Positions 1 through 64,000 of a stretch of 64,000 nt of DNA are shown here, piece by piece. Within the stretch, counting starts at the first letter, position 1, and each line of letters opens with the position of its first letter. Position numbers and translations under genes: made by a program. The stretch is from Lytechinus variegatus (lineage: Eukaryota > Echinodermata > Echinoidea > Temnopleuroida > Toxopneustidae): NCBI RefSeq assembly GCF_018143015.1, contig NC_054741.1, positions 52,157,048 through 52,221,047 on the forward strand, read 5' to 3'. The notes below the pieces were generated by a model that was given only the letters and a program-made list of their open reading frames with translations, was not told where the DNA came from and made no database searches.

Positions 1-1464
1 ATTCAAAATAAATTTGAGGAATCATGTATCTGAACTTAATTCTATCATACATAGGCCTATGAAGGAATATTCCATAGGGAATTCCCAGTGAGTAGAGAAA
101 ATTCCCCTCTGGGATTTTTCATTCAAATATTTAAAAAATCCAAGAGAAAAAAAATCCCTTATCAAAACTGCCAACAAACCCTTTGCCAATTACTAATAAT
201 TCAAATCAATGATTTTTTTCAATTAGTCACAGCTTTACAATAGTCGAAGAGAGACTACAACTGTACATGTTTAGGATCTTTTTAGTTTGATAAAAAGCTC
301 TTCTCTTGCTACAGATATAGATGCAAAACTCTCAGTTTTGGAGAACAATATAAGAGATAGCTTTAATAGTCAAAGGGTGACTTTACTTAACTATGTCACT
401 GTGATTTTTTTTACATTAATCTACAATTTTTATTCCCATATTCTCTACAAAAAAATCTGTTTGATCCATGAAGTATGAAAAAGAATCTACTTACTTTTAA
501 CTTAAAGGATAAAAACTGCAAAACTGCTTAAATTACAACATATGTATTACAAAAAGAAGTATTTTATTTTAAATGAGACACAGCTTACAACTGCCAATGA
601 TTGTAACTGAAGTACCTGCATCTTAACATTTAAATGCAGTGTTAAATGTTTATTCTGAGTTTAGCAAATTGTTGTTATGGAGCTCTTTCCATTATTACAT
701 GCAGATACAAAACTTCCATTATTTGTGGCACTGAACATAAAATGGGCTGCAGTGACTTAAAAGGTTTATAAGAGAAAGCTTTTCTCAACAGTCAAATTAT
801 GACTGTACTACAATATGTTAATGCGATTTTTATAATTATGTTATTTAAAACATCAAATGTATGATAAATGTAACAATACGAAATAAGAGGCATGTTAAAT
901 ATGTTGATTACATACAGGTATCATTTTTTATTTTACATGACAGAAGTAGTTACCGTATGTGTAGGCGAAGGATCAAAACTGGAAAACTGCCAACAAACCT
1001 TTTCTCATTGACTTTTATATATTATATATCTTTTTTTTACAAATTGCTCTCTGAAAAGTCTTTGGATTATGTGAAAACTTTATGTTAAAGAAATTGACTA
1101 ATAATTGAAAAAGAATCTAAAATTTCAGAAGAAAAACTCGACATAATTTACAAAAAATGAGTACCTATTGACAACATACATCTGTATTTTTTTAAGGAAT
1201 TACCTGATTTTATTAATTTGATTTTAATTTGTTTTAAGTAGATATGAATACTCTGTTGATCTTTTGTTGATATAAAGTTAATTCAAAGTTTTTCAGCTGA
1301 CTTGAAGAATTAAAACTGCATTGAACAAATACTTTGTCCATGATTTGTACATTTTTCAATGGAAGTGATTTAAATCAATGATTTTTTAAAAAAAAAATCA
1401 TGGTGATTTAAATCGCGATTTAAATCACGATTTAAATCGAAGTGATTTAAATCCGCCAACCCTG
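1..1464. repeat. AT-rich repeat ending in an hAT-like terminus
   Basis: No exon is visible here. Phrases such as AACTGCCAACAAACC recur near 166 and 980. The last 120 bases carry at least five copies of the palindromic core GATTTAAATC, and the block ends ATCCGCCAACCCTG at 1464. Read on the minus strand this is a CAGGGTTGGCGG terminus, a typical hAT start, with subterminal GATTTAAATC repeats. The other end is not recognised and may lie outside the window. The block presumably sits in the last intron of the ATG8 gene whose final exon starts at 1536. Confidence 0.5.
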
Positions 1465-1535
1465 CGTGCAAGTGTCAACCGAGCTTTACACTATAATAAC
1501 AACCTCTCTTTTTTCTACCTCTCTCCCATGCTCAG

Positions 1536-1635
1536 TGCCACTATGGGCCAGATCTACCAGGAGCACCGGGATTCGGATGGATTCCTCTACGTTGCCTACA
1601 GTGGGGAGAACACCTTTGGAGCTCCCTCACTATGA
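1536..1635 (+). CDS. GABARAPL2: Terminal exon of a GATE-16/GABARAPL2-like ATG8 gene (partial)
   Basis: Ubiquitin-like autophagy protein that is conjugated to phosphatidylethanolamine and acts in autophagosome maturation and Golgi traffic. Only the last coding exon is present. After a pyrimidine-rich tract and acceptor CTCAG (ends 1535), the exon opens in phase 2 and reads [18 protein letters not shown], then [10 protein letters not shown], then APSL and a stop at 1633-1635. The motif SGENTFG is typical of GATE-16 rather than GABARAP itself. Its glycine is the residue exposed by ATG4, so APSL would be the removed tail. The splice phase equals that of exon 3 of the second gene at 11870, so the two are paralogues in tandem. 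Earlier exons were not found in 1-1535 and must lie upstream of the window. A stand-alone exon fragment is possible but less likely, given the clean acceptor and open frame. Confidence 0.85.
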
Positions 1636-4367
1636 GGAGCCAGGATGGATCCCTCTCTTGCCATGTCCAGGGGACCCCTTCTCCTTGCATGGAGAACCAC
1701 AGTGACTGAAACTGGAGATTGAGAACTTCTTGTTAGACTTTGGAAGAAAGAGCAAGCTGTGGCAGCAAAAGCCGTGGAAATCGATACCCATGCGGGGTCA
1801 TTACCAGACCCAATCATTCTAAGTGCGGAGAACAGTACCATGAAGAAATTTTACAACGATATGATTTCCTTGATGATTTTACTTCACACTCATATGGGAA
1901 ATGCTTCCTCTTTTTTCTTTTTATTTTCTGAGCAAAATAATTGGGTTTTTTTACTATTTGAAAGGAGTTTAATGCAGCTCTGAATTACCACTTGTAAGTA
2001 GTGTGTTGCTTCATACCTTTTGGAGTTTGGTATGTTGTGAGGATAAGTATATTTAAGGCTAAGTTCTATGATGATGATCATGATGAACTCTGGTAATCCT
2101 ACATGTCTCTATGTACACCAGAAAAATATACAATGTGTGTAAATTGATCTCACCATTTGAGAGATTTCTTCAAGTGTTATTTTCCTCCAAACTCCAAATT
2201 GATAGTTTAGAAAAAAACAATTAAATAATTACAATTTTTCTTGAGTTATGGTGTCGTAACTTCACTGTATTTTTTATGCTTTATTGCATTTTGAATTGTA
2301 TAGTACTGTACAAGTAAACACAAACGTATTGACCTGGAAGTAGTGTTGAACACATCATCTGAAACCATGTCGTTCACATCGAATCTGATTCCATCTGAGG
2401 CATTGTTTTGCAGGTCATCCATCCGTCCTTCCCTCCATGCGTCTGTCCATCCTTCTCGTTTTCATTCTCCTGATAACTAAAGAACTGCTTGAGGGTTAAA
2501 CTTCATTGTTGGTTCATTTAGGTGTACAGAATGGATAATGATCTGTTAAAATTTTGAGGTCAGAGATCATTCTATACATTTTATCTGAAAATATCTTGAT
2601 CTTGTAACAACTTGGAGAACCGGTTATGGGTTAAAATTTAAACTTTGCTCATGTAGTTTTTGTATGCGAGTGGGGATGATTTGATTAGATTTTGAGGTCA
2701 AAGTTCGCAGAGGTCATTATTCAAAATGTGAGGTGATAGGTGTGTGATATATACTTGATCTGCGAATGACTGAGGCATAAATTTTGAATGCCTGCGGATG
2801 AAACTCCATCTAGTTTTCACTTCAATTAATGCATTGAATACACCAAAATATCATCCTATAATCAAAGCACTCATACGTGTAGGCTAGTATGTCATAGGGG
2901 GCTAATTTATGGTTACTCTGTATATTTGACCAGCCACCCCAAAACCAACAAAATGTTACCAAAATTAATTTTGAGATTTTCATTAAGCCTTGAAAAAGTT
3001 CAAAATTGATAACCATCACAAAAATATGAAGACAAGGTTTGAAATTTGGGGTTCATTACAAGCAGTCGGCAAAGAAAATAGTGCCAAAGAAACTCCTGTA
3101 TAATTTTTACATTTTGAAGACCAAATCACCATTTTGGCTATTTACCAAGAACCTGCACTGGGGACTTATCATTAGTTTTGGGGGTGGCTGGTCATATACT
3201 CTATGTGTTGATTCCACTGTTCGTAGTTTCTAAAAGCAAAAAAAATTATTAACATCTTTTGTTAATTCGGTGGCAGACTCCCCCCCCCCCCCTTTGAAAG
3301 TCACATCAAATATTTGTAATGGGAATATGAATACTGTGTATATCGTTCATACACAAATGAGGACCTTTTTTGCTTGTAAATTTTTTTAAAGGAAATCCTG
3401 GTTCTGCCCCATGCATTAACACTAGAGTAATAAGCATGAATTTAGTGCAGTGTGACCAAAGTATATAGCCATTAGTGAAGCCTTTCTCTATATATGGACT
3501 TGATTATTTTTTTTTTATTAATGCATGAACTCTGGTTTCAGACCAATGATTTAAACCCGTATTTGCATCTCAACTATTATGTAGTGTACATTTACCCAAC
3601 TAATACTGTGTGTAGTGCAATACATGATGTATGTCATTTATGAAACTTAGAGGCCAACAGAATCAATTTACTAACAGATAATCTGTTTTTTTTTTACTTA
3701 GAAATAGAATATTGAGCCAAAAACTGATTCGTATGTTATTAATTTAAACAGAAAAACAGGCATTTTTCATTAATTTGTATCCAGGCAAAAAAAATCAAGC
3801 ATTGGAATTTCCAGTTCATCATTGTCTAAAAATTGATTTTTTGTATTTTTTTCTGTGTAAGGAAATCCAACAGCCTTTTTTTTAAAACTTTTTTGTTTGT
3901 TTTGTATTAAAATTTAATCATGTGCCATGCCAATTTCATATTTTCTGACAATCCAGTACAACTTGTCAAGCTAAAATTGTTAAAAATGTTGCCAAACTGT
4001 ATAAGTTATTAAATCCAAGTTATAGAATTTAGTATATATGTAGGTGGTGACTTGTAGACTTCCATATCAGACCACTGCTGACGTTTTGCGTAACAGCATC
4101 GGACTCTTATAAAGGCAAAGACAAAAACTGCATGCAGCCTCCGCTTTTATCATGGGCAGTCAAAACAATGCTACAATCATATCTGGTTTAAAGAGGCCAC
4201 CTGCGTTGAAGTATCATTTGTCTGCTTATATGTAAGTTTGGTTTAGTATTCTCCATTGAAATAAGTATTTACACTACAGGAACTTGTCTGTATGACCAGC
4301 TGCTCATATAATCAATCGTTTTCTTTTCTCGGTCGATAAAAAGAAGCAAGTAACTAAACCAAACTAA
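1636..4367. other. 3' UTR and intergenic sequence, no gene seen
   Basis: This follows the first ATG8 stop codon and presumably begins with its 3' UTR. I see no exon. The only structured part is the degenerate tandem repeat at 2395-2816, listed separately. A run of C lies near 3280. Confidence 0.5.
2395..2816. repeat. Degenerate tandem repeat, period about 137 bp
   Basis: Two successive blocks share order and wording: AGAACTGCTTGAGGGTTAAA near 2479 matches AGAACCGGTTATGGGTTAAA near 2616, and each is followed by ATGATYTG...TTTTGAGGTCA. The block is preceded by a pyrimidine-rich CCATCCGTCC tract and ends near GGATGAAACTCC. It looks like an old dispersed repeat of unknown class, with no coding potential. 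Confidence 0.45.
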
Positions 4368-4499
4368 TACCTCGGTCACATTTGCTCTATGGGGGCCGTA
4401 CGGCGAGTCGAAAACAGCCATTTTATTCATTTTTATTCAAACCACCTTATGGAGCTGTTACCACAAAAAAGGTACCGTAAAGCAAATGTGACCGAGGTA
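4368..4499. mobile_element. MITE with TACCTCGGTCACATTTGCT inverted ends
   Basis: The 132-bp element starts TACCTCGGTCACATTTGCT and ends AGCAAATGTGACCGAGGTA, a 19-bp perfect terminal inverted repeat. The interior has no coding capacity. A target-site duplication is not clear. It belongs to the class of short nonautonomous DNA transposons. Confidence 0.75.
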
Positions 4500-4702
4500 C
4501 ATGTATTACATCCCAACCATTCCATTTTCGGAACACATCCAGAGGTGGACTCGGTCCGAGCTGGCCTCAGTCCTGCTTTTAAAACTGGTGGTATTGCACG
4601 TGTCGAGCCGCCCCCAGGGCCGTATGTGTAACATCACCCTTACATGTAGATGTTTTAGATGCAGAAATTTTGGTAATTCCCTCTCATGTACTAACATGTA
4701 AC

Positions 4703-4834
4703 CGGGGTCCCGTAACACAAAGGTTAGCGATTAATCGTACGCTTGATTTTCATGATCGACTGTACGTTGTAGTCAATGCAATCAATCATAAAAAGGTGCT
4801 ATGATGATTGCTGAGTTTTGTGATATGAACCCCC
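4703..4834. mobile_element. MITE, GGGnCCCGTAACA family
   Basis: The left end CGGGGTCCCGTAACACAAAG is followed by TTAGCGATTAATCGTAC. The right half mirrors it imperfectly (GATTGCTGAGTTTTGTGATATG, then CCCC). The same wording recurs at 5512, 6933, 9608 and 54042, so this is one dispersed short-element family. Ends are approximate. Confidence 0.5.
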
Positions 4835-5511
4835 AGATATTTTTTCGTTATGAGACAGCTGGTCACAAATATGTTCAGCTTAACAGTGCCTTTTTTTATT
4901 GATTGCAGATATTTGTAGCTTTTTTTATGGTTCATTTTCACATTTCACTTTTTTTTGTGTGCATTTTACATTTAGGCAAGTGTATCACTCACATGAAACT
5001 ATTGCTTTCTTTGTAATATAATTTTTGAAAATGAATAGAATGTGTTGCCATTGCAGAATAATGATATTCATATTTACAGTCAGTTGCTATATAATGTTGC
5101 TTTTTAAATATTGCCTAATTTCATTCATGGTGCGCATTTATAATGTATATCAGAAAGTTTTTTTTTACAAATAACCATTTGGTGCTCCCCTCTTGTCCCC
5201 ATGTTGACCCTCTTTCTCCTGTCTCTCTCTCTCTCTCTCTCGCTCTACTCTGTCTTCTCACCCCCCCCCATCTTTATGTACTCAGTTTAATGATACATGC
5301 ACAGAAGGGTACATTTAGGTACATGTATTATAGAAAATATATTTTTCATGTTGTGATTGCCAATTTGACATGATAATGCCAACATTCCAAGCCAGGTTCA
5401 GTGCAGAGCTCATCTCATACAATAAACTTTGTGTAATAAAGCGAGGGTACCGACAATCAGGGTTTGGTAACTGACAACGTGCATATATGTACAAGAGAAT
5501 CCAACAGCAGG

Positions 5512-5671
5512 GACCTGTTAAACAAAGGTTATCAATTAATCGCTAAGTGGAATGGCCTATCAAGACCAACGTTGCATTCGCATTTTGCTTAGTTGCCTGA
5601 CTAGGTAGGAACCAATCAGTATTGTTCCTTGAAAATTAGTGATTAATCGCTAATCTCTGTGGTACGGGGCC
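5512..5671. mobile_element. MITE, GGGnCCCGTAACA family
   Basis: Starts CAGGGACCTGTTAAACAAAG with ATCAATTAATCGCTAAG, and ends GATTAATCGCTAATCTCTG then GGTACGGGGCC. The inverted ends and inner ATTAATCGCTAA blocks mark it as a relative of the copy at 4703. No coding capacity. Confidence 0.55.
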
Positions 5672-6932
5672 ATAATCAAGTCATGGAAATAAAGGATTTG
5701 GTATTATTAAAATTTAAGCTGCATGATGATAAATAACTGATTATTTTTTAAAGATTTTTTTTTTTTACAATCTCATCTAATTGGTGTTGTCTCAAAGCAT
5801 AAATGGCAGGGGGGCACCCCATGATTTTTCAAGTTTGGTAGAAAAAAGAGAACGGGAGGGGGATGTCACCTTTGGTTTGTCTCCCCCCCCATCAATTTAC
5901 CATGGCCCCATCACTTTCTACCGGTAATTTACAGGAATATTCATGTGATTGATTTGTAAAATAGATGACACTGTCAGGCTAAAGATGATGTTACAAGAAA
6001 TATAATGGTATTTATTTGTAATTGATTGAAAATTTCTTTTGTAAATTCGAAACTGCAGAACCAAAAGCTTCTTTGTTTTCAAATCTACCCCAAAAATTAT
6101 GAAATACACAAAATAGAACTTTGATTACATTTTCAGTGCTAAGCTTGTTTGATTTTTTTTTCAATTCAAGTCAACCCCTTGCTGGGCATGCAGGGCTTGA
6201 CCTCTATTCATACCTGCAGGCCCCAATTTGAATTTGCATTTTGAAGATGAAATAATATAGATTAATGAAAATTTATGGTTTTTGAAATATTTTACTTGAT
6301 CAGGCTCTCATTAAATTACCAAATCTCTGATATTAAGGAAAAATTCCCATATGTGTGTAATGTGCATACATTTATCATGTACATATGTAATGAATACATC
6401 AAAATTATGAAGAAGATATTTATGTACTAAAAGTTTAAAAGACTCTAGTTTATATATCATACAAGTGCAGTTTTTATGACAATAATATATGGTGTTTTTG
6501 TTATTGTACCATATTTGATCTTATCATTCCATTTTTCCTCAGAAATAATCTCATATTTTATCCGATTGTGATTGAATTGAAAAAAAATGAATTGATTATA
6601 GTGTGTAAATAGACTAATAGATAATTGAATTGCATACTTTATTGGATGTGTGAATGAAATGAAGGTTATAAATAAATAATGGTTAAAAAAGGAACAGAGG
6701 CATTCTATCTTGGTTTATTGGTTGTTAGAAGACGAAAGAGACTGTCCCGTTACCTTGCCCCACCACACAAAATTTGATATGTCAAATATATTATCGTGAT
6801 TGGGATGTACGTCAACATAAAAGTATTCAGACGTGATGAACTGTGTGTATAAGACTCGTGTGAAAGGGGAGATCAAGGAGTACATAACAGCTGTGACAGA
6901 GATCACTCATGATGTAAACTGCACATATACAA

Positions 6933-7050
6933 TGGCCCAGTAACACATGACTTAGCAATTGATTGTACTGTTGATTTTTATGATCAACTTCGCACAATGA
7001 TCACTGCAGTAAAATGGAAACGACACTACAATCAACTGATAAGCTTTTTA
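6933..7050. mobile_element. MITE fragment, GGGnCCCGTAACA family (diverged)
   Basis: ATGGCCCAGTAACACATGAC then TTAGCAATTGATTGTAC at the left, and AAGCTTTTTATAACAGGAAT at the right. It is more degraded than its relatives, so boundaries are approximate. Confidence 0.35.
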
Positions 7051-7399
7051 TAACAGGAATTAGAATTGAACATCTTTGCTGAGCAAACCCTTCACTTGAG
7101 TCAAGGGTCTGAATGTGAAGCCTATAATGCCTGGTGTACTGTGAAGGCCCTGCAAGTTCTATATGTGCTAGTCTTTGCATGGAGACCCACTTGTTGATCA
7201 AAGTTTCAATCAGACTATGAAAATACTTCCATGTTCCCTCCTCCCTCACTGCAGTAAGTAAACTATTTCTTTTTACTAGAAAATGGGAAATAGGAAAGAG
7301 AAAGAGAGTGGCCTCAAATATACTAAAAAAAGAACTATGGGCGCATGTAGGCTAATTACTATAATACTAATTACTAATACTTTGAAGACGGGTAATGGT

Positions 7400-7598
7400 G
7401 TTGATTTTTACCTGATTGCTAGGAAAGCACGAATGCTTGTAAGCAAGCAACTAGAGGACCGATGGGTTAAGGTCCTCTCTGAGGGACCTAGTAATGAGGG
7501 TAAATGCCTTACCAAAGGGCACTAGCGCACCAAGTGGGATTCGAACCCGGGTCACCGGAATCCAAACCCCCTGCTCTACCAACCGAGCTATTGCGCCT
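7400..7598 (-). mobile_element. tRNA-derived SINE
   Basis: On the minus strand a tRNA-like head starts near 7598: A box TAGCTCGGTTGGTAGAGC, B box GGGTTCGAATCCCAC. It is followed by a non-tRNA body (GTGCCCTTTGGTAAGGCATT and onward). Acceptor-arm and anticodon-arm pairing is imperfect, so this is not a working tRNA gene. Head and body together mark a SINE transcribed by RNA polymerase III. The tail boundary and target duplication are uncertain. Confidence 0.8.
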
Positions 7599-7839
7599 CC
7601 TCTACACACTAAAATATAATCCCAAATACACTAAAACTAATCCCAAATTTAGTGAACAAGTTTGTCATATAATTCCTGAGGATTTATTGATTTTGCAATT
7701 GATTCAGTCGGTTTGTAAGATTGCTTGTTGAAATGTTTTTTGCCTCTGGCCTTTCATCATTGAAATCAATAAAATATCAATAGACAAAAAATAAGACCAT
7801 ATGGTCTGCAGCCTCTTCTGTATTCAAGCATGCATTATA

Positions 7840-7945
7840 AGGAGCCTATACACAAAATTTCAAGATCCATGTCGATAAAGTGCATTGACCTGTGGCATGT
7901 AAGCAGTACTGGTGTAACGTTACACTGGATCAAGAGCTAGCTGTA
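7840..7945. repeat. Direct repeat, copy 1, upstream of the second ATG8 gene
   Basis: Shares AGTGCATTGACCTGTG, CTGGTGTA and GTTACASTGGAT in the same order as 8360-8470. The two copies are about 510 bp apart in direct orientation. The second lies about 150 bp before the ATG8 start codon. Homology is partial, so this is an old duplication or two members of a dispersed family. Confidence 0.5.
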
Positions 7946-8171
7946 ATTTTTGCTTGAAAACTTATTATTTTTATCATGGACCTACAAAAAGTGATTTTAT
8001 CAACAGACCATATTCACTTATAAATGATCAGAAAGGAAAACTAGAAATATAAGAAGCTTGCTCTGAAATTAACTATACATTTAGGCATGAAATTTTTGGT
8101 AATTGCAATGGTATCATTTGCAGGGATAATTGATTATCTATGATTAGTGAATACTATATTTGCACATGAAA

Positions 8172-8275
8172 AATTGAAGGGATAGAGCTAGTCAATCTGG
8201 CGCTGCACAGCTAGCGGCTGCTGAGCGCATGATCAACTGGGCAAAGCAAATTTTTGGAGTATTTCATTTCATGTC
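8172..8275 (+). repeat. Dispersed repeat shared with 23095-23190
   Basis: GGGATAGAGCTAGTCAATCT then GGCGCTGCACAGCTAGCGGC and GGGCAAAGCAAATTTT. The reverse complement of the same text lies at 23095-23190. The CCCTTTAATC-like edge suggests the end of a mobile element. Class unknown. Confidence 0.45.
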
Positions 8276-8359
8276 TACTTTCAAACAATAAAATATGGAT
8301 TTTCATCTTTACCTTTTCATCTTTTGGACTGTCAAAGCTCATGTGACCACCGGTGTAAC

Positions 8360-8470
8360 CATGCATGCACAAGGCCTATTCACTTCAAAGCTCCATCTCA
8401 ATGAGTGCATTGACCTGTGACATAACTAACAATCCTGGTGTAGAAGTTACAGTGGATTAATTGCTGGTTG
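8360..8470. repeat. Direct repeat, copy 2, just upstream of the ATG8 start
   Basis: Second copy of the block at 7840-7945 (GAGTGCATTGACCTGTGACA, CTGGTGTAGAAGTTACAGTG). Its position 150-260 bp before the start codon puts it in the likely promoter or 5' UTR region of the gene. Confidence 0.45.
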
Positions 8471-8620
8471 TTAGAGAGTACTACATGTACAAGGAACATA
8501 TAAAAACAGGGTTTAAGTTGTTGTTTGCACAGAATCAGTGAATAGTCTTCTGCACAACCTACCCTGGAGAGAATCGTCTGGCATTTCATCTCGTAATTTA
8601 TTTCCCAGTTAAGAGTCAAG

Positions 8621-11963
<3,343 letters not shown>

Positions 11964-12164
11964 TATCTGAACAACATCAAGGATGGTATTCTTATAATTA
12001 ATCTTCAGACTAAACCACAGTTTAAGTCTAGTTCTATGGTATACCAGGTATCATCTTTCTTTTGATCAACATTAATGAATGTAATAATACTGGTATAAAT
12101 TTCATTACTTATATCGTCTAATTGTTCTCACTTCATAGTACAAAATTTGGGGGGGCATCATTGC

Positions 12165-12640
12165 CGTATACATTCGTAATTCCGAAGCTTCGTTATTCCG
12201 AAGGTTCAGATATTCCAAAGGTTCGTTAATCCGAAAGCGAAATAAGGTTCGTTATTCCGAAGGTTCGACAATCCGAAAACGGAATGAGGTTTGTTGTTCC
12301 GAAGGTTCGTTAATCCGAAAACGAAATAAGGTTCGTTGTTCCGAAGGTTCGTTTATCCGAAAACGAAATGAGGTTCGTTGTTCATTTCGTTTTCGGACTA
12401 ACGAACCTTCGGAATTACGAACCTCATTTCGTTTTCGGATTAACAAACCTTCGGAATTACGAACCTCATTCCGTTTTCGGACTAATGAACCTTTGGAATT
12501 ACGACTCTCATTTCCTTTTCGGATTAACGAACCCTTTTTCGTTTTCGGATTAACGAACATCGAGGTATAGGCAATTTATGTGTTTCGGAATTACGAACCT
12601 TCGGAATAAAGAACCTTTGGAATTACTAAGTGTAACCCAT
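12165..12640. repeat. Foldback of repeated GGTTCGTTATTCCGAA units
   Basis: Units of about 40 bp built from AAGGTTCGTTAATCCGAAAA and variants run one way up to about 12382. They then run as the reverse complement (TTTTCGGATTAACGAACCTT) to about 12600, making a large imperfect hairpin. Open frames in it (RKRNEVRNSEG repeats) are by-products of the repetition. It probably represents a foldback or MITE-type element 200 bp downstream of the ATG8 stop. Confidence 0.65.
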
Positions 12641-14026
12641 CATTGCATTCTGGAGGATTAAAATGATTTTTAGTTGGTGAGTAGGCAACTGGCACTTCAT
12701 TAAAAAAAATGGTTTTAAATTTGATTAACATATAGGTCACCTTTATCAATCAAAACAATGAGAACACCAGCCTATATCATTTTGTACACTGGAAACCATA
12801 CGTGTATGTATCATATATTCTGCTCAGCTACCTTAAGTCCAGTATCATCTCTCCTTGAGCACTAGCTCTGGCTCTCCAACTATTACTGATATATGCATTA
12901 TGCTCCACATATGGGCATGCAAGAGTATCTCTTTTGGTCAAATCTTCCTCCCTGAAAAATCTTGTTAATTACTTTCTCTAAGAATTAACAATTTTTTTCC
13001 TCAAGTTAAATTCAATCCAAATGCACAGTTGGAAAGAGTTAATGCTTCAATTCAGTAATGGTAATTCTTTAGTGTAAAATATTTTGATAACCTGGGGATG
13101 TTTTCAGGCCTGAAAACTGATGCATCAAAAACAGTGTTTCCTTCTTGTGTTCTCTTGCTAATTGTACAGTTTTCTTTGAATTCTGAGCCCAAATATCTAC
13201 ATCATTAGAAAGCTCACAAAATCATTCTCAAGATGTTGCACCTTTTAATTTGGCCAAGATCACCATTTTCCCACCAAGATACAAATCAAGAAAATCTGAA
13301 ATTTCAGAGTTGCATGAAATCCTGATTTCTGATTGCCTGCATAAAAGGTTTTCAAAATAGCAGGTGCTTGGCCTAGAAAAGGTGTGATCTTGATCCGATT
13401 AAATTAGTCCTTATTTTTAAACTTATTTGACTCTTTTGCTTCATCATTATGATGTAAAAACCAATCAAAACAAAAATAAAGTGTAAAAAAAAACTTTTGT
13501 CAGGTGAAAATAATGTACATGATTTCACATTTTAGAGCCAAATTTTCACCTTGAAGACAAAACTTTTTAATAAATTAAAAACACAAGGTTCGATTCTTCT
13601 CCCTTTCATGATACTAAAAGCATGAAATTTGATAGAGATCTAGAGCAGCGATGATAGATAAAATAAGTGTTTGGATCCACTTCAAAGATATTTTGGCTTG
13701 CCAAAATTTGTTTGTTGTTATGTAAATTGCTTACATGAAAGATTTTTCTTTATATTGAGGACCTATCTACTGCAGTTTTTTTACAGAATGAGTGTCTTTT
13801 CTTTTTCAATTTCAAATTACTTTCCCATCTCCAATATCAAGTTCAGATCCAATTTCAATTTGAATTTACACAAAAAATGTCCTATATCCTATGCACATAT
13901 ATATTTGTATATATTATAATTGAGCATTGACTTTCTGTAAATATGCTAATTTTCTATGTAATGTTATGTATGTTCAAAATGCTATGTTTAAATGCAAATT
14001 TCCATTTATTTATGTATTTATTGGAC

Positions 14027-14032
14027 AATAAA
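14027..14032 (+). terminator. Candidate poly(A) signal for the ATG8 gene
   Basis: AATAAA in GGACAATAAATGCTACC, 2.06 kb after the stop codon. It is the last such signal before a long purine tract and before the oppositely oriented ADAT1. A nearer signal may be the one used. This is a position-based guess. Confidence 0.25.
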
Positions 14033-14169
14033 TGCTACCTTATGAATCTTTAGGTGTACAAACTTGGCCATAACTGAGGATCGTCACTAGACAAACAAGA
14101 ACAGATCATAGTGGGATGAGATTTGTGATATGGAAAAAGAGGAGGAAAGGTAAGATGATGAAGAACATG

Positions 14170-14465
14170 AAGAGTACGAATCAGATTGAAAGGAGATGAA
14201 AGAGGAAAGAAGGGGGAAGGAAGGAAGAGGAAGGAGGAAGAGGAAGGAGGAGGAAGAGAAGAAGAAGAAGAAGAAAGAGGAAGGAGGAAGAGAAGAAGAA
14301 AGGAGGAAGGAGGAGGAGGGAGAGAAGAAGAAGAAGAAGAAAGAGGAAGAAGGAGGAAAGGAAGAGAAGAAGAAGAAGGAGTAAGAGGAGAGGGGGGAGA
14401 AGGAAGAGGAAGAAGGAGGAATATGAATAGGAAGAAGAGGAAGGGGAGAAGGAAGAGGAAGAAAC
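14170..14465. repeat. Polypurine (GGA/GAA) tract
   Basis: Almost uninterrupted G and A on the plus strand with irregular GGAAGA, GAAGAA and GGAGGA words. All frames through it give Glu/Arg/Lys or Ser/Leu/Phe low-complexity translations that are not genes. It separates the 3' ends of two convergent genes. Confidence 0.9.
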
Positions 14466-14775
14466 CCAGCCCCTTCAGACAAAAAAATGATTTCAACCAC
14501 ATTCATAATATCACAAATACAAATTAGTGCAAATAGTTTATTTCCCATCACAGTCTCTCAAAGATCTTTATACAATATTTCCGATTGCACAATCGTTGTA
14601 AATACTAAGAAACAGTCTCCAGGTGATATATCTATATTAAACTATTTTCAAACATTTCTTTGACATATTAAGTGTTTTCTATCAATTCCAAAAGTTGTAA
14701 ATGTATACCAAGCGAGCTTATAAAATAACCTACAATAACTTACCAAATTGTAACTTTACTTTCAGAAAGAATAGC

Positions 14776-14781
14776 TTTTAT
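14776..14781 (-). terminator. Candidate poly(A) signal for ADAT1
   Basis: The minus strand reads GTAAAAATAAAAGC, containing AATAAA, about 940 nt after the ADAT1 stop. Other weaker sites exist between here and 15700, so the call is tentative. Confidence 0.2.
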
Positions 14782-15721
14782 TTTTACTTACTGTCAAAAT
14801 TTGCAAAATAGACAAAACAAAAATAGACAAAAGTGCATCATTGAGGGCATTTCTTTCCTGAAAGCTATTTCAGCAGATCTTGCACAGTATGCTATTACTT
14901 AAGAGAACCTCACATGGACTAGGTTGTTCCATGCGATAAAAATCTCGTGATTCATTTTCAGAGATGCCGAGTTCAAAGACCAGCGATGTATGATATTTCA
15001 AGCAGGGAGCCAGGACTTGGCAAAAGATCACCAGCCACATTGGAAGTTATTTAAAAAAAAAGAATATGAAATAGACATTATAAAAGCAGACATAGGTAAA
15101 AATTAAATAAATTAGAAATTTAAATTCTTAACTTCTGTGAGAATACTGTCATCTCAATAATGGTTGCGTTGGTAATGTTATTGTGATGTTGGTCAGGTAC
15201 TACTCAATATACTCCGCTACAAAAAATGAATAAAATGCCATCAAAAATTTGCTCAGAATGATAATATTTTACTATTACAATGAAATATAACAATATGCTT
15301 TCTATGTGACATTTGAGTATGCCCTGCAGTAGTGTAATGAGGCATTTGAGGGGCCAGAGCTGGCGTTTGGGGCAAAAATTCTCAAATGTTGTGAGCAAGC
15401 AAAATGTTGACCTTTATAAAACAAAACTCTTATTTTGTTGTAGATTTTAACATGATATTAAAAAATGATGTTTTGAAAACTTTGAACAATAAAAGTAGCA
15501 GTGTAACAAGGCATTGCACTGAATGGGGTTCTTAACATCCGTTTTAACTTTAATACCACACCCGCAAAACATTTCAAACATTATAATGAACAAGAGAATG
15601 TGGTGCTTGAGGAGAAAATTGTCAAAGTGAAATTTGCAAAGCACTATTTTGAATTTGTTTATAAATTTTCATGCACAGCGGATTGTGCCAAAGATCTGAT
15701 CTCTGTGCAACGGTGCCCTGC

Positions 15722-18700
15722 TCATTGAAACTGGGATAATTCAACCGGCTTTGTAACCCATGAGCTGAAAACCTTTAAAAGCTGTGTCCATGCCTTCTGG
15801 TAGTGACTGGCGGCCATCTTGAAATCATGGTATGTCTCGAGGTCTGCGTGGCATTGAAGTGTCTGGGGCAACTTGTCCTTGTGTACATCTGCTAAAAGCT
15901 TCTTGAAGAGACGAAAGAGTTCGTACTTGCAATTTTTGCTCCTGCAGCATACAAAAGATAAAGAATGAATCAAATATTGAACATATTAGGAAATTAAATC
16001 AGAAATGATAATACATGTACACATCTCACATTGATACCATAATTCATGTTTTATTGACCTCCAACAATTTTTTTTTAAATATCACACTTATTCTTCACTC
16101 TCAGTTGCTTAACTCTTCGTACTTGAACTGTAAACCCCTTAGACGTCAATACAGCAGCAAATTATAATTTGGGATTTAAAAAATATACATATAATCTGTT
16201 AATTTGAAGGCTATTGCTAAAAACATTAGCATTTTGAAAGAAAATATGATTGAATGTTTGCATGGTGGTATAGACGATCTCAGAAGTGATTTACGTATGC
16301 CATTTGTCGAGTCCCAAGTCCTAAAGCCAGCCTTCCTTCCAACTACTCAAGCCTCTTTTTAACTTTATCTGGTTTACAGTCCTTTTAAGGACTACACTCA
16401 TTTCTGAAAGATACTCTATTTTCCATCCTTCCACTTTCTTGCCTCTCCATTTCACTTCTAAATCTATCCACCTTTCTATGACTCAACACATGGTAAACTA
16501 TAAACCACTTCTGTGAAATATCATGTAGCAAGATTTTGAAGTTTTGATGGACTTTCCAATCTTAAAATAGTTGGAAAACTAACGTACAGTACATGTTACA
16601 TGTATTAATCTACATAACTTTTTGTTGCCTTAACATACTTTTGTGCATTTCACAAAGACATGAATGCAAATACAGCCTTGATGTCACCCATGGGCATAAA
16701 TCCTTTCTGGTTGGTCAACCATGCACAGTGTACACAACACCATGCATTATTCACAATGATTCTCATTCAAAAAGATTACAAACCGTATCGCCTAATTTTC
16801 CTGGGATCTCATGGCTTGTTCTACCCATTAAACCTTCTTCACTGCGCTTGGGATACATCATTCAGTTCAATAATTCTTTTAAAGGTCAAGTCCACCCCAG
16901 AAAAATGTTGATTTGAATAAATAAAGAAAAATCAAACCAGCATAACGCTGGAAATTTCATCTTAATCGGATGTAAAATAAGTTATGGCATTTCAAAGTTT
17001 TGCTTATTTTTCAAAAAATAATAATAAGCACAACTCAGTGACATGCAAATTAGTCAGTCAATGATGTCCATCACTCACTATTTCTTTTGTTTTTTATTGT
17101 TTGAATTATACAATATTTCATTTTTTTAAATTTGACAATACAGACCAACTTGACTGAACCATATAATATCAAACAATGTTAATTCCACGTGTTCAGGGAG
17201 GAATTACATGTAATCGTTGTTTCACTTGACAATGAGGAGAAAATTAGAATATCTCATATTTCATATAATACAATACAAAAGAAATAGTGAGTGGATGACC
17301 TCATCAGTCTCCTTATTTGCACACCGACCACGATGTGCATATAACAGTTCATTGTGAAATAAAGGGAAACTTAAAAATGTCATAACTTTCTTATTTTACA
17401 TCTGATTTTGATGAAATTTTCAGTGTTATGCTTGTTGGACTATTCTTTTTATACAGATCATTTATTTGTTGGGGTGTACTTGTCCTTTAATTTTCAATTC
17501 TCCCTCATGTCCTGCGCTATCTTGTATGTCTTAGGGGAAAAAAGGGTCCAACCATATCTCATGCTAATGAACCTTTGTGGCACATGAAATGCACAAATTT
17601 ACCTTAACAGATATTAGGTAAGCTTTTCAGTGATACCACAAACGATGATAATCTGACTTCCAGGATGTGCTCTCCTATTAGAGTGTATTGATTTTTTTCC
17701 TTCTATTTTCACTTCAAAGATCCCACAATAAGTCACCCATTAATAGCACTTTAGAAAAGAAATCCACAGAGGGACCTCCAATCAGGTCCTTCATAAGATA
17801 AATATGTAAATTTGTACACAAATTTTCAGATTTTCCTTATTATCTTTCAAATTGCATCTTGCCTCCTTCTGAGCACAACATATGTCATGGGACAATATAA
17901 TTCACACCACATATGTCAAGATCAGGAGGAGATAATGTGTAATATGTAAAATAGAGGGGAAAATCTGAAAATTTTTGCACAAAACAGTGGAGAGTTGTCC
18001 ACAAAATCAGCCATTTTGAAGCATGTTTGCCAATTTGAGGATCTCCATAGAAAGTACAAGACTTTTTAAACGTCCATAACTTGCTTATTTCATAACCAAT
18101 TTTGATGAAACTTTTTTTTAATTGTTCCTCTCATTTGACTCTTTCCAATAGGATTCTTATGTTTTGGTTTCCTTTAACACATAACCAATTTGGAAGGCGA
18201 GTCAACTAAACCCAGTGCTCAACAAAATGAGCAACTACCACCCTATGTTCCAATACAATAACAGACATTTTGTTTTCTCTAAATATCTTCTCAAGCTTTA
18301 CAATTTACATATGATTCTACAGGAATTTCATGGCTTTCTTATTTTTCAAGGGCTCTTCAGGGCATTTTAGGGGCTAATTCGCCCCACCGAGCCCCGCATA
18401 ATTTTTTTCTACTAGGGCATCATATAGATGCACCAGTCGAAATACCAAAATACCTTGATTGGGGATCATTCCACCTCTTAGCCGTTGTACCTTGTCTCTT
18501 TCCATTGGCTGTCACCTCAAAGGGATGCTCAGGTACATCACTCCAAATGATAGCTGGATATACAGAGAAGTAGAAAGAAATATAAAGATTCATTTAATTT
18601 CTCTTCATTTCAGTAATCATTTAGGCACCTTAAGCAAAGGTCTGTACTATATTTTGATAATAGGCATTGATATAGCACCATCTACCTATTCCGAATTTGA

Positions 18701-21700
18701 ATTCAAACTCACCTCATTTATACATGTATTATTTTTGTTAATGAATGAACCAAGATGATGGATGTCCGGGTGTGCTTTTGTGTGTGATGACGATGTTTCT
18801 CGGAGGGTGTGACTGTGTGTGAATGAGCATATTTCGCTTTCCCCCTCTTCATCTGATGTGTACATATATTAATAACTGTATTCTTTGGAGGCTTCTTATT
18901 TTCAAGTGTAAGCTTTTTGTTGCCCTCCTTTTCTTGTAATGATATTTCTACATACGAATGTACAATTTGAAGATGTTTCAATTATTATCAAGAATAAATT
19001 CAATTTGAATTTTTGAATTAGAATTATCTAGAAATAATCTATTCCGAGGCACATTGTTATCGTTATTACCCTGCTATGGCTTGAACTGCCTTCCTGCTGC
19101 GCTCAATGCATTCAAGGAATTAATCCTGCCTGGTACCCAGTCACCTCATCTGGGTTGAGTGCAGCAAAATGCAGGATAAATCTCTTGCTACAGGAAATTA
19201 TGCCATGGCTGGAATTTGAATACACGTCCCACTGATTGAAAGACGAGAGTTGTAACCACAAGACCACGACGCCCCACAGGTGGGTAAAGTAGGTACCCTG
19301 CTCAGTGTCTTTCACAAAGGCATTCAAGCATTCCCGTATAAGGCTGAAATGGAAGGAACACACTCTAAGAGATACTGAGCTGGATTCTATGCTGAAAGAA
19401 GTCGCTCAGAGTTGTGGTAAGGTGCATAAAAATATAGACTGATGATGCACATGCAGTTTATAGTTCCTGTCTACATGTACATTAAGACAAAGAGAGCAAT
19501 GTGCTGTATCTTTGGGACAAGAATGCCCGTTTCTCAAACCACTTCTTAAGCCTAGAATAGGCTGAAAACTTCATGACATATTCTTTGTCTGTGGCTACTA
19601 TCCAATTAATGAATTGTATAGGGGCAAGTGCTAAAATTGCCATTTTAAAAGAAAAAAAATAATAAAACATTACCAAGAGAGGGTGCTGGATTATCCCTGG
19701 ATACAAAATAACTCCAAATATAAATTTCAGTGGTAGAAAAGAGATCCAATAGCCACTACACTCTTGTAAGATTGGAATGGTAGATGATACTCAAGTACAA
19801 TTAGCAATATTTGTCCTTTAGCATAGCTTCAGATAGACTTTAATTGACCTCATTCTTCATGATACACCTTAAATGCAAATTGTGTGTATTACAAAATTAA
19901 TACATAGTGAAAATGGGTAATCTATCTATCAATTTTCAACTCAATTTCAATTCAATTTTCAAATTCACTGTGACCTCTGACCTGTGGGCTCTGAATTCAA
20001 ATCTGACCTGCATTCATTCAAAGCAATCATTTTCAAGTTATAATCAGGCATGATATTCTCCTCTGAAAATTAGCCAAGGGTCGCTAAGTCACCGCCGAAA
20101 TCCGAGGCGCCTTGGTCGGGTTTACAAGCTCTTGCATAGTAAAGAAATCAAAGTTATTTTTTTTTTAAGGTGATTCCTCATGATAGTTTTATCATTTGAC
20201 TTAAAAGCAGTAAAAAACAGCATGAAAATGTTCTTGGGCAAAGGATTTCACATTAAAAAAAATTATATTAAATTTTTTTTTTTAATCTGAAAAAAAAATA
20301 TGGGAATTCTGATTTTAATCGGGAGAATATCCTGCCTGGTTACAATACAGAAACCCATTTGGGGGACATTCTCCTCACCTGCTCCAGCTGGAGTCATCTT
20401 GCCCTTTCCTGGATCTCTCCTCCTCCCCACCTCCCCCTTAGAGTCTGGGAAGATGACCTTGGACTGCATCACGGTAGGCGAGTTCTGATGGTAACCAGGT
20501 GGAAGATGGCTCACAGACTGCACTCTTCCAATGATGGCACGATGCATGGCATCACTGCTATATGGACACCTACAAGTAGAAGCAAAGTAAACGTAATACC
20601 TGTGGAGTGTCCCCTCATAATAAATACGATGAGTTTGTGGGGGTGAGCAAGGAATAGTTTTGGTGACCGAGTAAAGTGCATTCATTATTGGGATACAATA
20701 GCCCCCCATCAATATTACTAGAAAGGATTAGACACCCATGGCCAAGAACAAGACCTGAAGTTCCAAGGCCAAGTAATCGTCCACAAGGCCATTAGGCTGG
20801 CTTGAGTCACACAACACTACAAAACATTTTCCTTACGATTAGTAAGGCCTATTGACTAATTCATCACACACTTATTTAATGTTTGTGGTCATTCATTCAG
20901 ATTCTTTTTTATTTCTGAAATATTTCCTAGAGTTTTACGGCCTCATCACAGCCTCATCTGAGGACCTACATTTACCAAAGGCTATGGACTTAAGACCTCA
21001 AAGACCAAGAGTGGCAAAGACTTTTTAAGGGCCTTCCCGGGCATAAACAGATCTCGAACATGGGATAGCTATTCTGTTAATTACTGAACAACTTTTTTCA
21101 AGAATCACAAGAGTTTCTGTCTGTTTGTAGCCTCATACACTATAATACTCATAACACACAAGTAAAGACATGTTGCTAAAATGGCATCAACAATGAACAT
21201 CTATCATAAACTCACTTTCCAATCGTTACTGATGATAAATACAAAGGTTCTGAGATGAAATGGGACAGCAGAGCCCCCTGTAGACCTAAAACATTCCACT
21301 TTGCCATTTTATCACTGCAAGACATTGACATAGTCCTGTCCCCACGACCTGGTTTGATTCGCAGGAGTCCAACAATATGGTATTCTTCGCCCCCTGAGCG
21401 CTTCTCCTGAGGTCCAATGGGTGTTGGCTTAGCACCAGTCCTGTAAATATCTTTCTTTGGTGGTACGGGTATTGAATTTGTTATTTCGGAAGCACTACTA
21501 TGTACAGTACGGACAGTACATTGACAAGATGGTGATTCTTCAGAAGCACTCATTGATTCTTGTGAAGTGTTCAAAGTTTCAAAAGTTACTGGTTTTTCAC
21601 TTTTTACAGATGAAAATCCAGAAGGGCACTCCCTTAATTTGTCTGAATCCTGGACACCTGGATTTCCCAGAGTATCACATTTGAATAAATGATCCTTACT

Positions 21701-24700
21701 CTTGGATAGCACTTCTTCATTCAGATTAGAAGGCTCAAACCTGTTAGGTTGCTTTTCAGCAGTTCTTGAAAGCTCTTTTGAAGTGTCACTATCATCATTA
21801 GGGCTAGGTGAGCATGCACATTTTTCTCCAAGTTTGTTGAAACATGCTTTTTTCTTGATACAGTTTTTATTTTTTGAATCAGCAGGGCTTGAGCTGGGCT
21901 CCAAACTGTCTCCTGCATAATCCAGATGCAGCATCCTATCTGCTCCACAGTGACAGCTTGAATCCGGTCTTATTTTCTGTGCCATCGGGAGAATGGAACC
22001 ATGTGACTCATCTTCTTCCGCCTTCCTCTTACTTGAATTTACCATGGAACTGTTGATTGGAAGGTTCTGTCTAACTTCGTGCTCTGACGTTGTCTTGGTG
22101 TCTGTACAACCTTGGTCAGCTTTTGGGAATATAGATGCGTCGCCACCTGCAAGGATCAGAACAGAACAGAACTAAAGTAGAAATCTGACTGAGAAAGAAA
22201 TTAATCCCCAGTAGAGTATTATCATGTAAGCATGATGTACTCAGTGTGCACCACAGGGTCACTTGCAAAAATCATCAATATCCATTACCTAATCGTTTGA
22301 ATTGAAATAAATTGTTTTAACCTTAAATATTGAATTTAGAAGAAAGTAAAACTTTCATAAAGAGTATACTGACACAGATGGATTCTTGACTATGTGCAAT
22401 TTTGCCATTGCCAGATCTGAATTTCATTTCAGTTCTGTTCAGTTCAATTTCATTCCACTTTATACAGGAAATACACATCTTTCAATAAAAATGCATAATG
22501 TAAAATATAGATAAAGATTTATGCAGCCACCAAAGAAATGACTTACATGGGGTATGGCTGGTATAGAAATGAAATCTCACTCCTTCTTTCAGCCTGCATC
22601 TCCCATCTCCTCCTGGGCCTGAAAAGATGCTGTTGTCATGACAACCCATCAAAGCCAATCTCAACTGATGATAGAGATACCTAAAATTGACAGAAGAAGG
22701 TATACTTAGACTTCCCTGCAACTCTTCCTTTATTTTGTAAGATAAACATATTCACAGAGGAGAGAAGTTAGAAATAGTAAAACAAAAAATGACAGTCAAA
22801 AACATGTATCACAATGATTAGTGCATTGTAATGATTGTGCCATTGGGATTGTAAATGCTTATTCTTTTGCAATCTGGTCCATTGTTATAGGTGCAAAATC
22901 AAAATAATTTTCTAATAATTTTGAGAAATAAAAATATAATTTATAAACCAAGAACCTGTGAGACTAGGGCTCTGTCCAATTGTAAATTTGGTCAAAAATG
23001 TAATACATGTGTCCCCTGCATGCCCATGTGTCTTCCCCAGACCTGCTTTAAGCATTCCATTAAATCCATATTTTTATTCTTTGAAATAGATAAGAAATGA
23101 AATACTCCTAAAATTTGCTTTGCCCAATTGATCGTGGGCCCAGCAGCCGCTGTGCAGCGCCAGATCGACAAGGCTCTATCCCTTTAATCATTGAATGATA
23201 CTATAACAACAGGGTAGCAACAACTCCAATCTTTTGCTGTACTAATTGAGCCAACACACCAGTCCATTATAGTCTCCATTCTTTCCTATCATACTTCTTT
23301 CACCATGGATTATAATGTGCTACATTAAAAATATGGCAATCAATGTTATAAAGCATGTATCAATATTTTTTGCAAAGCCTGCTATAATCATGACTGAAGA
23401 AGATTGATTGATGCTCTGAAGTCTATCAGATGTCACCAAATATCAAATTTTTATCCATAATGGATGTTGAAATAGGCTAGTGCAAGATTAAAGAAATAGG
23501 CACAGTGAAAACCGCAGTACAAATATTCTGAATTTTTGAATCAGAGTAGAGTAGACTTTAGATCATCTTCGATCATCATCAACAATATCTAATTGTGCAA
23601 ATGAGGATGCACTTGGCAGTGATATGCACGTATAAGCATGTTGTTATTATTATCTGTCAGTATCAAAAAGTGCACTTTGTTATGACAGCTTGATGCACAC
23701 TGTATAATATAAAGGAGGGCAGTAACATGTAACTTGCTTGCCAGTCATAAACATTCTTTCAAGGTCAGCTTCATGCATTACTAGCCAGAAACAATTGGAA
23801 TATACAGTGCTTTACATAACATTTGTCTATCATAACACTCTTCACATTCAAAGGCAACGGACAACGCCCGTTTCTGGAAAATGGTGTTAAAGTTTCCTTA
23901 GGAAAGGTGAAGAATGATACCTTTTGCCAGTGGTTGACGTTAGGGTTACCAAAGACACTGCGAGGGGAAGACTGGACACTTAAGGAAGTTCTTTAAATGA
24001 TCAACTAACTTCGTACAGAGGACACCCAACAGCACTGGTTATATAGACTTTCACATATCGGCATAGGACTGTGCATAAAACATATGGGGATAATGTTTGA
24101 GGGATGAAGGAGACGAAAAAGCGGCAAGACAAGGGGATGACCCCAAACTCTCAATTCCCAGAAATCTCTCAGATATATTGACAATTTTGTAAGTAATTCA
24201 TTTTTTAAGAAAAAAAAACTTGAAATGTTTTAATCACCCCCTCTATCACCACCATACCACTTTTGACATATAACTGGGCGTTGTTCGAGCCCTGGTCACG
24301 TCTTTCGGATGGTGACGTTAAAGGTCGGTCCCAGACGTAAATAATCATATCTGATTATACACGTCTGACAAAACTCAAATACACACACACACATATATTT
24401 TGTACGCAACCCCACATGATGATATGCAAATATATACCTTACGGATTCTGTTGGGCTCCCTCTCCCCGTGTTTCATTAAATATGCTATTGAGTGTCCAGT
24501 CAGCCCCTTGGATTGTTTTGTATCGTCTTGTATTAGGGTTACCTGAGGAAGCCTCTCCTTGCCAGAACCTCTGCATGACTATCATTCAGTATGTCACCTT
24601 CAGTGGGAGAACAGAAAATCATTTATATTGAGACCAAATTCATATAGTCACAGTGGAAATAACTGTGAGAAACCAATGTAGATTGTTATATCATGACAGT

Positions 24701-27700
24701 GAGATCTGACATGAATTATGCAATCTATACATTGAGACAGTGAAATAACAAAAACTACTTGAATATTAAAACATGCTAAAAATCATGAATAAGCACACAT
24801 GTCACGGACATGTGTTATACCATACCTTGGAATTACATATTAATCACTCACCTAATGCAGAATTGATCATCATTATTTGACCTTGGCATATAACCTGAAA
24901 CTTAATGTACATAGTCTTTGTTGTACTTGATTACCAATATGTCAAAGTTTCATGAAATAGGTCCATATATATACTTTCTAAGTTATGATGACATTTCAAA
25001 ACCTCAATCACAGTTAAGGTTTCAATATTGAGGATGCAGCCGCCATAGTAAAAATGGCGCCTATATCTTGCTTCAGCTATGCAGGTGAGACATAAATCTT
25101 ACTTTATTGTGTACATTATCATCCTAAATTTGTGGTGTTCTCCTTCAATACAAGCATACCTGTTTTGCTCATCTTTGAGGCACCTATGCACTTTGAGCCT
25201 GATGCCATGGCCACCACTTTCCATTCTCCTTCTGAACCTGTCATTGATGAAACAGAAGAAAATTAGTTGCAAAAAAAAGTAATTCATGATCAAGAAATGT
25301 GCAGATGATGCAGTTCTGTAAATGAAAAAAATATATATTATCAACAGTTCTTTAGAAAACAAGTTAACTAATAATACTGAAAAGCTTTTTGACTTACCTA
25401 CATGTATCAACAACAAGAAATGTACAGTAAAAATATACAGAAGATATGACAAATAAATGGTGTGATAAATAGAGCTCCGAGTGACTGTCACAAGATGTTA
25501 ATTTAAACGCCGCATTTGATACATAAGGCAGACAATCACCAAGATATGTCAGCAGATAAAAAGATTGCCTCCAAAGATCGACAAACGACAACCACAGCAA
25601 ACGACACTGGCCAATATAAAATGGTTACTTTTTTGGTCGAATTCTGTATTTTCAGGTTCTTTTTCAAATGAATTTACACTATCATTATCAATTCATACTC
25701 GAAAAAAATAGCCAAAAGCAGGAATGAAACCCAAGTCATTATACAGTGCGTCTCACAAAAAACGAAACCAAGATTTATTGATGATTTATCATAACTTAAT
25801 CACAAATACAATAGACAAATGACCTACCATTTTAAAGCTTACAATCTCCTCTTTCATCTGGAATTACTTAAATTATTTCTCATTCACGCATGAGTGAGCA
25901 AAAACAATTTGAAAAGGGGATTCCAAAAAGTCACTTGGCGGGCCGTATCTGGGTTTTAAAAAGAAAACCACATTTTCAAAAAGTTCAATATCTGCTCTTT
26001 AATTTGATACCTAAATTACAGAAAATGGTCAAGGAATAACAAAGTTCTGGTTATTTGAAATAAGGCTTGAATTTCAATAATTTCATAAAATGAAGAGGTT
26101 TTACAGGCTAGCGTTCAAACTCACTCAATGCTCTGTTTTGTTGACGATCAGCCATGCATTAACTCTTGTTACCGTGCGATAGCTTCTGACCCCTTATGCT
26201 TTCTCATTAGATAATCAACATGAAAACAAATTAAAGAAAACAATTTATGGTCAAAAATGTTCAGCAAAAAAAAATTATAATGAAAACAAAATAAAGATAA
26301 ATAAATGATTTAGCATGTTTAGTAACATCTTAGTTTTGTATCATTTTTTTTTCTTGCTGAACGTTATTATTTAACTTCTCCTGGTTATATAGGCCCAAAT
26401 AATCAATTTTCATTGATTGAAATTAATCTCAGCAAAAACAAAAAATTATAATGAAAACAAAACATAGATAAATAAATGATTTAGCATGTTCAGTAAAATC
26501 TTAGTTTTTTATCATGTTTTTTTTTTGCTGAGATTAATTTTAATCAATGAAAATTAATTGTTGGATTTGTGCTAACTTGAGATGATGAATGAAAAAAATA
26601 TCTGCAGTATAAAAATTGCTAATAGAATTTAAGATACAGGTAGGGCCTATAGCTTATGAACCCATCACAGTCATTACATATGAAGATAAGTTCATTGGGT
26701 AATTTAAAGTACGGTGTTGAAATCTGGTGTTGGTGTTGTGACAACGCCAACACAAGCCACAACATCGAACTTGAAATCAGGCTGGGGTTGGGATTGACCT
26801 TCAAAAATATGACGTATATGGTGTTGAATGTCGTCTGCTGAACCCAGCACTGCGGCTGGTGTTGACGATCTACGTACAATTTCCCCATTCACCAACATCA
26901 ACACCCAGGGACTGGGAAAATCATTATTTCAAGTTCGATGTTGGTGTTGGCAATCTCAAGCTAGTGAACAGGCGGCGAACACGATGAAACACCCCCGTAA
27001 ATTAGCTTTTACAGTTAAGACGAGTATAAATCATTTGAGCTTTATATATTTTGATGCAGAATAATGTTCACTCTTCCGAATTCTTGAAATAATTAAAGCA
27101 ATGGTAATTAAAGCATTTCTCTCCGATTTCATTTTCGTCGTCGAGACTTCTCACGTAAAGTTGAGATGATTTAGCAGCGCAGGGCAGAGGCGTGACGTCA
27201 TGTGCTATCGATAACGCATTTGGTATCGTTCCTCTGAATCCAGCTCGGTGTTGGAGCTCCGTTCAGCGGCCTTTTTACGCTCTCAACACCAACACTGTAC
27301 TTGAAATCACCCATTGTTATCAGCCCATATGTCATGTTAAAGCAAATAGTCTCGACTCCTCAACTTTAAAATAGTACATATATATTTTTTATATTCTTAA
27401 AGCTTATATTCTTATATAAACTTCCATAAAGTTATCATTTAAATATGACCAACGCAGCGTTCTCGCCAGAAAAAAATTCACCCATGTCGGGGACTCCCGG
27501 GGGGTGGGTGTGGGAGCGCGGAAGCGACGGCCTTTTCATCATATACAGTGCGTATCAAAAAAAAGTTTACACTTTGAAAAAATCCTATAAAATTATACAT
27601 TTGTAATATCCTGAAGATTTTTCCACATTTTAACATTGGTACAGATCCATTTAATCAAATGACGATATAAATGTCGAAAAATATTTCCGCTTGAGTGAGC

Positions 27701-30700
27701 ACCACTTACTTTTGAAAAGTTAGTGAAAAATGATTTGCGCAGAACTTTGAAATAGTTATGCGAATAAAAGTAGACCTTAATCATGAAGAACATGTATAAT
27801 TCAGCTATTAGAATTGATTTGAAGATATCTTTTACCTTTTTTGACTTGTTTCCTTGCCCAAAACACTTCGAAGAGAGCATTTCACCCCACCCCTCTCCCC
27901 CACATACCGAGGCCATCGTGACGATATTTGCTTTACACTGAGCTGTGATTTACATGGAATGGCTTAAGCTTGATTTTCATTTTGTTAATCGTTGCCAAGC
28001 TTGGGAAAAGTGTGGAGAAACAAGTATTAAATGAAAAATGAAATGTAAACCCACTTTCAATGATAAAAATTTAGTGAAATAATGCTGGAGATGTCTGATA
28101 TAAACTTTTGTTCAGATTCAGTTATGTCCTCAGATCCAGCTGGCACAAAAAGGGTAAAGGTTGTGCTTACTAAGTGTTGAAATTTCAATTTGGGTGGCAA
28201 AATCGTTACAAAATGCTTGAATGTATCCGTCTTATTTCAACTGACTAAAAGTGCAAGGGAAATGTATGAGAAATGTTTCGCAGGGTAAGTTTGATTTCGC
28301 TGTTTCCCCTTAACACAGCGTGAAAACAAGCATTTCTGCGCAAACTGATTTCTGCGAGCTTTACAAAAATGGACAGTGCTCACTCAAGTGTAACATTCTG
28401 ACAAAACTTTTACTTTCATTGGATAGATGAGACCCAAACCCAAGATGATATGTGAAAAAATTACCCACATGTTGTATATTTTTTAATTCCCAGGGCTTTT
28501 TCAAAGTGTAAACTTTTTTTTGATACGCACTGTAGAGACGCTAAGGAAGCCCCATTGTGGCGTATTTTTAAGCCCACACAAATGCACATAAATGCTAGGC
28601 CTGGGAGTAAACATCGATTGATCGAATGGTTCGATTGGCATGCCGCCAATCACCAATCGATTAGCAAAACTTACACAAATCGAATGTTCGGGAGATCCCG
28701 ATTATGACATTGGGATTTGGGAGAACTCGAATACCCAAGTAATAATAACAAAATGACAAGAAAACAATGATGACACTTCATACAGGTTTAAAAATTATGT
28801 TACCGAGATAATTTTTCAAAAATAATCAATGATTGTATTACATTCACAGTTACACACCAACATGAAAGCGCTCCGAATTTTTTTTAATCCCACCCAACCT
28901 TGCCCTTGATACACAAAATGAGTTCATTGTCTGCGTGCACAAAACAATAAGAAAACACACAACCAAGCTCACTTGAGCTGATTGGACCTTCGGATAGCCA
29001 ATGAAACTGGGGAAACAAAGAAGAAGGCAGTGGTTCCCTTATCAGGAGAGGTCATGACTTCAGAAATAAATTGACCCCTTCCCCATCTGTGTGTCTGTGA
29101 GGGAGAGAGAAAGATAAGGGTGGGAGCCGGAGAATTCCTTTCATGTTTCAAAACAATAATGCAACCTTTTCTCTATCCCCCTCACACAATGAAAACTACA
29201 TTCCAACATGCGCCCGTCTTCACCGGTACTTTCTCGACTAGTCTCCAAAAACTCCTTTGCTATTCGTTCATTGTGTGCAGAGAGGGCGGGATAAAATGAC
29301 AAACACAGTACAACTCCTTTGCTATTCGTTCATTGTGTGTATAGAGGGCGGAATAAATGACAAACACAGTACAAGTACATGTTCCTTGTATATGCATTTA
29401 TTCCAAGTTCCACTCCCATCATATCAGTAAGCGCAGCTACCGGTAGGTCATGGAGCATAGCCGGTGTGATGTGCGGGGCAGACGGAGGAATAGGTAACGG
29501 AACGACCGTACCGTGCCGTTATATGCCAGCAATAGCAGCCGCGAGCTAGCTGGGCGCCTTCCCACTTTGTGGTCTTAAGTTGGTGGGACTTCGGCGCAAC
29601 CTGATAAATGAAGTTGATATCACTAAGATGAGTTCATGGAGTGTATTATTTTTTTCTGAATATTTCCATTTAATTATTCCACGCATGTCGCTGAAATTTT
29701 ACGCATGGTTCCACTTGGTCTTCATTTCCGCACGCATGGTGTTTGAACCATGTGTATTATACACTGGCGAGAACGCTGGACCAACGTTTATGATCGTTGT
29801 CATTTTTAGCATTGTTTCTGTAATTAGTCATTGTTCAATTGCGGATTGATTTTTTACACACTTTTCTGTTTTATCATTGCAATTAAAGCACTTCATTACC
29901 CACTTTGACATGTTTGCAGCAATTTTCACATTTTGCTTGTGTTCGGTTACTCGTCATTCAAAGGAATGTTTAGACTCTAAACACTCACATTTGTATTTCT
30001 TGCTTTATATCTGTCAAATGAAAATAAATTAGATTTTTCACATGCAGCCTCTCATATTTTCCTGTTTAGTCTAGTACAATCAGACACATTGATTTTGTTT
30101 ACTCCATTCAAACCCTATTTTTACCTCAACAAATAACATTTAACACATATATTTGCAAAATTATCATTATAAATAAGTATTCTATGAAAAATCAAAATAT
30201 TGAAGTAATCACGTCGAAATTACTTAATTATACAATTTTTATGTCGGACAAGTGTGTGTGTGTGTTTGAGTTTTGTCAAACGTGTATCAATCAGAAATGA
30301 TTATTCACGTTTGCGACCGACCTTTAACCTCACTAGATGTCCGAAAGACGTGACCAGGGCTCGAACCTCTGCATCAATTTGTAACTTCCCCACAGCTTGG
30401 ATTACAGGCGCACGCCACAACACCCAGTTGTGTCGGACAAGGGTCTCTTTCGTTGAAATATCAATGAAAGGTGTCTCTAAAAGGACACCGTGTTCTAAAT
30501 AAGGGAAACAATGAAAATTTTTATTTTATCCAGTTGTGTTTGTGAATCCTTAAAGTTTTTTCTCTTTTTACCTTATAAAGTAAGCTCCATACATCGATTC
30601 TACAATCAGTAATAAATAAAACATTACTTGATCTCCAAATGTATAATTTTGTGAAAAATCATCATTCCGAAATAAAAGGTTCAGGTGGCGATGAAGACTA

Positions 30701-33700
30701 AATATTTTTTTGATACTATCAATATCAAACGATGTCACGGACTTGGAAGACAAAATTGCCTTCATGAAACAGAAAGCGTTGATTTGTCGCCAATCTTCTT
30801 ATCTCGGCAACAGGCCCCGGATTCCCCACAGGCAGGATGGTAACTAACCCAGGGAGCCCAGGGGCTTACCGTGTATTTGGCCATAGACACAGGACTTGGG
30901 TAATTTATGGTCAAAATATTTATCAAACTGAATTGTGAAAACAGAAATTATGCACTTACCACGATTATATGGATGAAGGTCTAACGTGTGGCAGTATCCT
31001 GACATCAAAGCACAGACTGGAACCTCAAAAAAATGAAAGTTCTCTCCTTCTACCCCAGTCTCGATCGGCCATTTTGTTATGAATTTTGAAAGAATTAGGA
31101 GAGGTCGACAGAACTTCTTGTTTTTTTGAGGTTCCAGTCTGTGCCTCGATGTCAGGATACTGCCACACGTTAGGCCTTCATCCATATAATCGTGGTAAGT
31201 GCATAATTTCTGTTTTCACAATTGGGCAGTTCCACGGTTACGGAGTGACATTCAGAAACAACATTTTTGCATTCAAACAAAGATATTACCCATATTTAAA
31301 TAGTTATTTGCAAAGAAATGGTACCTGACAGTAGTTGCTGAAACCCACTTTTCTAAATAATGAAATTCATTATTTTGATCCACTGAATTAATGAGATATG
31401 AATATTCATAATCATGGTTACGGAGTGACGCAAAATGGACATGCAGATTTGAGGAGAAAACATATTGCTCAAACTCTGTGAATTTTGAATCGCTATCATA
31501 ATTTTGATTTATTGCTTGGATTCTATGTTGTTCTAACTTTGATATGCTGCATTACATTAAAAAATTGGTGTACTATTTCATTAATTACAGCTTAAAACGT
31601 AAGCCCATACCCGGTTACGGAGTGACATGAGAAATATCTACTCATGGGCAACATAAAATGAACTCATATTTTAAAAAATTTTATTTGATATGATGTAAAA
31701 TGATGACCTTCAGATTATCCAAAAGAAAATTTCACAAAACAAGCAAGAGTTTTCTGTTAAATTGAAATTAAGTAAAAACCAATATATGTAGTCCCATGTA
31801 TAGAATTTCTTGTATGGTTCGGATTCTCCTATAATGAGATGCGCAAGAAAAAAAATTGTGTCTAATTATGCTCCCCTTTTGTATTTATGAAATTCTTTAT
31901 GAGATTTGATAGAAAAATTTGATCCAGATTTGAAAGAGAGCCAATATAAATTTTTGGAAAATGTCCACTTTTGCTTGGAATTGCCCAATTCAGTTTGATA
32001 AATTTTTTTACCATAAATTACCCTACTGTCCCTAGTCCCGTGTCTATGGCCAAATACATGGTAAGCCCCTGGGCTCCCGCCTGCTTCGCGGGTGGGAGCT
32101 CCCTGGGTTAGATTGTAATGAGCCCTTGAGCAGGGTGACCAGACGTCCCGTATTTTCCGGGATCGTCCCGTATTTTGCTCCTTATCCCTGCGTCCCGACA
32201 AACCCTTCCCGGGACGCCTTTGACCCGTATTTTAGAATATTGAACAAAATGTAGTTAATACATTTAAAAGTGACGAATTTTCATCAAATAACCAACAGAT
32301 GATGAAGCAGAGACAACAATAAAATCGATAACTAAACCTTTGCAAGTTCTGTGGTGGTTTTCTTGCTAAATTAACCCAATACATTGCAAACTGGCCTCCT
32401 GCCTGTGTGTGGCAGGTACTGGCTAGGCAATTAGGATTGGAGCAGATTCTCAATGGTGCAAACAATGACATGATAGACAGTTTTTCCACCATAATAATAA
32501 CAAATCGGTGGGAAATTTGTATAATTATATTATTGCTACTCTAGTTACTGATTGGGAGATGTAATCGGAGAAACAAGTTATGACTTTTCATAACTAGATC
32601 TAGTTGTTTCAGCTTTCGTTGTGTATCATGCCGTGATGTCTTCTAGTTTTTAAGTTGACAATGTCTCACTTTGAAATTAATTCATTTCTGAAACATTTTT
32701 TTAAAAATTTAATATATTAAAAAAACACCAAATATCATGATTTTTGCTTGATGACTGGATTGTTTTTGATTGCTTGAAGTTTGATCTTTTTTATCCTATC
32801 TTCATTCTTCTATCCTTCCTGCTTGCCCTTTTTGTTCCATCTATCTTTATTCCCTGATCCTTTTTCTCTCTGTGTTCATTTTTCTTTCTTTCCTTCTTTC
32901 TCTTACCTGCCTTCTACTAAATTTCCTTTTTTTATTTCCTTCATTTTTTTCCTTAAACTTTTCTGTTTCCTTCTCACTTCCTCTCCTTATTCTTTTTGTT
33001 CTTTCTCTCCTTCCATTTTCTTTTTTTTTCTCATTATTTCCTCCCTCTCTTTCCTCCTTTCTTTCATTCTTTGTTTTATTTTTCATTTATTCTTTCCCTT
33101 ATTCTTTCTTTCCCTCCCTTCCTTCCTTCTTGTTTTTCTTCTTTCTTTGTTTCTTACTTTCAAAGAAGGAAGGAAACATGACTTTTCTTTGTTTTCTTTC
33201 CTTTCTTTTTTCTTACTGTTTTTCTATCCTTTATTTTGTCTTTGAATTCACATATTTATTTATCTTCTCTTCCTTTCTTTCTATATTCAATTCAAAAAAT
33301 TATTTTATTCTAACTTTCTTTTATTCTTTTTTTTTCATTTTCCCCTTCATTTTTTTTTCTTTCTTCTCAATCTCTTTTCTTTCATATTTTCTTTCTCTCC
33401 TTTCTTTCTTTCACCCTCCCTTCCAATTCTTTATATTTTTTTCACAAGTCTAACACTGTGTAGCCTTCTTTGTTGATCTTTTTTACGATTGTCCCGTATT
33501 TCATTTTGTGAAATCTGGTCACACTGCCCTTGAGCTTGCGTGCATGAGACCGAGGGAGAGAATAGAAGAGTCGGGGGGAAAAAACAACTGTTCCCACACG
33601 CAAATCTACGCATGGGACCACTGCAGTATGACTTCAGAACTTCAGGATGCTTACCGTTTCTCGATTGTTGTAAAACTGCAGCCAGTAAAGTCCATTCCCG

Positions 33701-33784
33701 TCCATTTTCTGGCTTACCTTTCCTTGGTAATGATCTCTCGTAGTGTCTCATGCACATCTCAGATATTTCTTGGTGAAATGACAT
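15722..33784 (-). CDS. ADAT1: tRNA-specific adenosine deaminase 1, eight coding exons
   Basis: Deaminates A37 next to the anticodon of eukaryotic tRNA-Ala to inosine. Exons on the minus strand: 33784-33655, 25237-25160, 24597-24543, 22680-22547, 22146-21216, 20569-20379, 18553-18454 and 15941-15722. All junctions are GT-AG and phases agree, giving 1839 nt or 612 residues. Exon 1 has [19 protein letters not shown]. Exon 2 has [13 protein letters not shown]. Exon 3 has [11 protein letters not shown] with zinc ligand His77 and catalytic Glu79. Exons 4 and 5 form SHTPCGD (Cys133), and exon 5 carries DIYRTGAK (365-372) and [13 protein letters not shown] (Cys409). Exons 5 and 6 join at [17 protein letters not shown]. 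Exon 8 ends the C-terminal helical block at ELSQFQ. An in-frame TAG about 30 nt upstream fixes the start. At 612 residues it exceeds human ADAT1 (about 500), chiefly through a Ser/Lys/Cys-rich linker at about 140-360. Intron 1 is 8.4 kb and full of transposons. Confidence 0.95.
16253..16520. mobile_element. Old head-to-head remnant of a Penelope-like element tail
   Basis: 16320-16520 (+) is a diverged copy of the 3' tail of the large Penelope-like element, with shared blocks in order: AAGCCAGC, GGTTTACAGTCCTTTT, ATACTCTATTTTC, CCACTTTCTTGCC, ACACATGG. 16253-16312 is the same family's extreme 3' end in the opposite orientation: GTTTGCATGGTGG also occurs at the outer left edge of the large element, and CTCAGAAGTGATTTA mirrors TAAACCACTTCTG at 16502. 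It is thus a very short head-to-head pair. It lies in ADAT1 intron 7 and codes for nothing. Confidence 0.7.
16879..17490. mobile_element. TTAA-flanked long-inverted-repeat MITE
   Basis: Starts TTAAAGGTCAAGTCCACCCC and ends GGGGTGTACTTGTCCTTTAA, about 612 bp. Both halves mirror each other over much of their length. TTAA edges are the mark of piggyBac-type target use, so a piggyBac-related nonautonomous element is the likely class. Further members lie at 10741, 54140 and, as a related type, 58891. In ADAT1 intron 7. Confidence 0.75.
17810..17985. repeat. Imperfect inverted repeat centred near 17895
   Basis: GTACACAAATTTTCAGATTT at the left mirrors AAATCTGAAAATTTTTGCAC at the right, with CATATGTCATG/CATATGTCAAG words near the centre. 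It probably lies within a longer MITE whose right part runs to about 18178 (GGTTTCCTTTAA). In ADAT1 intron 7. Confidence 0.5.
19040..19276 (-). mobile_element. tRNA-derived SINE
   Basis: On the minus strand: A-box region GTGGTCTTGTGGTTACAACT, B-box-like TATTCAAATTCCAGC. The body reads CACTCAACCCAGATGAGGTG, then GGTACCAGGCAGGATTAATT and TTGAATGCATTGAGCGC, ending near GGTAATAACGATAAC. The B box departs from GGTTCGAATCC, so this copy is old. It lies in ADAT1 intron 6. Confidence 0.75.
23095..23190 (-). repeat. Dispersed repeat shared with 8172-8275
   Basis: AAATTTGCTTTGCCCAATTG, CAGCAGCCGCTGTGCAGCGC and GGCTCTATCCCTTTAATCA form the reverse complement of the block at 8172. In ADAT1 intron 3. The CCCTTTAATC edge hints at a transposon terminus. 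Confidence 0.45.
24273..24393 (+). mobile_element. SINE copy with internally deleted head
   Basis: Reads ACTGGGCGTTG directly into TTCGAGCCCTGGTCACGTCT, then a body (GACGTTAAAGGTCGGTC, TCTGACAAAACTCAAA) and a CA-repeat tail. It is the same family as 30253-30430, but about 60 bp between the first 11 bases and the B box are missing. In ADAT1 intron 3, about 150 bp past the exon 3 donor. An ACATATA target duplication is possible but weak. Confidence 0.7.
25744..26200. mobile_element. Single terminus of a Tc1/mariner-like element
   Basis: After a TA dinucleotide the sequence CAGTGCGTCTCACAAAAAAC followed by GAAACCAAGATTTA is a typical Tc1/mariner-type end. I found no matching inverted end downstream, so it is a truncated copy. 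The right limit is arbitrary. In ADAT1 intron 1. Confidence 0.45.
26258..26545. repeat. Two copies of an AT-rich hairpin (about 105 bp each)
   Basis: 26260-26361 and 26430-26535 share AATTATAATGAAAACAAAA, GATAAATAAATGATTTAGCA and ATCTTAGTTTT. Each begins with CAGCAAAAA and ends with TTTTTGCTG. The second copy is extended by a further inverted pair (TTTCATTGATTGAAATTAAT against ATTAATTTTAATCAATGAAA). Probably a small hairpin MITE present twice. In ADAT1 intron 1. Confidence 0.55.
26696..27313. mobile_element. DNA transposon with TGGGTRATTT inverted ends and GTGTTG repeats
   Basis: Left end TGGGTAATTTAAAGTACGGT, right end (reverse complement) TGGGTGATTTCAAGTACAGT, both followed by GTGTTG. Subterminal GTGTTGGTGTTG words recur inside in both orientations (near 26732, 26860 and 26940). 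About 618 bp, no transposase seen, target duplication unclear. In ADAT1 intron 1. Confidence 0.7.
27546..28532. mobile_element. Nonautonomous Tc1/mariner-type element
   Basis: Flanked by TA, with terminal inverted repeats of about 35 bp beginning CAGTGCGTATCAAAAAAAA and continuing GTTTACACTTTGAAAAA, identical at both ends. A second, weaker inner pair lies around TTGAGTGAGCACCAC (27689) and GTGCTCACTCAAG (28375). About 987 bp. No DDE transposase frame is recognisable. It lies in ADAT1 intron 1, and the good termini suggest fairly recent activity. Confidence 0.8.
29251..29373. repeat. Tandem duplication of a 62-bp unit
   Basis: ACTCCTTTGCTATTCGTTCA...AACACAGTACA occurs at 29251-29312 and again at 29313-29373 with a few differences. 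A recent local duplication within ADAT1 intron 1. Confidence 0.85.
29580..29849 (+). other. Unassigned open frame, hydrophobic
   Basis: An 89-codon frame whose best start may be an internal ATG. Two hydrophobic stretches are visible (around [16 protein letters not shown] and [16 protein letters not shown]). It is antisense inside ADAT1 intron 1. I recognise no family and see no splice context, so it may be chance or a piece of a processed or transposed sequence. Not called as a gene. Confidence 0.15.
30253..30430 (-). mobile_element. Complete SINE with 7SL-like head and perfect target duplication
   Basis: The element is flanked by an 11-bp direct repeat TGTCGGACAAG at 30242-30252 and 30431-30441. 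On the minus strand it reads CAACTGGGTGTT, then GTGGCGTGCGCCTGTAATCC (30418-30399), which looks like the 5' domain of 7SL RNA as in Alu. Next comes a B box GAGGTTCGAGCCC, then a body (CCTGGTCACGTCTTTCGGA, GGTTAAAGGTCGGTCGC) and a CA-repeat tail. About 178 bp. Sister copy at 24273. In ADAT1 intron 1. Confidence 0.85.
30844..32111. mobile_element. Foldback DNA transposon, CTAACCCAGGGAGC ends
   Basis: Both ends read CTAACCCAGGGAGC and continue as long inverted repeats (CCCAGGGGCTTACC, TATTTGGCCATAGACAC, GGGTAATTTATGGT). The right arm has an extra GC-rich insert after the first 14 bases. Inside, 30930-31080 and 31110-31230 form a second inverted pair around AGGTTCCAGTCTGTG. The word GGTTACGGAGTGAC occurs three times (31236, 31419, 31614). 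Flanks GATGGTAAC and GATTGTAAT could be a worn target duplication. About 1.27 kb, in ADAT1 intron 1. Confidence 0.75.
32131..33526. mobile_element. hAT-type nonautonomous element, copy 1
   Basis: Perfect 8-bp target duplication CCCTTGAG (32123-32130 and 33527-33534). Termini CAGGGTGACCAGACGTCCCG and (reverse complement of the right end) CAGTGTGACCAGATTTCAC. CAGGG ends and 8-bp duplications are the hAT signature. The interior from about 32780 to 33450 is a pyrimidine-rich low-complexity tract. No transposase recognised. A second copy in the opposite orientation lies at 35810. It sits in ADAT1 intron 1, with its right end about 130 bp downstream of the exon 1 donor. Confidence 0.9.
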
Positions 33785-33970
33785 TTTCTGGCTTTCCCAT
33801 TTCCAGGACAGCTAAAGCTAGCTCGGGCAGTCGACCGAGCGGAGCCGGCCGGTCGTCTCGACGGTACTGGTACGACGGTCCATCGGCATCGCTGCGCTGC
33901 ATATATATATGGGCCATGAAAAGGCCGGAGAGTGGACTGTACATCCGCGAGAGCGATGATTCAATAATTT
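33785..33970 (-). promoter_or_regulatory. Likely ADAT1 promoter and 5' UTR
   Basis: About 190 bp directly upstream of the ADAT1 start codon. It is clearly richer in C+G and CpG (CGACCGAGCGGAGCCGG and similar) than the AT-rich surroundings. On the minus strand CCATATATATATG (33911-33899) is TATA-like, about 120 nt before the start codon. Another ATG lies close upstream in a different frame (ATGGGAAAGCC). Transcription start not determinable from sequence alone. Confidence 0.45.
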
Positions 33971-33974
33971 CAAG

Positions 33975-34108
33975 CACTGGCGAATCCAGGAGGGGGGGGG
34001 GCAAAGCCGCCCCTTGACCTTTTGAGAGGCACAATTAAAACTTGTAATGTAAAATGTCGTTAAAAAAAGTGTGCCCCCCCCCCTTGGAAAATCCTGGATT
34101 CGCCCCTG
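33975..34108. mobile_element. Short MITE, CACTGGCGAATCCAGGA ends
   Basis: Left end CACTGGCGAATCCAGGAGG, right end TCCTGGATTCGCCCCTG, with runs of G and C inside. Flanks ATTTCAAG and ATTTCATT are a worn 8-bp duplication, suggesting hAT type. 134 bp. It sits just upstream of the ADAT1 promoter region. Confidence 0.65.
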
Positions 34109-34439
34109 ATTTCATTTAGACCTAGAATAGACATTCTTACTACATTTTTATCATTTCATTTATTGATTTCCGTTTCATAATGTTGTACAAAATATAATGA
34201 AATAACATAACAAAGTAAAGATTATTAAAATACATGATATCATACATAATTATAGATTTCATAAACCATGGACCTATTACAACGGATAAACACAATTAAA
34301 AAAAAAGGGGCTTGCCAAAAAAAATTGTATGAAAGGCAAGCCCCAATTTGCACACACATACCTAATTTGCACACACATACAAAAAATAAGTTCGTAATAA
34401 TAATAATAGTAACAGTAATGAATATATTGGATAATATTC

Positions 34440-35180
34440 ATAAACGGAATACAATCAGGAAAATCAATCACGCTAGCGCGGAGCGCGAGCTGAACATAGT
34501 TATTTGATATTCTGATCTGAAACGGGTCAATTTTAACATTATCTTCGAGATTTTCGACATTATCGAGATGAAGCTTGTCGATATTCCATTCTGAAAAGGG
34601 GACAGTGTTATCATCTTATAAATAAATCTTATAAGGCTAATGAGAGCTTGAGATTTGTTGATATTAAGGCCCTGCAAACTAGACATTTTATGCACTTTTG
34701 TAATTTTGAATAGGATGCATGATTATTTTTAACATTAAATGCGATAGCAAATCTCGAGCTGACAATGAAAAGGGGATTTTAAGTAGTTTTTTTTATAGAG
34801 CTAAAAAATAATGGTATTAAACCCATCAATCAAAATGCGAGCGCGTAGCGCGCTAGCTGGGACAGGCCTACATTTGGACAATCAGACCTGAAAAGGGATG
34901 ACAGACGACAATAGGTACTTGGTGAATCAAATAACGCGAGCGCGCAGCGCAAGCTGAAAATGTTGATATTCATACCAAAAAACGGACATTTTACAAAAGC
35001 ACTTTTAAAAATCAATTTGTAAATCAAACAAATTAATGAAGGTTCGGTGTCCGAGCTGAAATATTTTTTGTATGCTGACCTCAAAACTTTATAGTTTTTA
35101 GCTCCATATCAGCCTATTGAGAAGCTATGTGATTCATCAAACGGGCAATGCAAGCGCAAAGCGCGAGAGAAAATTTGATC
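34440..35180. repeat. Periodic GCGAGCGCGAAGCGCGAGC-type minisatellite block
   Basis: The near-palindromic core recurs near 34476, 34838, 34936 and 35149 (variants with GGAGCGCGAGCTG, GCGCGTAGCGCGC, GCGCGCAGCGCAAGC). The AT-rich stretches between share GATATTC and GACATTTTA wording with the hAT elements at 35893 and 45429. I could not find clear termini. A boundary near 35390 (CCCCCTGGATGCGCCTATG) resembles a transposon end. Confidence 0.5.
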
Positions 35181-35809
35181 TATTGACATAAAATACATAT
35201 TTTTTTTATTTTCCAAGTCTTAATCTCACCTTACTTTATTCACGCATATTCCTCCCCTTATTTTTCCTTTCTTGTTTCCTCCTCTCTTTCCCCCTTCTTT
35301 TTTTCCCTTTTTTCTTTCTTTTCCCCTTTTTCTTTTTTTTTTGCTCCGCCAATAGGGGGCCCAGGCCCCTCGGGCCCCCTGGATGCGCCTATGTACATCA
35401 GATTATCCAAAATTAAATCTCGTGCTTCGCGCTCACAAAGTATGAATTAGGCTTTGTGAGATATACTTGAACTTGTTTGTAAGAATGAAAGACGTATATG
35501 TATAAAACTCGGCACCCCACTCTGTAGACTTGTTAAGAGGTTGAACGCTGCATTTTTGAGTACAAATGTCCTACTTGGCACAAATGTTCCTTGAGTCAAA
35601 AGAAAAAGATTCATCCAAAGAGACACGCTGTATCTATGCAAATAAGCAAGTAATTTGCATAAATTTGCATATTATGTCGATATAGGAAAAACAAGTAATT
35701 CAGAATAAATATTTCACCAGAACTGCCCTAAAATTTGAAATAAAGACTTAGGGTAAGACAGGGAAGAAAACTGTCATAAAATAATTGGGCTATCCTTGTT
35801 TATTATTAC

Positions 35810-38303
35810 CAGGGTGACCAGATTTCACAAAATGAAATACGGGACAATCGACAAAAAAAAGATCAACAAAGAAGGCTACACAGTGTTACACCCAGTGGCG
35901 TACCTTGAGTCACGGCATTGGGGCACCAGCAAAAATTTTGATTCACCTAGTGAGCGCGCGAAGTACGCTCAGTTGCTAGGTATACTGACCTATAGAGACA
36001 TTTTAAGGACAGTGTCATTAAACGAATATGTATGTTACTGATCACATAATGCGAGCGCGAAGCGCGAGCTGAAATTTTTGTATATTATTGACCCCAAACG
36101 GACACTATATTGTAGGAATCTATTAAGAGTATACATATCTCACCATAATAATCTAATGTGAGTACCAAGTGCTTGCTGATTTATTTAGAATTACATGCAT
36201 TCAAACACATAAAGCACCTGCAGTCATTGTAATCATGATTAACATGCACTTCTCACTAATCAAATATTGGGAGCGCGAAGCGCGAGTTAAAAATTAGGAA
36301 ATTCACACCTGAAGAGGGGCATTCTAAGGCTTGTTTGTAGGAATTCACGTAGTCCATGCGTATTTCACTAACCAAATGATGCGAGCTGAAATTTTTTATA
36401 TTCAGATCAGAAAAAGGGACATTTTAGGGACTGGTTTTAGGAATTCATGAAGAGCGGACATATCTCACTAATCCACTAATGCGAACGTAAGCGCGGACGT
36501 GAAATGTTTGATATTAAGACCTTAAAATGATATGTCACTGCATAAAACAATAATAATTCGTAGTGCGAGGAAATATATTTGGTGTATATTGACTTGAAAA
36601 CGGGAGGTTTTAGTACAACAGGATTATATATCTCGTTAAACAGACAATGCGAGCATCAGGAACAATGAAGACATAGGCCCTGAGCAAATTATGTTTCTTA
36701 AAGTTATAATATATTTTTTATTTTTATGTAATATAACATAATAATATAACATAATTAACAATGATTTTTCCTTCCCACTACGTTTCTCTCACTTTCTCCC
36801 TCTTTTTCTCTTTTTCCCCCGTTTTTTTTTTGGGCCAGCCGATTGGGGGTCACGTGCCCACCATGCCCCCCGTAGTTACGCCACTGGTTACACCTGTGAA
36901 AAATTATAAAGAATTGGAAGGGTGGGTGAACGAAAGAATGAAGGAGAGAAAGAAAAGACGAAAGAAAAGAGATGAATTGAGAAAAAAAGAAAGAAAAATT
37001 AAGGGGAAAATGAAGGAAAAATGAAAAAAGAATAAAAGAAAGTTAGAATAAAAGAAAGAATAAAAGAGCGAAAAATGTTACCGTCATTCTTTGAATTGAA
37101 TACAGAAAGAAAGAAAGAAAGAAAAAGAAAGGAATGGCAAAAGAATACAATGTGTGAGAGACAACAAAAAGGAGAGAAAGAAAAAAGTAAGAAAAATGAG
37201 GAGGAAAGAAAGAATGAAAGAAAAATGTTTCCTTCTTTCTTTGAAAGAAAGAAGCAAACAGAGAAAGAAGGGAGGAGGGAAGGAAGGAATTAAGAGAGGG
37301 AGGGAGATAAAGAATAAGGGAAAGAATTAGAAGGAAAAGTAAAATGAAGAATGAAAGAAAGGAGGAAAGAGAGGGAGAAAGAATTTAAGTGAGGAGGGAA
37401 TGAAAACATAATGGAAGAAGAGAAAGAATTTAAAGAAAGAGGAGAGGAAGGGAGGGGGGAGAAAAAAGTTTTAAGAAAGAAAGAATATAAAAAGGGAAAT
37501 TTGATAAAGAAGACGGGTAAGAAAAAGGGGGAAAGAAAGAAAAATGAACAGAGAGAGAAAGGATCAGGAAAGACAAATAGGAAATAAAGATAGATGGAAC
37601 AAAAACGGGCAAGCAGGAAGGATAGAAGGATGAAGAAAGAAGGATAGAAAAGAAAGAAAGAGGAAAAAAGTTCAAACTTCAAGCAAAAAAATCCAATCAT
37701 CTAACAAAAATCATGATATTTGGTGTTTTTCAAATATAATTTTAGAATTAAAAATAATGTTTTAGAAATGAATAAAATTTCAAAGTGATTTTTTTTACTT
37801 AAAAATTAGATGAAACATCGCGGCATCATACACAACAAGACTCAAAACGAAAGCTGAAACAACTAGATCTAGATATGAAAACTCAATAACTTAATTGTTC
37901 CTCCGAGATTACATCTCCAAATCAGTAATATGAGAACCCATAATATAGTCATACAAATTTCCCGCCGATTTTGTGATTATTTTGGCATGTTTGGTGGAGA
38001 GAATCTGCTCAGATCCTACATGCCTAGCTAGTAGCCTGCCACACAATGGCAGGAGGCCAGTTAGTTTACGATGTATTGGGTTAGCAAGAAAATCACCGTA
38101 GAACTTGCAAATCGTTTTTATTGTTGTCTCTGCTTCGTCATCTGTTGGTTATTTTGATGAAAATTCGTCACTTTTAAATATATTTTGTTCAATATTCTGA
38201 AATACGGGACAAATAGGCGTCCCGGGAAGGGTTTGTCGGGACGCCGGGACAAAGAAGCAAAATACGGGACAATCCCGGAAATACGGGACGTCTGGTCACC
38301 CTG
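35810..38303. mobile_element. hAT-type nonautonomous element, copy 2
   Basis: Target duplication ATTATTAC (35802-35809 and 38304-38311). Ends CAGGGTGACCAGATTTCAC and (right, reverse complement) CAGGGTGACCAGACGTCCCG. Same family as 32131-33526 but inverted and longer, because a second hAT element is nested at 35893-36886. 36900-37680 is an almost pure purine tract on this strand. The matching arm at 48210-48270 shows the uninterrupted target. Confidence 0.92.
35893..36886. mobile_element. Nested hAT-type element with GCGAAGCGCGAGC subrepeats
   Basis: Target duplication GTTACACC at 35885-35892 and 36887-36894. Ends CAGTGGCGTACC and GTAGTTACGCCACTG. The sister copy at 32131-33526 reads straight through this site, which confirms the insertion. 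Inside, units of roughly 110 bp each start with a variant of GCGAGCGCGAAGCGCGAGCT and continue GAAATTTTT and GGGACATTTTA. No transposase. Confidence 0.9.
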
Positions 38304-39240
38304 ATTATTACCTAATTTACATAAATTATGCAAATTACAATTAAAAAAAGAGTATTTTTTTCAAGAATCCTGAACTGTTTTAGAAATAACGGCAATTAAT
38401 ACGAAATGTCAACATTCTACATGAAAGAGAATATATTAGCGAAAACATCGATATATTTCATGACAGTATTAGTGTCTTAATTTGCTTAGAAAGAGGGCAA
38501 ATATGTCAAAATGTATGACGTGATATTGCGCTAAAACGAGACCAAAACATCCTCTATGTCACAGTCACACTCACGAATCGGACAATAAAGCGATCAATGG
38601 TATGTCATTCGAGATAACACATTCTCAACACAATAGCTTCCATCGGCTTCTCGTATCGCTTTTGTTGGTGTGTCTGCCACATCGTAATCTGTGATACACA
38701 CGGGCAAAATGCATTTCGGTATCGGTAAAACACTATTAATTTTGTTTTATTTGTTTCTCTTGGAAAATTTACAGGAGACATTGCTTTGCAGGTTACTGCT
38801 TAAATGAAGCTCTGGCACATGAATCATGACGAATGTAACCTACCTCAATCCATATTTTAATTTTGTTAAAATATATATCTTTTGGAGACCCCAAAGTGGC
38901 AAAACTGCATTTCCCCGGCATTCCCGCTACTTTACAAAACCAGTTTGACTTGTATTATCTATCAGATGTTGTTTGAAGGTTTGCATGGTGGCATGTACAA
39001 TTGCTGATGTGGTTTACGGTACACCATGTGGAGTGTTATAGAAGCAGTGGATAGAAGAAGAGAGGAAGTGGATAGGCGAGAAAGTGGAGATTTTGAGAAT
39101 AGAGTATTCTTTCTTGAGAATAGTCCTGAAAAGGACTGTAAACCAGAAGGAATGTTGAGTGAGAACAGCTTGAGTAGTAGAGCTGATGAGGAGATGCTGG
39201 CTTGCGTCGGCGGGTAGAGATGATGAGTAGTAGAGAGACT

Positions 39241-39274
39241 CGACGTTTCGGACAGGTTGACTGTCCGTCTTCAG
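39241..39274 (-). ncRNA. Hammerhead-like motif in the PLE 3' region, left arm
   Basis: Mirror copy of the motif at 44539-44572: CTGAAGA, a 7-bp stem CGGACAG/CTGTCCG, then AAACGTC. Hammerhead ribozyme motifs are known from Penelope-like elements. Core fit is discussed under the right-arm copy. Confidence 0.4.
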
Positions 39275-39493
39275 GAGTGAGTGTTCGCTCGGCGTGCGGC
39301 GGTACTTATGGCGTGCGTGCGGACGTGGGGGAAAGCTCTAGGCCGGCGGTCACGGCGGGTTGACGTCGTAGGTGGCGCTCTGTGTGTGGGTCGGCGGTTT
39401 TTGGCGGGAAACGAGTGGGCGTCGTATGCGGACGTGGTGAGTAGACGGCGGCGTGAGTTACGGCGGCGTGTGTGTGTGTCGGCGGTGTGTACA

Positions 39494-40200
39494 TCAATGG
39501 TGGCGTTCTGTGCGTGTTGGTCGGCGGACTCGTCGGGTGAGCTTCGGCGGGAGTGAGTGGGTGGCCTGGTGTACGGATGAGGTGTTGGGTCGTCGGCGGA
39601 GGTTGTAGCGAGGTGTCGGTGGCGGTGGTGTGTGTGTCGGCGGAGTCCCTGGTTGAGTTGGTGATGCAATCGGACTGCTGTGTTGGGTAGGAGGGCTCGG
39701 TGGAGTGACGGTGGACGGCTGGTTGTTTGTGGATTGGTTAGAAGTTTGATGGTGACGTAGGATTGGGTGCCAGATGCTGTTGATGTGGAGGCCAGGGTCT
39801 TGAGGCACAGTGTTGTGTTGATGTATCTCAATGGCTTCCCTGACCCTTCTGGTATTCCAGTGCCGGATGTTGGTGATTAGGTGGCTCCTTTCCCATTCTA
39901 TGCGGTGATTCTCTTGTTGTGCGTGCTTGACGATGGCGGATCGGTCCCAGTCGCTGCGTCGGTGGTGGGTCTTGTGTTCCTTGAGTCTGGTGTCGAAGTC
40001 TCGGCCGGTTTCCCCAATGTAGACTTTACCGCAGTCGCAGGGGATCTTGTAGACGCCTGGTTGTTTGTTGGATGGGTGCTTGTCCTTATGAGAGTGAAGG
40101 ATGGAGTGTAGTTTTCGAGAGGATTGGTGTCTGACGAGGATGTTGGCAGAGTGAAGGATGCGTTGTAGTCGGTGTGAAGTCTTGCCGATGTAGGGTAGTA
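39494..40200 (-). CDS. GIY-YIG endonuclease part of the left PLE copy
   Basis: Mirror image of 43613-44319. It encodes VYKIPCDCGKVYIGETGRDF, in which the Y and YIG elements of the GIY-YIG nuclease are visible. This is followed by TRLKEHK and the usual Penelope closing phrase GLHINSIWHPIL. It lies in a different frame from the reverse transcriptase part. It would nick target DNA to prime reverse transcription. Not a host gene. Confidence 0.8.
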
Positions 40201-41952
40201 CTATGGTGGCGACGGGCTTGGTTTCGGATGGGTTTTCGGTGCTGTCGGTGCTGGGTTGATGGTTGGTTGAGTCTTGATCCTTCTTCTGGGGTAGTGGTTG
40301 ATGGTGGTGAGTGCATTGGTCACGTGCTTGAGTTCTTGATGTAAGTGTGCCTTGTCGCTGAGTTGGTGGGCTCGTCTGATGAGTGTGTTGGCGACTGATT
40401 GGTGGATGGACGGGTGGTGGTGTGAGCGGAAGTTGAGGTAGCGGTCTGTGTGGGTAGGTTTCCGGTACACCTGGTGAGATGGGAATCCAGACGGTGTCTT
40501 AGTGATGAGAACGTCTAGAAATGGAATTGAGTTGTCGCGTTGGGTCTCCATGGTGAACTTGATGCTGGGGTGCTGGTTGTTGAGGTGGTTGAGAAACTGG
40601 TGAAGGTCGGGTGTGCTGTGCGGCCAGATGACAAAGGTGTCGTCGACGTAGCGGAGCCAGAGTGAAGGAGGTTTGTCCGCAGTCTTGAGTGCTTGGTGCT
40701 CAAAGTGTTCCATGAAGATGTTAGCGATGATTGGTGAGAGAGGTGACCCCATGGCTGCTCCTTGTAGTTGTTTGTAGTAGTTGTTGCGCCATTTGAAGGA
40801 GTTGGAGTTGAGACAGGTGAGGAGGAGGTCGTGGATCTGGTCTGGTGTGAGATTGGTTCTGGATGCTAGGTCTGAGTCGGTGATCAGGCGTTGCTTGATG
40901 ATGTCACATGCTTGGTCTACAGGTACGCTGGTGAAGAGGGAGACGACATCAAAGCTGACGAGTGTGTCGGAGGGCCGGATCTTGGTTTTGGAGATGACGT
41001 CTATGAAGTGCTTGGAGTTGGTGACATGGTGCTGGGTCTGGCCTACGAGTGGTTGGAGGATGTTGGCCAGATGGCGTGCTGTGTTGTAGCAGGGTGACCC
41101 ACGAGTGGAGATGATAGGGCGGAGAGGAGTGTTAGGCTTGTGTATCTTGGGTTGTCCGAATAAGATAGGTGACTTGGCTGAAGACGATCTGAGTTGGAAG
41201 TAGAGTGCCTTGGGTAGTGCATCGGATCGGTGTAGGGTCAGCAGTTGTTGGTTGATTTTCCTTTCGTTGGCCTGAGTTGGGTCTCTGTTGAGTTTGGAGT
41301 AGGTGTCCTTGTCTTGGAGAATCTCTTCGATCTTGTCATCGTATGCGTCTTGGTCCATGATAACGGTGGCGTTGCCCTTGTCAGCCTGAAGGATGTGAAT
41401 GGCTTGGTTACGTCGGAGGTCCTGGATAGCAGAGCGTTCGTCTTTGGATAGGTTCTGTTTAGGTGGCTTGGCGTCGGAGAGGGCATTGGTTACCTTGAGT
41501 CTGATTGCGTTGGCGGCCTCTTTGGAGAGAAAGCGGAGCTTGGGTTCGACTTGCTGTACGATGTCGGAGAAAGGGATCTTCTTAGGAGCTACGGCGAAGT
41601 TGAGTCCGAGAGAGAGTACTTTGTGTTCGGCTTGGGTAAGTTGGTGTCGGCTAAGGTTGATTACGGTATCCTTGGTTGCTTCGGTCGAAGGTTGTTGGTT
41701 GGCTTGCGTAGGCTTGCGGGAGTAGAGTCGGTCGAACTTGTTGATTTGCTTGAGCTTGGTGGACTGGAAGGTTTTGCGAGATGTGTAGTCGTTGAATGCC
41801 TGAACTTTATCTAGATCGTCTGGTTTGAGTCGTCGGCTAAGTTGAGTTTGAGTAGAAGAGATGCTTCTAATCCTGCACCAAGCCAGCTTAGACCTCACTC
41901 GCGAACGTATCGCACGCACCCGACACCAACTCCACGATCTAAACTCAAGCAT
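40201..41952 (-). CDS. Penelope-like reverse transcriptase, left arm
   Basis: A 583-codon frame. Penelope hallmarks in order: ADKGNATVIMD, FGQPKIHKPNTPLRPI, SFDVVSLFTSVPVDQA, GAAMGSPLSPIIANIFMEHF, the catalytic YVDDT, IPFLDVLI and VYRKPTHTDRYL. The first 28 codons are antisense of the 80-bp centre and inner edge and are not native. True homology starts at SISSTQTQLSRR. It differs from the right-arm copy by hardly any residue (IISTRG versus IFSTRG). It is 5'-truncated, so the natural N-terminus and promoter are missing. The reading frame is otherwise open, implying a young insertion. Confidence 0.9.
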   Translation of the reverse strand: MLEFRSWSWCRVRAIRSRVRSKLAWCRIRSISSTQTQLSRRLKPDDLDKVQAFNDYTSRKTFQSTKLKQINKFDRLYSRKPTQANQQPSTEATKDTVINLSRHQLTQAEHKVLSLGLNFAVAPKKIPFSDIVQQVEPKLRFLSKEAANAIRLKVTNALSDAKPPKQNLSKDERSAIQDLRRNQAIHILQADKGNATVIMDQDAYDDKIEEILQDKDTYSKLNRDPTQANERKINQQLLTLHRSDALPKALYFQLRSSSAKSPILFGQPKIHKPNTPLRPIISTRGSPCYNTARHLANILQPLVGQTQHHVTNSKHFIDVISKTKIRPSDTLVSFDVVSLFTSVPVDQACDIIKQRLITDSDLASRTNLTPDQIHDLLLTCLNSNSFKWRNNYYKQLQGAAMGSPLSPIIANIFMEHFEHQALKTADKPPSLWLRYVDDTFVIWPHSTPDLHQFLNHLNNQHPSIKFTMETQRDNSIPFLDVLITKTPSGFPSHQVYRKPTHTDRYLNFRSHHHPSIHQSVANTLIRRAHQLSDKAHLHQELKHVTNALTTINHYPRRRIKTQPTINPAPTAPKTHPKPSPSPP

Positions 41953-43612
41953 CTCTTCTACTCAAACTCAACTTAGCCGACGACTCAAACCAGACGATCT
42001 AGATAAAGTTCAGGCATTCAACGACTACACATCTCGCAAAACCTTCCAGTCCACCAAGCTCAAGCAAATCAACAAGTTCGACCGACTCTACTCCCGCAAG
42101 CCTACGCAAGCCAACCAACAACCTTCGACCGAAGCAACCAAGGATACCGTAATCAACCTTAGCCGACACCAACTTACCCAAGCCGAACACAAAGTACTCT
42201 CTCTCGGACTCAACTTCGCCGTAGCTCCTAAGAAGATCCCTTTCTCCGACATCGTACAGCAAGTCGAACCCAAGCTCCGCTTTCTCTCCAAAGAGGCCGC
42301 CAACGCAATCAGACTCAAGGTAACCAATGCCCTCTCCGACGCCAAGCCACCTAAACAGAACCTATCCAAAGACGAACGCTCTGCTATCCAGGACCTCCGA
42401 CGTAACCAAGCCATTCACATCCTTCAGGCTGACAAGGGCAACGCCACCGTTATCATGGACCAAGACGCATACGATGACAAGATCGAAGAGATTCTCCAAG
42501 ACAAGGACACCTACTCCAAACTCAACAGAGACCCAACTCAGGCCAACGAAAGGAAAATCAACCAACAACTGCTGACCCTACACCGATCCGATGCACTACC
42601 CAAGGCACTCTACTTCCAACTCAGATCGTCTTCAGCCAAGTCACCTATCTTATTCGGACAACCCAAGATACACAAGCCTAACACTCCTCTCCGCCCTATC
42701 TTCTCCACTCGTGGGTCACCCTGCTACAACACAGCACGCCATCTGGCCAACATCCTCCAACCACTTGTAGGCCAGACCCAGCACCATGTCACCAACTCCA
42801 AGCACTTCATAGACGTCATCTCCAAAACCAAGATCCGGCCCTCCGACACACTCGTCAGCTTTGATGTCGTCTCCCTCTTCACCAGCGTACCTGTAGACCA
42901 AGCATGTGACATCATCAAGCAACGCCTGATCACCGACTCAGACCTAGCATCCAGAACCAATCTCACACCAGACCAGATCCACGACCTCCTCCTCACCTGT
43001 CTCAACTCCAACTCCTTCAAATGGCGCAACAACTACTACAAACAACTACAAGGAGCAGCCATGGGGTCACCTCTCTCACCAATCATCGCTAACATCTTCA
43101 TGGAACACTTTGAGCACCAAGCACTCAAGACTGCGGACAAACCTCCTTCACTCTGGCTCCGCTACGTCGACGACACCTTTGTCATCTGGCCGCACAGCAC
43201 ACCCGACCTTCACCAGTTTCTCAACCACCTCAACAACCAGCACCCCAGCATCAAGTTCACCATGGAGACCCAACGCGACAACTCAATTCCATTTCTAGAC
43301 GTTCTCATCACTAAGACACCGTCTGGATTCCCATCTCACCAGGTGTACCGGAAACCTACCCACACAGACCGCTACCTCAACTTCCGCTCACACCACCACC
43401 CGTCCATCCACCAATCAGTCGCCAACACACTCATCAGACGAGCCCACCAACTCAGCGACAAGGCACACTTACATCAAGAACTCAAGCACGTGACCAATGC
43501 ACTCACCACCATCAACCACTACCCCAGAAGAAGGATCAAGACTCAACCAACCATCAACCCAGCACCGACAGCACCGAAAACCCATCCGAAACCAAGCCCG
43601 TCGCCACCATAG
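41861..43612 (+). CDS. Penelope-like reverse transcriptase, right arm
   Basis: A 583-codon frame with the fingers/palm motifs of Penelope-like elements: ADKGN near residue 189, QPKIHKPN near 265, SFDVVSLFT near 332, GAAMGSPLSP near 396, YVDDT near 434, IPFLDVLI near 475. Unlike the left copy its N-terminal residues (ASLDLTRERIARTRHQLHD) come from the 80-bp centre and look like genuine element protein. So this copy extends at least 80 bp further 5' than its partner. The natural start is still missing. The GIY-YIG part follows downstream in another frame, as in the left arm. Confidence 0.92.
   Translation: MLLILHQASLDLTRERIARTRHQLHDLNSSISSTQTQLSRRLKPDDLDKVQAFNDYTSRKTFQSTKLKQINKFDRLYSRKPTQANQQPSTEATKDTVINLSRHQLTQAEHKVLSLGLNFAVAPKKIPFSDIVQQVEPKLRFLSKEAANAIRLKVTNALSDAKPPKQNLSKDERSAIQDLRRNQAIHILQADKGNATVIMDQDAYDDKIEEILQDKDTYSKLNRDPTQANERKINQQLLTLHRSDALPKALYFQLRSSSAKSPILFGQPKIHKPNTPLRPIFSTRGSPCYNTARHLANILQPLVGQTQHHVTNSKHFIDVISKTKIRPSDTLVSFDVVSLFTSVPVDQACDIIKQRLITDSDLASRTNLTPDQIHDLLLTCLNSNSFKWRNNYYKQLQGAAMGSPLSPIIANIFMEHFEHQALKTADKPPSLWLRYVDDTFVIWPHSTPDLHQFLNHLNNQHPSIKFTMETQRDNSIPFLDVLITKTPSGFPSHQVYRKPTHTDRYLNFRSHHHPSIHQSVANTLIRRAHQLSDKAHLHQELKHVTNALTTINHYPRRRIKTQPTINPAPTAPKTHPKPSPSPP
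41867..41946 (+). other. Asymmetric centre of the PLE palindrome
   Basis: Eighty bases with no inverted partner. Read on the plus strand they continue the right-arm reverse transcriptase frame, so they belong to the right copy. The left copy was truncated at 41866. This rules out a perfect mirror and marks where the two copies join head to head. Confidence 0.85.
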
Positions 43613-44319
43613 TACTACCCTACATCGGCAAGACTTCACACCGACTACAACGCATCCTTCACTCTGCCAACATCCTCGTCAGACACCAATCCTCTCGAAA
43701 ACTACACTCCATCCTTCACTCTCATAAGGACAAGCACCCATCCAACAAACAACCAGGCGTCTACAAGATCCCCTGCGACTGCGGTAAAGTCTACATTGGG
43801 GAAACCGGCCGAGACTTCGACACCAGACTCAAGGAACACAAGACCCACCACCGACGCAGCGACTGGGACCGATCCGCCATCGTCAAGCACGCACAACAAG
43901 AGAATCACCGCATAGAATGGGAAAGGAGCCACCTAATCACCAACATCCGGCACTGGAATACCAGAAGGGTCAGGGAAGCCATTGAGATACATCAACACAA
44001 CACTGTGCCTCAAGACCCTGGCCTCCACATCAACAGCATCTGGCACCCAATCCTACGTCACCATCAAACTTCTAACCAATCCACAAACAACCAGCCGTCC
44101 ACCGTCACTCCACCGAGCCCTCCTACCCAACACAGCAGTCCGATTGCATCACCAACTCAACCAGGGACTCCGCCGACACACACACCACCGCCACCGACAC
44201 CTCGCTACAACCTCCGCCGACGACCCAACACCTCATCCGTACACCAGGCCACCCACTCACTCCCGCCGAAGCTCACCCGACGAGTCCGCCGACCAACACG
44301 CACAGAACGCCACCATTGA
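43613..44319 (+). CDS. GIY-YIG endonuclease part of the right PLE copy
   Basis: The frame contains TIVLPYIGKTSHRLQRI, then VYKIPCDCGKVYIGETGRDF at about 43756-43815, TRLKEHKTHHRRSDWDRS, and the Penelope closing phrase GLHINSIWHPIL near 44020. A basic, Pro/Ser/Thr-rich extension of about 90 residues ends at ERHH. GIY-YIG nucleases supply the target nick for canonical Penelope-like elements. Same content as the mirror at 39494-40200. Confidence 0.85.
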
Positions 44320-44538
44320 TGTACACACCGCCGACACACACACACGCCGCCGTAACTCACGCCGCCGTCTACTCACCACGTCCGCATACGACGCCCACTC
44401 GTTTCCCGCCAAAAACCGCCGACCCACACACAGAGCGCCACCTACGACGTCAACCCGCCGTGACCGCCGGCCTAGAGCTTTCCCCCACGTCCGCACGCAC
44501 GCCATAAGTACCGCCGCACGCCGAGCGAACACTCACTC

Positions 44539-44572
44539 CTGAAGACGGACAGTCAACCTGTCCGAAACGTCG
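44539..44572 (+). ncRNA. Hammerhead-like motif in the PLE 3' region, right arm
   Basis: CTGAAGA (44539-44545) matches the CUGANGA half of the hammerhead core. Next come stem CGGACAG, loop TCAAC, stem CTGTCCG, then AAACGTCG. If the last stem G is counted as core, GAAA is present. If not, the core lacks one G. Penelope-like elements are known to carry minimal hammerheads in their terminal regions. Activity cannot be judged here. Confidence 0.4.
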
Positions 44573-45041
44573 AGTCTCTCTACTACTCATCATCTCTACT
44601 CGCCGACGCAAGCCAGCATCTCCTCATCAGCTCTACTACTCAAGCTGTTCTCACTCAACATTCCTTCTGGTTTACAGTCCTTTTCAGGACTATTCTCAAG
44701 AAAGAATACTCTATTCTCAAAATCTCCACTTTCTCGCCTATCCACTTCCTCTCTTCTTCTATCCACTGCTTCTATAACACTCCACATGGTGTACCGTAAA
44801 CCACATCAGCAATTGTATTATCTAATTGGAAAACACAGATGTATGAGACATCAGACAACATGATTCTTGAAAAAAAAATATTTTTGTTTATTTAAGCCAA
44901 CGGGAGCCTTTCGAATTTACCCCATCCCCTCTCCGTATTTCGACTTTAAATACAAAAAATATCTTGTTTTAAAGCCATCGGCAAGGCAAATTGCGTTTTT
45001 TTTGTTATAATAAAGCAACTTTTATATCTTACATTCATCAT

Positions 45042-45125
45042 TATTGATATTATTATAATTATTATTAATATTATTGTTATTATAATTATTATTATTATTG
45101 TTATTATTATTATTACTATTATTGT
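45042..45125. repeat. (ATT)n microsatellite
   Basis: Irregular ATT/ATTATT runs within the inverted-repeat arm. The matching arm has its own AAT run near 47310, so the seed predates the arm duplication. Confidence 0.85.
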
Positions 45126-45428
45126 TCGGCCGTTTGTAATAGTGCTCTAGCACAGTAAAGGCTGTAACCCAACAGGAGCATGCCTAGGATACCCTTTCCC
45201 TTTTTGGTTTTATGTATTAAAAAATAGTTTATTGTCTTTAGAACTCTTAAAAGATTACTTTTGTTTGTACTGATACCTTGGAATAGATTGAGGAGAAAAT
45301 ACTCTTCAATTGACATGTAGAGGAGCTGTGGTAAATTGAAGAACAGCCACACGGCCCTTTATTGATTCCACTCTATGTTGAATTTAAATATTTTGAGAGC
45401 CCAATCGGAAGAAAGATACATTTTTTCT

Positions 45429-46580
45429 CAGTGACGTACCGTGGGCCACGGCAATGGCAAAAAAATCGAGTCACTTAGGGAGCGAAGCGCGCTAAGTTTT
45501 TAGGTATACTGACCTAATAGAAACATTTTAAGGACATGCAGTGCTATTAAACAGATATGTATCTCACTAATTGAATAATGTGAGCGCGAAGCGCGAGCTG
45601 AAAATTTTTGATATTCAGACCTAAAAAGGGACATTATAAGCAATTTTTTGTCATCATGATATGTACCTGCCTCGCTATACAATGCGAAGCGCGAGCTGAA
45701 ATTTTCGTATATATTGACCCAAAATGGGGAATATATTTTAGGAATCCATTAAGATTATACATATCTCAGCAAAGTCATCTAATGCTAGTACCAACCTTTG
45801 TTGATTTTGTTACAATTACATATAAACACATTAAGCATTTTTTGGAGACATGGTAATCATGATTATCATACGCATCTCACTAATCAAATACTGCGAGCGC
45901 GAAGCGCGAGCTGAAAATTTCGGAAATTCAGACCTAAAGAGGGGCATTCTAAGTCTTGTTTGTTTGCAGGAATTCACTAAGACTGTACGTATTTCATTAA
46001 CCAAATGATGCGAGCGCGAAGCGCGAGCTGAAAATTTTTGATATTGAGATCAGAAAACTAGACATTTTAAGGACTGATTTTAGAAATTCATTGAAGAGTA
46101 GACATCTCACCAAATAACTAATGCGAACGTTAGCACGGACAGGAAATGTTTTCTATTAGACCTTAAATAGGGCAATCAATTTAAGTAGTCATAAAAAAGA
46201 GCAAATGTCACTACATGAAAAAATTATGACTTGAATTGCGAGGTAATGTATTTGGTGTACAGTATTGATTTGAAAACAGGAGGTTTTAGTACATCAGGAT
46301 TATTTATCTCTTTAAACGGTCTATGCGAGCACCAGGAACAATAAAGTCATAGGCCCTGTGAGCAAATAATGTTTCATAAAGTTTGAAAAAAATGCTTTTT
46401 CATGTAATATAACATAATTATAATATAATATAACATTTATAATGAACATAATTTCTTCTTTCCCCACTACGTTTCTCTTCCTTTCTCCCGCTTTTTCTTC
46501 ATTCCCCCCCCCCCTTTTTTTGGCCAGCCGATTGGGGGGCACGTGCCCCCCCCCCCATGCCCCCCGTAGTTACGCCACTG
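45429..46580. mobile_element. hAT-type element with GCGAAGCGCGAGC subrepeats, second copy
   Basis: Ends CAGTGACGTACCG and GTAGTTACGCCACTG, homologous throughout to the nested element at 35893-36886. It includes the GCGAGCGCGAAGCGCGAGCT units (near 45583, 45682, 45893, 46010) and the closing GGCCAGCCGATTGGGG tract. About 1.15 kb. No exact 8-bp target duplication remains. It lies in the spacer between the inverted-repeat arms. Confidence 0.85.
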
Positions 46581-46589
46581 TTTCTACTA

Positions 46590-47168
46590 CACACAGTAAA
46601 GCCTCTTTGCGTTCTCCTCTTGAAAAAAAAAACACAGAAGGCATTGTTTTATTTCTCATAATATAAGTTCGTGCACGTGACGGTGGCCTGTCGAAGTTGC
46701 CAAAAACCGTTTATTTTGTTTTGACAATATATATTTAGAATATCGTCTAAATGAAGCCCTCATCTGGAAAAGGGCACTTATTAAAGGCAGCATCTACATT
46801 ATATAGAGGAGGCCTTGGCACTTGGAAGAGGCTGAAGCTTGTTTGATTTCTTGGGACCAAAATTTTACATTGAACCTTTTTAGTTTTTCAAATTTACATC
46901 AATAAATTTTACAGGAAATAAACAAAAAGGATTGCACTACAAAATGATTTTTGGGGGTAACGTTTCTTTTCTTTTTCGTTTTGTCACATCTGCCGGAATT
47001 CCGGGGGTGCTATCTATCGAGAATAACACACGCAGCACATTTTGCTTGTCAAATATATTTTCGTCAAAATGACCTTTAATTTTTAGGTAATAGCGTTTCA
47101 TTTTTTTGCTTGTCAAATTTTCCAGACCCTTGTCCCCCCTACCTTTTGGGAGAAATTCCCGCCCCTGA
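46590..47168. other. Spacer of the old inverted repeat, no gene seen
   Basis: AT-rich sequence without a recognisable exon or terminal repeat. Phrases such as TTTTTGGGGGTAACGTTTC and CCCCCCTACCTTTTGGGAG suggest degraded repeat DNA. Confidence 0.4.
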
Positions 47169-48536
47169 TACAAACAAAAGTAATCTTTTAAGAGTTCTAA
47201 AGACAATAAACTATTTTTGAATACATAAAACCAAAAGGGAAAAGGGTATCCTAGGCATGCTCCTGTTGGGTTATAGCCTGTACTGTGCTAGAACATTATT
47301 ACAAACTGCAGAACAATAATAATAATAATAACATTAATAATATTATTAATATAGATAAATATGAAATATAGATATAAAAGTTGCTTTATTATACCAAAAA
47401 CGCAACTTGCCTTGCCGGTGGTTTTTAAACACGATATTTTTTTTATTTAGTGTCGAAATACAGAGAGAGGATGGAGTAAATTCGGAGGGCTCCCGTGGAC
47501 GTATAGGCTTAAATAATAAAAAAAAACTATCTTCAGGAAACATGTTCACTGATGTCTCATACATCTGTCTTTTCCAAGTCGATAATACAAGTCAAACTGG
47601 TTTTGTAAAGTAGCGAGAATGCCGCGGGGAATGCAGTTTTGCCACTTCGGGGTCTCCAAAAGACATAAATTTTAACAAAGTTAAAATATGGATTGATGTG
47701 GGGTACATTCGTCATGATTCATGTGCCAGAGCTTCATTTAAGCAGTAACCTGCAAAGCAATATCTCCTGTAAATTTTCCAAGAGAAACCAATTAGAAACA
47801 AATAAAACAAAATTAATAGTGTTTTACCGATACCGAAATGCATTTTGCCCGTATGTATCACAGATTACGGTGTGGCAGACACACCAACAAAAGCGATACG
47901 AGAAGCCGATGGAAGCTACTGTGTTGAGATTGTGTTATCTCGAATGACATACCATTGATCGCTTTATTGTCCGATTCGTGAGTGTGACTGTGACATAGAG
48001 GATGTTTTGGTCTCGTTTTAGCGCAATATCACGTCATACATTTTGACATATTTGCCCTCTTTCTAAGCAAATTAAGACACTAATACTGTCATGAAGCATA
48101 TCAATGTTTTCGCTAATATATTCTCTTTCATGTAGAATGTTGACATTTTGTATTAATTGCTGTTATTTATAAAAACAGTTCAGGATTCTTGAAAGAATAC
48201 TCTGTTTTAAATTATAATTTGCATAATTTATGTAAATTAGGTAATAATAAACAAGGATATCCCAATTATCTTATGACAGTTTTCTTCCCTGTCTTACCCT
48301 AAGTCTTTATTTCAAATTTTAGGGCAGTTCTGTTGAAATATTTATTCTGAATTACTTGTTTTTACTATATCGACATAATATGCAAATTTATGCAAATTAC
48401 TTGCTTATTTGCATAGATACAGCGTGTCTCTTTGGATGAATCCTTTTCTTTTGACTCAAGGAACATTTGTACCAAGTGAGACATTTGTACTAAAAAATGC
48501 AGCGGTAAGCCTTTTTTTGCAGTTAACAAGTCAACC
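47169..48536 (+). repeat. Right arm of the old inverted repeat (uninterrupted)
   Basis: Reverse complement of the split left arm. It carries the uninterrupted equivalents of both insertion sites: AGGTAATAATAAACAAGG (hAT site, near 48240) and TCGATAATACAAGTC (Penelope site, near 47580). No gene recognised. Confidence 0.85.
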
Positions 48537-48725
48537 AACTCCCGGCGCAAAGACACTTTCTACACAGTGTTTTTTCAGACGCAGTGATAGAAAATAAATC
48601 CGCGGGCATATTTTCTTTCACTTTTAACAATTAAGGATTCAGTGGAAGTTTACATAGCGAATTAAAACATACCCTTTGTGATTTTCTATTAGGGACCTCC
48701 TTCTGACTTTTTCTCAGCGGTGCTG

Positions 48726-48731
48726 TATAAA
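48726..48731 (+). promoter_or_regulatory. Possible TATA box for the secreted-protein gene
   Basis: TATAAA in GCTGTATAAACTTCC, about 650 nt upstream of the signal-peptide ATG and just beyond the inverted repeat. It is plausible only if the 5' UTR is long. Weak evidence. Confidence 0.2.
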
Positions 48732-49376
48732 CTTCCTCATACATATACACAAAGGTCATTCCGTGTCATGCTAAACTTCCCCTTCGGGGTTTTGATGGAG
48801 AAAAATGCTGAGCCCGCGCTGATTCACAGTGACAAGCAACAAGTTAAATACCGCCATCTACACGCAACGCGAATTCATCGTCTGCATAATATCGTCTGCA
48901 ATCTGCAGTTCACGTCAGCTACAAGGAAACTCCGAGGGTACTAGTTAGCTCCGAAAATGTATTATTTCTTGTCTTTTTGAGCCCGGGAGCTTTCTAGGAC
49001 ATGGATTGCGATCTATGTCAGACTAAGGTCAGAAAGTTAAGCCAGAAAGGTGTGTGACGGAGAGCAGAACCTCGGGAAAGTTTATCAAAGTTGAAAACAA
49101 CTCGACCATCGCAAGATATTTTTTCTGCATTCGAGCAGAAAGCTGTACTCAAGTACGCGTGTCACACATGCTCGCTCCGCCTACCGCTACCCGCAGTACC
49201 ACATCCTCACTGCCTCGCTTGCTGCCTGGAGTTTCACCGGCTTCAGTTGAGGACATCCCGTTTATCGATTTTCCGGCCTGCTTCCACTGTCTGCTGCTAA
49301 AATTGGTGATTTCTCTTCAAGGTTGGCTTAGCTACCTGCCATTATTTTCATCCCTTGAGCCACAGTTTGAGGAGCC

Positions 49377-49457
49377 ATGGCCTTACAACCTTTTATTGGA
49401 AGTTCTATTCTCATCCTCCTAGCCTGCTCCACTTTCGCACTTCCGAGGACAGACCAC
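49377..49457 (+). CDS. First coding exon (signal peptide) of an unidentified secreted protein
   Basis: ATG in a strong context (GAGCCATGG) opens a 27-codon exon ending at a consensus donor GTAAGT in phase 0. The peptide starts MALQPFIG, has a hydrophobic core SSILILLACSTFA and a probable signal-peptidase site before LPRTDH. This composition and a short first exon are usual for secreted proteins, including neuropeptide precursors, but the mature part is not in this exon. About 400 bp upstream are less AT-rich than the surroundings and look like 5' UTR. I could not assign a downstream exon within the remaining 14.5 kb, so identity stays open. Confidence 0.6.
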
Positions 49458-50236
49458 GTAAGTTTGACTTTTACTTTTCTTTTCATTCTCACTGAGCAGT
49501 AATTTCACACACCTGTATGATGGACAATTTTTTTTTGGAGGGGGGGGGTGCTTGTAATGGTAATTTTACCTAAGAGTTTCAACAGTCAAGTCGGCTTGCG
49601 CCTTTATTAATGCCTAACAAAGGTTGATTTGTGTTCTGCATAGCCCATTGGAATTGATATTATTGTTTACGTTACAGTGGTCTGAAGTCAGATTCTCATC
49701 TAGACATTTATGATTTTATTATTCCACTAACATTTTAAAATTCGATTGATCGATTAAGGCCTATATCAATCCCTAATGGTTGGGGAGCATGCAAAATGCT
49801 AGACTCCAGACCTGGAGCTTATGACCCTGGGATTCGGGGGTGCTGAAGCAAAAAAACTACCTTTTTTAAAGTTTTTTTTTCAAAGTCATCGGGAACAGAA
49901 TAGCCTTCAAAAGCCTTCCTCCTTTTCTTTTCAAAATTTTCGGGGACAAAATATCCTTCGTTTTGTAGTGAAACCCTTTATTTTGGGCCTGTCAAATTTA
50001 CATCAGCACCCCAGGAAAAAATCGTTTCCAGGGTCCTGCTGGACCATGTGGGGACAAAGTGATTGATGCAAACTTCAGAAAAGTTTGAAAATCGGGGTAT
50101 TGCTGGTTACTATGAAGTCTCTGGTGGTCTGGACTGACCTGTGAAGCAAGACCAGGTTTCGAATCCCATCACAGCATTGTCGTCCTGGACGCCATTAAAG
50201 TGGTGGGATTCGGACACCGGTATAATTATGATAACT

Positions 50237-50384
50237 GGGGCCCGTTGCAGAAAGAGTTGCGTTTAAACGTAAGTAAAAAAATCAATCGCAAGTCCCAAAT
50301 GCGCGCTGTTGATTGGTTGAAAATCAAGTTGCACATGATTTTTAGAGTTGCGATCGATTGCAACTCTTTCTGGAACAGGCCCCT
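50237..50384. mobile_element. MITE with GGGGCCCGTTGCAGAAAG ends
   Basis: Left end GGGGCCCGTTGCAGAAAGAG, right end CTCTTTCTGGAACAGGCCCC. 148 bp, imperfect inverted repeat, no coding capacity. Related in style to the GGGCCCGTAACA elements. Confidence 0.75.
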
Positions 50385-50399
50385 GACACGCATCTTTGC

Positions 50400-52560
50400 T
50401 CTGATAAGAAAGATCATAATATCTGTTTGACAATCAATCAATTCGCCATCAGTTGCCCACTTGTCAAGATTTCTAACACTGCGGATCGTCTTTGCTGATC
50501 AAATAACCAAGGCGATTGTTGCAACTTTCGACATTGCTTAGATTGAAATACATTGCGATCAGGAACCAATCCAAATGTGGACTGAAGTTTTCAATCTTGT
50601 TAGATTTAGAATTCAATCTTATTCGATTGAAACTTTCGATACAACTTTGGATTAGTTCTTGCAACAAATCTGTTAGAGTGACCTTCAATCTACGGAATTT
50701 ATAGAGTGAAAGTAGTTGGATAGGTATCTTGTAATCTTTGAATCTGTTGACTTGGAACGTATTTCAATGCATGATCGAAAATTGTGATCCAAATTGTTGT
50801 ACGCCGACTACGCCCCACCCATTCCATCATGAGAAGAATCGAGAATTCAAGAAAAATCGGAAGTCAGAAACTTAATATTCTGAGACCATGCATGGTCTAA
50901 TGGTTAGAAAGACAAGGTTTGCACGCCTGATGAAAACTGTAACGCACGTCCCCCATTGAGAGCCCATGTGATCAAAATATTTTATAGGGACCTGGAAACG
51001 ATTTATAGAGAGGTGGTGCACCAACGAGCAAACAAACAAAAACAAAAAAGTTTTCAAAAAAATGTGACTTTGTTCAAAAAGAAAAAGTAATGGCAAAAAA
51101 GCAAAGAAGAAGGAGGAGGTTTTTGCGCTAAAATTGAGAACTGAAAAATGAAAAACTGAAATCTCAAAAATTAAAAACTAAAATTTCGTTATACCAGCCT
51201 AATTTCCAGGGGGTTGCTGCGCATAGTTTATGACATACATGTATGCATAATGCCCCGAAAAAATTTGAGGGATCTTAGGTACCCCCCCCCTCCCTTCCCA
51301 GGGTAATGATATTGTACAAACATATGTAATGTTACAAAATATAGTTTAGCTTTAATAGTAATACGTTAAAATTATTCTCCTGTTAATTCTTGCGTGAACT
51401 TTGTTACGCGAACGTCAACTATAGTTCCAAATGAATGGTGATCGAAATCTTGGCCAAATAAATATTATATAACCTCATATTTCTTTCATATTTATTGTGA
51501 AACATTTCAGTAAGGTCATATTTGAACAATACGTTGGGTTTTGTATCATAAGGCCTACATAATGATTTTCAGAATAATTGTAAAATTTACTATAAGAATA
51601 CAAAGAAAAACTGTGAAGTTTTGTAATTAACATTATTTATTTCAATGTGTATGTGTGTACAAAATACACATGTAAATTGTCAATTAGCTATTCCCGTCAA
51701 ATAGTAGTTTAGTGTTACAAGGAAAAGGTCTGAATAGATAAGAATTGTGTTAATAGAGCAAGGGTAGGCCTATATATATTTCGAGCCTGAATCTTGAGTG
51801 ATGCTGGGATGATCATTGCGATGGATCATATTTCACAAGGTTTTGATGAAAAGGGTACCAACCCGCAGAATCTGAAACAATGATATTGTATTGTCTGGAT
51901 GATTTATTTCAAACAGAGTTGATTGTTAGCTTACACATGGGACATCACCTTAGAACCCATGCATGGAGGCGTCAAGTAAGGCTAGTTTACATGACATGAT
52001 TTTTTTCCTGTAAATAAATATACATGTAGCATTGAAATCACTGGTGTACAGATGGACAGGGGGGGGGGCTTAGGGTCATGCCCCCACCTTCTTCCTCCCT
52101 ACAAAAAAAGTTTCACGAACTAGGAAATAAGAGAGAAGGGAATGATAGAAATATACATTTTGTTGAATATTATGTTGAAATCCGTTCAAACATAAGAGTT
52201 TTGTTTTTAAAAGGTCGAAATTCTTTCTTCCTCGCTTCGCTCGCTCACATCTCTTGAGAACTTTCGTTCCATCCGCCTTATCAAGTCCGCTCAAAATTTT
52301 GGCTCATTAAGCTACTGTTGAAAAGAATCAATGCATGTTTTAGAAAATCAGAGCATAGAGCCGACCGACATCTGGGTTGTTCAATATCAATGCAGATTTG
52401 CGGTGAGGAATGGAGCAAAAATACTTAGTTTTTCTGTTTCTATCATTGATTTATTATGAAAAAAATTACAACATGATAAAAAAACAGACAATAATAAATC
52501 GAAGATTGCTATTGGCAGATGTGGTCTTGCTGTTTGAGCTTTGCAAAAACTTTCATGATT
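50400..52560. other. No gene or clear element seen
   Basis: AT-rich sequence, presumably intron of the gene starting at 49377 or intergenic. Runs of C near 51280 and G near 52063 resemble transposon debris, but no termini could be paired. Confidence 0.4.
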
Positions 52561-52565
52561 AATTA

Positions 52566-52602
52566 TGTAGGCCTATAATAGGCCTAATATTATAGGCCTA
52601 CA
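52566..52602. repeat. Short inverted repeat, 14-bp stem
   Basis: TGTAGGCCTATAAT and ATTATAGGCCTACA form a perfect stem around a 9-base loop, immediately before the larger palindrome at 52609. Confidence 0.8.
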
Positions 52603-52608
52603 TATTTT

Positions 52609-52680
52609 GTTTCTAGTTTATTTGAATCAGCAGAACTTTATGCATGCATAAAGTTCTGCTGATTCAAATAAACTAGAAAC
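52609..52680. repeat. Perfect 72-bp palindrome
   Basis: GTTTCTAGTTTATTTGAATC...TTATGCA is followed without spacer by its exact reverse complement, ending GATTCAAATAAACTAGAAAC. The centre is ATGCATGCAT. No mismatch in 36 pairs. Outside it the flanks do not match. Function unknown. Confidence 0.9.
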
Positions 52681-54041
52681 ATTGGCAATATGATAAAAAA
52701 AAAAAAATAGAAATGGAGCATCGACTTGAGAGTAGAGCTGTTAGTGTGCTTTTTGTTGTGACGACTGGTCTTGGCATTTGTATTATCTCAAGGGATCGTT
52801 CCAGAGACGCTCAGAATGTCAAGAGATGTTACAAATCATTTTTCAAAACACGTGCACTGTCTAATCTTGCACTGTATTTCATGTATTCAATTTGAAGAGT
52901 TTTCAAGGAAATACATTAAGACGGGAGATACACGAAAAGAAATACGATGAAAATACAAAGTAAAAACAAAATTAACAACCAATAGGCCCTATACATTTAA
53001 ACAACCTTGTTTGGTATATGTCCTATTTGTGGTTGTCCTTTATAACAGAGTGAAAAATAAAAAAAAATATTTTTATCAATAATTGGGCAGCCATATTCAT
53101 CTTTTAAGCAATAAATATAAATTGAATTGTATTTGTGTTCCCCAATTTCAGAAGTGTTTTTTTTTATGTATATACATTTACTCCAATACGTCAACGGTTT
53201 AATGTAAAAACATGATGTATAAAGGAGTCTGTATGAAAGATAGTTCATAAGAAGATGGATCCTATACTAGTACAGGGTCCATGTTAAGAAGATGAGAGGG
53301 ATCCACCCGTTTTGCTATGAAAATGCATATGTACTTACATGAAGTTGTGAGGAGTGAATTATTGCCTATAAGTATATGTTCGTTTCCCTTTTTGTAACAA
53401 CGACAGATTGCCACGAAGAAACTCCACTGGCACTCACCTATCACTGCTTTCGGATGTCAATTCTCCAGTTCACAATTCCTGTATTTGCTATACTTTCAAA
53501 ACCTTTTAACTTGTGTACTTTTGCAGGTTTGCAAGGACACAACTTATATAAAACAAACTCGAAACACTGTTGTGGATGAATAGATAGACGATCAGTTGGG
53601 TGTACTTAAAACTCTGAAACGATTTTAAAATTGTTAAAGAAATAATAAACATTTTTTAATCCTTTTTTATATATAGTCATCTTTAATTATATATTTTCAT
53701 AACAATCAAACATAATTAAGGAATTCATTATCGACTGATCTAAAAGGGAAGTCGGAACAATTATTGTAGATTCGAACAAAATTACTCACATTAATGATTC
53801 ACCTTGTCCTTGAACGGTAACAGAAGTACCGATGTTACAAACAAGTGAAATCTTAGGGATCTGTTCCAATTCTATGCCTTATTTAGCATCAGCAACCCCA
53901 TTTTAAACTCGGTCAGGAGACACAAGAACATTTTGATAGATTTGCGATTCATCGGACAACTCCTGTCTGCATTTTGCTCATGCAGCTCAACAATGCATCA
54001 CAAAAAAATCGAGGGGCATTACTATATTCTATAGGGTCCCC

Positions 54042-54331
54042 CGGAGGGTCCCTATGCAACAAAGATTAGCGATTACTGGCTAATTTAAAAGAACAATTCT
54101 GAATGGTTCCTAGACAATCGAATGAGCAAAGTGCGTATGAATTGTTTGAATTATACAAATTTGACAATATGGACCAACTGACTTAACCATAAACTTTTAT
54201 CTAAAATAATGGTAATTCCACATGTTCAGGGTGGATTACAATTTTTTTTCACATGACAATGAGAAGAAAATTCGTATTTTCATATTTCATGTAATAAAAT
54301 ACAAAAGAAATGGTGAGTGGCTGACGTCTAC
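54042..54331. mobile_element. Two joined MITE fragments
   Basis: 54042-54139 begins GGTCCCTATGCAACAAAG with GATTAGCGATTACTGGC, a relative of the element at 5512 (reverse direction of its GCATTCGCATTTTGC block at the far edge). From 54140 the text TTGTTTGAATTATACAA to ATACAAAAGAAATGGTGAG is the middle of the AAGGACAAGTCCACC family (as at 17098-17293). Neither is complete, so one piece may have inserted into the other. Confidence 0.55.
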
Positions 54332-54353
54332 TAGTAGTAGTAGTAGTAGTAGT
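54332..54353. repeat. (TAG)n microsatellite
   Basis: About seven TAG units, at the edge of the MITE fragment. Confidence 0.9.
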
Positions 54354-54403
54354 GAAGGAGAAAAAGAAGTATGTTTAGTACTTTACGCAAGGGCGTATAT
54401 AGC

Positions 54404-54552
54404 CTGGGGGCGTTTCATCAATATTTCCGTCCGAAAAGCTGTCAGATCTGACAACTTTCCTGGATTCTGATTGGTTGAGAAGCACTGTTACTATAGTAAC
54501 AGGACCTGTCGGATAAAACGTCTGACAAGTCCCTTCATGAAACGCTCCCCAG
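54404..54552. mobile_element. MITE with CTGGGGGCGTTTCAT ends
   Basis: Left end CTGGGGGCGTTTCATCAATA, right end CTTCATGAAACGCTCCCCAG, with inner AAGCTGTCAGATCTGACAAC and TCTGACAAGT words. 149 bp. The target duplication is not clear. Confidence 0.75.
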
Positions 54553-54999
54553 ATTTAGGGGTGTGTAGGCTGCATCCTCGGTTGATTATTTTAAAATGAG
54601 TAAAATGACAGCAATTGCACGTAATACCCTCTGTAGTGATCATCTTCAACACGAAATTTTGCCAAGATCTGTCAAATTTAACCGCGCTTCTTGTCAAAAC
54701 GGAAATGGGTCAAGGAAGCTGCAAGTGTATAGTGTAACCAGAAGCTGTGAACTGCTCATCTGTAACTTGCACATGTGGAGAATTGTTTCGATGTCTTCAT
54801 TCTCTCGTGTTTATCATCAGCCATCATAATATTTTCGATTGTAAATCTAAATCAACTTTTAGCAGCTTCCGCGAGGTCGGAAGACCAGCATTGCAATATA
54901 TCCGGCCTTTCATTCATATTTTGCCAATCGAAAGAGGATGATGATTGAAAAGAAGAGGAGAAAGTTAAAGAGAGAGAGTGTGTGTGTGTTTGTGTGCGT

Positions 55000-56235
55000 G
55001 TCTGTGTGTGTTGGAGAGGGGGAGAGGGATGTGGGGGGAGGAGAACGTGAGAGTGGGGGTATAGCAGGAAAATTATAAAAACAAGGGGGGAAATCATGAA
55101 ATAATAATCTATATGAATTTGAATGGTAAACAGGACACGGAGCGCTTTCATTGGTTGTTATTTCTTTGGCAAAACAGACCAAGAGAGAATCGGCAAGATT
55201 CAAAATCTTGCAGGGATAAAAGGTCTAATGGAAAATAAACATTTCCCATCAAACTCGACAAATTCTCATCTAATCATACCCAAAGGTATCAATTATCAAA
55301 TCATAAATCTTATCATAATTTTCGAATACTATTCGATTTATAAAGCCACAGATTGTTGACGTGATTGAAATCACATAATAATTCGATAAAGGCATAAGCT
55401 TGACGAAAGCCTCAATATTATTTTGACAGAAATCGTGATAAATCGAGCGTTTTATTATCGAAATTAAGGCATTATCTCAAAGAAGGGGGGGCTTTACAAT
55501 TACCGCGCTCCAGTGCAGTTCGGCTATCCCAAGTTCGAGAAGTTCTTACGCCCAAGAGATGTTTCAACTCCTGCCGTTACATTTTAAGCACCTTCTCTCA
55601 AATATTTTTACAGGCATCAATTGTTGTTTGGTGAGGCTTTTGGCGGGTTGGGTGACTTCAGAAGAAAACGCAAAGAATTCAGCAGTAATAAATATTATTG
55701 CTAAATAAAGCCTCCTGGATCGATGCCAAATGTGTCTGAGAGCTTAGCTGTTCAAAATACACACTACATTGCACGATATGGTTCTAAATCCCAATCCTTT
55801 TTACCGAATGAGAGAATGTTTTCCCCAATTGAAAAAAAAGGTGAATATAAATGGGTCATTTACTATTTCACAACGCACAAAGTATATTGGTCTGAGAATG
55901 GGGCTTGTGCCTCTAACCCTTGGATTAATAGTCAAGTGAACAAAACCACTACACCTCCAGCCAGCCTAAGCCTATCCTATACAGCAATGGCTTAATGAGC
56001 AAAATTTTTTGAGAGGAATAATCTGGCGTATCGGGCAAAATAATATTCATGATTTTGTAATAGATTTTGACCTAATGTATAAGAAATTGTATATCACATG
56101 TCACCCTTCTCTCTTTCCTTTACTTTCCCTCTCTCTTTTTGTTTTCTTTGTAGTGAAAAGTGTTAGGGGGCGAAAGCCCCCAAGCCCCCACCCATCTGTC
56201 ATAACTACGCCAGTGCTATGCAGTGTCGATAGAGA
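55000..56235. other. No gene seen; part of an hAT-like end
   Basis: AT-rich. GT and GA runs at 54960-55060. Near 56213 TAACTACGCCAGTG resembles the right terminus of the CAGTGGCGTA hAT family, but I could not find its left end. Confidence 0.35.
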
Positions 56236-56243
56236 CACGATGC

Positions 56244-56493
56244 CAGTGGCGCAATACAGGGCAGATACGGCGGCGTATATGGGGAAAACTTTTCTAAAAT
56301 GCTTCGAGCGAGAAAATTTTGACTTTTTTGATACAAAAATCAAATTTTCTGATGAACAGGATTTGACAAATAATTCAGATCTTTTTCATATTTCACCCTG
56401 TCCTGTTCCTTATTTTGCTTTTCCTCCGTTTTTTCCTTGGTCGTGAAAATTTCGTGGTTCCGTGCCCCCAAGCACCCCATCTGTACGCCATTG
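56244..56493. mobile_element. hAT-type MITE
   Basis: Ends CAGTGGCGCAATACAGG and CTGTACGCCATTG. Flanks CACGATGC (56236-56243) and CTCGATGC (56494-56501) are an 8-bp duplication with one difference. 250 bp, no coding capacity. The ends are related to those at 35893 and 45429. Confidence 0.7.
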
Positions 56494-57070
56494 CTCGATG
56501 CCTTCTGTAATAGCTCTATGGTTCGAAACAAGTGGAAATCACTTTATACCATTAATCACAATAATATTTTTATTCTTCTTGGTTCCTCGATTATGACGAA
56601 AAGCCTGGTCACTTATGTAATCGATGCTTTCTTCGCAGAAATGCACTAAAAGTGAAAAAGATTTTGAAATGCTGGGAAACTGATCTAGTTAGTTCTTTAG
56701 ATACGAGCGACATGCTCAAAGTGATTTTGTGATGCTGACCTATTTTTTTCTCTTTCTTGAACCTTACCCTTATAAAAAAAGGACGACTTTTATTAAAGAT
56801 CACTCTCGTTGAACAAAGGGAATTTCGAACTCTTATATATATTTTCCTGAATGAAATGGAGCATAATACTTGTTATGAAAAGGGGTGTTTGATTTTGATA
56901 CCTTATCCTAAAAATCAGACAAATTTTGACACCTGTGCTGAAGATTCCCGTCGTGTTTTATACACTCCTTGTGAAAAAAAATATATCAAGGGCAGAGTAT
57001 GTGTGAGAAAAAAAGACCTGTTCAGAATACCAAAATGCTAGTTATCTACGGCCTAGCTACAGTTGTAGTT

Positions 57071-57330
57071 GGGTCGTGTGGTCCAGTGGTTAGAGCATTG
57101 GACTCATAATCGCAAGGTTGTGAGTTCGAATCCCTACTCTGCCATTGTCTCCACTTTGATAAAAAGGCCCGAGAGTGATATCTGTCGTCTATAACGTCAG
57201 CCACTATGACTGATTAACCTAGACGTAAAAATGTTTCGTAGGTAATTGGTTATATACCAGCTTGGCGTTTACCAGCAAATGCTGTCCTGCCGAGTTCCTA
57301 CGGGAGTTACCACAAACAGAAAAACAGAAA
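57071..57330 (+). mobile_element. tRNA-derived SINE
   Basis: tRNA-like head: TGGTCCAGTGGTTAGAGC (A box), loop CTCATAA as in a Met-type arm, GAGTTCGAATCCC (B box). The acceptor ends do not pair. The body runs GTCTCCACTTTGATAAAAAG, CAGCCACTATGACTGATTAA, CTTGGCGTTTACCAGC and closes near GTTCCTACGGGAGTTACC. So it is a SINE, not a tRNA gene. Boundaries on the 3' side are approximate. Confidence 0.8.
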
Positions 57331-57339
57331 AACAAGTTG

Positions 57340-58885
57340 TAATTGCCGATTACTGTCTTGTCCAGGGCTGCTTGCGACAGTTTTGTCATATGGGTTACCC
57401 CATGTGCGGTTTTTGTCAAGTAGTTGAAAAGACGGAGGCGCACATGCCACACAACTTGCTTCGGAAAATCAATTCCATCCCTTTACCCCATTTTGTTGGT
57501 GTGTATTTTGGTATTCATAGCAATTCATATTGAATACATTATGCTGTTTTTAACGGTTTCGATGCCGTACGTTCTTCGCCCTTGACCGCGTGATGGCTTC
57601 GTAATAGACACAATATTTCACATATCGTAGGTGCTTTAGACTGCGCCTCTTTGTTATTATTTTTCCAGTGAGGAAAATATTTAGAACCCATGGACTAGAT
57701 ATGTCCAGGGTTGTCGGTTGAAATTTGTGAGAAAAAGAAATGAAAATAGAATATGAGCCTAAGGGTTACGTCATTGATTTGTCGATCGACAAAGCCCCCC
57801 CCCCCCCATTAAAAAGAAGGTAGCGGTCGCATGCCATCACTAAAGTATTGAAATTATGCGATTCATACTCGAATACTTTAAGTATTATGTATATTTCAAA
57901 ATGTGTTTGTTGGAGCGAAAACCAAAATTGAATCGATTTCACACTATAGCGCGAATGTTTTTTTCGTATTTACAATATCATAAACAAAATGAAGAAAAAA
58001 ATAATGAAAATAGATAATCCTTTATGTCAATTTCTAGGGAGCAATTCGAGGTGATTAATAAGTCTCCTTTGTCCTTAGTCCTAAGTATTTTTCAGCCGAG
58101 TCGCTGAGTCTGATATTAAAGTTCTCACATCCGCTGTGCCTTCATTCAAACCTATTCAATGCGGGAATCTGCAAAAGTAACAAACGGTTTGATTACTCTT
58201 CCAAAAGAAGTTCCGAAAGAGCTTGTGGCAGGGTAAACACCCCTTATTCAAGACTTGTGAAGTGAAGTCAAATGTAACACTCCTCATTCAATTATGTTTG
58301 CTCAGACCTCCGAGTGACGGATCCAGACACTCAGTGATTTCATCTTTTTTATTCTATTTATATTTTCACTATATATTTCGGCAAAGATGTTTAGTTGTCT
58401 GGTTCCTTCACGAAGGACTTTTAAGGAGCGTATTATAATCGAAAAATGTGTCTTGACTGAAATGATTGGATTTGGGTAATTTAACTAATAGTCCGTGCCA
58501 CGTTATTAAAAGAGGAAGTTCGCCATGGACTACCAAGTTGTGATTAATATATAAAAATAACAGACAAAATGACTGAGCAAATAAATTAACGAAGCTTTAG
58601 TGATAATTCGTCAAAGAATAATAGAATAAAGTATTGTTTATGTTTAAATTTTTGTGATTATACACAGGAGCAGTTTTTCCATTGATTATGTTTATTAGCT
58701 TTTGCTTAATGTTTTTGTTTTATAAATCGAATGTCAGCATGTTCAATATATATTTTTTTCGGACAAGTGCGAAAAATATCTCTAAAATGTCTAGACAAAC
58801 TCCCATAGAAAAAAAATAGAAATCCTTTCCCAATTCCATCTTGAATATTCTGAAAAAGCTTGTATTTCCAGTCATTGGGGAATTC
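57340..58885. other. No gene or clear element seen
   Basis: AT-rich with a run of C near 57790. Open frames are short and resemble nothing I know. Confidence 0.4.
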
Positions 58886-58890
58886 GATCC

Positions 58891-59491
58891 TAAAGGGGAA
58901 TCCAACCCAAATAAAAACTTGTTTTTATAAGGTTAAGAAAAATCAGACAAGTTGATCGGTGAAAGTTTGAACAATATTGGACAAACCAAAAGAAAGTTAT
59001 GAATTTTTAAAAGTTTTAAATATTGGTAATCACTACACCCATGGAGACTTCAAATTGGCTGCATATGGGATGTCATAGTGATGTAAGGCAAGGACTACTC
59101 TTCCATGTACTTCAATACATATTATGGCTAAAATGAACTTTTTCCTAAAAGTTTTATTTCAAATTATATTTTTCTTTTCTGAGGACATAAAACAATATAC
59201 TACCTGGGTTATATTTAGATTACTGCCCCAGGGGAATGGGTACTTAGGAGAAAACCACAAATCCCTGATAATAAAGTACATGGCCTATGGGAAAGTTGTC
59301 CTTGCCCCTTGTCATAATTTACTTACCCAGTTGCCAATTTGATATCTACATAGTATTAGTGATCTCAATTTTAAAACAGCTATAACTTTCTTATTGCTTG
59401 TCCGATTTCTTTCAAACTTTCACCATTCTGTTTAATTTATTTTTCTCCTTCCCAACACAACATTTTATGGCCAAGGCTGGATTCCCTTTAA
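58891..59491. mobile_element. Long-inverted-repeat MITE, TAAAGGGGAATCCAACCC type
   Basis: Left end TAAAGGGGAATCCAACCC, right end (reverse complement) TTAAAGGGAATCCAGCC. The inner block CAAGTTGATCGGTGAAAGTTTG mirrors CAAACTTTCACCATTC near 59415. Architecture and TTAA-like edges match the 16879 element, of which it is a distinct relative. Confidence 0.65.
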
Positions 59492-60404
59492 CAGAACCAT
59501 GCACTTTGTTTTTGAAAGTTACAGATGGTGAAACGCTGTAACTGAGTAATGTATTGCAAACCCATATGTATCCTAAGTTCCTAACCCCGTGATTGAGTGT
59601 ATATTTATCAGACAGTCAGGCTAATGAGCTAATGACCTAACTTTGGGGTGAACTATAAAGCACAACATTCTCCGGGATTCCATGTTGAAGGTTTAATCAT
59701 ATAACGATAATATTGATAATGCCTGATACCAACAACAACGATGGTGCTGCTGCTACTACTACCATTACTAATTCTACTATTGTACTCTTGCTATTAGGCC
59801 TACTACAACTACTAAGCTTACTAGTTTTGACGATAACATACACAACAACAGCAACAAATATGATAATTTATCAATTTACATCATATAAGGATACATTTTC
59901 TTTCATCGAATAGTCCAACCTGAGCCTTGTCAGGTTACTATACACTGAATTGCTGTGTTTCCCACCACTTTGGCAATGACATTCGATGCCTTTTTGATGC
60001 TGCTAATTTTCAAAAGGGAAAATAATATTCACAGTTTTGTGTGCGTAATAGTTTGCACACGCCTTTACCACCAACCATCGCCAACCATTCATTAGTTGCG
60101 AGTGAAGATCCGTCGGTATTCCACTTACAAAGTAGTCGTCCTTGACTTTACAGTAATATGAACTAGAAATGACCTAACAGAAGAGACCGAAGGAACATCC
60201 GATGCCAGGTCTGTGTCTCCGTCTCGATCGTCTTGATTTGTAATTAAGTGATTCCATTGTGGAAGATTTACTCTCTAACATGTCTAACGCTAAACATAAA
60301 TGTTCTTGAAACATGCTTGGTTACTTTATCATCAACGTTAACCTTGCATTATTTTGATTGACTGTGCTTCTAATGCTCAAATTGGCTAGTATCATCACGG
60401 CTAA

Positions 60405-60800
60405 ACCCAAATGGTCTACTAGTAGTACTATAAATAATTGGTCTGTTTATTGTTTGGTATATCTGGTATGGTCTAATACTCACTTGGTATTACTGTCATT
60501 TAGTCTCATGATCGGATGGTTTACTTCACACTTTGTTTACTTATTCTTGTGCAATTAGACAAATGAAATTTTGGTACTTCACAAACAGTTTATCTATAGC
60601 CATATAGACTACGAGATGTTAGACCAAGTGGATGTTATACGAAATTGGTATAGCCTAACTGAAAATTATATCGACAAAGTGGTAAATGTCTAAATTGCAA
60701 TTAGACTAAATTGTGAATAGACGAAGTGGTTGCAAACGAACTAGGTTTGGGCCACTTGGGATGAGACCAAAGGAGAAGTAGACAAAGTATGTGGTTCCAG
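60405..60800. repeat. Inverted-repeat block of GGTCTA/TAGACC words
   Basis: The left half is rich in GGTCTA and TTGGTAT words (GGTCTAATACTCACTTGGTA). The right half carries the complements (GTTAGACCAAGTGGATGTTA, TAGACGAAGTGG, TAGACAAAGT). The symmetry centre lies near 60560. Probably a foldback or MITE made of short repeats. Confidence 0.5.
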
Positions 60801-60899
60801 TGGTAATTTACCAATAAAGAATGGGGATAAGGTATTGCCCTGTCTGCCATTAACCCCGAACTCGATATACTTGGCTTGTACACCACTTTCGATAGGGCA

Positions 60900-63800
60900 G
60901 ACCTGGGGATAGACCAAGGAGAATGGGAATTGTTACCTCGGATTTAAACAGCAATTAGCAGAATGATGAACTGGATGTCGGTGCAATACACCATAATGTA
61001 ACAGCAAGAGTTAGCATGCCTTCATTAATGAACCAATTAACAAGGACGCGGTGGTGATTGAGCCCAAATTGCAGGTCACATGATTAATATTAGATGACCA
61101 AGCTTAGGAGCTTGAAGCTCCTTGATGATGCATTGGTAATTGGAAGTTGGGCATTGCGATGTGTGAACGAGGTGAAAGTAGTGACTAGGGTGACGAAGTA
61201 ACAGTAGTAACAGGGTTACTGGGTTGACTAAAGGCATACACATGCATTGGGTGTGTTGGTTTAGTTGTATATTGGGGTGTCAATAGCGTATTTTAGCATC
61301 CAATTTGCAGACGCTTTGTGCAACGTTCAGAATCTATTGACAATGCCCGTCAAATCACAATGGACTGATGAGAGGTCATTGTCGGAAGTTGGGAACGGGA
61401 TAGCACATCGTCTTAAAGATAAATTCCAGTATTGGTAACGATCTCAAAATGACTTTTTACAGAATCTAATATAATGACCACCCAAGTGTCTGTTTGTATG
61501 AATAAAAAATATGTGCCAAAGGATTCTGGAAGAAATTGTGTAATTGCTGAGAAAAAAGCAAAATAAGCGCGGATTCGGTCACTTCCGTCGGGTCTTTTGG
61601 CAGCAATAATAATACACTGTCCCACGTGTGCCTATCTGTGTTGGTGATCTTCAGTGTGAACATTTTCAGCGTAGATTTCAATATTTCACAAAGGTCAGTT
61701 TATGTAACTTTACCAGATCTAGATCCTCGATGATATACTGACAATTAAGCCTGGTTTTACAGACTTTCTCGTGAAATCAGTGTTTACTGCAACTACTGGC
61801 ATTTCACTTTAAGATTCGAACCGGATCCCCAAAATCCAAGCACGTCGTTCGCTGTTCTGATTCACCGATTTTTTTGGACAAAGACTGTGTTGTTAAGAAA
61901 GGCTTTTGACAAAATATTCTCTGCGTTATAGAAAGCGTCTACGGATTGATTGCTAAAATACCCTATTTGAATTGAAAACGAATGCACCGAACACTGGCTT
62001 GGACAGATGCACAAGGGGCCACGCCCCCCCCCCCCCATAAAAAAACATACCGATACTGATTCTGATACGGAGCCGTTAGACGTTGGTTATGGCATCCGCA
62101 CATAATACTTGTTAGTCTGCACATGTATATAATAAGATTAGGTAATAATCATAGTATACATATTCATTCTTTCCACACTCATCACTGGTGGTAATATATT
62201 TTCAACTGTATTTTTCGCCAATGGAATGAGAAGTCATTGAACCCCTGTACTATACTAACAGCAGGCAGTAATGGTAGCTAACTTGTTTCCTTAATCTAAT
62301 CTATTACTGTGCAGGTTATTAACAGAGGGAGAGAATGGAGATAGAGGGGAGAGGGTGCGAGAGTTTGTTATCTTGCCTTATACATGTACATATAGGTTGC
62401 GTTGAAGTTGAATTTTGAAATACCAAATAACATTCCCCACCAAAGATTCACCTTGTCTCTGAAAAACTCCGTTTGAATGCGCACATTGCCAATTATTTGG
62501 TAAATGATTTGAGGAATTTATATCCTATATGTTTTATGGATTACATTTTGATTTAAAATGAGCTCCTAACCTTGTCATTTATAGTTTGATTAAAAACCTT
62601 GGGAGTTACGAGCTTTTGTGAGCTGTATGTAATTATGGACTTGTGTGATTAAGCATTCAATTTTTTTTCAATATTGCTCATAGAAAATGAATAAAAGTGG
62701 GATGAGCCTGAAATCAAAAATTTTAGGGGGAGAAATATTAAAAAAAATGTATAATCTACAAATCACCACAAATATAATAACCCTTTAAGACCCATGTTGT
62801 AAGACATCGATTTTTTTAGGCTATGCAATGTGCATGCACGGTGTGAGTCGTGTTATAATTATGTTGTTATTTGTGCATGGGTATTTTATGAAGGTAGTCA
62901 AACACTAAACAAAAACAGTAAAATATAACTAAAGAAACAGATTGAGGATAGCGATACGTGCAGGCTACATGAATATCAAGATTGGTTATATTTACAACTA
63001 GGCCTACTTGTCTCCCCCATGGAGAAGGAACTAGTATGTCACCATGGGAACTGCATATTTTTTTCATATTCCAAGAAATTGACATCAGGTGGTAAACTTT
63101 ACACCGTTGAATTTGATTATATACCGATGTCCTGCAGGACACCTACACAATTTCTGTTTTCACCTGTGCTGCTGTGCATATCTGGATTTGATGTGCAAGA
63201 ATTTGAGAACTCCAAGACAATACAGTATTTTAGTCTAGTTACTTACGATAGTTGTTAGAGAAAGAGAAATAAAATCTGGGATTTTTTTCTGTCTCGTCGG
63301 CAGAAATCTAACCTCAAACTTGATGGGGCTGCTGACAGAGCGGTTCTACCGCAGTTGTCTCCCGATTCCTCGTCCCGTACTTGCTTTTTCTTGTCCCTCC
63401 GTGTATGACCTAATTTTCACTGAAATCCGAACGGAAAGCCTCGTTTTCTCGAATATGTTTAGAAAGTTGGTATATTGCTTTGAAGATCAGAGAACCCTGC
63501 ATTCTCAATGATTATGTTTGCAACACTTTCCAACATTCACAAATGACATGAGATAATTGGTAATGGCTGTATGAGTATGGCATATTTGTCTCACATCCTT
63601 GACTAAAAGTGGCAAGGTGCCATTTTACGAAACCATGATTTACATAGGCAGGTATATAGGAATGGAGTAGTTATGGGGTATATGACTGTAGCCCTAAATG
63701 TATATTGTAAATGTCAGTGCATGAATGAAGGTGTCTCCTTTTCTCGAAGAGGACACTTTTTTACATGACACCGGCACACACTCACCCGAAATAACCTCTA

Positions 63801-64000
63801 CGTTTCTTGACTCAAAGCATTGTGTACAGGATATTCAAAAAAGAAAGTGTTTCAAAAATCAATGAAACGTTGAAGTATTATTCAAAGAAACTCCGATGTG
63901 ATAATCGGAAACCTTAGTTGTCTACCGTCAATTACTGAAGTCAAATGAGATTTTTTTTGTACCATCGTTCAAAATGATGGATTTTTGGCTACATCTAAAC
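60900..64000. other. No gene or clear element seen
   Basis: AT-rich sequence with a C run near 62025. A strong-looking splice acceptor (TTTTTTTCTGTCTCGTCGGCAG) ends at 63303, followed by short open frames, but no recognisable protein. The region could be intron of the gene starting at 49377. Confidence 0.35.

What the first reader, a model, noticed from the sequence alone, without database searches (positions are those of the whole stretch)
38951..44824. A palindromic pair of Penelope-like elements inserted as one unit with a single 11-bp target duplication
Seen: two near-identical copies of reverse transcriptase plus GIY-YIG endonuclease in head-to-head orientation, and TGTATTATCTA directly repeated on both outer flanks. 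Known: Penelope-like elements often leave 5'-truncated, inverted or tandem partial copies. Inferred: both copies were laid down in one integration event, for example a second template copied from the opposite target strand, giving a large hairpin-forming locus with two convergent nuclease/RT reading frames.
Basis: partly seen in the sequence, partly recalled or inferred. Interest (0 to 1): 0.8.

Follow-up and report, generated by a model that had tools for sequence, protein, structure and literature searches.

The report
Two-armed Penelope retroelement insertion
The locus is one insertion of a Penelope-like retroelement whose two mirror-image arms were most likely copied from both cut ends of the DNA, and dozens of relatives in the same genome carry the same asymmetric end signature, which gives good evidence on how this poorly understood class of elements inserts.

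Summary
Window 38962-44813 is two head-to-head arms of an endonuclease-bearing Penelope-like element (PLE), 2871 nt long and differing at 3 of 2810 compared positions, inside one 11-12-bp target duplication. A paralogous empty site in the same window (47169-48248, minus strand) carries the target once, so this is one insertion. The reading frames diverge, not converge; both copies are 5'-truncated and frame-broken. Head-to-head pairing is usual for this family here: 38 of 42 close neighbours among listed 3' ends. Of 42 insertions read, 27 show both outer ends; each of the 27 has one untailed end and one with a ~35-nt 3' tail (26 regular, 1 irregular). By position, 34 of 38 pairs are one-of-each; 3 show no tail mark, 1 two. 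The tail is on the shorter arm in 9 of 26, against snap-back copying. Best explanation: both strands are cut, each 3' end primes reverse transcription of RNA from one source at one of two adjacent start sites, and the cDNAs are end-joined. Inverted pLTRs, an optional tail and cutting plus extension of both strands are published; the near-strict one-of-each rule is what this adds.

The parts
38951..38961 (.). target-site duplication, left copy (TGTATTATCTA)
38962..38999 (-). 3' tail of the left arm (reverse transcription started at the outer of two adjacent start sites); in tandem copies elsewhere it is continuous with the start of the ORF
38962..41866 (-). tailed arm: 5'-truncated PLE copy, antisense on the + strand
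41867..44813 (+). untailed arm: 5'-truncated PLE copy, ends at CAGCAAT; its first 3 nt are not element sequence (full units align from the 4th)
41866..41867 (.). central join of the two 5'-truncated cDNAs (at most 3 nt of filler)
40201..41961 (-). left RT reading frame (stop to stop), N-terminally truncated
39494..40498 (-). left GIY-YIG reading frame, out of frame with RT
41852..43612 (+). right RT reading frame (RVT_1, E 4.4e-11), N-terminally truncated
43315..44319 (+). right GIY-YIG reading frame (PF01541, E 1.8e-5), out of frame with RT
44535..44575 (+). hammerhead-like motif: CUGAAGA core, stems I and II in the predicted fold; mirror copy at 39238-39278 (-). Not reported by Rfam at E up to 1, and not more stable than shuffles
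44533..44547 (+). zone in which 15 of 48 measured arm 5' ends of the family fall (r2667-2681); begins TCACT; candidate RNA 5' end
44814..44824 (.). target-site duplication, right copy (TGTATTATCTA)
47169..48248 (-). paralogous empty site: matches both flanks without the insert; single target copy TGTATTATCGA at about 47579-47589

Best explanation
A single insertion of a Penelope-like element made by two-sided target-primed reverse transcription. Step 1 (inferred from symmetric cut-site bias and the TSD; shown in vitro for another PLE by PMC11167929): the element's GIY-YIG enzyme cuts both target strands about 12 nt apart, leaving two 3' ends that each end in the future TSD. Step 2 (inferred): each 3' end primes reverse transcription of sense element RNA, so both arms begin with the element's 3' end at the target and grow inward. 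Step 3 (shown as a pattern): one reaction starts at the outer site, keeping the ~35-nt tail, and the other at the inner site (CAGCAAT), regardless of which arm ends up longer. Step 4 (inferred): each cDNA stops at its own point, often near a probable RNA 5' end, and the two ends are joined by microhomology or with filler, giving head-to-head arms inside one TSD. Both arms copy RNA from the same source copy, possibly the same molecule.
For: One TSD around the whole unit and a paralogous empty site. TSD of at least 8 exact nt in 23 of 27 insertions, most often 12 nt (12 of 27); 2 more have 13 nt with one mismatch. All 27 insertions with both outer ends read have one untailed and one tailed end (26 regular); 10 regular ones come from loci not chosen by a tail-reaching pattern. 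By position, 34 of 38 head-to-head pairs are one-of-each against 18.9 expected for independent ends, P = 2.8e-7. 1410 three-prime ends against 754 tails genome-wide. Tail on the shorter arm in 9, on the longer in 9, similar lengths in 8 of 26. Opposite arms share private alleles in 5 of 7 insertions compared (W, C12, C4, L018, L031). Joins: 10 of 27 overlap by 1-5 nt, 7 blunt, 7 with 1-5 nt filler, 3 longer. GTT reading outward at the cut on 8 of 23 tailed sides and 7 of 23 untailed sides, 1.5 expected per side (motif noticed after looking). The outer start site aligns with the in-vitro RT start zone (+111 to +118) of Anolis PAc (PMC11167929).
Against: Of 38 pairs by position, 3 show no tail mark and 1 shows two; the last is L006, where the inner mark is a tandem junction. 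15 of the 42 insertions with letters were left out of the 27: 5 with a far end unread or broken, 6 one-armed or with only a fragment of a second arm, 4 with a partner too short or not found. At least 3 one-armed insertions with a TSD exist (L012, L015 untailed; L019 tailed), so two arms are not obligatory. L020 lacks a TSD and its tailed end runs about 26 nt past the usual start; L026 has only 6 matching nt. 16 of the 27 were picked by a pattern that mostly hits tailed ends, so they cannot show tail-less pairs. C14 and C7 arms share no private allele, and arm-to-arm gene conversion could also produce shared alleles. Three insertions (L041, L043, L049) share one central join that a local snap-back would also give. 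The tail region folds no better than shuffles, unlike the stem-loop reported for PAc. PMC11167929 saw no difference in start site between top and bottom strands.
Confidence: 0.8

Rival explanations
1. Self-priming: one cDNA (or an antisense RNA) folds back at its end and copies itself, giving a head-to-head palindrome. Proposed for Adineta Penelope elements in PMC3846280.
For: Explains the orientation, arms sharing alleles, and palindromic joins such as the one shared by L041, L043 and L049.
Against: A folded-back copy cannot carry a tail that its template lacks, yet the tail is on the shorter arm in 9 of 26 (8 of 25 without irregular L020), and it cannot know the inner start site, at which the untailed end stops within a few nt in all 27.
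Confidence: 0.1
2. Two separate insertions, the second landing beside or inside the first.
For: None found beyond the general abundance of the family.
Against: No internal TSD at the centre; one TSD outside; paralogous empty site without either copy; the same 5'-to-5' arrangement in 38 of 42 close neighbours; private alleles shared by the arms.
Confidence: 0.02
3. Assembly or library artefact (fold-back read) that created the mirror copy.
For: Near-identical arms; no reads were available to inspect.
Against: The arms differ in tail, 5' end and 3 substitutions, TSD copies flank the unit, and dozens of other loci have unequal arms of the same design.
Confidence: 0.02
4. Two independent RT reactions with no coupling; the one-of-each pattern is mostly sampling.
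For: 16 of 27 read insertions were chosen through tailed ends; lone arms of both kinds exist; PMC11167929 reports both start sites on both strands.
Against: In the position test 34 of 38 pairs are one-of-each against 18.9 expected; no two-tailed outer pair among the 27 read.
Confidence: 0.1

Closest known systems
Poseidon of Anolis carolinensis, PAc (Penelope/Poseidon PLEs), PMC11167929
   Same: RT plus GIY-YIG in one ORF in a full-length copy, tandem pLTR units, tail between two adjacent RT start sites, homologous outer start region; PAc cleaves and extends both strands in vitro (paper, parts 1-3 of 4 read).
   Different: In PAc start sites showed no strand difference and the product structure in genomes was not counted; here paired insertions carry one start of each kind. 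No stable stem-loop is predicted for the tail here.
Penelope elements of Adineta vaga, PMC3846280
   Same: Inverted pLTR head-to-head, 8-10-bp TSDs, ~31-bp tail on one of the inverted pLTRs, TCACT Inr-like motif in the pLTR (passages and Discussion read).
   Different: There the inverted part is usually pLTR-sized and the authors favour self-priming on an antisense template; here the window's inverted arm covers RT and EN, and the tail evidence speaks against self-priming.
L1 twin priming (PMC12016303, passages read)
   Same: Two cDNAs of opposite orientation primed from both strands, TSD, joined inside the insertion.
   Different: In L1 it is seen in about 20% of insertions, the inverted cDNA is primed inside the element and the shared stretch has a median of 12 bp; here both arms start within about 40 nt of each other at the 3' end and share up to 2.87 kb.

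Membership tests
Endonuclease-bearing Penelope-like element | RT and C-terminal GIY-YIG domain in a single ORF | tested here: met
   Full-length copy L003: 883-aa ORF, RVT_1 333-523, GIY-YIG 696-736. In the window copies the two lie in different frames.
Endonuclease-bearing Penelope-like element | tandem/partial tandem units forming pseudo-LTRs | tested here: met
   Units of period about 3157 at C14 and two C3 loci, partial upstream units at others
Endonuclease-bearing Penelope-like element | inverted copy, 30-40-bp tail on one end, short TSD | tested here: met
Endonuclease-bearing Penelope-like element | telomerase-like RT phylogeny and clade (Poseidon, Neptune, Penelope) | not tested
   No tree made; PDB search hit only weak RT matches (best E 6.1e-4)
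Endonuclease-bearing Penelope-like element | hammerhead ribozyme in the pLTR | tested here: inconclusive
   CUGAAGA core with stems I and II in the predicted fold, but z -1.0 and 30 of 200 shuffles fold as well; Rfam lists no hammerhead at E up to 1
L1-type twin priming product | two opposite cDNAs inside one TSD | tested here: met
L1-type twin priming product | inverted cDNA primed inside the element, little shared sequence | tested here: not met
   Both arms start at the element's 3' end; window arms share 2871 nt
Foldback/TIR DNA transposon | fixed terminal inverted repeats | tested here: not met
   Arm lengths vary from about 45 nt to several kb and differ within one insertion; the ORFs encode RT and GIY-YIG

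The most novel reading that the evidence does not exclude
PLE integration is an intrinsically two-handed and asymmetric reaction: one complex cuts both strands, runs reverse transcription from both 3' ends on RNA of one source (perhaps one molecule), and its two active sites occupy the two adjacent start registers in a mutually exclusive way, so each completed insertion is built with exactly one tailed and one untailed end. The 'optional' tail and the inverted pLTR of PLEs would then be two signs of one step.
Probability: 0.55. Interest if true: 0.75.

Novelty: new member of a known kind. Interest (0 to 1): 0.6.

Why it matters
How Penelope-like elements insert is largely open: the genomic structure is well described and one enzyme has been studied in vitro, but why insertions carry inverted parts and an 'optional' tail was left to competing ideas. 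Here one family with over a thousand 3' ends gives a testable rule: one tailed and one untailed end per two-armed insertion, independent of arm length. It favours two-sided priming over self-priming and predicts coupling between two RT reactions, which an existing in-vitro system could check. A paired-end mechanism also predicts palindromes, which matter for genome stability and assembly.

Tried and rejected
Rejected: convergent frames; two separate insertions; fold-back artefact; DNA transposon with terminal inverted repeats; snap-back copying as source of the arms (tail on the shorter arm). Considered and left open: whether both arms come from one RNA molecule or two RNAs of one locus; shared alleles cannot tell, and conversion between arms is possible. 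Rfam gave no hammerhead (only a sub-threshold mir-1017). Folding of the tail region gave no stable stem-loop. PDB search added little. Papers not held: PMC8557442, PMC4209133, PMC2377424, so they were not seen. I did not find the one-of-each rule in print in 8 answered searches of this library; the older subscription papers on Penelope were not seen and may contain it. That the adjacent Penelope literature speaks of a 34-bp extension was recalled and then found as a 30-40-bp 'tail' in the papers read. No structure prediction was made.

Full report
What is there. The window (G000:C2:52157048-52221047 of an 869.6-Mb genome) holds an inverted repeat with arms 38996-41866 and 41947-44817. Each arm is a 5'-truncated copy of an element with RT and GIY-YIG domains (right copy). 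Both 5' ends meet in the middle and both 3' ends face outward, so the frames diverge. TGTATTATCTA flanks the unit once on each side. The left arm has 38 nt more at its 3' end, the right arm 80 nt more at its 5' end. The arms differ at 3 of 2810 positions.

One insertion. The flanks are themselves repeated in the window: the reverse complement of 47169-48248 aligns with the left flank (94% over 669 columns) and the right flank (80% over 464) with no insert, and carries the target once as TGTATTATCGA, one mismatch from the duplicated form. This is a paralogue, not an allele, but it shows the uninterrupted site.

Family. A full-length copy elsewhere (L003) has an 883-aa ORF with both domains; units occur in tandem with a period of about 3157. 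The extra 38 nt of the left arm are, in tandem units, continuous with the start of the ORF. This agrees with the 'tail' of PLEs: in PMC11167929 (parts 1-3 of 4 read) the Anolis enzyme PAc starts reverse transcription at two adjacent sites inside the RNA, the tail being the stretch between, and it cleaves and extends both target strands. Our outer start region aligns with PAc at its start zone (+111 to +118; score 83 against a maximum of 63.5 in 200 letter shuffles).

Pairs are the rule. brought 50 loci, which merge into 42 insertions (22 found by an RT query, 20 by a 29-base 3'-end pattern in order of position). In the 20, blastn finds both arms in 16; L035 has an untailed remnant of a few nt. 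For 27 of the 42 both outer ends could be read. The 15 left out: L003, L004, C14 (far end not fetched), L006 (right end disrupted), L030 (left end not read), L012, L015, L019, L021, L023, C3b (one-armed or with only a fragment of a second arm), L035, L036, L038, L045 (partner very short or not found).

One tailed, one untailed. In 26 of the 27 one arm ends at CAGCAA(T), give or take a few nt, and the other at the tail end; in L020 the tailed end runs about 26 nt further and no TSD is seen. No two-tailed and no tail-less pair was seen. 16 of the 27 come from the tail-leaning pattern, so the unbiased part is the 10 regular ones of 11. A second test used positions only: exact matches of a common 3' pattern and of two tail patterns over C1 and the first 33.9 Mb of C2 (lists capped at 100 places). 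Of 42 neighbouring ends within 8 kb, 38 are -+ (2 ++, 1 +-, 1 --). Of these 38 pairs, 34 have one tail, 3 none and 1 two; independence predicts 18.9 (P = 2.8e-7). The two-tailed one is L006, whose inner mark is a tandem junction. The 3 without mark may have mutated tails or be real exceptions. Some of these pairs are the same loci as L031-L050. Genome-wide counts, 1410 three-prime ends (up to 2 mismatches) and 754 tails (up to 3), agree with about one tail per pair plus tandem junctions.

Target sites. An exact TSD of at least 8 nt is found in 23 of 27; the commonest length is 12 (12 of 27), then 13 (5); L031 and L032 have 13 nt with one mismatch; L020 and L026 have no convincing one. GTT read outward at the cut occurs on 8 of 23 tailed and 7 of 23 untailed sides, 1.5 expected on each. 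The motif was noticed in the data, so the P values (5.5e-5, 4.2e-4) are optimistic. The same bias on both sides suggests that one enzyme made both cuts.

Templates and joins. Opposite arms share alleles absent from the other insertions in the alignment in 5 of 7 insertions (window, C12, C4, L018, L031; none in C14 and C7). The window arms share a 4-nt deletion and one substitution; their nearest other copy (L006) is almost as close (4 differences in 2347 against 3 in 2810). Differences between opposite arms for which both alleles occur in other insertions are rare: 1 in the window pair, 1 in one C14 comparison. So the arms usually come from one source, though conversion between arms is not excluded. 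Joins show 1-5 nt overlap in 10 of 27, none in 7, 1-5 nt filler in 7, more in 3 (lengths typed). Three insertions (L041, L043, L049) share one join, GTCTTCACTCCTGAAGAC, as expected if both cDNAs end at the same RNA 5' end and pair by TCA/TGA, or if one end snaps back locally.

Why not snap-back for the arms. If one arm were a DNA copy of the other, the tail could sit only on the first, at least as long, arm. It is on the shorter arm in 9 of 26, the longer in 9, and lengths are similar in 8 (without L020 8 of 25). PMC3846280 (passages and Discussion read) preferred self-priming on an antisense template because of head-to-head palindromes; the tail data here speak for two priming events on sense RNA.

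RNA 5' end. 15 of 48 measured arm 5' ends lie in r2667-2681, window 44533-44547, which begins TCACT, the Inr-like motif that PMC3846280 describes in an Adineta pLTR, just before a hammerhead-like motif. I read these as run-off at the RNA 5' end after starting at the 5'-proximal of two pLTRs in one RNA; this is inference. One-armed insertions with TSD (L012 and L015 untailed, L019 tailed) show that either reaction can occur without a visible partner.

Standing. The locus is an ordinary, well-preserved PLE insertion with unusually long equal arms: a new member of a known kind. The rule over many insertions is the part of interest.

Noticed in passing
window 35535-38915 and 47169-48515: Imperfect inverted duplication of host sequence around the insertion (381 nt at 97%, 276 nt at 95%, 180 nt at 92%, others), which supplies the paralogous empty site.
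   Followed up: partly
window 12201-12536: Two arrays of a 42-bp repeat in opposite orientation, 10 nt apart.
   Followed up: no
window 14207-14463: GA-rich low-complexity tract with strong strand skew; a pyrimidine-rich tract at about 32.8-33.5 kb.
   Followed up: no
window 5595-5682 (+) and 7525-7596 (-): ARAGORN (bacterial settings) calls a tRNA-Thr and a tRNA-Pro; not checked further.
   Followed up: no
G000 C14:3229493-3238489, C3:15819753-15824567, C3:44922972-44927786: Full-length units in direct tandem, within one arm; C14 has three and then an opposite arm. Units of one array share private alleles at C14 and C3b, not at C3a.
   Followed up: partly
G000 C8:25083348-25085797 and 25089237-25091677: Two head-to-head pairs 5.9 kb apart with nearly the same coordinates in the element (94-95% to the query), apparently a local duplication of one older insertion (positions only).
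   Followed up: no
L041, L043, L049 (centre of each insertion): Three separate insertions share the same palindromic join GTCTTCACTCCTGAAGAC.
   Followed up: partly
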